Assembly (NCBI GenBank): GCA_017540585.1
Contig: JAFYAT010000043.1
Coordinates: 1 to 43,184, forward strand
DNA length: 43,184 bases
Direction of reading: 5' to 3'
DNA from: Bacteroidaceae bacterium
GTDB taxonomy: Bacteria > Bacteroidota > Bacteroidia > Bacteroidales > Bacteroidaceae
Made by a program: the position numbers and the translations under genes. The notes beneath the pieces were generated by a model that saw nothing but the letters and a program-made list of their open reading frames with translations, was not told where the DNA came from and ran no database searches. Within the stretch, counting starts at the first letter, position 1. Each line of letters starts with the position of its first letter. Below are positions 1-43,184 of this stretch, piece after piece.

Positions 1-30
1 ATCAAGGAGAAATGATTATATTTGCATTGT

Positions 31-190
31 AAAAACACAGTAAACACAGAGCGCACAGAGAAAACAGAGGACTCAGAGAAATTAAGAATTAAGAGTTAAG
101 AACTTAGCGAAGCGGTCTCACTGACCGCAGGGAAGTAATTAAGAATTAGAAAAAACTCCGTGTCCTCCGTGTTCTCTGTGTTGAAAACAT
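31..190. repeat. Word-symmetric intergenic array A (ACAGAG / CTCTGTGT)
   Basis: The left arm (about 31-80) repeats ACACAGAG-like words. The right arm (about 150-187) carries the reverse complements, such as CTCCGTGTTCTCTGTGTT. Between them lie AATTAAGA-type words and, at 112-128, a 6-bp hairpin GCGGTC-tcact-GACCGC. No frame across it looks coding. The right arm runs to within about 30 nt of the DUF4248 start. The function is unknown; the plan matches other arrays in this window. Confidence 0.6.
107..138 (+). repeat. Interspersed 32-nt repeat, copy 1
   Basis: This segment contains GAAGCGGTCTCACTGACCG followed by AGGGAAGTAA. It matches the reverse complement of 22565-22596 at about 30 of 32 positions. 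Its core CGGTC-tcact-GACCG is a perfect small hairpin. Two copies 22 kb apart in opposite orientation indicate a dispersed genomic repeat. Confidence 0.7.
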
Positions 191-219
191 TTTCTCACAA
201 ACTCACAAACACAGACACT

Positions 220-432
220 ATGAAGAAGGAATTTGTATCAAAACAGGATTTGGGAGTGGCATACTTCCCAGACACTGATTTGCGTTATGCACGTCAAAAG
301 CTATGCGAAATCATACATGACGACCAGAAGCTGATGGCTCGTCTGGCGAAAACTGGCTACAGGAAGAAGTCCAAGTACCTAAGTCCTATTCAGTTAGAGC
401 TGATATTTGAGCATTTGGGCAAGCCATTTTGA
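220..432 (+). CDS. DUF4248 domain-containing protein
   Basis: A 70-residue protein starting MKKEFVSKQDLGVAYFPD and containing YARQKLCEII and YLSPIQLELIFEHLG. This fits the small DUF4248 family of Bacteroidales, which is often found near VirE/DUF3987-type genes. I chose the ATG at 220 because homologs begin MKKEF; the frame stays open upstream to 160, but that part reads as low-complexity repeat. No VirE partner is present. Function is unknown; a helix-turn-helix-like fold is plausible but not shown. It stands alone between a word array and a 700-bp gene-free stretch. Confidence 0.7.
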   Translation: MKKEFVSKQDLGVAYFPDTDLRYARQKLCEIIHDDQKLMARLAKTGYRKKSKYLSPIQLELIFEHLGKPF

Positions 433-436
433 AAAG

Positions 437-680
437 TTTGGGGAAATTTTTAGGGAAATTGTGGGGAAAAATCCTTCTTGCAAGGTATTAAACATCAATA
501 CATTAAAAGCCTTTTTGTACAATTAGGGAAAAAATATTTAAAAAGTCTTTCATACGCGTACGCGTATATAGAGTTTTTAAAGAAAATTTCCCTTTTTTTG
601 GAAAACAGCACCTATCCATCGGAATTACACAATGTTAACAAGATGAGAATTTCCCTAAATTTCCCTTAAAAAATCCCCAA
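437..680. repeat. Inverted GGGAAA/TTTCCC arms with a central 16-bp palindrome
   Basis: The left arm (437-470) carries GGGGAAATTTTTAGGGAAAT-like words and the right arm (649-680) their complements (ATTTCCCTAAATTTCCC, then ATCCCCAA), with an extra TTTCCC near 587-592. In the middle is the perfect palindrome ATACGCGTACGCGTAT at 552-567. Small frames inside (for example 478-669) look like chance. It directly follows the DUF4248 stop. Confidence 0.6.
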
Positions 681-950
681 TTTTTTACACAACCAAAAAA
701 TAATAGTGGTTTTTCTTGATATGTTGGTATATAAATCATGTGCTTGCGGGAAATTTTGCTAAATATGTACTACATTCCTTTGTCATGCAGGGCAAAGTAT
801 TCGTTTGTGGCGAAGTCGTGGAGTCATTGTTCGACGCCCCAAACCGATATCTGGCTGCTTCATTTTGGCATTTTGCGGTAATATCGGAGAAAATGTAACG
901 TTTCGTGTTGTTTTTGTCAAATATAAGTCTGAAATGTCGCAGATTTTTAT
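681..950. other. Gene-free intergenic stretch
   Basis: Several overlapping frames of 60-70 codons exist here on both strands. They have no recognisable family, signal or start context, and I consider them noise. I see no RNA gene. Possibly this is eroded remnant sequence of a former DUF4248/VirE-type island. Confidence 0.4.
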
Positions 951-958
951 TATCTTTG
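951..958 (+). promoter_or_regulatory. Putative -7 box for the hsd operon (TATCTTTG)
   Basis: TATCTTTG matches the Bacteroidota -7 consensus TAnnTTTG. The -33 region is poor (no clear TTTG 19-20 nt upstream). It would give a leader of about 180 nt to hsdM containing array B. Confidence 0.4.
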
Positions 959-969
959 TACTAAAGTTT

Positions 970-1000
970 TTCAACTTCCGCAAGCTCCAGTTGAAAGGTT
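970..1000 (+). repeat. Interspersed 31-nt repeat (TTCAACTTCCGCAAGCT type), copy 1
   Basis: It starts TTCAACTTCCGCAAGCT and ends TTGAAAGGTT. It matches 12431-12461 at about 28 of 31 positions. The ends (TTCAAC and GTTGAA in copy 2) are partly complementary, giving a weak stem-loop. Confidence 0.65.
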
Positions 1001-1100
1001 ATTTGGTTGTCAGGTTTTAGGTTATCAGGTTAGATACCTGTCGCGGAGAACATTCAAACCTGAAAGCGTAGCGGCCAGATAACCTGAAACCTGAAAAACT
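998..1100. repeat. Word-symmetric array B (CAGGTT / AACCTG)
   Basis: The left arm (998-1041) repeats GGTT and CAGGTT words. The right arm (1055-1100) repeats AACCTGAAA words. Paired, they could form an imperfect hairpin with CGCGGAG and GCGTAGCGGC in the middle. It lies in the presumed leader of hsdM, just before a short ACTTGAGAAACTTGAG direct repeat at about 1111-1126. Confidence 0.55.
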
Positions 1101-1144
1101 AATATTTGGCCACTTGAGAAACTTGAGTAGATAAGAAACATAAT

Positions 1145-1837
1145 ATGGCAAAGAAAGCAAAAGACGTAAAGGAGAAATCTATTGAAGACCGTATCTGGGA
1201 TAGCGCGAATAAACTTCGTGGCAATCTCACCGCATCTGAATATCAGAACGTGGTGCTGGGTCTTGTATTCCTGAAATATATCAGCGACTGTTTTGAGAAA
1301 CGATATAATGAACTCGTAGAGGAGGGTGACGGCTTCGAGGAAGACCGTGACGAATATACGGCTGAGCATGTGTTCTGGGTTCCTCAGGATGCACGATGGA
1401 ATGTCATAGCCAGCAAGGCACACAGTCCTGAGATTGGACAGGTCATCGACCATGCTCTCGAAGAGATAGGCCGTGAGAATCCACGCTTGAAGAAGGTGAT
1501 GCCTAACAACTACTCCCGTCCTGAGATCGACAAGATACGTCTGGGCGAGGTCGTCGAGATATTCGACAATATGGATATGCACGCACAGGGTGAGGGTATT
1601 GACCTCTTCGGTCGTGTGTACGAATACTGCCTGCAGAATTTTGCCGCTGAGACACAGTCGTCAGGAGGTGAGTTCTATACGCCTTCGTGCATTGTCCGTA
1701 CCATAGTGGAGGTTCTGCAACCATTCGAGGGGCGTGTCTATGACCCTGCCTGTGGCTCGGGCGGTATGTTCGTGCAGAGTGCCAAGTTCGTGCAACAACA
1801 TCAAGGCAACCTCCGTAACGTGACCATCTATGGTTAG
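1145..1837 (+). CDS. hsdM: Type I DNA methyltransferase HsdM, N-terminal part (in-frame amber at 1835-1837)
   Basis: HsdM is the adenine methyltransferase subunit of a type I restriction enzyme and works with HsdS. This part (230 residues) has the HsdM N-terminal helical domain (about 10-140, including WDSANKLRGNLTASEYQNVV and FLKYISDCFE) and SAM motif I DPACGSGG near residue 200. The frame then meets TAG in the context IYG-stop-EFNANTWKMA. The family reads IYGQE here, so a single CAG-to-TAG change explains the stop. The same frame continues to 2722. The catalytic NPPF motif lies after the stop, so the truncated product cannot methylate. Full length would be 525 codons, normal for the family. 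Confidence 0.9.
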   Translation: MAKKAKDVKEKSIEDRIWDSANKLRGNLTASEYQNVVLGLVFLKYISDCFEKRYNELVEEGDGFEEDRDEYTAEHVFWVPQDARWNVIASKAHSPEIGQVIDHALEEIGRENPRLKKVMPNNYSRPEIDKIRLGEVVEIFDNMDMHAQGEGIDLFGRVYEYCLQNFAAETQSSGGEFYTPSCIVRTIVEVLQPFEGRVYDPACGSGGMFVQSAKFVQQHQGNLRNVTIYG

Positions 1838-1861
1838 GAGTTTAATGCCAACACGTGGAAG

Positions 1862-2722
1862 ATGGCACACATGAACCTTGCCATCCGTGGATTGGAGGCA
1901 GACCTTGGTGACAGTTGGGGCGACTCTTTCGGTGACGATAAGCACGCCACCAAGAAGTTCGACTTCATTATGGCTAATCCGCCATTCAACATGAAAGACT
2001 GGGGTGCATCCCGACTTGCCGATGATGTGCGCTGGAAATATGGTGTTCCACCAGAGGGCAATGCCAACTACGCATGGATTCAGCACATGGTGCATCATCT
2101 ATCGCCAACAGGCCGTATCGGATTGGTGCTTGCCAACGGTTCTCTTACTACCCAAAGCGGAGGTGAAGGTGATATTCGTCAGCGACTGATAGAGGCAGAC
2201 CTCGTAGAGGGTATTGTTGCCATGCCTAACCAGTTGTTCTACAACGTGTCAATCCCTGTATGCGTGTGGTTCTTCAACCGAAAGAAGAAGAACCCAGGCA
2301 AGGTGCTCTTTGTCGATGCCCGTGAGATGGGCATGATGGTTGACCGCACCCACCGTGAACTCAGCGATGACCTTGTGCGCTATGATTTCGTGAAGAAGGA
2401 AGACAAGCCGTGGGCAAAACTCTCTGCCGAGGAATGTGATGTGCAGCGCATCGCCAAGGCATTCCGCGACTATGAGGCAGGCACACTTGAGGATGTGAAG
2501 GGCTTCTGCAAGGTTGCCACGCTCGAAGATATTGCAGCCCAAGAGTTTGTTCTTACCCCCGGCCGATATGTGGGCATTGCCGACGAGGAAGAGGATGCAG
2601 AGCCATTTGAGGAGAAGATGCAGCGCCTCACCTCAGAACTCGGCGATCTCTTCGCCGAGAGCCATAGGCTTGAGGCAACAATACGTGAGAAACTGGCAGG
2701 TATTGGGTTTGAAGTGAAATGA
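1862..2722 (+). CDS. hsdM: HsdM, C-terminal part after the in-frame amber
   Basis: This is in the same frame as the part ending at 1837, with no intervening stop other than that TAG. It begins at an internal ATG (MAHMNLAIRGLEADLG), carries methyltransferase motif IV in FDFIMANPPFN (about residue 278 of the joined protein) and the conserved GRIGLVLANGSL and EGIVAMPNQLFYN segments. It ends with a helical tail (ALTSELGDLFAESHRLEATI-like) that contacts HsdS in the family. The preceding GGAAG abuts the ATG, so independent initiation looks weak. Its stop overlaps ATG 2719, but the better start of the next gene is 2737. Confidence 0.85.
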   Translation: MAHMNLAIRGLEADLGDSWGDSFGDDKHATKKFDFIMANPPFNMKDWGASRLADDVRWKYGVPPEGNANYAWIQHMVHHLSPTGRIGLVLANGSLTTQSGGEGDIRQRLIEADLVEGIVAMPNQLFYNVSIPVCVWFFNRKKKNPGKVLFVDAREMGMMVDRTHRELSDDLVRYDFVKKEDKPWAKLSAEECDVQRIAKAFRDYEAGTLEDVKGFCKVATLEDIAAQEFVLTPGRYVGIADEEEDAEPFEEKMQRLTSELGDLFAESHRLEATIREKLAGIGFEVK

Positions 2723-3036
2723 TGGGAGGAGTTGAAATGAACACAGAGATACCGAAATATGATGAAAAACTGCTACGAGCTGTAGCCGATATTAAAGAAG
2801 CAATCCTTCAGGGGCAGTATGAGGCTGCAAAAGGAGTTAACCGCATACAATTAGCTGTGTACTTTGCCATAGGCAAGTATATTTCGCAACATACTCGAAA
2901 GGACGTATGGGGTACTGGCGCATTGGAAGCCATCAGCAATCAATTGCGTAGAGAATTACCAGGGCTGAGAGGATATTCGGCAACTCAGATGAAAGAAATG
3001 CGTTTGTTTTATGAGGCATGGATGATGCTTGATGCC

Positions 3037-3062
3037 AATTCGTCGGTCGTAACCGACGAATT
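3037..3062. repeat. Perfect coding palindrome 1 in the DUF1016 gene
   Basis: AATTCGTCGGT-cgta-ACCGACGAATT: 11-bp perfect arms and a 4-nt loop. Read in frame it encodes NSSVVTDEL (AAT TCG ... GAA TTA). Confidence 0.9.
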
Positions 3063-3125
3063 AGAAAAATCGGCAAGTGCAATTGTGAAATACCATCGGA
3101 CCAATTGTCCGTCAAGGCGAACGAT

Positions 3126-3151
3126 AATTCCGCAATTGCAATTGCTGAATT
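3126..3151. repeat. Coding palindrome 2 in the DUF1016 gene
   Basis: AATTCCGCAATTG followed directly by CAATTGCTGAATT: 13-bp arms with one mismatched pair. In the original (pre-frameshift) frame it encodes NSAIAIAEL in the same codon register (AAT TCC ... GAA TTG) as palindrome 1. Confidence 0.85.
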
Positions 3152-3206
3152 GGAAAGTGGCAAGAAGATAGATATATATCATACATTTAAAGAAACTCTT
3201 AGGTGA

Positions 3207-3330
3207 CAGAAAGGATTAAGTGTATGGGACAGAGTGGATTTCTCAAGTTGAAAGAAGGAAATCAACTGGTGACAAATTGTCACCGGTTGAAGATGTCTGT
3301 TCGTAATAACAAAAAAGGAGGATTAAGCGT
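3207..3330 (+). other. Decayed spacer with a duplicated start region
   Basis: AAAGGATTAAGTGTATGG (about 3211-3228) resembles AAAGGAGGATTAAGCGTATGG (about 3315-3333, the start of the next gene). A 38-codon frame from ATG 3224 to 3340 overlaps that gene and looks like remnant coding sequence. In the DUF1016 frame the DNA after TGA 3204 reads QKGLSVWDRVDF, hinting that a longer gene once continued here. A 29-bp palindrome lies inside. Confidence 0.4.
3262..3290. repeat. 29-bp near-perfect palindrome
   Basis: TCAACtGGTGACAA and TTGTCACCgGTTGA are separated by a single A: 14-bp arms with one mismatch. It lies 41 bp before the start of the small membrane protein gene. It could be an operator or cruciform site, or another member of the palindromes seen in the DUF1016 gene. 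Confidence 0.8.
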
Positions 3331-3573
3331 ATGGAACTGATAATAACGATAATAAGTGCTGTTGCTGCTGTAGTCGCAGCAGTATATGCTGTGCGTAATG
3401 ATAAAGCGCACATAAGAAAGAGTATTCGCAAGAAACAAGATAAAATCCATGATTTGGAGTTTCAAAAAGACATCAAATATCATAATACATATCTTGGTGG
3501 AAGCATACCTCCAGAACAAGATAAAATTGATAAGTTAAAACAAGAAATCAAAGATTTGGAGGATAGGCTATGA
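3331..3573 (+). CDS. Small single-pass membrane protein in the hsd locus
   Basis: An 80-residue protein. Residues 3-21 (LIITIISAVAAVVAAVYAV) form one membrane segment. The rest is highly charged and heptad-like (KQDKIHDLEFQK, KIDKLKQEIKDLEDRL), suggesting a cytoplasmic coiled coil. A strong GGAGG at 3317-3321, 9 nt before ATG, supports translation. Its TGA overlaps the hsdS ATG (ATGA at 3570-3573), implying translational coupling. I recognise no named family; a membrane-anchoring or regulatory role for the restriction complex is only a guess. Confidence 0.75.
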   Translation: MELIITIISAVAAVVAAVYAVRNDKAHIRKSIRKKQDKIHDLEFQKDIKYHNTYLGGSIPPEQDKIDKLKQEIKDLEDRL

Positions 3574-4775
3574 GTGAGTGGAAAGAATATAGGCTTGGAG
3601 AGGTTTGTACCGAACTGAGCGATGGATTGCATAAAGCACCAAATTTCAAAAAAAATGGAGACTATATTTTTGTCAATGCCAAGAATATAGTTAATGGTTT
3701 TATCATTGATAATGACCCAACCAAAAAGTCAACGCATGAAGAATATTTGAAATATGCATCCCCTCTTAACGACACTTCAATATTATATTCCATTGATGGC
3801 ACAATAGGCAATATTGCACTTTACAGAGGCGAAAAGTGCATTCTCGGTAAAGGCGCATGTTACATGAATCCAAATCCGCAGATATTAGATAGAATGTTCT
3901 TGTATTATGAACTCCAGTCACCACGCTTCAAATCATATATATACAAAATGTCTACGGGTTCGACGATTAAACATATTTCATTGAAAACTATGCGTGGATA
4001 CGATTTCTCATTCCCATCGTTAGAGAGACAGCGCCGTATCGCTTCTATCCTCTCTTCTCTCGATGATAAAATTGCTGTTAATCGTCGTATCTGTGAGAAT
4101 TTGGAGGCACAGGCTCAGGCACTCTTCAAAAATTGGTTTGTTGACTTCGCTCCTTTCAAAGATGGAAAATTCGTAGAGTCAGAACTCGGAATGATTCCTG
4201 AAGGGTGGAGAGTGGGAAGGCTTAACGAGGTAATGGATATTTTGCCTGGAGGTACCCCAAAGACAAGTAATCCTGAATATTGGGAAAATGGCACTATTCC
4301 ATTCTTTAGTCCGAAAGATGTGAAAGGTGTTTATTGTTTCGATACGGAGAGCTATATTACCCAAGTAGGTCTTGATAATTGTAGCAGCAAACTATATGAA
4401 AAAGATACAATTTTTATAACTTGTAGAGGAACGGTGGGCAAAGTAGTACTTGCTGCTTCTCCAATGGCTATGAATCAGTCAAATTACGCTTTAAGAGGTA
4501 AAGAAGGAATCTCTCAATATTATTTGTATTATGTAATAGTTTCTCTGGTTAGTCAGCTAAAAAAATTAGCCAATGGTTCAACATTTGCAGCTATCACAAC
4601 AAGAGATTTTTCTGTCAAAATAGCGACGCCTCCACTGAATGAAATAGAAAAGTTTCATTGTATTTGCGAGTCTTTATTTGAGCAGATTTATACTATGGGC
4701 TTAGAAAATCTCCGTCTTGCCGCCCTTCGTGACACACTTCTTCCGAAACTAATGTCAGGAGAGATGAAGGTATAG
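3570..4775 (+). CDS. hsdS: Type I restriction-modification specificity subunit HsdS
   Basis: HsdS sets the DNA target for the HsdM/HsdR complex. The 401-residue protein has the usual two-fold layout: TRD1 (about 1-150, starting MSEWKEYRLGEVC), a central conserved helix (ERQRRIASILSSLDDKIAVN, about 150-170, then LEAQAQALFKNWFVDF), TRD2 (about 205-370, from MIPEGWRVGRLNEVMD) and the C-terminal conserved helix (LRDTLLPKLMSGEM). Both halves are complete, so it should recognise a bipartite site. It ends in TAG, which shows TAG acts as a real stop next to the hsd genes. GGAGG at 3556-3560 precedes the start. No second hsdS or invertase is nearby, so shufflon-type variation is not indicated. Confidence 0.95.
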   Translation: MSEWKEYRLGEVCTELSDGLHKAPNFKKNGDYIFVNAKNIVNGFIIDNDPTKKSTHEEYLKYASPLNDTSILYSIDGTIGNIALYRGEKCILGKGACYMNPNPQILDRMFLYYELQSPRFKSYIYKMSTGSTIKHISLKTMRGYDFSFPSLERQRRIASILSSLDDKIAVNRRICENLEAQAQALFKNWFVDFAPFKDGKFVESELGMIPEGWRVGRLNEVMDILPGGTPKTSNPEYWENGTIPFFSPKDVKGVYCFDTESYITQVGLDNCSSKLYEKDTIFITCRGTVGKVVLAASPMAMNQSNYALRGKEGISQYYLYYVIVSLVSQLKKLANGSTFAAITTRDFSVKIATPPLNEIEKFHCICESLFEQIYTMGLENLRLAALRDTLLPKLMSGEMKV

Positions 4776-4850
4776 GACTTGAGAAGACTGAGAGGAATCA
4801 AATAGGACTTGAGGGAATTTAAGAGGATATGAGAGGATTATATTAACAAT
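4776..4850. repeat. Word array C (GGACTTGAGAGGA type), upstream arm of FHB1
   Basis: Degenerate purine-rich words (GACTTGAG, GAGAGGA, TTAAGAGGA) begin immediately after the hsdS stop and run to about 14 nt before the four-helix-bundle gene. The reverse complements (TCCTCT, CAAGTCCTCT) appear in the array after the gene. Confidence 0.6.
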
Positions 4851-4863
4851 AAAATAACAGACT

Positions 4864-5517
4864 ATGAATAATATAGAGCGGGTATTGCTTGAAGGAGCAA
4901 ACTGGAAGGAACTACGGTTCTATCAGAAGTCGGAGGCGCTGTATCAGATGACATTCGTTTTCTGCGAGCGTTTTCTGCCTAAGCATGGTGACCGCACGGT
5001 TGACCAGATGGTGCAGGCAGCACGTTCGGGCAAGCAGAACATCATAGAAGGCTCGGAAGATGGCAAGACATCTACGGAGATGGAACTGAAACTGCTCAAT
5101 GTGGCTCGCTCGAGTATTCATGAACTGAGGGAAGACTTCAAGGACTATCTGCTGTCGCGCAAGTTGACGCTATGGAACCAGCAACATTCCCGTTATCAGG
5201 GTATGCACGATTTCACGAAAGCTCACAACAGGCTTGCGGACTATGAACCTTTCTTCCTGAAATGGAGCGACGAGGAGATGGCAAACATCGGCTATACCTT
5301 GTGCTGTCAGATTGACGTAATGATGAACGGCTATCTGGCGACTCTCGAAGACCGTTTCCGTAAGGAGGGTGGCATGAAGGAGCGCATGTATCGTGTGCGC
5401 ACTGGCTACAGGGCAGAGCAGGACCGCAAGATGGCAGATATGGAAGCCACCATAAAGTGGCAGGAACAAAGAATAAAAGAACTCGAAGCGGAAGTGGAGA
5501 GGATGAAGAGGAGATAG
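4864..5517 (+). CDS. Four-helix-bundle protein with suffix domain (FHB1)
   Basis: A 217-residue protein. Residues 15-100 (LRFYQKSEALYQMTFVFCER, VQAARSGKQNIIEGSE, LKLLNVARSSIHELREDF) match the S23/IVP-like four-helix bundle, which is related to Avd of diversity-generating retroelements. It continues with the longer suffix type (about 100-165) and ends in a coiled coil (KWQEQRIKELEAEVERMKRR). The family is basic and may bind nucleic acid; the cellular role is unknown. It separates hsdS from hsdR and is enclosed by purine and pyrimidine word arrays. The downstream array begins inside its last codons (AGAGGA from 5498), so the array helps encode the C-terminus. No Shine-Dalgarno is seen. Confidence 0.85.
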   Translation: MNNIERVLLEGANWKELRFYQKSEALYQMTFVFCERFLPKHGDRTVDQMVQAARSGKQNIIEGSEDGKTSTEMELKLLNVARSSIHELREDFKDYLLSRKLTLWNQQHSRYQGMHDFTKAHNRLADYEPFFLKWSDEEMANIGYTLCCQIDVMMNGYLATLEDRFRKEGGMKERMYRVRTGYRAEQDRKMADMEATIKWQEQRIKELEAEVERMKRR

Positions 5518-5665
5518 GAAGAGGAAGCGAGAGGAAGAGGACACAAGAGGACACAAGAGGAATCCTCTGAAATCCTATCAAGTCCTCTAAGGTCCTCTCT
5601 GGTCCTCGGGAGTCCTCAGAGGTCATCTCCAGTCCTCTAAGTTCCTCTCCCCTCCTCTAAAAAAA
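5498..5665. repeat. Word array D (AGAGGA then TCCTCT), downstream arm of FHB1
   Basis: At least five AGAGGA words between 5520 and 5565 are followed by at least six TCCTCT words up to about 5660, so the array folds on itself and also complements array C. It overlaps the 3' end of the FHB1 gene and its TAG stop, and ends about 20 nt before hsdR. Confidence 0.65.
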
Positions 5666-5682
5666 CTAAACAATATACAGCT

Positions 5683-8301
5683 ATGGCAGCATTCTCAGAA
5701 GATACATACGAGCAGGCTCTGATAGAGCTATTTCAGAGCCTTGAGGGTGGGCAGTACCGATATAAATACGGTCCTGACATTGAGCGTGACTATACTAATC
5801 CAATATTGGATGATGTGCTGCAAGAATCATTGCAACGCATCAACCCAACGTTGCCCATATCTGCCATTGATGATGCAATAAAGAAACTGCATCAGATAGA
5901 GGGTTCATCGCTCTATGAGTGCAACTTCAGGTTCACACAGATGTTGCAGTATGGCATAGAGGTGACGTTCAGCGGTAAGGAGCGTAGTGTGGGCTATCAT
6001 ATAGATAATGAGCCTTCCTGTATGGTGAGTGAAGACCTTCTATACTATGGTCGTGAGAATAAGCGTGTGGAGGCTCAACAGGGACAGAAGACAAGGATTG
6101 TTAGGCTCGTTGACTTTGACCATCCAGAGAATAATGACTTCCTGGTGGTGAACCAATACACCGTGCAGGAGCTTGACACCAAGCGTCCAGACATAGTGGT
6201 GTTTGTGAATGGTCTGCCACTGGTCGTTATCGAACTGAAATCGCCAAGCCGTGAAGAGACGGATGCCAGCGAGGCGTATCTGCAACTAAGGAACTATCAG
6301 AAGTTCATACCTTCGCTATTCATATACAATGCCTTCAATGTGATGAGCGATATGGCTCTCACGAAGATTGGTACGGTGACGGCTAAGGAGGACCGCTACA
6401 TGGAATGGAAGCAGCCTACGGGTGAGGTGGCAGACTATGACGTGGCTTTCAAGTCGGTGTTCACGCCAAGGATTCTGCTTAATCTGCTGAAGAATTATAT
6501 CCTGTTTGATGTGCGTGAGGGCAGCTATACCAAAATACTTGCGGGCTATCATCAGTATTATGCCGTGGAGAAGGCTGCAAAGAGAACAGAGGAAGCTGTT
6601 GAGGGTGATGGTAAGATAGGAGTATTCTGGCATACACAGGGCTCGGGAAAGAGTCTGTCGATGGTATTCCTTGCTCATCATCCTAAGGTGCAAGCGATGA
6701 ATCCTACTATTGTGGTCATAACAGACCGCAACGACCTTGACGAGCAGTTGTATGGTCAGTTCTCTCGCACGGTTGACTTCCTGCGTCAGCGTGCCGTACA
6801 ATGTACGAGCCGTAATGCTGAGGGCGATGATACATCACTCAAGGCATTGCTGAAGAACCGTCACTCTGGCGGTATCATCTTCACCACGATGCAGAAATTC
6901 GATGATTGGGATGGTGCGCTCTCAGACCGCCAGAACATCATCGTCATGACCGATGAGGCACATCGTGGTCAGTATGGCATGGAAGAGAAGGTTGACACAG
7001 AGGGTAATGTGCATATTGGTGCAGCAAGGAAGATTCGTAACTCCTTGCCTCACGCTTCATATATCGGCTTCACAGGTACGCCTATTTCCGACAAGGACAG
7101 AGACACAAGAGAGGTCTTTGGTGACGACATAGATGTGTATGACATGACTCAGGCTGTCAATGATGGTGCCACAAGACCAGTATATTACGAAAGTCGTGTT
7201 ATCAAACTGAAGCTTAATGATGAAGTTCTGGCTCAGATTGATGCCGAGTATGACCGACTGAGAGAAGAAGGAGCATCGGAAACAGACCTCGAAGAGAACA
7301 AAAAGGAGATGTCGCACATGGATGCCCTTCTGGGTAATGATGCCACCATCAATGACCTTGTGGACGACATCATAACTCACTATGAGGATAACCGTCAGCA
7401 CGTCTGCTGTGGCAAGGCTATGCTTGTGGCATACTCTCGACCTATTGCCATGAAGATTTACAAGCGAATACTTGAACTTCGCCCAGAGTGGACAGAGAAG
7501 GTGAAGGTGGTGATGACAAGTGGCAATCAGGACCCTGAAGAATGGGCTGACATCATCGGTGGTAAGGCATACAAGAAAGAGCTTGCCAAGAAGTTCAAAG
7601 ATGAGAATGACGAGATGAAGATTGCCATTGTGGTGGATATGTGGCTTACAGGCTTTGACGTTCCTTCACTGGCTACGATGTATATCTATAAGCCAATGAA
7701 GGATCACAACCTTATGCAGGCTATTGCACGAGTGAACCGTGTGTTCCCAGAAAAGGCTGGTGGCTTGATTGTTGACTATGTGGGTATTGCAGCAGCTCTG
7801 AAAGAGGCGATGAAACGCTATACCAAGCGTGACCGTGACAACTATGGCAACAACGACATTAAGGAAAAGGCATACTCAGAGTTCAAGGAGAAGCTGGAGA
7901 TATGCCGTGACCTGCTGCATGGATATGATTACAGCAAGTTCCATAAGGGAACACCTGCCGAGCGTGCCCTGTTGATTAAGGGCGGTGTCAACTTCCTGAT
8001 TGCGCCAGACAAGGTGGAAGCATGCAAGGCGTTTGTCAAGAATGCCTCATTGCTACGTCAGGCAGTTACCCTTTGCCGTTCATTGCTTGTTGAAGAAGAA
8101 CGTTTCGAGGTCAGTTTCATGGAGTCAGTACGAATACTGATTATCCGACTCCAGACCCCAGGCAAGATAACCAAGAAGGAAATAAACCAGCGCATAGCTG
8201 CACTCATAGAACAGAGCGTGCAGAGCGATGGTGTGGTGAATCTCTTTGACGAACAGACAGAGTTCTCGCTCTTCGATGAGAAATTCATGGAAGAGGTCTA
8301 G
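5683..8301 (+). CDS. hsdR: Type I restriction endonuclease HsdR, main part (in-frame amber at 8299-8301)
   Basis: HsdR is the motor and nuclease subunit. The nuclease domain has RPDIVVFVNG (about 168) and VIELKSP (about 183), matching PD...ExK. The helicase follows: Walker A HTQGSGKS (about 317), DRNDLDEQLY, DEAH box MTDEAHRGQYG (about 422), FTGTP (about 463), and motif VI QAIARVNR (about 679). The frame ends at TAG after FDEKFMEEV, but the same frame resumes with KMKEKNLAAKLLEDLL to 8829. EcoR124-type HsdR proteins are about 1040 residues and have this helical C-terminus; 872 plus 174 residues restores that length. A single-base change (from AAG or CAG) would explain the stop. Confidence 0.92.
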   Translation: MAAFSEDTYEQALIELFQSLEGGQYRYKYGPDIERDYTNPILDDVLQESLQRINPTLPISAIDDAIKKLHQIEGSSLYECNFRFTQMLQYGIEVTFSGKERSVGYHIDNEPSCMVSEDLLYYGRENKRVEAQQGQKTRIVRLVDFDHPENNDFLVVNQYTVQELDTKRPDIVVFVNGLPLVVIELKSPSREETDASEAYLQLRNYQKFIPSLFIYNAFNVMSDMALTKIGTVTAKEDRYMEWKQPTGEVADYDVAFKSVFTPRILLNLLKNYILFDVREGSYTKILAGYHQYYAVEKAAKRTEEAVEGDGKIGVFWHTQGSGKSLSMVFLAHHPKVQAMNPTIVVITDRNDLDEQLYGQFSRTVDFLRQRAVQCTSRNAEGDDTSLKALLKNRHSGGIIFTTMQKFDDWDGALSDRQNIIVMTDEAHRGQYGMEEKVDTEGNVHIGAARKIRNSLPHASYIGFTGTPISDKDRDTREVFGDDIDVYDMTQAVNDGATRPVYYESRVIKLKLNDEVLAQIDAEYDRLREEGASETDLEENKKEMSHMDALLGNDATINDLVDDIITHYEDNRQHVCCGKAMLVAYSRPIAMKIYKRILELRPEWTEKVKVVMTSGNQDPEEWADIIGGKAYKKELAKKFKDENDEMKIAIVVDMWLTGFDVPSLATMYIYKPMKDHNLMQAIARVNRVFPEKAGGLIVDYVGIAAALKEAMKRYTKRDRDNYGNNDIKEKAYSEFKEKLEICRDLLHGYDYSKFHKGTPAERALLIKGGVNFLIAPDKVEACKAFVKNASLLRQAVTLCRSLLVEEERFEVSFMESVRILIIRLQTPGKITKKEINQRIAALIEQSVQSDGVVNLFDEQTEFSLFDEKFMEEV

Positions 8302-8304
8302 AAG

Positions 8305-8829
8305 ATGAAGGAAAAGAACCTTGCAGCGAAGTTGCTCGAAGACCTCCTACGTGGTCGTGTACGTTCGTTGATTCGTTCAAACCTTGTAACGGGTGAACTG
8401 TTCAGCGATAGATTCAGCGAGACACTTAATCGTTATATCAATGGTCTGCTGACCAATGAAGAGGTCATTCAGGAGCTCCTGAAGATGGCTCAGGAGATGA
8501 TGGATGCAGAGCAACAAGGTAATGACTTGGGACTATCAAAGGAAGAGAAAGCCTTCTATGATGCCCTGACTCGTCCACAGGCTGTAAAGGATTTCTATTC
8601 TAACGAGCAGTTGGTTGAATTGACCAAGGACCTGACAGATATGCTCAGGAAGAACCGTACCATTGACTGGAATCGCAGAGAGGCAGAACGTGCCAATATG
8701 CGCCGTTTGGTCAAGCGTCTGCTCAAGAAGTACAAGTACCCACCAGAGGAAGCAGAGGATGCCATGAACACCGTTCTGAAACAATGTGAGCAGTGGGCAG
8801 AGAATCCAGATGCCGCCTCCCAGTACTGA
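8305..8829 (+). CDS. hsdR: HsdR C-terminal helical domain, after the in-frame amber
   Basis: 174 residues in the same frame as hsdR, beginning with ATG only 3 nt after the TAG (KMKEKNLAAKLLEDLL, SLIRSNLVTGELFSDRF, YKYPPEEAEDAMN). In type I enzymes this helical region docks HsdR on the methyltransferase core. AGAGG at 8292-8296 lies 8 nt before the ATG, so reinitiation or coupled translation could supply the domain as a separate chain. It is therefore either half of a broken gene or a split subunit. Confidence 0.8.
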   Translation: MKEKNLAAKLLEDLLRGRVRSLIRSNLVTGELFSDRFSETLNRYINGLLTNEEVIQELLKMAQEMMDAEQQGNDLGLSKEEKAFYDALTRPQAVKDFYSNEQLVELTKDLTDMLRKNRTIDWNRREAERANMRRLVKRLLKKYKYPPEEAEDAMNTVLKQCEQWAENPDAASQY

Positions 8830-8853
8830 CTAAGTATTGACTCAGTACTGACT
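8820..8853. repeat. Direct repeat CAGTACTGACT at the hsdR 3' end
   Basis: CAGTACTGACT occurs twice (about 8820-8831 and 8842-8853), with the related AAGTATTGACT between. The first copy spans the hsdR stop. AGTACT is self-complementary, so a small hairpin is possible. Confidence 0.45.
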
Positions 8854-8926
8854 TATATGAGACTTTCGTGAGTGCTGAGTTTATATATTTTTTTTCTTTT
8901 GTCGTTTGTTCTTTTCTTGCGTTTTC

Positions 8927-8959
8927 TTTGTGTTTTATTGTAATTATTTGGTATCTTTG
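8927..8959 (+). promoter_or_regulatory. Putative promoter of the beta-galactosidase gene
   Basis: TATCTTTG at 8952-8959 fits TAnnTTTG, with TTTG at 8927-8930 as a possible -33 (21-nt spacer). Transcription would start near 8966, giving a leader of about 230 nt. In the rest of 8830-9195 I see only partial inverted repeats (ACTTCC at about 9060, GGAAGT at about 9108). Confidence 0.5.
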
Positions 8960-9147
8960 CACCGTTCGTTGTAACACTTGCAATGTGACGTATTCTCCCA
9001 TTGTTCAGCAAATGTCTTGCTGATGACGGATGACCAAATGTTATGAACATAAAATGAAACACTTCCTTCTTGATACTGTGTAGTGAGAGCTATATGTGAC
9101 TCGTATAGGAAGTACGAAGGATTAATGAATGACGTCTGGCATTTTGA

Positions 9148-12360
<3,213 letters not shown>

Positions 12361-12386
12361 CTCTCCGATGAAATGAATATACATAC

Positions 12387-12425
12387 AAAAGGAGAATGTG
12401 CCGGATTCGGCACATTCTCCTTTTT
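12387..12425. terminator. Bidirectional intrinsic terminator
   Basis: AAAAGGAGAATGTGCCG, loop GATT, then CGGCACATTCTCCTTTT: a perfect 17-bp stem with T-runs on both strands. It separates the convergent lacZ and heme operons. Confidence 0.95.
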
Positions 12426-12430
12426 ATTTA

Positions 12431-12461
12431 TTCAACTTCCGCAAGCTACAATTGAGAGGTT
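12431..12461 (+). repeat. Interspersed 31-nt repeat (TTCAACTTCCGCAAGCT type), copy 2
   Basis: Matches 970-1000 at about 28 of 31 positions. Here the ends are extended to ATTCAAC and GTTGAAT, a 7-bp stem. It sits just beyond the terminator. Confidence 0.65.
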
Positions 12462-12526
12462 GAATAAAAATAATTTTGCACACCTACTTAGACAGAATTG
12501 AGAAATAGTGGATGTCAACAGAGAAA

Positions 12527-12865
12527 TCACTCTGGTACATATATGATTTCACCATTATCCAATTCGTATGCAACCCCAACACGCTTGCCTTTTGTTCCAT
12601 CAGAATGTGACTGGTCCTCACTCGGAGTGTAACGGTTAATCTTCTGTCCCTCCTTCGTAATGATTTCCATATTCTCCTTGCCAGGATTCTTAACCATAGT
12701 AAAATCTTCCTGCGAGAACATTTCTGTCATATTATAGCGAGTAACAAGTGCTACCATAAGTGCTACTGCAAAGACCATAGCCACATCAAAGAGGTTGCTG
12801 ACAACAGACATTGGATCATCATCCTCAATGTTGTTCAGCAAAGAACTGTTTCTTCTTTTCAACAT
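12527..12865 (-). CDS. DUF2149 protein of the heme operon (hmuV position)
   Basis: 112 residues: an acidic N-terminus (NNIEDDDPMSVVSNLFDV), one membrane helix (about 24-43, VAMVFAVALMVALV) and a periplasmic tail with EGQKINRYTPS and GKRVGVAYELDNGEIIYVP. This is the DUF2149 pattern, an ExbD-like partner of a MotA/TolQ/ExbB protein. It is the last gene of the hmu-type operon and follows the TolQ-like gene by 14 nt. By position it corresponds to hmuV of the Porphyromonas hmuYRSTUV operon. It is probably part of an ion-driven motor serving HmuS or HmuR; that role is inferred. Confidence 0.8.
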   Translation of the reverse strand: MLKRRNSSLLNNIEDDDPMSVVSNLFDVAMVFAVALMVALVTRYNMTEMFSQEDFTMVKNPGKENMEIITKEGQKINRYTPSEDQSHSDGTKGKRVGVAYELDNGEIIYVPE

Positions 12866-12879
12866 AGCAATTCTGTTTT

Positions 12880-13470
12880 TTAATCTTCTGTTAACAAATC
12901 AGCAAGAAACTGAAGATTAACTTTGTCCTGCTGATACCAGCGACTTTTTACTTGCCCCGTAATAAATCCGATTGCAGCAGAAAAGAGTCCTACAACCGTT
13001 GTGGCAAATGCCACTTGCATATTGTATGCCATCGAAGCAATATCGCCAGATGACAATCCAACCAAAGCAGGTCCCATGGGGATAAGCGTACCCATAAGTC
13101 CGAGCATAGGTCCCATCTTTGTCAGTGTTCTGCTTGAGGCAAGGTCAGACGCAGATGCAATATCAAAATCGGACATAAGTTTCTGTAAATGTGCTTCACT
13201 GTCCTTGTGACACAACATCTGTTGTATATAGAGAAGTACAAGTGACTTATGTTGTTTAGGAAGTCTTTCAGTCAAGTCCTTAACATTCTCCTTATTGAGA
13301 GAATCAAACTCCTTCTTCAACAATGTTTCTGTATTGCGTACAGACATATACTGTCCAAAGAAAGTGCCGATAAGTATGAGAGCACGACCAAAAAGAAGAA
13401 TGAGTAACACGATGACAGGTACAAGCAGTCCTGTTGAAATCCAGTAGAGAATATCAGAAATGTAATGCAT
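12880..13470 (-). CDS. MotA/TolQ/ExbB proton-channel family protein (hmuU position)
   Basis: 196 residues. The first membrane helix is about 8-35 (ISTGLLVPVIVLLILLFGRA). A cytoplasmic helical region follows, then the conserved block RTLTKMGPMLGLMGTLIPMGPAL and the last helix MQVAFATTVVGLFSAAIGF. The GPMLGLMGTLIPMGPALxxLxxGD pattern is the ExbB/TolQ channel signature. It lies between a polytopic protein and the DUF2149 protein, as in hmu operons, and likely couples proton flow to heme processing or uptake. Confidence 0.88.
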   Translation of the reverse strand: MHYISDILYWISTGLLVPVIVLLILLFGRALILIGTFFGQYMSVRNTETLLKKEFDSLNKENVKDLTERLPKQHKSLVLLYIQQMLCHKDSEAHLQKLMSDFDIASASDLASSRTLTKMGPMLGLMGTLIPMGPALVGLSSGDIASMAYNMQVAFATTVVGLFSAAIGFITGQVKSRWYQQDKVNLQFLADLLTED

Positions 13471-13577
13471 ATTTATATTTTTAATCTGTTTAGTTTAATA
13501 CGATATTTAAGTTTCACAAGTTTTCAACTTGCTCATCTGGGAGTTAAAAGGATACTCCATTTTACTTCTCTTTACTC

Positions 13578-14276
13578 CTATTTACTACAAGAGGAATACT
13601 TCCAAAACTTTATACGATAATAAACGAAGCCTGAAATGCCTCCACAAACGAGCAATGCTGCAAAGCCAAGAAGCGAGTCAATATTGACCTCAGAAACCCC
13701 ATCAACCGCAGTACGTCCATTTACTGTAGCGATAATGCCAAGGAGTGCAACGAGAGCATTGGTCAGAAAAAAGATTTCCAATCGTAACTCCTTTTCAGGA
13801 ATCAGCCATTTGATGCTCCAGGTAAGTACTGGTATCAGGACTGCTATTCCCGCAGCCAAGGCGTATGCAATAATGGCAAAATCTATGCCTGTCAACCAGA
13901 ACATACACATGGTTTCAATGTGAAACAATACAGGAAAAACAAGGATGCCGGGAAACCAACGCAACAGCCTATATGCAATCAATGTCCGCATTTTCAACTT
14001 ACCACTGTTCATCAGATGTACAGACATGATGCAATATGATATCTGTATTATCACCTCAATGCTCAGGACAACAGCAACATCAAGCATAAGATGCTGATTA
14101 TTCAGCCAGTCCTGCAATTGTGTCTTGCTCTGTTCAATAGCAAACTGCCAGGAGAAAACCATAAACAAAGCACATACCACAGTAATGGCTCCGACCATCC
14201 AGGCCTTGCGATAGGTCTGCTTCAACACAAAATTGAAGCAGACCAGAATAATCATAGCCGATACAATTGTTTCCAT
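13578..14276 (-). CDS. Polytopic membrane protein of the heme operon (hmuT position)
   Basis: 232 residues with about six hydrophobic helices (ETIVSAMIILVCFNFVL, MVGAITVVCALFMVFSW, LDVAVVLSIEVIIQISYC, FPGILVFPVLFHIET, FAIIAYALAAGIAVLIPVL, LLGFAALLVCGGISGFVYY). No enzyme motif is visible. Its ATG abuts the hmuS stop, so the two are tightly coupled. By position it corresponds to hmuT. It ends in TAG, another genuine amber stop in this window. A membrane anchor or transport role for HmuS products is possible but unproven. Confidence 0.7.
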   Translation of the reverse strand: METIVSAMIILVCFNFVLKQTYRKAWMVGAITVVCALFMVFSWQFAIEQSKTQLQDWLNNQHLMLDVAVVLSIEVIIQISYCIMSVHLMNSGKLKMRTLIAYRLLRWFPGILVFPVLFHIETMCMFWLTGIDFAIIAYALAAGIAVLIPVLTWSIKWLIPEKELRLEIFFLTNALVALLGIIATVNGRTAVDGVSEVNIDSLLGFAALLVCGGISGFVYYRIKFWKYSSCSK

Positions 14277-17200
14277 TTATTCATTTGTATTGTTACGGCG
14301 ACGACGCACAAGAAGAACAATAAGTACAATGAAGACAATGACTATTAAAGTGACCACGAGATTACTTACTATCGTAGTTGTTTCTTTTGCTGAATTAAGT
14401 TCTTCTTTCTTCAAGACCTTACCATTCTTGTCACTTACAGTCTCTTCACGCACCTCACTTATTTGTTTCTTATACTCTTTGGCAGATGTTGCATCAACCC
14501 TTTCTGCAATATATTTCTGTAGTTTCTGGTTGTCACTTACCATCTGCGAACCACTTGCACCATATTTATTTACAAGCTCTGTATGCAACTTGGCAATATC
14601 CTTGAGCTGAGCAGCAGAAGCTTTCCAATAACCCTTACGGGCAGACTCCATCATTACGGCAGTCATTTCCTGCAAAGCGGCAGGATTCTTATTCTCAAAG
14701 AAGGCACGAGTACCGAGGTTGTACTTATCCTTCACGTATGTATCGTAGATGCCGTCCCACATCTCCTTGTCAATGGCTTCAGGCTTCATCACATTCCAGC
14801 CAAAGGTATTCTGAACCAGTTCGGCAAACGTATTTGCATCGCCAGCTCCACCCTGCATTTTCTCCTTGATGTAAGTAGGATTAAACAACGTAGTACGACT
14901 TTCGACACCAATAGCCTCCTTAACTTCCTGCATTCTTACATTATTGCGATTACGATAGTCAGAAAGATAAGCATCAGGCTCTTTGCCAGTAACATTGCGT
15001 ACAGCCATGTTCAATCCACCCATAAACTCGTAAACATGATCAAGCGACAAAGCACCCCATGTATTCGATTGTCGTGGCTGAATAACAGCATCTGTATTTG
15101 CAAGGGCAGCCTCGAAAGCATACTGACGCATATCTTCCCATTTGTCTTCCTTGCCATAGAACGCACCCATGTTGTTGAGATAGACATCAGCCAGTTCCGT
15201 CTCCCTTTCCCAACGGTCACTTGCCATCGTCATTCCCTGAATACCCGTGCCATAGTTACCGTTTATGCCTCCAAACACACGATAAGTACTTACTTCTCTT
15301 GCTTCCTTAGGCGACATTCCTTTGTCCACAAGTATTCGCTCTGCTGCATTCACTCCTTCTGCCACCATGTTAGGATAGACATCATCCTTGGCATGAGCTG
15401 CCATTTCCACAGCACGACTGATGAGAAACAGACGTGAAGATGCAAGGTCGCGTAATTGTCCTGATGTCTGTACGACAACATCAATACGTGAACGGCCAAG
15501 CTCCTTTGAAGGAATAAGACGTATGTCCGTCACTCTTCCGAAAGCATCACGAACAGGTTCTACTCCAAGCATATAAAGACATTGCGCAACAGTTGCGCCA
15601 CTTGTCTCGATAAACTCGCTTGACCACAAGGTATAACTAACCTTGCGAGGAATACTGTCATGATGACGTTCGCGATAAAGACGGATAGTATTGTCTGCCA
15701 GTTCCTTACCTTTCTCCCATGCCTGTTCCGAAGGACATGCTTCGGAGTTTACGCCATAGAGATTACGTCCAGTAGGTATAGCATTAGGATTAGCTATAAT
15801 ATCACCTCCAGACGAAGGAGCGGTAAAACCACCTGTCAGGGCGTTCATCATACTCTCTATCTCTATTTGTGGCGAAGAAAGTAAGGCTGTCTTATAATTA
15901 TTGACATTCATTACAGTACGTTCAACTTCCAGGATAACACGGGCAAAGTCCTTGTCCTTCTTCGTAAGCATTGCAGCCTCAGCGACCTTGTCAACAATGG
16001 CTTTCATTGCTGGAGGCATGTTAGCCATCTTACTATCCGTATGAGCATCCGATTTACTTCCCTTGCCCTTCATCATGGCCTCCTTCATCTTCTTCAGCTG
16101 TTCAGGCGAAGCACCCATCATCTTGGCGATAGCAAGTGCCTTCTTTGGACTCATTCCTTTAGCCATCTCATGCATTTTGGCTTTGTTTCCATCAGTTGAA
16201 GTTTTAGTTTTCGCCTCTTTATGTCCACTTGACAGCATTTTCTTTGCGCCAGTCTTATCATTCGCCATACTTGTCATCATGCTCATCATCTGTTGAGGTG
16301 CATTGATGATTGAATCGACATGATGTGCACGTTGCAAATCCGACTTGCTTATATGAGCCAAGCTACATATATCTTCTTCGGTAACATCGCCTTGACGACT
16401 CAGCAACTTACCAACAAGAACCTTGGATGGATTAAGATAACGAGCTGTGAAAAGTGACTTATGTTTCTCTACATCTCCGGTAGCACGCTTATTCATCTTG
16501 TCAAGTGCCAACAAGCTGTATGCTATCGGTTCAGAAGCCATAGCATAGACCGATGATGTAATACGTTCCTGCTCGTATGGCACGCCTAATGTATAGAATT
16601 TACCAGTGATCTTTTCATTCATTAACTCTTCGGCAAAAGCCTCAATGCGAGCAATCTCACTTTCCGTGTATGACTTATTCCGCATGGAATCAAGATGCAG
16701 TTCACGATGAATACCCATGTCTATGGCAATATTCTTTACAGCCATGGATGACTTGTTATCATGTGTCTTGTCGTATGTCTCCAAAGCATTGCTCAGCTTT
16801 GAATACAGTGTTCGCAGATTACTCTCCATAAAAGGGGGAGTTAGATAAGACACCAGCGAAGCGTATGTGCGTCGCTTGGCAATCATTCCCTCACCCACAT
16901 TTCCAATAGTGTAAAGATAGAAATGTGGCAGAGAACCTGTCAAACGGTCACTCCAACAGTTCTGAGACAATGCCACCTGCTTGCCTGGAGTGTATTCAAG
17001 CGAGCCATGAGTTCCGAAATGTATGAGGGCATCTGCCTTGAATCCCTTCTGGAGCCACAGGTACTGGGCTATATAAGGATAAGGCGGTGCACTTTCTGTT
17101 CCATGTACCATCTTGAAAGAGTCACTTCCTGTACCAGCTGGCATCTGAGGCATTAACACTACATTACCAAGTCGGATGACTGGCAATCCAAGAGTCTCCG

Positions 17201-18641
17201 AATCCTTTGCAAGATAGTTGCCAGGATAACTGCCATTAATGCTTAGCATTTCCTTGCGCATCTTGTCTGTAAAGAGTGCATTAGTCCACGAGTCGAAGTC
17301 TTTCTTGCTGATAAGCTGTGGCATTCCTTCGTTCAAGAATTTGCTCTGTGCACCTTCTGCGTATGTTCCGAAAACACTTCCTGAACGTTGTATCAATTCA
17401 GCAAGAGCATCTGCAGATGATGGCAATCCCTTTACATTATAGCCATCTTCACGCATTCTGACCAAGAGATTATAGAGTGACGGTACGACTTCCATACCAG
17501 AAGCGGTAAGAGAATTTGAGCCTGGACCCTTGAAATAGACAATGGCGATTTTCTTGTCTTTATTGTCAATATGCTTCAAGGCAATATGTTTGTTAACAGC
17601 CTCAACAAACGTCTTCAGACGTTCAGGAATAGTATATGCCTCAGGCAATCCGTCTTTTCCCTCACGAATGGCGAAGAGGACAAACGGACGAATCATTCCA
17701 TCAATCTCAGGAGTGATAATACTCTGCGAGAAGAATCCTCCTTGCATACCTTTCTTATCTGCTTCCCAGTCAGCAGTCATACGGTTTACATTGACGGTAG
17801 AGAAAAGCGGAATGTTCTGCTTTTTAAGATAATCAACTGCAAAATCGCCAATACGACCATGAGCCATGTTTATTATGGCAGATGGATTGATACTGTCTAT
17901 GGCATGTGTCTTTATAAGTGTAGCAAGATTGCGTGTAGCATAAACTACATTGCCCGATGTTTCCAAAGCATCTATGAGGTCTGTAGCATCACCCATCATG
18001 CCACTTATAAGGATGTGTGGGACTTCTTCTTTGTACAAACCGTTTTCTACCAGATAACGATTATTGTCCTTAATAGACGCAAAGCCATATTCTTCTCCAT
18101 CCTTATCCTTGACATCTGGATGGTAAAGTAATTGTTCTTCGCGTTCTTCAACGGGTTCAACGTCATTTACGAAGAATAACTTTCCATCTACTTCATTGCG
18201 AAGATAATTGAGAAAGTTACGATAATTCTTTCTACCGCCAGCAGACAGGTATTGCTTCAAAGAGTCAGCATCCCATTCATCAAGACTGACAATATTGTTG
18301 GCAGGATTGGTAACCTGAGTTGTCAATATCTTCAAGCCATGCTCTGACAATTCTTGAATCCTTGCACGCTGTTCCTCTGTAATACGAAGTCCCATGCCAT
18401 TGATGAGCACAACATCGTAATCGTCCCAAGAATCAATTTCTTCAAGCTGAGCTTCATGAAGACAGATGAAGCCGTTATCATTCGCTTTAGATATTTCCCC
18501 TAAGGTTATGACCTGATAGTTTACAAAGGCAATATCTGTACGGCTGCACATTGTTCGCCAAAAGGCGGAAAAGGCAGATACAAGAATAACTGCAAGAATG
18601 AAAAATAATATATATTTTTTCTTCAATTTCAATTTAGTCAT
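14277..18641 (-). CDS. hmuS: CobN/ChlH-like heme-processing protein HmuS
   Basis: 1454 residues, the size of CobN-type chelatase subunits. One helix near the N-terminus (about 10-28, YILFFILAVILVSAFSAFW) and one near the C-terminus (VVTLIVIVFIVLIVLLV followed by RRRR) anchor a large periplasmic body. CobN features are present: VYFKGPGSNSL, YLWLQKGFKADALIHFGTHG, GSLEYTPGKQVALSQNCW, YLYTIGNVGEGMIAKRR. HmuS homologs of Bacteroidota are reported to remove iron from heme (reverse chelatase), which fits the HmuY-HmuR context better than cobalamin synthesis; no cob genes are near. Residues about 780-890 form a Met/Lys/His-rich insertion. The stop codon abuts the next start. Confidence 0.92.
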   Translation of the reverse strand: MTKLKLKKKYILFFILAVILVSAFSAFWRTMCSRTDIAFVNYQVITLGEISKANDNGFICLHEAQLEEIDSWDDYDVVLINGMGLRITEEQRARIQELSEHGLKILTTQVTNPANNIVSLDEWDADSLKQYLSAGGRKNYRNFLNYLRNEVDGKLFFVNDVEPVEEREEQLLYHPDVKDKDGEEYGFASIKDNNRYLVENGLYKEEVPHILISGMMGDATDLIDALETSGNVVYATRNLATLIKTHAIDSINPSAIINMAHGRIGDFAVDYLKKQNIPLFSTVNVNRMTADWEADKKGMQGGFFSQSIITPEIDGMIRPFVLFAIREGKDGLPEAYTIPERLKTFVEAVNKHIALKHIDNKDKKIAIVYFKGPGSNSLTASGMEVVPSLYNLLVRMREDGYNVKGLPSSADALAELIQRSGSVFGTYAEGAQSKFLNEGMPQLISKKDFDSWTNALFTDKMRKEMLSINGSYPGNYLAKDSETLGLPVIRLGNVVLMPQMPAGTGSDSFKMVHGTESAPPYPYIAQYLWLQKGFKADALIHFGTHGSLEYTPGKQVALSQNCWSDRLTGSLPHFYLYTIGNVGEGMIAKRRTYASLVSYLTPPFMESNLRTLYSKLSNALETYDKTHDNKSSMAVKNIAIDMGIHRELHLDSMRNKSYTESEIARIEAFAEELMNEKITGKFYTLGVPYEQERITSSVYAMASEPIAYSLLALDKMNKRATGDVEKHKSLFTARYLNPSKVLVGKLLSRQGDVTEEDICSLAHISKSDLQRAHHVDSIINAPQQMMSMMTSMANDKTGAKKMLSSGHKEAKTKTSTDGNKAKMHEMAKGMSPKKALAIAKMMGASPEQLKKMKEAMMKGKGSKSDAHTDSKMANMPPAMKAIVDKVAEAAMLTKKDKDFARVILEVERTVMNVNNYKTALLSSPQIEIESMMNALTGGFTAPSSGGDIIANPNAIPTGRNLYGVNSEACPSEQAWEKGKELADNTIRLYRERHHDSIPRKVSYTLWSSEFIETSGATVAQCLYMLGVEPVRDAFGRVTDIRLIPSKELGRSRIDVVVQTSGQLRDLASSRLFLISRAVEMAAHAKDDVYPNMVAEGVNAAERILVDKGMSPKEAREVSTYRVFGGINGNYGTGIQGMTMASDRWERETELADVYLNNMGAFYGKEDKWEDMRQYAFEAALANTDAVIQPRQSNTWGALSLDHVYEFMGGLNMAVRNVTGKEPDAYLSDYRNRNNVRMQEVKEAIGVESRTTLFNPTYIKEKMQGGAGDANTFAELVQNTFGWNVMKPEAIDKEMWDGIYDTYVKDKYNLGTRAFFENKNPAALQEMTAVMMESARKGYWKASAAQLKDIAKLHTELVNKYGASGSQMVSDNQKLQKYIAERVDATSAKEYKKQISEVREETVSDKNGKVLKKEELNSAKETTTIVSNLVVTLIVIVFIVLIVLLVRRRRNNTNE

Positions 18642-18673
18642 AAGAAAACTATTTTATCTGGTGAAGTAGTTCT

Positions 18674-20623
18674 TCAAAAAAAACTTTGCACGTCAATTGA
18701 GAGACCAACGGTAAATGTCGTTCCAAGAGTGACAGGAGAATTTGCATAATAAGCCTTTGGCTTATAGCCGAAAATATTATCTGCAGCACAATTAAGTTTT
18801 ATTCCTTTAGCGAACTTTTGCGAAAGACTTAGTTTCCAAAGAGAATAACCGTCATAATGCGTCTTTGTCATTTCATCCAACTGTGAGGATGTGTACTCCG
18901 TTACATTGACTGCAGAAAGGAAACGACCGGAGAGCGCAACATTGAATCCATAGTTGGCCGAAAACTGATGGTCATAATCTATTCGCCATGTTAAGGAATG
19001 TGGGCGTGCAGCAGTAAGGTCTGGCTGTCCCTTCTTTACTATGTTCTTTGTAAAAGCATACGAAACCTTAGCGCCAAGTCCGTTGTGATGGTGAAACTGT
19101 GCACAGGCATCTGCTCCGGCAATCTGCTGGTCGGTAATGTTCGTGTACATCTGTCCTGTCTTTCCATCACGCACTACTGTTGCCGTGGTTATATAATTGT
19201 TGAAAAAATTATAATAACCCGTAGCTGTGAGACAATACTTCAGGTTATCACTTATTGAACCATAGTTCGTCCATGATAGAGACAAGTTGTGATTGGTTTC
19301 ACACTTCAAGTCTGGGTTGCCATAAATCATGAATATTCCTCCCATAAAGAAATCCATGTACAGTTCCTTAAGCGATGGAGCACGGAAGCCTGATGCGTAA
19401 GAGGCACGTATCTGATGCTTCCCGATCTTATGCATGGCAGCAACCTTCCATGTAGGTTTTCCATAGTTCGCGGCAGAGAAATAGTCATAACGTATTCCCC
19501 CAATTATACTCCAGTTATCAGACGGACTGTAATCCCATTGTGCAAATACATCATAACTGTTTTGTGAACGATGGTTGTTGTCTGCTGAGAATTGGTATGT
19601 CATCAAATAATCATTCATATAGTCCGCACCTGCTGTGAGTTGGGACTTCCATAAAGGCAGATGCGCATTATAGAGTACACGTCCGATATTCTGACGATTA
19701 GAGTAATCTCGGATATCCTTATCTGTCAGCATATTGAGGTCGGACTTGTCATATTGGTCAAAGCTGTAAGAAAACTCTATATCCTGACGTGCATTTATTG
19801 CCCAGTTTACCTTCAGACCATCGTTCACGTCACGATAGCGTTCATGGCTTACGGTGCTTGACTCACGTTCGCGAAAGAAACCACCAAGTCGTCCAGTCAA
19901 TTTCAATCCATCAGATATCTTCCAGATAACACGTTCCTTGATATTATATGATTTGTTCCCGTATGTCGGTAACGATGAGTTTTCTCCCAAATCAATGGCA
20001 TCAGCATCAGTCATCTGAAATGTTGTCAGAGAATTGAACTTGCCAAGGTTGAAGTCTGCACTTGCTCCATGACGCCATTCCTTTGTTGCCCCTTCATAAC
20101 GACTGTTCACATTTGCAGCCCAATTATCAGATGGACTCTTGGTGATGATATTGACAACACCGCCCATAGCAGAAGAACCATAAAGCGTAGAGGCTGCACC
20201 TTTAACAATCTCGATACGTTCTATGCACGATAGATTTATGCGAGAGAAATCTACGTTGTCCATAGACTCACCAGCCATTCTTTCTCCATCAACAAGGAAA
20301 AGTATGTTGTTTCCATCATAGCCTCCCATATTAAGAACCTGTTGCCCCATTGAATAAGAGAACTCCAGACCAGGAATTTCCTGTTGAAGCATATCCTTTA
20401 TATTTGTTGCATCTACCTTCTGTATGTCTTCTGCAGTTATTACACGAGTTACAACAGGAATGTCCAATAGTGTCTTGGGACTTCGTGTGGCAGTCACTAC
20501 CACAGTCTCAAGCCCGAGCGGGTCTTTATTCCATAAAGTGGAATCTACCGCATCATTATCAGCATACGAAGTACTGTAAGACAGCAATCCTATACCGTAT
20601 ATTATATATAGCTTTTTCAACAC
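18674..20623 (-). CDS. hmuR: TonB-dependent heme receptor HmuR
   Basis: 649 residues, an outer-membrane TonB-dependent receptor. The signal peptide is MLKKLYIIYGIGLLSYSTSYA. The plug domain includes LETVVVTATRSPKTLLDIPV, IKDMLQQEIPGLEFSY and ERIEIVKGAASTLYGSSAMG. The barrel contains FRAPSLKELY (about 407) followed by GNPDLKCETN (about 435). The RAP and NPDL motifs are characteristic of heme receptors of the HmuR type. It ends with a typical aromatic-rich strand (TFTVGLSIDVQSFF). It lies 12 nt after hmuY and 32 nt before hmuS on the same strand. Confidence 0.92.
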   Translation of the reverse strand: MLKKLYIIYGIGLLSYSTSYADNDAVDSTLWNKDPLGLETVVVTATRSPKTLLDIPVVTRVITAEDIQKVDATNIKDMLQQEIPGLEFSYSMGQQVLNMGGYDGNNILFLVDGERMAGESMDNVDFSRINLSCIERIEIVKGAASTLYGSSAMGGVVNIITKSPSDNWAANVNSRYEGATKEWRHGASADFNLGKFNSLTTFQMTDADAIDLGENSSLPTYGNKSYNIKERVIWKISDGLKLTGRLGGFFRERESSTVSHERYRDVNDGLKVNWAINARQDIEFSYSFDQYDKSDLNMLTDKDIRDYSNRQNIGRVLYNAHLPLWKSQLTAGADYMNDYLMTYQFSADNNHRSQNSYDVFAQWDYSPSDNWSIIGGIRYDYFSAANYGKPTWKVAAMHKIGKHQIRASYASGFRAPSLKELYMDFFMGGIFMIYGNPDLKCETNHNLSLSWTNYGSISDNLKYCLTATGYYNFFNNYITTATVVRDGKTGQMYTNITDQQIAGADACAQFHHHNGLGAKVSYAFTKNIVKKGQPDLTAARPHSLTWRIDYDHQFSANYGFNVALSGRFLSAVNVTEYTSSQLDEMTKTHYDGYSLWKLSLSQKFAKGIKLNCAADNIFGYKPKAYYANSPVTLGTTFTVGLSIDVQSFF

Positions 20624-20635
20624 GTCAATTATATA

Positions 20636-21292
20636 TTATTCATTATTCTTATCAAACAATGGATACTTATAGTTCACAGTCATCCATCCTTTAATCTGAT
20701 AATTGTCGGTACTCATGAAATTGGCAAGCTGAATTGCCGCATAAGTACCATCTGCAAGACGCAACAGCATAACATTACCATGCATCGTATATGCTGGTGG
20801 CATGTTGCTGGTATCAACTTCTACCCACTTGCCTATTTCCTTGTTCTTATGTCCCGGAGCATAAATAAGATAGCCTTCCATCATGTGCGACATATCAACA
20901 GTTATGGATTGCTCGCTATCTTCATCCTCAACCCAATTTGCTTTTTCCGGCATGCCTGCAGCTTCAAGAGCTTCTATACTTTGATATTCGGTCATCACAG
21001 CCACAGCCCCATTGGTTTTCACATCATAACGATGATGGGCAATATCCCACTCATCTGGTACACCTTTCTCGGATAAGTCATCAGGATTTATGTCTGAAGT
21101 CGTAATGGTAGGTGTAGGAGTGTGCAGATTGATATATACCCACTTGGCATAATCGGTAGCATCAACATAATACTGTCCTTTCTGCACAGCCACTTCAGGA
21201 CTATCATATACGGGCTCTAACATATCACAAGCTGAGAACAGTCCCACAAATGAGACCATTCCCAGCATAATAATATTCTTTCGTACGTTCAT
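20636..21292 (-). CDS. hmuY: HmuY-family heme-binding lipoprotein
   Basis: 218 residues with a lipoprotein signal (MLGMVSFVGLFSAC, Cys22). The body has the HmuY pattern: YYVDATDYAKWVYINL, PDEWDIAHHRYDVKTNGA, then VDTSNMPPAYTMHGNVMLLR, closing with IKGWMTVNYKYP. HmuY proteins are surface hemophores that pass heme to HmuR. Met residues (MSHMMEGY, NMPPAYTMHGN) rather than two clear His ligands suggest a Met-ligand HmuY variant; the exact ligands cannot be fixed from sequence. Its ATG overlaps the TGA of the upstream lipoprotein gene (ATGA). Confidence 0.88.
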   Translation of the reverse strand: MNVRKNIIMLGMVSFVGLFSACDMLEPVYDSPEVAVQKGQYYVDATDYAKWVYINLHTPTPTITTSDINPDDLSEKGVPDEWDIAHHRYDVKTNGAVAVMTEYQSIEALEAAGMPEKANWVEDEDSEQSITVDMSHMMEGYLIYAPGHKNKEIGKWVEVDTSNMPPAYTMHGNVMLLRLADGTYAAIQLANFMSTDNYQIKGWMTVNYKYPLFDKNNE

Positions 21293-22137
21293 TCTTCTGA
21301 TGACTTTTTAGACTGTGCCTCCGCAAGTACTTCTGCAAAGTCAGAAGCATTAAACAAGACTGTAGTTCCTCCCATAACAGCAGGAACAGAGAATGTGGCA
21401 ACAAGTGAACCATCCTTGATTGTACCCTCAAATGAAGCCGCATATTCAGTAGTACCGCCTTTCATGCTTGGCATAAGTGTCTTACCCTCACCTGAGAGAG
21501 TATATGAGCCATCCTCATTCTTTGTTTCTTTAACAGATTCGAATGTGAATGTTCCCCATGTCTCTGAAGTATAACTGATGTTTACAGCATCAAGAGCATC
21601 ATTGGCTTTAACAACAACTTTCTCGTTCTCTGTTGGCTGATAATGCTGGAAGTATTTACTATTAGCATAAGTGCCACCCTTGTATGTACCATCAACAGCA
21701 GCTACAACAGGCATCTGTCCTACAGAGATATTAAGAACAGTACCACCCATGACAGATGGAACTGTGATGATGAAAGTCTGAACATCCTTTGCAATACTTC
21801 CCGTGATACTTGCCTCATAGTCCTTAGTACCGCCATGTCCTGCCATTGTAAGTGTACCTGCGCCTGCAACACTATAACTTCCATCGCTATTAAGCTTCAA
21901 TTCGCTCACATTGAAAGAGCCGTCACCCCATGTCTTAGAATGAAATGTAACTGTATTCTCACTTACAGATATTGTCTCGTCTGCATCAAACATGCTACCA
22001 TAACCAAAAACGACCTTACTCCAGGTATTATAGGTCTGTGGTGTAAACTTGTTATCGTTATTGTCATCATCAGAGCATGATGTGAATGCAGTAAGCAGCA
22101 CAAAAACAGCTGCCAAAGAGAGTAAAAATCTTTTCAT
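21289..22137 (-). CDS. Tandem calycin-like domain lipoprotein, first gene of the heme operon
   Basis: 282 residues; lipoprotein signal MKRFLLSLAAVFVLLTAFTS followed by Cys21. Two homologous halves follow (about 28-155 and 165-275), each with a TWG(D/T)(G/F)xF strand, GSYSVAGAGTL or GSYTLSGEGK, a GGTKDYEASITG or GGTTEYAASFEG strand, and a closing VPSVMGGTVL or VPAVMGGTTV. This fits the calycin-like (lipocalin-type barrel) family of Bacteroidota. Leading the operon and overlapping hmuY by 4 nt, it may be an accessory hemophore or surface lipoprotein; ligand binding is inferred only. Confidence 0.82.
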   Translation of the reverse strand: MKRFLLSLAAVFVLLTAFTSCSDDDNNDNKFTPQTYNTWSKVVFGYGSMFDADETISVSENTVTFHSKTWGDGSFNVSELKLNSDGSYSVAGAGTLTMAGHGGTKDYEASITGSIAKDVQTFIITVPSVMGGTVLNISVGQMPVVAAVDGTYKGGTYANSKYFQHYQPTENEKVVVKANDALDAVNISYTSETWGTFTFESVKETKNEDGSYTLSGEGKTLMPSMKGGTTEYAASFEGTIKDGSLVATFSVPAVMGGTTVLFNASDFAEVLAEAQSKKSSEE

Positions 22138-22229
22138 TTTTTTTTGATTTATTTTATAATTAAGATAATTTATATTTCCTCTTTTTACCTTTAATCCCTA
22201 AACCTTCCAAGGTCCTAAAAATTTCGGTG

Positions 22230-22260
22230 CAAAGTTACGGAGATTACATCGTGCACACAA
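22230..22260 (-). promoter_or_regulatory. Promoter of the heme operon
   Basis: On the minus strand TAACTTTG (22230-22237) matches TAnnTTTG, and TTG (22258-22260) lies 20 nt upstream as the -33 element. Transcription would start near 22223, giving a leader of about 85 nt. Confidence 0.65.
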
Positions 22261-22326
22261 TTCCCAAAAATGAGTATTTTTTGTTTCTAAAATACATAGT
22301 ATATTCATTACATTTGAGTATTTTCC

Positions 22327-22392
22327 ATGCCTAAGTATGCTGTTTACGAATGCTAATCATACTGTTTAGGATGCGTAAGTATGGTGTTTGTG
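22327..22392. promoter_or_regulatory. Three tandem about 22-bp direct repeats upstream of the heme promoter
   Basis: Three consecutive units (22327-22349, 22350-22370, 22371-22392) share the pattern ATGC.TAAGTAT.CTGTTTA. They lie about 70 bp upstream of the heme operon -33 box and 340 bp from the divergent promoter. The period of two helical turns fits a multi-site operator. The regulator is unknown. Confidence 0.6.
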
Positions 22393-22564
22393 AAATGTGA
22401 AGCCATAGAGTAGGGACGTAATAATGCAAAGCTAATGCGGAAAAATCCGAACTGTATGGTTGAAGCTGTATGTTGTTTTTTGCCGCAGTGATGCCAGTTA
22501 GAAAAACATGGTTAAAACCAAAGAAAACAAAAGAAAACATGTTTTTTCTTGTTTTTTGTTCTGT

Positions 22565-22596
22565 TTACTTCCCTTCGGTCAGTGAGACCGCTTCGT
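22565..22596 (-). repeat. Interspersed 32-nt repeat, copy 2
   Basis: Reverse-complement match (about 30 of 32) to 107-138, including the hairpin CGGTC-agtga-GACCG at 22576-22590. Confidence 0.7.
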
Positions 22597-22730
22597 TAAA
22601 TTCTAATATGCACCTTTGTGCAAAACAACAACTGTACAGGTAATTATGCACACATGCTTATACATTGGTTTTATACATTTTTTAACCTATGTTATAGGAA
22701 GTTAATTATTTATAACAAATGTTATAAAAT

Positions 22731-22761
22731 TTTGAGGAAATTGACTCTTTGTTTACCTTTG
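22731..22761 (+). promoter_or_regulatory. Consensus promoter of the secreted-protein gene
   Basis: TTTG (22731-22734), a 19-nt spacer and TACCTTTG (22754-22761) match the Bacteroidota sigma-70-type consensus well. Start of transcription is expected near 22768, downstream of ATG 22766, which decides for the ATG at 22796. Confidence 0.75.
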
Positions 22762-22795
22762 CGCCATGAAACATGACATAAAAACAATTAAAATT

Positions 22796-23698
22796 ATGAA
22801 CAAATCTCTTTTTGTATTATTGCTGGTGTTCTGTTCGCTCAGATTGTCAGCACAGACGGAATTGAAAGATTCTGGTACTATGTTGCCTGTCACAAATGCA
22901 ATGGTGTATGATAGTTGTGGTACTGTCATCGGTCATTCGGATGATAGGGGAGTGATAAGGTTGAAGAACGTAAACGTAGAGAGCAAACGTAAGAAGTATT
23001 ATCATTTCAGGGTGTATTATCGGACGGTGGAGGACGTGAACTCTACGTTGAAGTATTATAATGAGGGTATTGCCGATTTCCTGGTGACGACAAAGAATGG
23101 CAAGGCTAAGAGAGTTCGTAGTTATTCATCGTTATTTGCTTCAGATTCTTTGCTTGCCTTGGATATAAGACGGTCGTTTGAGGTGAGTGATATGCATGTA
23201 GGTACTCCGTATTTTCACTCAAAGCCTCGTAGGACAACCATCGACTCCACTGGAAATGTTATGCTTGCAAACCATGTTATAGGTTCTTTCGTTAAGCGTG
23301 AGGACGCTCATGAGGCTGTATATACTATTGATGAATTATACCCGAAGACTTGTATATCTGCTAATTTGTTTGGCTACCATCAGGTTCTGGACAAATTCAA
23401 TAGCACAACCGTGTTTCATGATACAGGTTTAGGCAAGCACTCTATATATGATATTAAGGCTTTCAACGAGTATCGTCATCTTACATTGAAACATAAAAAA
23501 GAGGCTGTAACGAAGGATATTGACGTAAATGATTATGTTTATGTTATAGCATCTGAGTTTTCGGATGATAAAAAAGGCAATTCTTTCCCGAAAGTTACTA
23601 AGGCTATGATTGATGAGTATCGTAATAAATATCCTTTGGAACCTGTTGTTCTTGAACAGTTACCAAAGTTGAGTCCTAAGGATAGAACTAAGATATAA
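22796..23698 (+). CDS. Secreted protein of unknown function
   Basis: 300 residues from ATG 22796, with signal peptide MNKSLFVLLLVFCSLRLSAQ. The frame is open from 22766, but the promoter places that ATG before the transcript start. Residues 21-60 (LPVTNAMVYDSCGTVIGHSD then RGVIRLKN) resemble the first strands of a carboxypeptidase-regulatory-like (beta-sandwich) domain. The remainder has no motif I recognise. It is flanked by a consensus promoter and an intrinsic terminator, so it is monocistronic. Probably periplasmic or outer-membrane associated. Confidence 0.75.
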   Translation: MNKSLFVLLLVFCSLRLSAQTELKDSGTMLPVTNAMVYDSCGTVIGHSDDRGVIRLKNVNVESKRKKYYHFRVYYRTVEDVNSTLKYYNEGIADFLVTTKNGKAKRVRSYSSLFASDSLLALDIRRSFEVSDMHVGTPYFHSKPRRTTIDSTGNVMLANHVIGSFVKREDAHEAVYTIDELYPKTCISANLFGYHQVLDKFNSTTVFHDTGLGKHSIYDIKAFNEYRHLTLKHKKEAVTKDIDVNDYVYVIASEFSDDKKGNSFPKVTKAMIDEYRNKYPLEPVVLEQLPKLSPKDRTKI

Positions 23699-23700
23699 CA

Positions 23701-23738
23701 AAAATGGTTGGTTCCTTCGTGGAGCCAACCATTTTTTT
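23701..23738 (+). terminator. Intrinsic terminator
   Basis: TGGTTGGTTCC and GGAGCCAACCA pair around TTCGT (one G-T pair), flanked by AAAA and TTTTTTT. It follows the secreted-protein stop directly. Confidence 0.9.
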
Positions 23739-23919
23739 GAGTTTTTAAGTTCGTGAGTTTTTAAGTTTTTAAGTTCTTGGGTTGTTAAGTTTTTAGGTTC
23801 TTAAGTTTTTGAGTTTTTTAGTTCTTGTGAAGCATGACATTCAAACATGCAACCATATAACTTTAAAACTTTGTCTTTAAAACATAAAACTTACAAACTT
23901 AAAAACTCACAAACTTATG
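23739..23919. repeat. Word-symmetric array E (GAGTTTTTAAGTT / AACTTAAAAACTC)
   Basis: The left arm (23739-23827) repeats GAGTTTTTAAGTT-like words about ten times. The right arm (about 23858-23917) repeats AAAACTTACAAACTTAAAA-like words. A 30-nt unique centre (near GAAGCATGACATTCAAACATG) separates them. No gene lies between. It abuts the oadB stop. Confidence 0.65.
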
Positions 23920-23922
23920 ATA

Positions 23923-25164
23923 CTATCCGAGGAATGAGATAAGCACACCTGCTGCTACGGCTGAACCGATAACGCCTGCTACGTTTGAAGACATACAGTA
24001 GTTGAGGACGTGGTTCTTTGGGTCGTACTCAGTAGAGATGAGGTTACATACACGGCTTGCCATAGGAACGGCAGAGAGTCCTGTTGCACCAATCAGTGGA
24101 TTTATCTTCTTCTTTGCAAAGACGTTCCATATCTTCACCATGCAGATACCTGATGCGATAGAGAGACCGAATGCGAAGAATCCTCCTACAACGATACCGA
24201 TTGTTGTCCAGTTGAGGAATGCATCAACTGTCATTGTTGCTCCTACACAGAGTCCGAGGAATACTGTACATGTGTTCATGACAGAGTTAGAGATAGTGTC
24301 GAACAAGCGGCTTGTGTCTGAACCAATCTCCTTGAGGAGGTTACCGAACATGAGCATACCGATGAGTCCTACTGCTGATGGCACGAGGAGTGCAACGATT
24401 GTAGTAACAGCGATAGGGAAGATAATCTTGATGACCTTCTCGTTTTTGATCTTGTTTGAAGGTGGGAAGAGCTTGTCCTGCTCCTTCATGTTGATCATGA
24501 GTTCCTTCTTTGTACAGAGCAACTTAACAACGAGAGGAATGATTACTGGTACGAGTGCCATGTAAGAGTAAGCTGCGATGGCGATAGGTGCAAGGAGGTG
24601 TGGAGCCAACTTGATAGTAGTATAGATGGCTGTTGGACCATCAGCACCACCAATGATACCAAGTGAAGCTGCTTCCTTGAGGTCGAACTGACCTGAACCT
24701 ACTGCGCAAAGGAGTACGGCAAAGATACCGAGCTGTGCTGCAGCACCGAAGATGGCAAGCTTGAGGTTACGGAGCATAGGACCGAAGTCTGTGAGTGCAC
24801 CTACACCCATGAAGATTACTGGTGGGAGGAATCCTGTCTTGATGAGCATGTAGTAAAGGAAGTTCATCAATCCAAGTTCATGAGCGACATCGTGAATTGG
24901 CATTTCCCACACGTTATAGTCCTTTCCATTGTAGTGGATGAGACCAGTCTCGTCTGCCTGAAGCACACCCATGTCGCCTCCTGGGAAGTTAGCGATGAGT
25001 ACACCGAATGCAATAGGCACGAGAAGCAGTGGCTCGAAGTGCTTGACAATACCGAGGTACAAGAGTACGAAGGCAAGCAAGTACATTATTATATATGTAC
25101 CATTAGCAGCGATGATGTCGCTGAACGCTGTCATCTGGTACAAGTTGTTTAAAATTTCTTCCAT
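23923..25164 (-). CDS. oadB: Sodium-translocating decarboxylase beta subunit
   Basis: 413 residues, a polytopic inner-membrane protein of the OadB/GcdB/MmdB family that couples decarboxylation of the carboxybiotin carrier to sodium export. Family landmarks are GDMGVLQADE, FLPPVIFMGVGALTDFGPML, ASLGIIGGADGPTAIYTT and the end segment GLSAVPMASRV. It should follow the alpha gene directly; here a four-helix-bundle gene with word-array arms is wedged between (25165-25682). It has no own promoter that I can see. Confidence 0.93.
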   Translation of the reverse strand: MEEILNNLYQMTAFSDIIAANGTYIIMYLLAFVLLYLGIVKHFEPLLLVPIAFGVLIANFPGGDMGVLQADETGLIHYNGKDYNVWEMPIHDVAHELGLMNFLYYMLIKTGFLPPVIFMGVGALTDFGPMLRNLKLAIFGAAAQLGIFAVLLCAVGSGQFDLKEAASLGIIGGADGPTAIYTTIKLAPHLLAPIAIAAYSYMALVPVIIPLVVKLLCTKKELMINMKEQDKLFPPSNKIKNEKVIKIIFPIAVTTIVALLVPSAVGLIGMLMFGNLLKEIGSDTSRLFDTISNSVMNTCTVFLGLCVGATMTVDAFLNWTTIGIVVGGFFAFGLSIASGICMVKIWNVFAKKKINPLIGATGLSAVPMASRVCNLISTEYDPKNHVLNYCMSSNVAGVIGSAVAAGVLISFLG

Positions 25165-25165
25165 A

Positions 25166-25230
25166 AATTTTAAAAGTTAAAAATTAACAATTAAAAGTTA
25201 AAAGTTGAGTTAGAAGTTTTTAAGTTGTTC
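25166..25230. repeat. Word array F-left (AAAAGTTAAAA), downstream arm of FHB2
   Basis: Repeats AAAAGTTA, AAAATTAA and AGTTAAAA directly next to the oadB start codon. Complementary to the words at 25611-25678. On the FHB2 coding strand this is the downstream arm with reverse-complement words (TAACTTTTAACTT). Confidence 0.65.
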
Positions 25231-25232
25231 AG

Positions 25233-25607
25233 TTATAAGTCTGTTCCGTGCTCTTTCCTGTTTACTTGTGACGTACGAATAATAGATGAGAGAATTGCAA
25301 TCAACTCATCCACATCTGCCTTCAATGATACATACATTTTTTCGTCAATGAATTCGTTGTCATGCAAGAGTCTTATCCAGTATCTACTTTCACTGGCTTC
25401 TTTAAGAGCTATCTGGTGCTTGTTTATAAAGTCTGCTTGGCTTTGTGCATATACAGCCTCTGCAACATTGGCACCAATGGATGTGCCCGAGCGAAACAGT
25501 TGTTTGGATATGATTCGCTCTTGCTTTTTACTACTTAGGAACTTCTCCAATTTTATTATTCTATTGGCGAATAAGTAGGATTTTGCTGAGATTATGCTTT
25601 CTGCCAT
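25233..25607 (-). CDS. Four-helix-bundle protein, S23/IVP type (FHB2)
   Basis: 124 residues with the typical family core: IIKLEKFLSSKKQERIISKQ, LFRSGTSIGANVAEAVYAQS, FINKHQIALKEASESRYWI. Homologs were first seen in 23S rRNA intervening sequences; Avd of diversity-generating retroelements shares the fold. It sits on the coding strand between oadA and oadB, where no metabolic role is expected, and is bordered on both sides by complementary word arrays. Short (124 residues versus 217 for FHB1) and without the suffix domain. Confidence 0.9.
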   Translation of the reverse strand: MAESIISAKSYLFANRIIKLEKFLSSKKQERIISKQLFRSGTSIGANVAEAVYAQSQADFINKHQIALKEASESRYWIRLLHDNEFIDEKMYVSLKADVDELIAILSSIIRTSQVNRKEHGTDL

Positions 25608-25610
25608 ATA

Positions 25611-25678
25611 GAACTTAAAGCTAAAGCACTTTAGAACTAAACTTATAATTTTTAACTCTTAACTTTTAACTTGAAGCT
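25611..25678. repeat. Word array F-right (TTTTTAACTCTTAACTTTTAAC), upstream arm of FHB2
   Basis: Reverse-complement words of F-left (for example TTAACTTTTAACTT) between the FHB2 start and the oadA stop. Close to the oadA stop is an extra AAGCTTGC-gttaa-GCAAGCTT hairpin (about 25674-25694) that overlaps the oadA stop. Confidence 0.65.
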
Positions 25679-25682
25679 TGCG

Positions 25683-27524
25683 TTAAGCAAGCTTCATGAT
25701 TGGGTCGTCCTCTTCAACTGAGTCGCCTGAGCTGACGAGGATGGCAGTGATTGTACCTGCCTTGTCTGCACGGATGGCATTGAATGTCTTCATTGCCTCA
25801 ATGTAGCCGAGGGTGTCACCTGCCTGTACTGCGTCGCCAACCTTCTTTGGTGTCTCTGAGTTGTCCTTAACGAGGTAGAATTTACCCTCAAGTGGTGCGA
25901 GGATGTCCTCACCTTCACCTGCAGGAGCTGCTGCTGGTGCTGCACCTGCTGCTGCAGCTGGTGCTGGAGCATCGCCGTATGCAATCTCTACCTTATAGTT
26001 TACACCATTTACATTGACAGTAACTGACTTAGGGCCTTCTGCGCCACCTGCTGGTGCATTAGCCTCTGCCTTACGCTTTGCAAGGTCTGCTTCGAAGTCA
26101 GCCTTAGCCTTACCTGACTTGTAAGCCTCGTACTGTCCTGGGTGCATTGAGTATTCGAAGAGTTCCTCGTCGTCCTCGCCGAGTTCCCATCCCTTCTCCT
26201 GCATCTTCTTCTTGTACTCCTCAAGGTCATCAGGGAAGTAAGACTGTGGATCGTTTGTCTCGAATACCTTGCCTTCCTTCTTTGCAAGTTCAACGATTTC
26301 TGGTGCAACAGGACCAGGGAGCTGACCTGCCTTGCCGAGAATCATGTCCCAAATAGTGTCGGCAATCATTGACCAACGCTCCTTGCCCTTCTCCATCTGG
26401 ATGACATTCATGAGGGCGAGGTTCTTGACATACTGAGAGAATGGAGTTACGAGACATGGGTAACCAACCTTTGGCCATACATAAGCAACCTCATCGAAGA
26501 GCTTGATGAGAAGCTCGTCAGTAGTAAGCTCTGGCTGGTTGTTCTTTACCTTCCACTTGTTGAGTGACTTGAGGTTGTCCTCAAGGTCAGTCATGAGTGA
26601 ACCCATCATACCGCCAGGGAGTCCTGGCTTAACGAGAAGTGAGTTGTTGATATGGTTGAGCTTTGGAATGTAGTAGCCGAGGAAGTCATCGCACATCTCC
26701 TGAATCTGAGTACGTACCTCCATGTAAGCTGCCATGTTGATTTCCTTTACCTTGAAACCTGCATCCTTCAACATCTCCTGTACAGCGATGATGTCTGCGT
26801 GTCCTGTACCCCAAGAGAGTGGAGACATACCTGTATCTACATAGTCACATCCTGCGTTACATACTTCGAGGATTGAAGCCATGTTGAAACCAGGGCCTGC
26901 GTGTGAGTGATACTGGATTACGATATCTTCCTTGTAAGCCTTGATACCCTCGACAATCTTGCCAAGTGATACTGGACGGCCGATACCTGCCATATCCTTG
27001 AGACAGATTTCGTCAGCACCTGCATCGATGAATGTCTTAGCAAGGTTTACATAGTATTCAACTGTGTGGATAGGAGAGTGAGTGATACAGAGTGAAGCCT
27101 GAGCAATCATGCCTGCTTCCTTTGCATACTGGATTGATGGTATTACGTTGCGTGGGTCGTTGAGACCACAGAATATACGAGTGATGTCTGTGCCCTGAGC
27201 CTTCTTTACCTTGTAGAAGAGTTTACGGAGGTCCTTAGGACATGGGCTCATGCGGAGACCGTTGAGTGCACGGTCGAGCATGTGTGTCTGTATGCCTGCC
27301 TCATGGAATGGTTTAGTCCATGCACGTACAGACTTGTTTGGGTTCTCGCCGTAGAGAAGGTTTACCTGCTCGAAACCTCCACCGTTAGTCTCTACACGGT
27401 CGAAACAACCCATCTTGATGATTGCTGGTGCTACTTTCACGAGTTGGTCAACACGTGGCTGATACTTTCCGGCACTCTGCCACATATCACGGAAGACCAA
27501 TGAGAATTTTACTTCTTTTGCCAT
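25683..27524 (-). CDS. oadA: Oxaloacetate decarboxylase-type alpha subunit (carboxyltransferase plus biotin carrier)
   Basis: 613 residues. The carboxyltransferase barrel has FRDMWQSAGKYQPR at the N-terminus, the metal ligands in QYHSHAGPGF (HxH) and the probable carboxylated Lys in EICLKDMAGIGRP. The pattern RDMWQS replaces the RDAHQS usual in OadA and pyruvate carboxylase; this variant is, as far as I know, common in Bacteroidales. A linker rich in Ala and Pro (about 530-545) leads to a biotinyl domain with GYIEAMKTFNAI (Lys in EAMK). It moves CO2 from oxaloacetate to biotin; OadB then releases it while pumping sodium. Confidence 0.9.
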   Translation of the reverse strand: MAKEVKFSLVFRDMWQSAGKYQPRVDQLVKVAPAIIKMGCFDRVETNGGGFEQVNLLYGENPNKSVRAWTKPFHEAGIQTHMLDRALNGLRMSPCPKDLRKLFYKVKKAQGTDITRIFCGLNDPRNVIPSIQYAKEAGMIAQASLCITHSPIHTVEYYVNLAKTFIDAGADEICLKDMAGIGRPVSLGKIVEGIKAYKEDIVIQYHSHAGPGFNMASILEVCNAGCDYVDTGMSPLSWGTGHADIIAVQEMLKDAGFKVKEINMAAYMEVRTQIQEMCDDFLGYYIPKLNHINNSLLVKPGLPGGMMGSLMTDLEDNLKSLNKWKVKNNQPELTTDELLIKLFDEVAYVWPKVGYPCLVTPFSQYVKNLALMNVIQMEKGKERWSMIADTIWDMILGKAGQLPGPVAPEIVELAKKEGKVFETNDPQSYFPDDLEEYKKKMQEKGWELGEDDEELFEYSMHPGQYEAYKSGKAKADFEADLAKRKAEANAPAGGAEGPKSVTVNVNGVNYKVEIAYGDAPAPAAAAGAAPAAAPAGEGEDILAPLEGKFYLVKDNSETPKKVGDAVQAGDTLGYIEAMKTFNAIRADKAGTITAILVSSGDSVEEDDPIMKLA

Positions 27525-27556
27525 TTTCTATTCTGATGTTTTTTTGATTGTTCTAC

Positions 27557-27823
27557 TTATAACTTAGTGATTTTTGTTGCGTGTCCCTTGCCGCCTGTAA
27601 TTTGTGCGATGGTAGCATCGATTACAGCCTTGACTGTAGCATCTACCTGTTGAACGGCATTAGCTGCAGGTGCTATTTTCTTAGCGACAACCTCTTCTGG
27701 TGCGAACTTATTGACAAGTTTGATAAGTACAGTACCCAGAAAAATCACAATTAGCAGGATACAGAATACTGTAACCATACCAATAGCCATAAGCTGAAGA
27801 GCTTCGTTGATTAATGGATTCAT
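27557..27823 (-). CDS. oadG: OadG-family decarboxylase gamma subunit
   Basis: 88 residues with one membrane helix (about 12-36, LMAIGMVTVFCILLIVIFLGTVL) followed by LVNKFAPEE and a short charged tail, as in OadG subunits that assemble the alpha-beta complex. First gene of the operon, 32 nt before oadA. Confidence 0.85.
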   Translation of the reverse strand: MNPLINEALQLMAIGMVTVFCILLIVIFLGTVLIKLVNKFAPEEVVAKKIAPAANAVQQVDATVKAVIDATIAQITGGKGHATKITKL

Positions 27824-27907
27824 TGTCTGATGTTTTATTAGTTGATTTTATCTTTTTATCTTAAATGACGTTATTGAGTGATGATTAAGAAATCACTGAA
27901 ACGACTG

Positions 27908-27915
27908 CAAATATA
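27908..27915 (-). promoter_or_regulatory. Putative -7 box for the oad operon
   Basis: TATATTTG on the minus strand fits TAnnTTTG, 85 nt upstream of oadG. A -33 element is not convincing. Confidence 0.45.
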
Positions 27916-28032
27916 GTGTTTTTTCGGAAAACATTAAGTTTTTGCTGTCTATATTTATTCATTTTGAATTATTTTTTTGTAACTATATGGATATTTAGTC
28001 TTTCGGATGCGCTTATATTGTCTCTTTGACAC

Positions 28033-28074
28033 AAAAAAGCCTCTGTCGTTGGCAATAATGTCAAAGACAGAGGC
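28033..28074 (-). terminator. Intrinsic terminator (minus strand)
   Basis: GCCTCTGTC and GACAGAGGC (9 bp) with an 18-nt loop, followed on the minus strand by TTTTTT. Confidence 0.8.
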
Positions 28075-28247
28075 GAGGTGTAAATGTAATTTACCAATAT
28101 CTTTATGAATTAATGAATCATATATTTGTCAGGACACAATATATGTGAAAAATTCTTCGGCAACCCTTCGTGAACCCTTCGTGTCGGCTTCGTAAGCTCT
28201 ACGTGTTTTTGACAGGATTTATGAAGTATTGCTTCCAAATATGATGC
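28039..28247 (-). ncRNA. Candidate small RNA with its own terminator
   Basis: On the minus strand a TATATTTG box (28247-28254) is followed about 165-200 nt later by a strong hairpin GCCTCTGTC/GACAGAGGC (28039-28074) and TTTTTT. The MFS gene upstream already has a hairpin at 28368-28393. The stretch has no coding frame and contains a repeated CACGAAGGGTT. The -33 region is poor, so this is tentative; it could also be the real 3' end of the MFS transcript. Confidence 0.3.
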
Positions 28248-28367
28248 AAATATACAGGTATTATCTCTATTCTGTAAGTTCTAATCGTGTATTTTTATGT
28301 GTTTTTTCAATAAATTTTTGATTGTATAGAAATCGTTACGAAGGAGTGTAATGTCGAGATTACAAAA

Positions 28368-28393
28368 TAAGCGGAGACTGATGTCCCCGCTTA
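28368..28393 (-). terminator. Probable terminator of the MFS gene
   Basis: TAAGCGG-a-GAC and GTC-c-CCGCTTA pair around TGAT, followed on the minus strand by TTTTG. It lies 33 nt past the MFS stop. Confidence 0.6.
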
Positions 28394-28425
28394 TGATGCT
28401 ATTTATTGTCTTAACTTGTTTGTTC

Positions 28426-29886
28426 TTACTTTGTGATAGGTTTGTACTTTGGTACAAGGGTCTTCATGAGTGCCCATGCAATAAGGTATGCAACAGCACA
28501 GTAGCAGAAGACAATCATATAGCCTGCTGGCTTTCCTTCCACTCCGAAGAATGTGAATGCGCTTCCCTGTTTCTCTGCGTAAGTGAAGAGCGAACCAGAA
28601 CCGAGGTTGATGGCAAATGAGCAGAGACCTCCGAACATTGTACCGATACCTGTGATTGATGCAATGGCACTCTTAGGGAACATGTCGCCGATGGTAGAGT
28701 AGAGGTTCGCACTCCATGCCTGATGTCCAGCTCCAGCAAGTCCGATGATGATACAAGGGAACCATACTGATGTTGCAGCGAGTGGCTGAGCGAACATGGC
28801 GAAGATAGGGAAGAATGCGAAGATGAGCATTGCAAGCATACGACCTGAATATGGCTGCATTCCCTTCTTCTCTACGAAATACTTAGGAAGATAACCGCCT
28901 CCGATAGATACTATTGTGACAATTGCATAAAGTACAAAGATGAGTATCTGTCCCATCGTGTCAGATGACTTATAGCCCAGTTCAGAGAAGTAGGCTGGTG
29001 CCCAGAAGAGGAAGAACCACCATACTCCGTCAGTGAGAAGCTTGCCAACGATGAATGCCCATGTCTGACGATATGTGAAGCACTGGAGGAATGAAATCTG
29101 AAGATTGTCGTTTGCCTGCTCCTGCTTTGGAGTTTCAGCTTTCTCTTCTTCTGCAGGAGCGTTGTTGTCCTGCTGAATATATTCGAGTTCTTCCTTAGAT
29201 ACGTATTTGCTTTCTGATGGCTTGTTGTAAAGTATTGCCCATAGAATTGCCCATACGAAGCCCACGGCACCAATGATGATGAATGCCATTTCCCATCCCA
29301 TTGCCTTAGCAAGTACTGGGATAGTGAGTGGTGCAGCAAGTGCACCTACTGATGCTCCGGCGTTGAAAATTGATGTGGCGAGTGCACGGTCTTTCTTTGG
29401 GAAGTATTCTGCCGTCACCTTGATAGCAGCTGGGAAGTTGCCAGCCTCACCAGTTGCAAGAATCATACGGCATGAGAGGAAAAGCCATACAGAGATGGTT
29501 GAGATAGAGAGCGCAAGCTTAGAACCAGCCTCTACAGCACGAAGTTCCTCGATGGAACCTATGCTTTCGATATTCATTGTGAGCCATCCGCATCCTGCGT
29601 GGAGACATGCGCCGAGACTCCAGATGACGATTGCCCAGATGTAACCTTTCTTTGTACCCATCACGTCTATGAACTTACCTGCCAACAGTGAAATGGCAGC
29701 ATAGAAGATGGAGAATGCAGCTGTGATAACTCCATAGTCAGCATCTGTCCAATGGAAATCAACAGCGATAAAGTCTTTCCAAGTGAGTGAAAGAACCTGA
29801 CGGTCCATGTAGTTTACTGTTGTTGCGAGGAACAACATTGCACAAATTATCCAGCGGTAATTTGTCATTTGTTTTGATTGGTTCAT
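28426..29886 (-). CDS. MFS transporter (anion:cation symporter / hexuronate-type)
   Basis: 486 residues from ATG 29886 (MNQSKQMTNYRWIICAMLF). The frame is open to 29952, but the promoter box at 29923-29930 puts the transcript start near 29916. Twelve membrane segments are predicted, with the ACS-family opening ATTVNYMDRQVLSLTWKDF, LAGKFIDVMGTKKGYIWAI and CRMILATGEAGNFPAAIKVT then FPKKDRALATSIFNAGASVG. These resemble ExuT/DgoT-like transporters of sugar acids. The middle cytoplasmic loop is Glu- and Gln-rich. Substrate not determinable; no sugar-acid genes are adjacent. Confidence 0.85.
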   Translation of the reverse strand: MNQSKQMTNYRWIICAMLFLATTVNYMDRQVLSLTWKDFIAVDFHWTDADYGVITAAFSIFYAAISLLAGKFIDVMGTKKGYIWAIVIWSLGACLHAGCGWLTMNIESIGSIEELRAVEAGSKLALSISTISVWLFLSCRMILATGEAGNFPAAIKVTAEYFPKKDRALATSIFNAGASVGALAAPLTIPVLAKAMGWEMAFIIIGAVGFVWAILWAILYNKPSESKYVSKEELEYIQQDNNAPAEEEKAETPKQEQANDNLQISFLQCFTYRQTWAFIVGKLLTDGVWWFFLFWAPAYFSELGYKSSDTMGQILIFVLYAIVTIVSIGGGYLPKYFVEKKGMQPYSGRMLAMLIFAFFPIFAMFAQPLAATSVWFPCIIIGLAGAGHQAWSANLYSTIGDMFPKSAIASITGIGTMFGGLCSFAINLGSGSLFTYAEKQGSAFTFFGVEGKPAGYMIVFCYCAVAYLIAWALMKTLVPKYKPITK

Positions 29887-29922
29887 GTTAGTTTGTTGGT
29901 ATGTATTTGGTTTATTATGCTG

Positions 29923-29930
29923 CAAAGTTA
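29923..29930 (-). promoter_or_regulatory. -7 box of the MFS gene
   Basis: TAACTTTG on the minus strand; transcription would begin near 29916, 30 nt before the chosen ATG. Confidence 0.6.
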
Positions 29931-29966
29931 CAAAAAAAAGGTTTTTTTTCAAGTGTTACGGTGTTT

Positions 29967-30323
29967 TTATTTTCGTGTTTCCTCTATTTCTATTCCTGCT
30001 CCCTTGCAATCGGCTCCCATTGGAGGGTTTTCCTTGATGATGCGTAGCTTTATTTTTGTAACAGTAGGAAAAGAACGGAATAGGGTAGTGATGATACGTC
30101 CTCCCACGTGCTCGAGTAGTTTGGATGGTGTAGCCATCTCCTTTTTTATCACATCAAACACGTCGGCATAGCTTACCGTACCTTCAAGTTCATCTGTTGC
30201 CATTGCGCGTGAGAAGTCCGTCTCCAGTTCTGCACTTACAGTGAAGTAAGCACCTATCTTGTTTTCCTGTGGCATTACGCCGTGGAAAGCATATATGCGA
30301 ACGCTGTCAAGTATTATCTTCAT
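29967..30323 (-). CDS. folB: Dihydroneopterin aldolase
   Basis: 118 residues, the normal FolB length. MKIILDSVRIYAFHGVMPQE carries the family signature (FHGV..E). GTVSYADVFDVIKKEMATPS and LLEHVGGRIITTLF contain the catalytic Lys/Glu region, and PPMGADCKGAGIEI the C-terminal strand. It converts dihydroneopterin to hydroxymethyl-dihydropterin in folate synthesis. Array G begins right at its start codon, so its promoter must lie within or beyond the array. Confidence 0.92.
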   Translation of the reverse strand: MKIILDSVRIYAFHGVMPQENKIGAYFTVSAELETDFSRAMATDELEGTVSYADVFDVIKKEMATPSKLLEHVGGRIITTLFRSFPTVTKIKLRIIKENPPMGADCKGAGIEIEETRK

Positions 30324-30577
30324 TTGAGTTTTTAAGTTTTTAAGTTTGTGAGTTTTTAAGTTTGTGAGTTTTTAGGTTTGTGAGTTTTTAGGTTTTTTAG
30401 TTCTCGCTGGTGTGAGTTTTTTGTTTTTTGAGTTTTTAAGTTTATGCGTGAAAACGTTTCTGAGTTATTTGGCTCGTGATTATTTATATGTTCCAAGCAT
30501 GTGTCCTTTCCGTGAAAACAAAAAAACTTACAAACTTACGAACTTAAAAACTTACAAACTTACGAACTTACAAAACC
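30324..30577. repeat. Word-symmetric array G (GAGTTTTTAAGTTTGT / AACTTACAAACTTACG)
   Basis: The left arm (30324-30441) has about ten GAGTTTTTAAGTT-type words and the right arm (30522-30577) has AACTTACAAACTTACGAAC words. The 80-nt centre is unique. It uses almost the same words as array E. No gene within. It fills the folB-dnaA gap up to the dnaA terminator. Confidence 0.65.
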
Positions 30578-30579
30578 TA

Positions 30580-30615
30580 AGAATCCGCTGTCCTTAACTG
30601 GAGTCAGCGGATTCT
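30580..30615 (-). terminator. Terminator of dnaA
   Basis: AGAATCCGCTG and CAGCGGATTCT (11-bp perfect stem, 14-nt loop), about 40 nt past the dnaA stop. The following minus-strand sequence TAGGTTTTG is only moderately T-rich. Confidence 0.7.
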
Positions 30616-30653
30616 ACATTATTTTTGAATTGGATATATTCTAAAAAACTTTC

Positions 30654-32054
30654 TTATTTACTGAGTATGTCCTCGATAGTGCTGATGTCCACGCGAATCT
30701 TTTCATCTACGTCCAACAGGTTTTTGACTTGATTGATTGCATGAATTACTGTGGCGTGATTTCTGTTGCCGAGGTTCAAACCTATCTGTACGTTGGAGAG
30801 GTTTGTGTGCTCGCTTGCGATGTACATAGCCACCTGACGAACGAGTGCAATCTTCTGCTTACGGTTACGTGAGCAGAGATCTTCTGGTGTCACGTTGTAG
30901 TGGTTACATACTGTCTCCATAATCTTGTCAAGTGTTATCTCCTGCTTTTCCTTTACTTCTACAAAGCGAGGCATAACCTTGTTCACAAGCTTCATATTGA
31001 CTTCACATTTATATACGATAGAGAATGCGAGGAGCGAATTGATTATTCCCTCAAGGTCTCGTACACTCTCGTCCACGTTTTCTGTGATGTAATTGATGAC
31101 ATCTTCTGGAATGCTCAGCCCTTCCTTCTTGACCTTGGCACTAAGGATAGAGAATCGCAGACTCTTTGTAGGCTTTTCTATCTCTGCCTGAAGTCCCCAT
31201 TTGAAACGTGTGAGGAGACGGTCTTCAAGTCCTTCGATTGCTACAGGTGGACGGTCGGCAGCAAGAATAATCTGCTTGTTGTTCATCTGGAGATGGTTGA
31301 AGATGTGGAAGAAAGCATTCTGTGTACCTTTCTTACCTGACAGCTCTTGTATGTCATCGAGAATGAGAACGTCGATAGTCTGGTAGAAACCGATGAAATC
31401 ATTTATCTTATTGTTACGTGTCGCATCCATGTACTGTACGGTAAAGAGATGTGCACTAAGATACAACACCCGTAGCTGTGGATGGAGTTCCTTTGTGTGG
31501 AGACCTATTGCATTTATAAGGTGTGTCTTGCCACAACCCGAAGGACCGAACACGAAGAACGGATTGAATGTCTGAGCTGGGTTCTTTGCAATAGCCTCGC
31601 CGACAGAACGCGCGAGTCGGTTACTTTCTCCTTCTATATAGTTATCGAAGTTGTATTCTTTCTTGAGTTGTGAATCGAGATCCTGCACAGCAGGCGCCAT
31701 CATCTCGTCTGGAGTCTCGTTTGCTGGCCTTTCCGCTCTCCCATTGATTTTAGGAGCAGGAGAAGACTCCTTTTCTACTATACCAGTTCGTGAGTCCTTG
31801 TCGATGAGGATTCGGTAGAATAGTTTGATGTGCTCATTACCGAAGTACTTCTTGAAACTTGCTCTCATCAAACCCTGGAACTGTTTCTCCAGCATTTCGC
31901 GTATGAAAGCAGAAGGCACATCAAGTATAAGCGTTCCGTCCTTATACGATTCAAGCTCTGTATAAGCGAAAGTGCAGTTATACTGGTCAGGAGTAATGTT
32001 GCTTCTGTAGAAGTCGAGACACTTCTCCCATAATATTTGTGGGTTCTGTTCCAT
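30654..32054 (-). CDS. dnaA: Chromosomal replication initiator DnaA
   Basis: 466 residues, standard length. Domain I spans about 1-90; the AAA+ core has Walker A FGPSGCGKTHLINAIG (about 169), Walker B VLILDDIQ and sensor LAADRPP. The DNA-binding domain IV has CSRNRKQKIALVRQVAMYIA and the DnaA signature NLGNRNHATVIHAI. It unwinds the origin. No cluster of DnaA boxes is visible in the 440 nt upstream, so an adjacent origin is not supported. Confidence 0.97.
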   Translation of the reverse strand: MEQNPQILWEKCLDFYRSNITPDQYNCTFAYTELESYKDGTLILDVPSAFIREMLEKQFQGLMRASFKKYFGNEHIKLFYRILIDKDSRTGIVEKESSPAPKINGRAERPANETPDEMMAPAVQDLDSQLKKEYNFDNYIEGESNRLARSVGEAIAKNPAQTFNPFFVFGPSGCGKTHLINAIGLHTKELHPQLRVLYLSAHLFTVQYMDATRNNKINDFIGFYQTIDVLILDDIQELSGKKGTQNAFFHIFNHLQMNNKQIILAADRPPVAIEGLEDRLLTRFKWGLQAEIEKPTKSLRFSILSAKVKKEGLSIPEDVINYITENVDESVRDLEGIINSLLAFSIVYKCEVNMKLVNKVMPRFVEVKEKQEITLDKIMETVCNHYNVTPEDLCSRNRKQKIALVRQVAMYIASEHTNLSNVQIGLNLGNRNHATVIHAINQVKNLLDVDEKIRVDISTIEDILSK

Positions 32055-32498
32055 TATTTGTATGCTGGTTTTAATATTGTTTCATTTAATTCTTAACGAG
32101 TGCAAAGTTCGAAAAAAAATCTTTATTCTCCAAATTTTTCTTCTCTCTCTATTTTAGTATCTTTTTATTACAATTCTTGATTTCAGCCTTTTGCACAATT
32201 AAAGCATTTTAGAAGTTTGTAATATTAAGAAAAAATAATTGCGACTGAAATATAGTGAGTTAACCTAACACTTATTTTTCGGTCGCAAAAATTGTTTAAT
32301 GATAATTTTGTATCCTATCTATTTGGATTTTATCCATTTTGCATAGTCTCAAAATGTCAAATCCTTTGTATTTGTTATTTTGACTAAATCTATATAATGT
32401 TCCTTTGTGCTTATAAGAATGTTATAGATTGATAGGTGCAAAATGTTATGAAATGATAGGTGATTTGCGCTTCTCTAATCAATGCAAATAAATGTTTT
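32055..32498. other. AT-rich intergenic region upstream of dnaA
   Basis: Gene-free and very AT-rich. It holds a 48-nt imperfect hairpin at 32240-32287 (TGCGACTGAAA / TTTCGGTCGCA) and the degenerate words ATAGATTGATAGGTGCAAAA and ATGAAATGATAGGTGATTTG (about 32424-32466). I see one weak DnaA-box-like TTATCCATT near 32330 but no cluster. Confidence 0.5.
32240..32287. other. Imperfect 11-bp hairpin with nested stem
   Basis: TGCGACTGAAA pairs with TTTCGGTCGCA (one G-T). The inner part contains AGTGAGTTA/TAACACT. On the minus strand it is followed by AATTATTTTTTC, so it could terminate the MCE transcript, or act in dnaA control. Confidence 0.5.
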
Positions 32499-33395
32499 TT
32501 ATTTCTTTCCGAAGATAGAGAAGTGTACATAGCGCTTAGGGTTCTGTCTGAGGTCCTCGAGGAGACGTGATGCATTGACAGCTGTTGAGTCGAGATGGAG
32601 TGCAAAACTGTTGTCGTTAAGCAACATTCCGAGTGAACTATTCTTGTCCTGAAGCGATGTGTTGAGTTTGGCTGTTATGCTTTGCACGTTGTTCAGAGAA
32701 CCTTGTGCGCTGTTTGCCATTCCGACGATATCAACCTGATTGAGTTTGTTTGTTGTCCCCTCAAGATTTGTACAGATATTGTTTGCTTTTGTCATAAGAC
32801 GTGGCATATCCTTACCGAGAAGGCTGTTGACATTGTCAGTTGTGGTCTTGAGATTGTTTGTCACATACTCAAGATTGTGAAGTGACTGTGCAAGTGCAGG
32901 GTCGTTGGCAAGGTTGTTTACTCCTGCGAGGATGGAATCCAATTTTGGAATCAATGCCTGAACCTGTGGAATCATTCCTGCTGCTGTCTCCATAAGGTCG
33001 ATGGTAGGTTCTGCAACGAGTATGTCGCCACTCTTGAGGTAGTTTCCGCTATTGTTGGCGAGTACGAGGTTCATCTTTGGTGAACCAAGCATTTCCTTTG
33101 ATATGTTTACGGTTGTACCTACAGGAATATTAAAGTCCTTGTCTATATTTATCTGTACGAGTATATTCTGCTTCTCTGGAACAAATGATACTGTCTTGAC
33201 AATTCCAACCTTTACGCCATTGGCGAGAACCTCATCGCCTGGTGTAATGCCACTGGCAGTCTTCATTTCAACAAAGTAATATTCGTCGTTGCTGAATATC
33301 TGTAATCCTTTGAGAAAGATGATTCCAGAATAGATGATGATGATTGCCACGATGGCTGTTAATCCAATCTTAACTTCTTTTGATAAAAATTTCAT
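32499..33395 (-). CDS. MCE/MlaD-family lipid-transport protein
   Basis: 298 residues: one N-terminal membrane helix (about 9-30, KIGLTAIVAIIIIYSGIIFLK), then a single MCE domain (about 38-115: YYFVEMKTASGITPGDEVLA, GVKVGIVKTVSF, MLGSPKMNLVLAN), followed by a helical tail with NVNSLLGKDMP and LNTSLQDKNSSLGMLLND. This is the MlaD-type periplasmic lipid shuttle. The permease and ATPase are not in the window. It is downstream of the amidase gene on the same strand (154-nt gap). Confidence 0.88.
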   Translation of the reverse strand: MKFLSKEVKIGLTAIVAIIIIYSGIIFLKGLQIFSNDEYYFVEMKTASGITPGDEVLANGVKVGIVKTVSFVPEKQNILVQINIDKDFNIPVGTTVNISKEMLGSPKMNLVLANNSGNYLKSGDILVAEPTIDLMETAAGMIPQVQALIPKLDSILAGVNNLANDPALAQSLHNLEYVTNNLKTTTDNVNSLLGKDMPRLMTKANNICTNLEGTTNKLNQVDIVGMANSAQGSLNNVQSITAKLNTSLQDKNSSLGMLLNDNSFALHLDSTAVNASRLLEDLRQNPKRYVHFSIFGKK

Positions 33396-33549
33396 GTCGT
33401 TTCTTTATATTTCTTTTCTATGTTTCGTAAGTTTGTTTGTGCACAACTTGTGCTGTATTTTATTGATGTATGGCTGTCTTGAGTTGGTTTGTATATGGAT
33501 ATGTGAGTATCAAGCCTGATAATACCTACTAACCTAACAACCTTTTACC

Positions 33550-34827
33550 TTATTTGCTTTTCTTCCATTCTTCTATAGCCTTTATCACATCTACCTGTTG
33601 GCCATTCTTGAATGCTACGATAAAGCAGTTAGGAAAATCGCCCTTGATGTCGTTCTTGGTCTTGCGCACCTGCTCGTAATCGGTTGATGCTCCTGTGAAA
33701 TACTTGAACTTGTTGCCATCCTTGTACTTCTCTATCTTGTAGCCCTTGAACTGCTTGTCTGTCTCCTTCAAGTCTGCAGAACCTGCTGATACTTGAATTT
33801 TGAAGATTGTGCTGTTTGCATCAGCCACAACTGTACTGGTTGCGGTTGTCTTTACCGTTGGAGTAGCAGTTGTTTGCTTTGTTGTATTTGTTGATGTCTG
33901 TTTTGTCTGAGCAGTATTTGTAACCACAACAGGAGCGTCTTCTGTCTCTATGGTTACTTCTTCTGCTTCTTTGCTTGTGCTCTGGTTTTTGCCCGCAATT
34001 GCAGGTACGAGTGTTGAGTGAACTCCTGTTACCTTTGCCTTATACTTTATTATTGCATTATATATGGAGCGTGCCAAAGTGTTGCGTCCTTCTGTTGACA
34101 TAAGAAACTGCTCTTCGTCCTCTGTGGAGATGAATCCTACCTCGAGGAGTACACTTGGCATATATGTGAGTCGAAGTACTGCAAAGTTACCTTGCTGAAC
34201 TCCGAGGTCTTTTCTTCCTGCTCCATGAACCATTTCGCCTTGCACTATTTTTGCAAAGTTGACACTTTCTTCCATGTCACGCTGTTGCATAAGTTCGCGC
34301 ATAATCTCTATTTCTGCTGAGAGACCATTATATGCATCGTAGTATTTGCCACTTTCAAGGGCAATAACGCTGTTCTCTCTCTTTTCCACCTCAAGATTCT
34401 TGCTTGCACCTCTAAGTGCGAGTGTGTATGTCTGTACGCCTCTTGGTTTGTGCGTGGAACTACGTGGAATGGCATTTACATGTACGGAAATGAAGAGGTC
34501 TGCTTTTGCCTTATTTGCAATCTCTGCTCGTCGTCCAAGTTCGTGGAATATATCCGTTTCACGTGTGCATACAATCTTTACGTCGGAGCAGTTAGCCTTG
34601 AGGAGTCGCTTGACCTCCTTTACTATTGCAAGGGCAATGTCTTTCTCCTGATTGTTTCTGTTTGAACCTACACAACCAGGGTCTTTGCCACCATGTCCTG
34701 CATCGAGGCAGATGGTGTATTTCTTGTTCCCTGCTGGACTATTACTTATTCCTCCTGCCACCATAATAATAGGTGTCAGAAGTAGCAATGTAATAAGAAT
34801 GTATGTCTTATGTTTTAGAGACGGCAT
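33550..34827 (-). CDS. N-acetylmuramoyl-L-alanine amidase (Amidase_3)
   Basis: 425 residues with an N-terminal signal or anchor segment (about 8-25). The amidase domain has CLDAGHGGKDPGCVG (zinc His), NQEKDIAL (Glu), ADLFISVHVNAIPRS (zinc His) and PSVLLEVGFISTEDEE (catalytic Glu), spanning about 36-250. A Thr-rich linker (about 285-330) leads to a SPOR-like C-terminal domain (FKIQVSAGSADLKETDKQF). It cleaves the peptide stem from peptidoglycan, probably at the septum. Confidence 0.92.
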   Translation of the reverse strand: MPSLKHKTYILITLLLLTPIIMVAGGISNSPAGNKKYTICLDAGHGGKDPGCVGSNRNNQEKDIALAIVKEVKRLLKANCSDVKIVCTRETDIFHELGRRAEIANKAKADLFISVHVNAIPRSSTHKPRGVQTYTLALRGASKNLEVEKRENSVIALESGKYYDAYNGLSAEIEIMRELMQQRDMEESVNFAKIVQGEMVHGAGRKDLGVQQGNFAVLRLTYMPSVLLEVGFISTEDEEQFLMSTEGRNTLARSIYNAIIKYKAKVTGVHSTLVPAIAGKNQSTSKEAEEVTIETEDAPVVVTNTAQTKQTSTNTTKQTTATPTVKTTATSTVVADANSTIFKIQVSAGSADLKETDKQFKGYKIEKYKDGNKFKYFTGASTDYEQVRKTKNDIKGDFPNCFIVAFKNGQQVDVIKAIEEWKKSK

Positions 34828-34856
34828 GATAATTGCATGAATTTTCTATTTTCGTG

Positions 34857-34864
34857 CAAAGTTA
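34857..34864 (-). promoter_or_regulatory. -7 box of the amidase gene
   Basis: TAACTTTG on the minus strand, about 30 nt upstream of the amidase ATG; the -33 element is weak. Confidence 0.5.
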
Positions 34865-34895
34865 CGAAAAACAAACCATACAATCTCTTAAAATG

Positions 34896-34929
34896 AGGAA
34901 AAGAATACCTTGATAGATATTCTTTTCCT
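34896..34929 (-). terminator. Probable terminator of the BtuB-like receptor gene
   Basis: AGGAAAAGAATA and TATTCTTTTCCT form a perfect 12-bp stem with a 10-nt loop, 73 nt past the receptor stop. The following T-run is weak. Confidence 0.6.
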
Positions 34930-35001
34930 ACTATTGGGATAATTTTGTTGTATTAAATATCAATAATGTCCTATCTGCATGGAGATAGGGCTGTTTGTGG
35001 G

Positions 35002-37080
35002 TCAGTACTTTATCTTCACTCCACCCATTACCCATATTCCGGGTTGCTCAACATTGGCAATGTCGTAATACTTATGGTTCAGGACATTGTTAAGACTTAT
35101 GTACAAATCGTATTTTGGCTCTGCCCAGTTGAGACGAAGGTCAAGATTGGCAAATGTGCCGTACTTCTGTTCCTGTTCGGTCACGGCATTGAAGAATGAG
35201 CCGTTGCGGTTCTTTAACTGCATGTCCCATTGTGCCGTGAGATGGCTTACAATACGATGGTTGAGTGAAGTGACGAACTTGTGGCGAAGAAACTGTAGTT
35301 GTGATACATACAGCTCAGCCTGCTCCTCGTTTACCCTATACTTGTAGTTGTAGCAGTAGCTGAATGTGATGTTCTGGATGAAACTCTTTGCACCATACTC
35401 ATTAGCGAAGTTGAGACGTACCAACGCTTCTGCTCCAATATCGTCAATGTCGGAGTTTGCTGTGGTGTGGATATTCTCGCCTTTCACTTTCACCCAGTCA
35501 ATCATGTCTGTGCCTTTACGGTAGAAGCCTTTCAACTGTGCACTTATGAGCCTATTGCCGTAGTTAATACCTACGGAATAATCTGTGCTCTTCTCAGGCT
35601 TGAGGTTTGCATAGCCTTTAAGACCAGGACCATCGTAGTAAAGGTCTGTGAATGTTGGCGTGCGAAGACTCTGGTTGAAAGAACCATAGACTCTTATACC
35701 TTCTGTCAATTTCCATGATACATCTATACCTGGGTATAGTTTCATTCCTCCATCCACGGAGGTGTTCTTGTTGGCAAGTACACCAAGTGAGATACTTATG
35801 TTGTCAAGAAGTATGTCATGTTCAAGGTATAAACCATAGTTACTTCTTGAATCCTTGTATTTGTAGTATTCATCATGATTGGGTACTTTATATGACTTGC
35901 CATCCTGTATTTCCTTACCAAGGCGCGTACTTAGGATATTCTCGCTCCTGTACTCAAATCCCATAGCAGTCTTGCCAAGCGCCCATGTGGTATAGGCACT
36001 GATATTTGCTCCATAAACATTTGTCTGGTGGAAATTCTGGTAAGCTTCAGGATTGCTACGTGTCCATACATAGTGGTCAAGCGAACGATTCCAATATACC
36101 TGTGGCAGTATGTGTACCTTACCCTTGTACTCTGCTTGTATGGAGGTAATGATACGGCGGTTCTCCTCATACTGGGTCTTTGAACCAGTACCATAGAAGG
36201 TGTTGGCGCCATAGTTCATGGTGCTGAATCCTGCTTGAGTTTTTACGTCAAGTAGGGTAGAACTAAATGCTCCTTGCCAATAGATATTTGATTTGGTGAA
36301 ATCGTTGTTGCAATTTCCGTCACTTTCTGTGTGTCCTGCGGAAATCCTGTTACTGAAATTCTTGCTAATGATAGTACCATTAGCGTTGCCTCCCCATGTT
36401 CCGTATGAGCCAGCCATGAGTATTGCATTCACGCTGTTCCTCTTTCCCGAACGAGTGACAATGTTGATTGCTCCACTAAACGCGCTTGAACCATATACTC
36501 GGCTCGCACCGCCTTCGAGAATCTCTATTCTTTCTATATCATCAACATTGACTGGGAGATCTACTGTTAGATGTCCTGTGTGAGGGTTTGTGATGTTCAC
36601 GCCGTTGAGCAGTACTGTCAACTGGTCGCTGTTACCACCGTTCACGCCGATGTCTGTCTGTATGCCAAAACCACCTCTTTGGCGCACATCAACGCCTGCA
36701 GATAGTTTGAGTAGGTCATTGACAGACTGAGCAGAACTTGCTTCAATCTCTTTGCGGTTAATTACTTGCACAAGGCGCACGGCCTTACTTGCTGGCATCG
36801 GAATACGTGATGCCACAACTTCCATACTTTCAAGGGTGATGACCGAATCTACATCTGCGTCAGTCGCACTCTCTGTCTTCTCGTCGCTCGTTGCGTAGTT
36901 GTCTGCATCGATGGCCATTTCAGCTGCAGCTGATGCAGGAGTTGCATTGAGCAAAGTTGAGACGCTAAGCACACCTATGCTCATCTCTTTGCCGAGGCTG
37001 CGGAAGATGGCGTCGTGCTTGCGTGTGAACTGATGCCAGTGTATTGGCTCAGCCTTGAGTTTCATTAGTTTCTTGAACAT
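35002..37080 (-). CDS. TonB-dependent receptor, BtuB-like
   Basis: 692 residues. An unusually long, charged N-terminus (MFKKLMKLKAEPIHWHQFTR) precedes a signal-like stretch (GVLSVSTLLNATPASAAAEM). The plug follows: SMEVVASRIPMPASKAVRLV, VNDLLKLSAGVDVRQRGGFG, ERIEILEGGASRVYGSSAFS. The barrel has FNQSLRTPTFTDLYYDGPG and ends GIWVMGGVKIKY. The compact size and plug resemble BtuB-type (cobalamin) receptors, but no cobalamin riboswitch or B12 gene is adjacent, so the substrate is unproven. It lacks the RAP/NPDL heme motifs of the other receptor here. Confidence 0.85.
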   Translation of the reverse strand: MFKKLMKLKAEPIHWHQFTRKHDAIFRSLGKEMSIGVLSVSTLLNATPASAAAEMAIDADNYATSDEKTESATDADVDSVITLESMEVVASRIPMPASKAVRLVQVINRKEIEASSAQSVNDLLKLSAGVDVRQRGGFGIQTDIGVNGGNSDQLTVLLNGVNITNPHTGHLTVDLPVNVDDIERIEILEGGASRVYGSSAFSGAINIVTRSGKRNSVNAILMAGSYGTWGGNANGTIISKNFSNRISAGHTESDGNCNNDFTKSNIYWQGAFSSTLLDVKTQAGFSTMNYGANTFYGTGSKTQYEENRRIITSIQAEYKGKVHILPQVYWNRSLDHYVWTRSNPEAYQNFHQTNVYGANISAYTTWALGKTAMGFEYRSENILSTRLGKEIQDGKSYKVPNHDEYYKYKDSRSNYGLYLEHDILLDNISISLGVLANKNTSVDGGMKLYPGIDVSWKLTEGIRVYGSFNQSLRTPTFTDLYYDGPGLKGYANLKPEKSTDYSVGINYGNRLISAQLKGFYRKGTDMIDWVKVKGENIHTTANSDIDDIGAEALVRLNFANEYGAKSFIQNITFSYCYNYKYRVNEEQAELYVSQLQFLRHKFVTSLNHRIVSHLTAQWDMQLKNRNGSFFNAVTEQEQKYGTFANLDLRLNWAEPKYDLYISLNNVLNHKYYDIANVEQPGIWVMGGVKIKY

Positions 37081-37132
37081 AATGATTCTTTTTTCTTGTT
37101 TGTTAATAAATTACTTTGCAGAACCCCTTATC

Positions 37133-37158
37133 CCGTAGGATTCTACGGTGCAAATATA
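37133..37158 (-). promoter_or_regulatory. Promoter box and 5'-terminal hairpin of the BtuB-like gene
   Basis: TATATTTG (37151-37158, minus strand) predicts a transcript start near 37144. The first nucleotides then form CCGTAG-aatc-CTACGG (37133-37148), a 6-bp hairpin at the very 5' end, which may stabilise the mRNA. The leader is about 64 nt. Confidence 0.5.
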
Positions 37159-37166
37159 GTATAAAA

Positions 37167-37277
37167 AGGTAATAAAATGAAATATTCTGGGGTAATAAAA
37201 AACGAAAATGCACCAGTTTCACAACTGATGCATTTCCTTTGCCTTTAAATTTATATTTATTACCCTTAACTATTACC
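37167..37277. repeat. GGTAATA / TATTACC inverted words around a terminator
   Basis: GGTAATAAAA and GGGTAATAAAA at about 37169-37200 are mirrored by TTTATTACCC and ATTACC at about 37254-37277, on either side of the hairpin at 37206-37235. It is a smaller case of the word-symmetric plan. The rest of 37278-37592 is AT-rich with no gene. Confidence 0.5.
37196..37235 (-). terminator. Intrinsic terminator upstream of the BtuB-like gene
   Basis: AAATGCA-c-CAGTT, loop TCAC, AACTG-a-TGCATTT, followed on the minus strand by CGTTTTTT. It probably ends the BASS-transporter transcript. Confidence 0.75.
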
Positions 37278-37592
37278 TGAAAACTAATCCTCCGAATTAT
37301 TAAACCCCTTATGTATTTTGTTCACCTGATTATTGTCTGTTTTTGTTTTATGTTGCAAAGATATGTGTTTATTCTGGATGCACCAAATATTTTGAGTGTA
37401 TATATATATCATTTTTGGTAATGATATGTTCCAAATAGTATAAAATAGTATGAAAAATTTGTCGAATAATTTTAAATTTCGTGCAAAATTGTGTTGTTAT
37501 TTTGAAAGTTATATTTGCAAATTGTTGAAATACAGATGCGATTTGTTTTGCTGTGAATTTTTGTGAAAATGAAACAAGGAAATCTGCTTTTC

Positions 37593-38570
37593 CTATTGTA
37601 TCTGTTGATTTTTTCTCGCTTGATACATCTGATATGAGTTGAATAGATTGTGCCAAACGGAGTAAAAACCGCCTGCTGTAGCGGTTACTGGGTTCAGAAA
37701 CGTAGCTCCCATCCATATTGCAAACACGGTATTTTTTTGTCCGAGAGTCTGAGTTCCTGCAACGGTCTCGCCATATTTCACTCCGATGATTCTGCCTAAT
37801 ATGAATTGTAAGAGGCAGCAGCATAGGCTTGCAATGGCTATGCCAACCAATGATACTATTGATTCTTCAGTATGGACAATTGCTCTTACCGTTATTCCTA
37901 TTGCGAGGGCAAGTGCTACAATCCATAGGTTGAAGGCAAGGTTTCTATACGACAAAATCTTTGCATGCACTTTTGGTGCTATGACTTGCAGGGCAAGTGC
38001 CAGCATAAGTGGAAAAATCAGAGTGGGAAAGACCTTGTGGAGGATGATGAAGAACGAGCCCCAAAATGTAAGGTCTGTGTTTGTCTCATGAAGTAGTGGT
38101 ACGATGATAGGTACCACAACCGAAACTGCAAGGTTGATAAGACACGTATAGCTTACCACGGCACTTGAATTTCCGTTTAGCTTTGATGTTACTACTGCAG
38201 CTGCTGTCGCGGTAGGACATATCATACATAACATAGCACTTTCGATGACCACCTTTCCTTGAATATAAGGAAAGGCGATAATAAGTGCGCCCAGTCCTGT
38301 AAATGAAATGGTCTGTATGAGTAGTGACCATATCATCCATCGTCTTGGCTTCAACTGCTTGATACTTACCTTACAGAAACTGACAAAGAGCATACTGAAG
38401 ATAAGCATTGGTTGTATGTACCCACTTATTGCCTTGAGGGCAAATGTGTGGGTAAAATCTAGTGCATGAATGTTTACATATAAGAAATATGATGCAACTC
38501 CTGATAGCATTGATATTGGCAATGCCCAATCTTTTATAAACCTTATAAATTTCATAACATGAAGCCCCAA
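37593..38570 (-). CDS. BASS-family (bile acid:sodium symporter-like) transporter
   Basis: 325 residues with nine or ten membrane helices. YIQPMLIFSMLFVSFCKVSI and IESAMLCMICPTATAAAVVT then LNGNSSAVVSYTCLINLAV and LGQKNTVFAIWMGATFLNPV follow the SBF/BASS fold, including the crossover region with conserved polar residues (CPTATAA). The start may be ATG 38570 or Met6 at 38555 (MKFIRFIKDW); the latter looks more natural. Substrate unknown (an organic anion in family members). Confidence 0.8.
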   Translation of the reverse strand: MGLHVMKFIRFIKDWALPISMLSGVASYFLYVNIHALDFTHTFALKAISGYIQPMLIFSMLFVSFCKVSIKQLKPRRWMIWSLLIQTISFTGLGALIIAFPYIQGKVVIESAMLCMICPTATAAAVVTSKLNGNSSAVVSYTCLINLAVSVVVPIIVPLLHETNTDLTFWGSFFIILHKVFPTLIFPLMLALALQVIAPKVHAKILSYRNLAFNLWIVALALAIGITVRAIVHTEESIVSLVGIAIASLCCCLLQFILGRIIGVKYGETVAGTQTLGQKNTVFAIWMGATFLNPVTATAGGFYSVWHNLFNSYQMYQARKNQQIQ

Positions 38571-38615
38571 GCCCTAAAACATCAGGGTGGAGGATTGTAC
38601 TTTATTGAGATTGTT

Positions 38616-38700
38616 TGTTTATTTTAGAAGTAGCTCTCTCTGAGTCCTTTGTGCCCTCTGTGTTTTGTGTGTAATTATGAATTTTGCATTATGCATTATG
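38616..38700. repeat. Single-sided word array H (CTCTGTG, GCATTATGAATTA)
   Basis: CTCTGAGTCCTTTGTGCCCT and the following CTGTGTTTTGTGTG resemble the right arm of array A, and ATTATGAATTTTGCATTATG words follow, reaching the uvrB stop. I do not see the complementary arm. Confidence 0.4.
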
Positions 38701-40705
38701 AATTAGACAGAATCTCCTCCAGCTTGAGCATCTCGTCCCTATATTGTGCTGCAAGCATGAAATCGAGGTTCTTGGCAGCTTTTTGCATGAGCTTGCGGGT
38801 GTGCTCGATGGATTTTTGAAGTTGCTCCTTGTCCATCTGCATAATTATAGGGTCTTCAGCTGCTTTCTGGAATGATTCGTCAATATATGCCTTGCCGATG
38901 TAATCCACGGTTTTGCCCTCGTGGATGGCTTTCTGTGCCTTCTTAATCTGTGTAGGCGTAATACCGTGCTCCTCGTTGTATTGCATCTGCTTGGCTCTTC
39001 GACGGTTGGTCTCGTCTATGGTGAGTCGCATACTCTCTGTTATCTTGTCTCCGTAGAGAATGGCCATACCGTTCACGTTACGTGCCGCACGTCCTACGGT
39101 CTGTGTCAATGCTCGATGGCTACGCAGAAATCCTTCCTTGTCAGCATCGAGGATGGCAACAAGTGATACTTCTGGGAGGTCAAGTCCCTCACGAAGGAGG
39201 TTGACTCCTACGACTACATCAAATACGCCAGCTCGTAGCTTGTCAAGGATATCTACTCGCTCAAAAGTGTCAATGTCGCTATGTATGTAACTGCATTTTA
39301 CACCATTGCTGAGAAGGTAGTCGGACAGTTCCTCCGCCATTCTCTTTGTGAGGGTGGTGACAAGTACGCGTTCATTCTTCTCGATTCTTATACGTATCTC
39401 TTCCATAAGGTCGTCCACCTGATTTGTGGTTGGACGAACTTCTATCTTTGGATCGAGGAGTCCCGTAGGGCGTATGAGTTGCTCAACGATAATGCCTTCT
39501 GCCTTTTCGAGCTCATATTGTGCTGGAGTGGCACTTACGTATATTGTCTGTGGAGTGAGTTCCTCGAATTCGTCGAATTGTAGTGGACGGTTGTCAAGAG
39601 CAGCTGGAAGTCTGTAGCCGTATTCTACAAGTGTAGTCTTGCGTTTACGGTCGCCTCCATACATGGCACGAATCTGTGGTATGGACTCGTGACTCTCGTC
39701 TATTACAAGCAGGAAGTCCTTTGGAAAGAAGTCGAGGAGACAGTATGGGCGTTCTCCCGCTTGTCTTCCGTCGAAGTATCTTGAGTAGTTCTCTATGCCA
39801 GAACAATGTCCGAGTTCGCGTATCATCTCAAGATCGTTGGTAACACGCATCTCCAATAGTTGTGCCTTTGCCACATCGCCTATCTCTTCGTAATACTTGA
39901 GACGCTCGTGAAGGTCGTCTTCTATCATCTGTATTGCTGTCAGAGTCTTCTCCTTTGATGTCATGAAGAGATTGGCAGGATAAATCTTGTAGTCGTTTAT
40001 GGAACAGATGACACTACCTGTTACAGGGTCTATCTCCTGTATGCTCTCAATCTCGTCCCATGCAAAACTGATACGGACAATCTTTTCGTCGTATGCAAGG
40101 TAAATATCTATCACTTCGCCTTTTACACGGAAATGACCTCTTGTTAGCTCTATGTCGTTACGAACGTACAGACTATCTACAAGTTTACGGAGGAATACGT
40201 TCATGTCGAGAGCTTGTCCCACCTTTATTTCCGTGATGTTTTCGCTGAAGTCCATAGGGCTACCCATACCATAGATGCATGATACGGACGAAACTACGAT
40301 GACGTCACTTCTTCCTGAGAGTAAGGCTGAAGTGGCAGCAAGACGAAGTCGATCGACCTCTTCGTTTATCTGTAAATCTTTCTCGATGTAAGTATCTGTA
40401 GATGGGATGTATGCTTCTGGTTGGTAATAATCGTAGTAACTTACATAATACTCAACTGCGTTGTTCGGAAAGAAATTCTTCATCTCTGTATAGAGCTGAT
40501 GCGCAAGTGTCTTGTTGTGACTCAGGATGAGAGTCGGCTTGTTTGCATTCTTAATCACATTTGCAATGGTGAATGTCTTTCCAGAACCCGTAACTCCAAG
40601 AAGTACCTGAGCTGGTGTTCCGTCAAGCACTCCGTCCGTCAATTGCTTTATGGCTTCCGGTTGGTCGCCAGTTGGTTCATATTGTGATGTTAAATCAAAA
40701 TTCAT
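38696..40705 (-). CDS. uvrB: Excinuclease ABC subunit B
   Basis: 669 residues, standard UvrB. QYEPTGDQPEAIKQL (N-terminal motif), LLGVTGSGKTFTIANV (Walker A), YYVSYYDYYQPEAYIPSTDT (beta-hairpin that probes the damaged strand), LVIDESHESIPQ (DESH box), LREGLDLPEVSLVAILDAD and QTVGRAARNVNG (helicase motifs), and a C-terminal UVR motif (QLQKSIEHTRKLMQKAAKNL). Acts with UvrA and UvrC in nucleotide excision repair. The only good promoter box (40710-40717) nearly touches the start codon. Confidence 0.97.
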   Translation of the reverse strand: MNFDLTSQYEPTGDQPEAIKQLTDGVLDGTPAQVLLGVTGSGKTFTIANVIKNANKPTLILSHNKTLAHQLYTEMKNFFPNNAVEYYVSYYDYYQPEAYIPSTDTYIEKDLQINEEVDRLRLAATSALLSGRSDVIVVSSVSCIYGMGSPMDFSENITEIKVGQALDMNVFLRKLVDSLYVRNDIELTRGHFRVKGEVIDIYLAYDEKIVRISFAWDEIESIQEIDPVTGSVICSINDYKIYPANLFMTSKEKTLTAIQMIEDDLHERLKYYEEIGDVAKAQLLEMRVTNDLEMIRELGHCSGIENYSRYFDGRQAGERPYCLLDFFPKDFLLVIDESHESIPQIRAMYGGDRKRKTTLVEYGYRLPAALDNRPLQFDEFEELTPQTIYVSATPAQYELEKAEGIIVEQLIRPTGLLDPKIEVRPTTNQVDDLMEEIRIRIEKNERVLVTTLTKRMAEELSDYLLSNGVKCSYIHSDIDTFERVDILDKLRAGVFDVVVGVNLLREGLDLPEVSLVAILDADKEGFLRSHRALTQTVGRAARNVNGMAILYGDKITESMRLTIDETNRRRAKQMQYNEEHGITPTQIKKAQKAIHEGKTVDYIGKAYIDESFQKAAEDPIIMQMDKEQLQKSIEHTRKLMQKAAKNLDFMLAAQYRDEMLKLEEILSNS

Positions 40706-40709
40706 GCTG

Positions 40710-40717
40710 CAAAATTA
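40710..40717 (-). promoter_or_regulatory. -7 box of uvrB, possibly giving a leaderless mRNA
   Basis: TAATTTTG on the minus strand fits TAnnTTTG. With the usual spacing, transcription would begin at about 40703-40705, the start codon itself. No clear -33 element is seen. Confidence 0.4.
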
Positions 40718-40789
40718 CGGTAAATTAAGTTAACTTGTCCTAAAAAAAGGCTTTTTTTGTTATAAGATGTGAAAATTGAATTTAAGGTA

Positions 40790-40820
40790 TTGTCTTTCTC
40801 GTAATGATTGCGTAACTTTG
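40790..40820 (+). promoter_or_regulatory. Promoter of the bamD-rpoZ-DUF4293 genes
   Basis: TTG (40790-40792), a 20-nt spacer and TAACTTTG (40813-40820). Start near 40827 excludes the upstream ATG at 40776 and supports ATG 40842. Confidence 0.65.
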
Positions 40821-40841
40821 CATCACATTTTAAAATTGAAA

Positions 40842-41675
40842 ATGAAGAAGTATTTTATTTACATATTGTTTTTGTCTCTGACGTTGGGCAGTTGTAGTTC
40901 ATACAATCAGTTACTGAAAACACAAGACTACGATTATAAGTATGAGGCAGCAAAGGAGTATTTTGCTGCCGGGAAATATACAAAGGCATATCAGCTACTT
41001 GAAGAAGTTTATATTCCATTCAAGGGTTCAGATAGGGCAGAGGAAGCGTTATATATGCTTAGTATGTGCTATTATAACCTGAATGACTTTGAGACTGCAT
41101 CCTTGTTCCTTGATCGTTATGTCAAGACATATCCTAAAGGTGAATATTCAGAACTTGCACGCTTCTACAGCGCAAGAGGAAATTTCTTGCAGTCACCTGA
41201 CTCAAGGCTTGACCAAACGCCTACGTATTCAGCAATTTCCAAACTTCAGGAGTTCCTCGAATTCTATCCTTACTCTACACTTCGTGAGGATGTGAATGAT
41301 ATGATTTTCCAGTTGCAGGATCGCTTGGTACAGAAAGAATATAATGCAGCAAAGCTTTATTATGACCTTGGTAACTATACAGGAAACTGTTTTAGTGGTG
41401 GAAATAATTATGAGGCATGTATCATTACGGCAGAGAATGCTCTGAGATCTTATCCTTATACCAATCTTCGTGAGGAATTGAGTATGATGGTGCTTCGTGC
41501 AAGATATGAACTTGCTACACAGAGTGTAGAAGAAAAGGCAGACGAACGTTTTCGTCAAGCTATTGATGAGTATTATGGTTTCAAAAATGAGTTTCCTGAT
41601 AGCAAGTACATCAAGGAAGCAAACAATATCTTCAAGCATGCAACTGCCAAGATGAAGAATACATCTGTGGATTAA
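40842..41675 (+). CDS. bamD: Outer membrane assembly lipoprotein BamD
   Basis: 277 residues from ATG 40842; lipoprotein signal MKKYFIYILFLSLTLGSC (Cys18). TPR-like repeats follow: YEAAKEYFAAGKYTKAYQLL, AEEALYMLSMCYYNLNDFET, and the BamD signature YVKTYPKGEYSELARFYSA with AISKLQEFLEFYPYS. BamD supports beta-barrel insertion into the outer membrane. The neighbour rpoZ starts 54 nt later, a gene order familiar in Bacteroidales. Confidence 0.93.
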   Translation: MKKYFIYILFLSLTLGSCSSYNQLLKTQDYDYKYEAAKEYFAAGKYTKAYQLLEEVYIPFKGSDRAEEALYMLSMCYYNLNDFETASLFLDRYVKTYPKGEYSELARFYSARGNFLQSPDSRLDQTPTYSAISKLQEFLEFYPYSTLREDVNDMIFQLQDRLVQKEYNAAKLYYDLGNYTGNCFSGGNNYEACIITAENALRSYPYTNLREELSMMVLRARYELATQSVEEKADERFRQAIDEYYGFKNEFPDSKYIKEANNIFKHATAKMKNTSVD

Positions 41676-41729
41676 TCTACAGTACACATTATATATTGAA
41701 GGAATAACAAATAAATTATAATATAGATT

Positions 41730-42062
41730 ATGGATTTTAAGAAAACAAATGCACCTACAACAACAGTAACACGTGACATCATGGACTTGTGTCGTGATAC
41801 AAACAACATCTATGAAAGTGTTGCAATCATTGGCAAGCGTTCTTCTCAGGTCGCTGCTGCTATGAAGGAGGAACTTTCAAAGAAGCTTCAGGAGTTCGGT
41901 ACTTCTAATGACAGCCTTGAAGAAGTGTTCGAGAATGAGGAGCAGATTCAGATTTCCAAGTACTATGAGCGTCTTCCAAAGCCAACTCTCATCGCTACTC
42001 AGGAATTCGTGGATGATAAGGTGTATTATCGCAATCCTGCTAAGGAGCAGTTGGAAAAGTAA
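41730..42062 (+). CDS. rpoZ: RNA polymerase omega subunit
   Basis: 110 residues. MDFKKTNAPTTTVTRDIMDL, TNNIYESVAIIGKRSSQVAA and MKEELSKKLQEF match the Bacteroidota RpoZ/Rpb6-like family, which assists assembly of the polymerase beta-prime subunit. It lies between bamD and the DUF4293 gene, 9 nt before the latter. Confidence 0.93.
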   Translation: MDFKKTNAPTTTVTRDIMDLCRDTNNIYESVAIIGKRSSQVAAAMKEELSKKLQEFGTSNDSLEEVFENEEQIQISKYYERLPKPTLIATQEFVDDKVYYRNPAKEQLEK

Positions 42063-42071
42063 GTATAAGCA

Positions 42072-42557
42072 ATGATACAGCGAATACAATCAGTTTACCT
42101 CGCCCTTGTACTCATCTTCTCATTCGTGGGATTGGTGAATACAATGGGCGAGTGGACTTTTGAGGGGGAGACTGTTGCTTCATTCTCAAATTTTACATTC
42201 TCTACATATGGTGGATATTCACAGTATGAAAGCTGGGGGCCATTCTGTTTGGGCATATTGCTTGTTTTAGTGATGTTTCTTACACTTCTCTCCATTATGC
42301 TCTTCCGTAAACGTATGCGTCAGTTACGCCTTACTATCATTAGTACAATGCTTCTCGTGGGGTATGTGCTCTGTTTTGCACTCTTTACATACAAGTATGA
42401 CGCTACATTGGCGGAGTTGATACCTGGACAGATTCCCGAATTTCACTTTGCCTTCCTTTCTGTATTGCCAATTTTTAGCATTATCATGAATATTTTGGCA
42501 ATTCAAGGAATACGCAAGGATGAGGCACTTGTACGCTCATTGGACCGCTTGAGATAA
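42072..42557 (+). CDS. DUF4293 family membrane protein
   Basis: 161 residues with four membrane helices: about 5-25 (IQSVYLALVLIFSFVGLV), 55-80 (CLGILLVLVMFLTLLSIML), 87-107 and 125-145. The start MIQRIQSVYLALV and the end GIRKDEALVRSLDRLR are typical of DUF4293. Function unknown; it is regularly found after rpoZ in Bacteroidota. Confidence 0.9.
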   Translation: MIQRIQSVYLALVLIFSFVGLVNTMGEWTFEGETVASFSNFTFSTYGGYSQYESWGPFCLGILLVLVMFLTLLSIMLFRKRMRQLRLTIISTMLLVGYVLCFALFTYKYDATLAELIPGQIPEFHFAFLSVLPIFSIIMNILAIQGIRKDEALVRSLDRLR

Positions 42558-42600
42558 TTATAGTGTGTGCGATAATGCGTATTTCGTAAGCGATATTTTG

Positions 42601-42648
42601 AAAACAGAGAGAAATTTACATTGATATATAAATTTCTCTCTGTTTTTG
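42601..42648 (+). terminator. Strong intrinsic terminator
   Basis: AAAACAGAGAGAAATTTA (42601-42618) and its exact reverse complement (42629-42646): an 18-bp stem with a 10-nt loop and a T-run. Confidence 0.92.
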
Positions 42649-42679
42649 TTTGTGGGTTTGCAAAAAAGTCCTACCTTTG
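42649..42679 (+). promoter_or_regulatory. Consensus promoter of the tRNA cluster
   Basis: TTTG (42649-42652), 19-nt spacer, TACCTTTG (42672-42679); start near 42686, about 47 nt before the first tRNA. Confidence 0.75.
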
Positions 42680-42732
42680 CACTCGCTAACGAAAAGGAAG
42701 TACATAGGTTACTAAAACAACCTAAGCACAAT

Positions 42733-42805
42733 GCGGAAATAGCTCAGTTGGTAGAGCACAACCTTGCCAAGGTTGGGGTCGCGAGTTCGAGTCTCGTTTT
42801 CCGCT
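42733..42805 (+). tRNA. tRNA-Gly (GCC)
   Basis: 73 nt. The acceptor GCGGAAA pairs with TTTCCGC; the anticodon arm CAACC-TTGCCAA-GGTTG reads GCC; the T arm contains GTTCGAGTC. CCA is not encoded. Confidence 0.95.
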
Positions 42806-42825
42806 CACTTTTTGGAACGTACAAT

Positions 42826-42898
42826 GCGGAAATAGCTCAGTTGGTAGAGCACAACCTTGCCAAGGTTGGGGTCGCGAGTTCGAGTCTCGTTTTCCGCT
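42826..42898 (+). tRNA. tRNA-Gly (GCC), second identical copy
   Basis: Identical to the tRNA at 42733-42805, with the preceding ACAAT/ACAAT spacer bases also similar, indicating a recent tandem duplication. Confidence 0.95.
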
Positions 42899-42930
42899 CA
42901 AGACTTCTTAGGAAGTGTGATTCACGCAAG

Positions 42931-43011
42931 GCCCATGTGGCGGAATGGTAGACGCGCTCGTTTCAGGTGCGAGTGTTGAGAGACGTGCAAGTTCGAGTCT
43001 TGTCGTGGGCA
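42931..43011 (+). tRNA. tRNA-Leu (CAG)
   Basis: 81 nt. The acceptor GCCCATG pairs with CGTGGGC (one G-T). The anticodon loop TTCAGGT gives CAG. A short variable arm (TGTTGAGAGACGT) marks a class II tRNA. Confidence 0.92.
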
Positions 43012-43031
43012 CAGTAAAATAAACCAGTAAT

Positions 43032-43112
43032 GGAGAGGTGGCGGAATGGTAGACGCGCTACTTTGAGGGGTAGTGGGCTAAGCCCGTGTGAGTTCGAGTC
43101 TCATCCTCTTCA
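43032..43112 (+). tRNA. tRNA-Leu (GAG)
   Basis: 81 nt. The acceptor GGAGAGG pairs with CCTCTTC (one G-T). The anticodon loop TTGAGGG gives GAG. The long variable arm GGGCTAAGCCC marks a class II tRNA. Confidence 0.92.
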
Positions 43113-43131
43113 CTTACGGTGGAAACATAAT

Positions 43132-43184
43132 GCGGAAATAGCTCAGTTGGTAGAGCACAACCTTGCCAAGGTTGGGGTCGCGAG
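43132..43184 (+). tRNA. tRNA-Gly (GCC), third copy, cut by the window end
   Basis: The first 53 nt are identical to the two other tRNA-Gly copies; the T arm and 3' acceptor lie beyond the window. Confidence 0.9.

What the first reader, a model, noticed from the sequence alone, without database searches (positions are those of the whole stretch)
25165..25682. Second four-helix-bundle gene with arms wedged between oadA and oadB
The oad genes normally form a compact operon. Here 518 bp containing FHB2 separate alpha and beta. The gene is flanked by AAAAGTTA words on one side and TAACTTTT words on the other. Read on the coding strand, the polarity of arms matches FHB1 (G/A-rich words upstream, complements downstream), although the words differ. 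The arms touch the oadB start and nearly the oadA stop, as expected of an insertion that selects or tolerates gene boundaries and keeps the operon orientation.
Basis: partly seen in the sequence, partly recalled or inferred. Interest (0 to 1): 0.74.

Follow-up and report, generated by a model that had tools for sequence, protein, structure and literature searches.

The report
Heptamer-armed four-helix-bundle mobile element
A small gene wedged into a gut bacterium's sodium-pump operon looks like the protein-coding member of a large family of short mobile elements whose ends carry about five copies of a seven-letter word, a design that recurs in distant bacteria and may explain long-puzzling seven-base repeats.

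Summary
oadA and oadB are split by 518 bp: a 124-aa PF05635/TIGR02436 four-helix-bundle (FHB) gene between complementary arms. Of 30 genus junctions examined, 18 are compact (gap 16 bp or less) and one, this genome, has this FHB; the sister species (oadB 94% nt identity) has a different hairpin there.

It is one case of a system. Of 99 FHB loci in the genus, 72 have strong inverted arms. Arms are arrays of short words, mostly 7 nt (108 of 133 measured arms; those have median length 32 nt, five cores). A separate scan of 104 FHB flanks from Bacteroidota, cyanobacterial and treponemal plasmids, a Selenomonadales MAG and viral contigs found 40 arrays, all period 7 (shuffles: 2). Words follow protein relatedness at unrelated sites. 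No genome holds two armed FHBs over 56% identical, yet the FHB2 word recurs: 189 hits (about 100 arms) in this genome, 2 for a reversed control. PF05635 proteins are reported as pentamers, matching five cores.

Best reading: a REPIN- or MITE-like dispersed family with an FHB protein, not a transposase, as word reader. Insertion, arrays and covariation are shown; binding, stoichiometry and mobilisation are inferred. RNA-level (IVS-like) action is the main rival.

The parts
25165..25682 (-). whole insert between the oadA stop and the oadB start (518 bp)
   Evidence: 18 of 30 genus junctions are compact (16 bp or less)
25635..25672 (-). upstream arm: array of AAGTTAA-type heptamers, 33 nt, 4.7 units
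25233..25607 (-). FHB2, 124-aa four-helix-bundle protein (TIGR02436 1.3e-28; PF05635 3.9e-24; PDB 2rld 1.9e-29)
25174..25211 (-). downstream arm, complementary array; measured array 37 nt, 5.3 units
25672..25696 (-). 10-bp perfect stem with the oadA stop codon in its loop, beside the upstream arm
   Evidence: same arrangement in L012, L016, L017, L029, L031
25683..27524 (-). oadA-like biotin-dependent decarboxylase alpha subunit (upstream neighbour)
23923..25164 (-). oadB, sodium-pump decarboxylase beta subunit (downstream neighbour)
   Evidence: TIGR01109 8.7e-124

Best explanation
FHB2 is the protein-coding member of a family of short dispersed elements. Each element ends in an array of about five copies of a 7-nt word, the two ends in inverted orientation. 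The encoded protein belongs to the 23S-rRNA-intervening-sequence protein family (PF05635), reported as a pentamer of four-helix bundles. I propose that one pentamer reads one array, roughly one word core per subunit, as DNA, that pentamers on both ends bring the ends together, and that host or trans-acting enzymes then copy the element into gene junctions. Copies without the gene (paired or solo arms) are spread in trans, as REPINs are thought to be by a single-copy RAYT. In the window one such element sits between oadA and oadB and is read through by the operon. SHOWN: an extra segment at a junction that is usually compact; sharply sized arrays; words that follow protein relatedness; one FHB per specificity per genome with many gene-less word copies; purifying selection on the protein. 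INFERRED: binding to the words, five-to-five stoichiometry, DNA rather than RNA as ligand, and any role in mobility.
For: Junction turnover: between G000 and G020 (oadB 93.7% nt identity) three of four compared operon junctions differ: oadA-oadB FHB against GC-rich hairpin, pta-ackA FHB against GxxExxY element, rnfC-rnfD FHB against ORF-less hairpin; araD-araA is shared. Arms: 72 of 99 genus FHBs with strong inverted arms. Array size: 108 period-7 arms, median 32 nt, IQR 30-33; 84 of 133 arms of all periods span 4-5 units. Generality: 40 of 104 flanks in another set have arrays, 40 of 40 with period 7 when 5-12 were allowed, against 2 of 104 shuffles. Covariation: protein identity against arm 6-mer similarity at non-homologous sites, r = 0.41 over 3,010 pairs of 79 elements, best of 2,000 permutations 0.10. 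Single copy: highest within-genome identity between armed FHBs 55.4%. Many word copies: FHB2 word 189 hits in G000 against 2 for the reversed pattern; the two genomes whose FHB has this word rank first and second of 45 (189, 106); for GTGAAAA, 11 genomes with such an FHB have median 46 hits against 11 in 34 others, p = 0.0005, or 0.002 with two borderline genomes added. Symmetry: both arms depart equally from the word, 0.066 and 0.065 per nt in 48 elements. Selection: median dN/dS 0.08, maximum 0.49, 30 pairs. Pentamer: 2rld holds 5 chains of this sequence; the title cited in PMC10053308 for Xcc0516 names five four-helix bundles.
Against: FHB has no known catalytic site, so the mobilising enzyme is missing. 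No target duplication was shown. Word-rich genomes without a detected matching FHB exist: G020 and G033 with 76 hits each, G042 with 57 for the FHB2 word (drafts of 80-87% completeness). In the 374 kb sample only 3 inverted pairs were found among 11 arms of the FHB2 word, one pair being FHB2 itself; 5 arms were solo at that stringency. 27 of 99 genus FHBs lack strong arms, only 9 of 30 wider-phylum loci have strong inverted arms, and only 10 of 60 of their flanks an array. Twelve period-8 arms average 3.4 units, not 4.6, and outside the genus some arrays are much longer (up to 37.6 units). Arms pair in register better than unit-shuffled arms (676 against 627, sd 11, 25 elements), which fits a hairpin, though the way arms were cut favours this. 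The oadA-end stem with compensatory changes hints at RNA-level selection.
Confidence: 0.6

Rival explanations
1. RNA-level element, like a 23S rRNA intervening sequence moved into mRNA: the arms pair in the transcript, the stem is cut (for example by RNase III), oadA and oadB mRNAs are separated, and FHB binds the RNA stem or its own message.
For: Insert RNA folds at z = -5.2. In the genus 95 of 95 resolved upstream genes and 87 of 90 fully resolved loci are codirectional with the FHB. In-register excess. At oadA, the stem round the stop codon is kept with two double changes and a G.U pair between G000 and L012.
Against: Among arm mismatches, those still pairing on the sense RNA (G.U) are no commoner than those pairing only on the antisense: 77 against 69, p = 0.56, with 208 transversions. 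Both arms are equally constrained. In L283 and L288 the FHB is on the strand opposite to its neighbours. No Rfam family matches the insert.
Confidence: 0.22
2. Host regulator with a regulon: FHB proteins are chromosomal regulators and the word arrays are their operator or mRNA sites, kept for gene control; no mobility.
For: Strong purifying selection; arrays lie between genes, 0 of 52 hairpins inside genes and 48 in scored junctions; one FHB per specificity per genome.
Against: Sites are not conserved even between sister species; different word families occupy the same junction in different species; words change with FHB lineage; presence of the FHB2 word jumps from 189 to 0 hits within the genus.
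Confidence: 0.1
3. Slippage product: the arrays are ordinary tandem repeats grown by replication slippage in intergenic DNA and the FHB is incidental.
For: Heptamer repeats are reported as over-represented in many bacterial genomes and slippage has been proposed (passages of PMC4679880 and PMC4692102); some arrays outside the genus are greatly expanded.
Against: Set array length, inverted pairing around the gene, word-protein covariation; the reversed word is nearly absent in G000 (2 hits).
Confidence: 0.05

Closest known systems
23S rRNA intervening sequences (IVS) with an S23/IVP ORF
   Same: Protein family PF05635, an ORF between inverted repeats, sporadic distribution; mobility was proposed long ago (passages of PMC4990558)
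   Different: Here the element sits between protein genes, not in 23S rRNA; arms are five-core word arrays; gene-less word copies are numerous
REPIN-RAYT systems
   Same: Inverted doublets of a short motif, many copies, one distinct partner gene per motif and genome (passages of PMC3116915)
   Different: The partner is not a Y1/HUH transposase but a four-helix-bundle protein; the motif is a tandem array; the gene itself is armed
MITEs, for example BrickBuilt of Porphyromonas gingivalis
   Same: Short intergenic elements with inverted ends, some with internal tandem repeats (passages of PMC4596501)
   Different: No transposase-type terminal repeats or target duplication shown here; the tandem repeats are the ends
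Heptanucleotide repeats of Nostoc, Xanthomonas, Beggiatoaceae and Geobacter
   Same: Tandem 7-nt words between genes, sometimes in inverted pairs (passages of PMC4692102, PMC4679880, PMC2700814)
   Different: No FHB/S23/intervening-sequence link in those papers (term finds); the words themselves differ
Avd of diversity-generating retroelements
   Same: Related fold and family; 2GSC and Avd are compared in PMC10053308 (passages)
   Different: FHB2's immediate neighbours are oadA and oadB, not a reverse transcriptase

Membership tests
23S rRNA intervening sequence | lies inside a 23S rRNA gene | tested here: not met
   neighbours are oadA-like and oadB genes; Rfam finds only tRNAs in the window
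23S rRNA intervening sequence | ORF of the IVP/S23 family | tested here: met
   PF05635 3.9e-24, TIGR02436 1.3e-28
23S rRNA intervening sequence | inverted repeats at the ends | tested here: met
23S rRNA intervening sequence | excised from the transcript (RNase III) | not testable with these tools
   needs RNA data
REPIN-RAYT | partner is a Y1/HUH transposase | tested here: not met
   FHB2 matches only the four-helix-bundle family in Pfam
REPIN-RAYT | many copies of an inverted doublet of the partner's motif | tested here: inconclusive
   many copies: 189 hits in G000; in the 374 kb sample 11 arms, 3 inverted pairs, 5 solo
REPIN-RAYT | partner gene single copy per motif and genome | tested here: met
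   no within-genome pair of armed FHBs above 55.4% identity among 79 elements of 34 genomes
MITE | target-site duplication | tested here: inconclusive
   junctions too short and A/T-rich to define
MITE | derived from a transposon with a transposase | not tested
   no transposase sought genome-wide
DGR Avd | next to a DGR reverse transcriptase and template/variable repeats | tested here: not met
   adjacent genes are oadA-like and oadB; the rest of the genome was not searched for reverse transcriptases

The most novel reading that the evidence does not exclude
A ring of five four-helix bundles reads five 7-nt words, one per subunit, at each end of a widespread class of short mobile elements. 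The 23S intervening sequences, gene-junction hairpins and the long-unexplained heptanucleotide repeats of several phyla would then be products of one protein family, and a second class with a PD-(D/E)XK protein (GxxExxY) uses the same architecture.
Probability: 0.4. Interest if true: 0.9.

Novelty: new variant of a known kind. Interest (0 to 1): 0.78.

Why it matters
PF05635 proteins occur in 235 of 296 sampled genomes and 116 of 140 genera of the phylum, and the papers whose passages I read give them no function outside rRNA or retroelements. Linking them to word arrays of set length gives a concrete, quickly testable function (does a pentamer bind five words?), offers an explanation for tandem heptamers described in several phyla, and shows that operon junctions in gut Bacteroidota turn over between sister species, which affects how operons are annotated and expressed.

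Tried and rejected
G.U asymmetry as a test of selection on the sense RNA: null, 77 against 69.

A stem at the upstream gene's end as a general insertion signature: 4 of 64 with 7 bp or more against 3% of shuffles; special to oadA.

A general preference for codirectional junctions: 37 of 48 hairpins, against 67% of net intergenic bases (p = 0.17) and 77% of junctions (p = 1.0); rejected. Hairpins are dense per base in tight codirectional junctions (10 in 408 bp with net gap 20 bp or less, 12 in 27,998 bp above 200 bp) but roughly even per junction (10 of 52; 12 of 59). Net gap is measured after subtracting the hairpin, gene calls are my own, and some of the sampled contigs were chosen because they carry FHB or query hits.

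Target duplication: a TTAA or stop-codon repeat looked possible by eye, but could not be separated from A/T-rich words.

Reversed-pattern control for GTGAAAA: not informative, since the reversed pattern is the same word. For GTTAAAA the reversed pattern is itself frequent in some genomes (for example G036, 24 hits against 85).

Literature: eight searches gave no listing that links PF05635 or GxxExxY to word arrays; subscription journals and preprints are mostly not held. In no case did I read a whole paper: PMC4990558, PMC8934634, PMC10053308, PMC10910872, PMC4679880, PMC2700814, PMC4692102, PMC4596501 and PMC3116915 were seen as passages; others only as listings.

Full report
WHAT IS THERE. 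FHB2 is a 124-aa member of TIGR02436 and PF05635; its only hit in the PDB at E 0.01 or better is 2rld, with five chains. Gene names other than oadA/oadB, FHB and GxxExxY (rnfC, rnfD, pta, ackA, araD, araA, kdgK, kdgA, secY, adk, hsd genes) are recalled from the sequences and were not tested by a family search.

THE SITE. oadB was found in 44 of 45 genus genomes. In the 30 loci fetched, the oadA-oadB gap is 16 bp or less in 18, 37-45 bp in 2 and 112-518 bp in 10. The ten are: FHB2 (this genome), ORF-less hairpins with GTGAAAA words (L012, L017, L029, L031), a degenerate relative (L016), ORF-less hairpins with ATTTAC words (L015, L024) and GC-rich hairpins (L009, which is the sister species, and L014). 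At pta-ackA 7 of 30 loci hold an FHB and 4 of 30 a GxxExxY gene; at rnfC-rnfD 1 of 30 holds an FHB; both junctions also show compact states, ORF-less hairpins and GC-rich hairpins. Some pta-ackA junctions hold what looks like a single array without partner (L141, L149, L150, L153, L155).

THE CLASS IN THE GENUS. The own genome has 7 PF05635 matches. The five short ones lie between gene pairs that look like parts of one pathway, each with its own word. 36 of 45 genus genomes have a match; I examined 99 loci. 72 of 99 have strong inverted arms at the scoring (68 at the stricter scoring used). Neighbours: 87 FHBs lie between two codirectional genes, 3 have an opposed downstream gene, 9 have one side unresolved; all 95 resolved upstream genes are codirectional. 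The median distance from the upstream stop to the arm is -1 nt in the 64 of 79 elements where it could be measured.

THE ARRAYS. Among 133 measured arms (periods 7-10 allowed, slight preference for 7), 108 have period 7 with a median of 32 nt (IQR 30-33), that is 4.57 units or five cores; 73 of the 108 span 29-34 nt. Nine arms of period 10 and four of period 9 span about 40 nt (4.0 and 4.4 units), which fits a set number of units; twelve of period 8 span 27 nt (3.4 units), which does not. Of all 133, 84 span 4-5 units, 19 less than 3.5 and 6 at least 6. In another set of 52 FHB loci (30 Bacteroidota, 3 named MAG contigs, 6 plasmids, 13 viral contigs; 104 flanks) a detector allowing periods 5-12 found 40 arrays, all with period 7, and 2 in shuffles; by source 10 of 60, 3 of 6, 11 of 12 and 16 of 26. 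Some of these are much longer than five units.

PROTEIN AND WORD GO TOGETHER. Over 79 armed elements, protein identity and arm 6-mer similarity correlate at non-homologous sites (3,010 pairs, r = 0.41; maximum of 2,000 label permutations 0.10). Site homology was judged from 450-nt flanks, so a few homologous sites may have been missed. No two armed FHBs of one genome exceed 55.4% identity, while word copies are many. The FHB2 pattern has 189 hits in G000 and 2 for its reverse; 106 in G014, the other genome whose FHB has this word; 76 in G020 and G033 and 57 in G042 without a detected FHB of that word; 0 in G023. Hits overlap: in the 374,132-base sample 20 hits are 11 arms, 3 inverted pairs (one is FHB2 itself) and 5 solo arms, so about 100 arms are expected genome-wide. 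The ATGAAGA word of the pta-ackA FHB has 25 hits in G000 and 48 in G020, 0 in controls. GTGAAAA counts are higher in genomes with such an FHB (medians 46 and 11; p = 0.0005, or 0.002 with two borderline genomes). These tests ignore relatedness of genomes and draft incompleteness. ORF-less GTGAAAA hairpins at oadA-oadB share inner motifs with the FHB-bearing elements at pta-ackA (AATCTAAGT and its complement, read), as deletion derivatives would.

DNA OR RNA. Against RNA pairing as the constraint: no excess of G.U over its mirror class (77 and 69), and equal constraint on both arms. For RNA: codirectionality in the genus, a good fold, in-register pairing above unit shuffles (676 against 627, sd 11; biased by how arms were cut), and the stem around the oadA stop codon, present in L008, L012, L017, L029, L031 and weaker in L016, where G000 and L012 differ by two compensatory double changes and one G.U change. 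Outside the genus, L283 (between cas2 and cas1) and L288 have the FHB on the opposite strand. I favour DNA as the main ligand but give RNA real weight.

A SECOND CLASS. GxxExxY proteins (TIGR04256, PF13366 PD-(D/E)XK superfamily) occur in 35 of 45 genus genomes. 15 of 31 loci examined have inverted arms scoring at least 8 above the best of 30 shuffles. Arms like those of the G020 GxxExxY element (L220) recur ORF-less at several places in the G000 sample.

SPREAD. 235 of 296 sampled genomes and 116 of 140 genera of the phylum, 0 of 14 control genomes. Period-7 arrays flank FHBs in Nostoc, Euhalothece, Treponema saccharophilum and Bernardetia plasmids, in a MAG titled Selenomonadales (between what look like secY and adk) and in viral contigs.

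VERDICT. The finding is real and part of something larger. Membership in 23S IVS fails on location; membership in REPIN-RAYT fails on the transposase; it works most like the latter. Mechanism of movement is unknown.

Noticed in passing
window 4757-4839, 4864-5517, 5571-5653: FHB1 (four-helix bundle plus TIGR04258 suffix) between hsdS- and hsdR-like genes, with AGGAC-type arms of period about 10 and more than five cores; the suffix-type FHBs L007 and L123-L126 showed no strong arms.
   Followed up: partly
window 23746-23917 and 30328-30576: ORF-less hairpins with GTTTTTAA words (period 8), the word of the rnfC-rnfD FHB of this genome; the first lies just after the oadB stop.
   Followed up: partly
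window 25672-25696; L012, L016, L017, L029, L031: Stem round the oadA stop codon formed by an inverted copy of the gene end beside the arm, with compensatory changes; absent from compact junctions.
   Followed up: partly
L128, L134, L135, L139, L220: GxxExxY (PD-(D/E)XK superfamily) genes in armed elements at pta-ackA, the same kind of place as FHBs.
   Followed up: partly
L009, L014, L133, L140, L156, L193:4840-5040: GC-rich hairpins (CCCCTAACCCCC...GGGGG type) at the same junctions; another dispersed family without ORF.
   Followed up: no
L268: FHB with GGAGTTA words between what look like secY and adk in a MAG titled Selenomonadales.
   Followed up: partly
L283: FHB between cas2 and cas1 on a Nostoc plasmid, on the strand opposite to both.
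   Followed up: no
window 1145-2722: An hsdM-like reading frame looks split by an in-frame stop near 1835-1837 (name recalled).
   Followed up: no
window 42733-43184: Tandem tRNA genes at the contig end: two tRNA-Gly, then Leu-like ones, one called with a four-base anticodon by ARAGORN.
   Followed up: no
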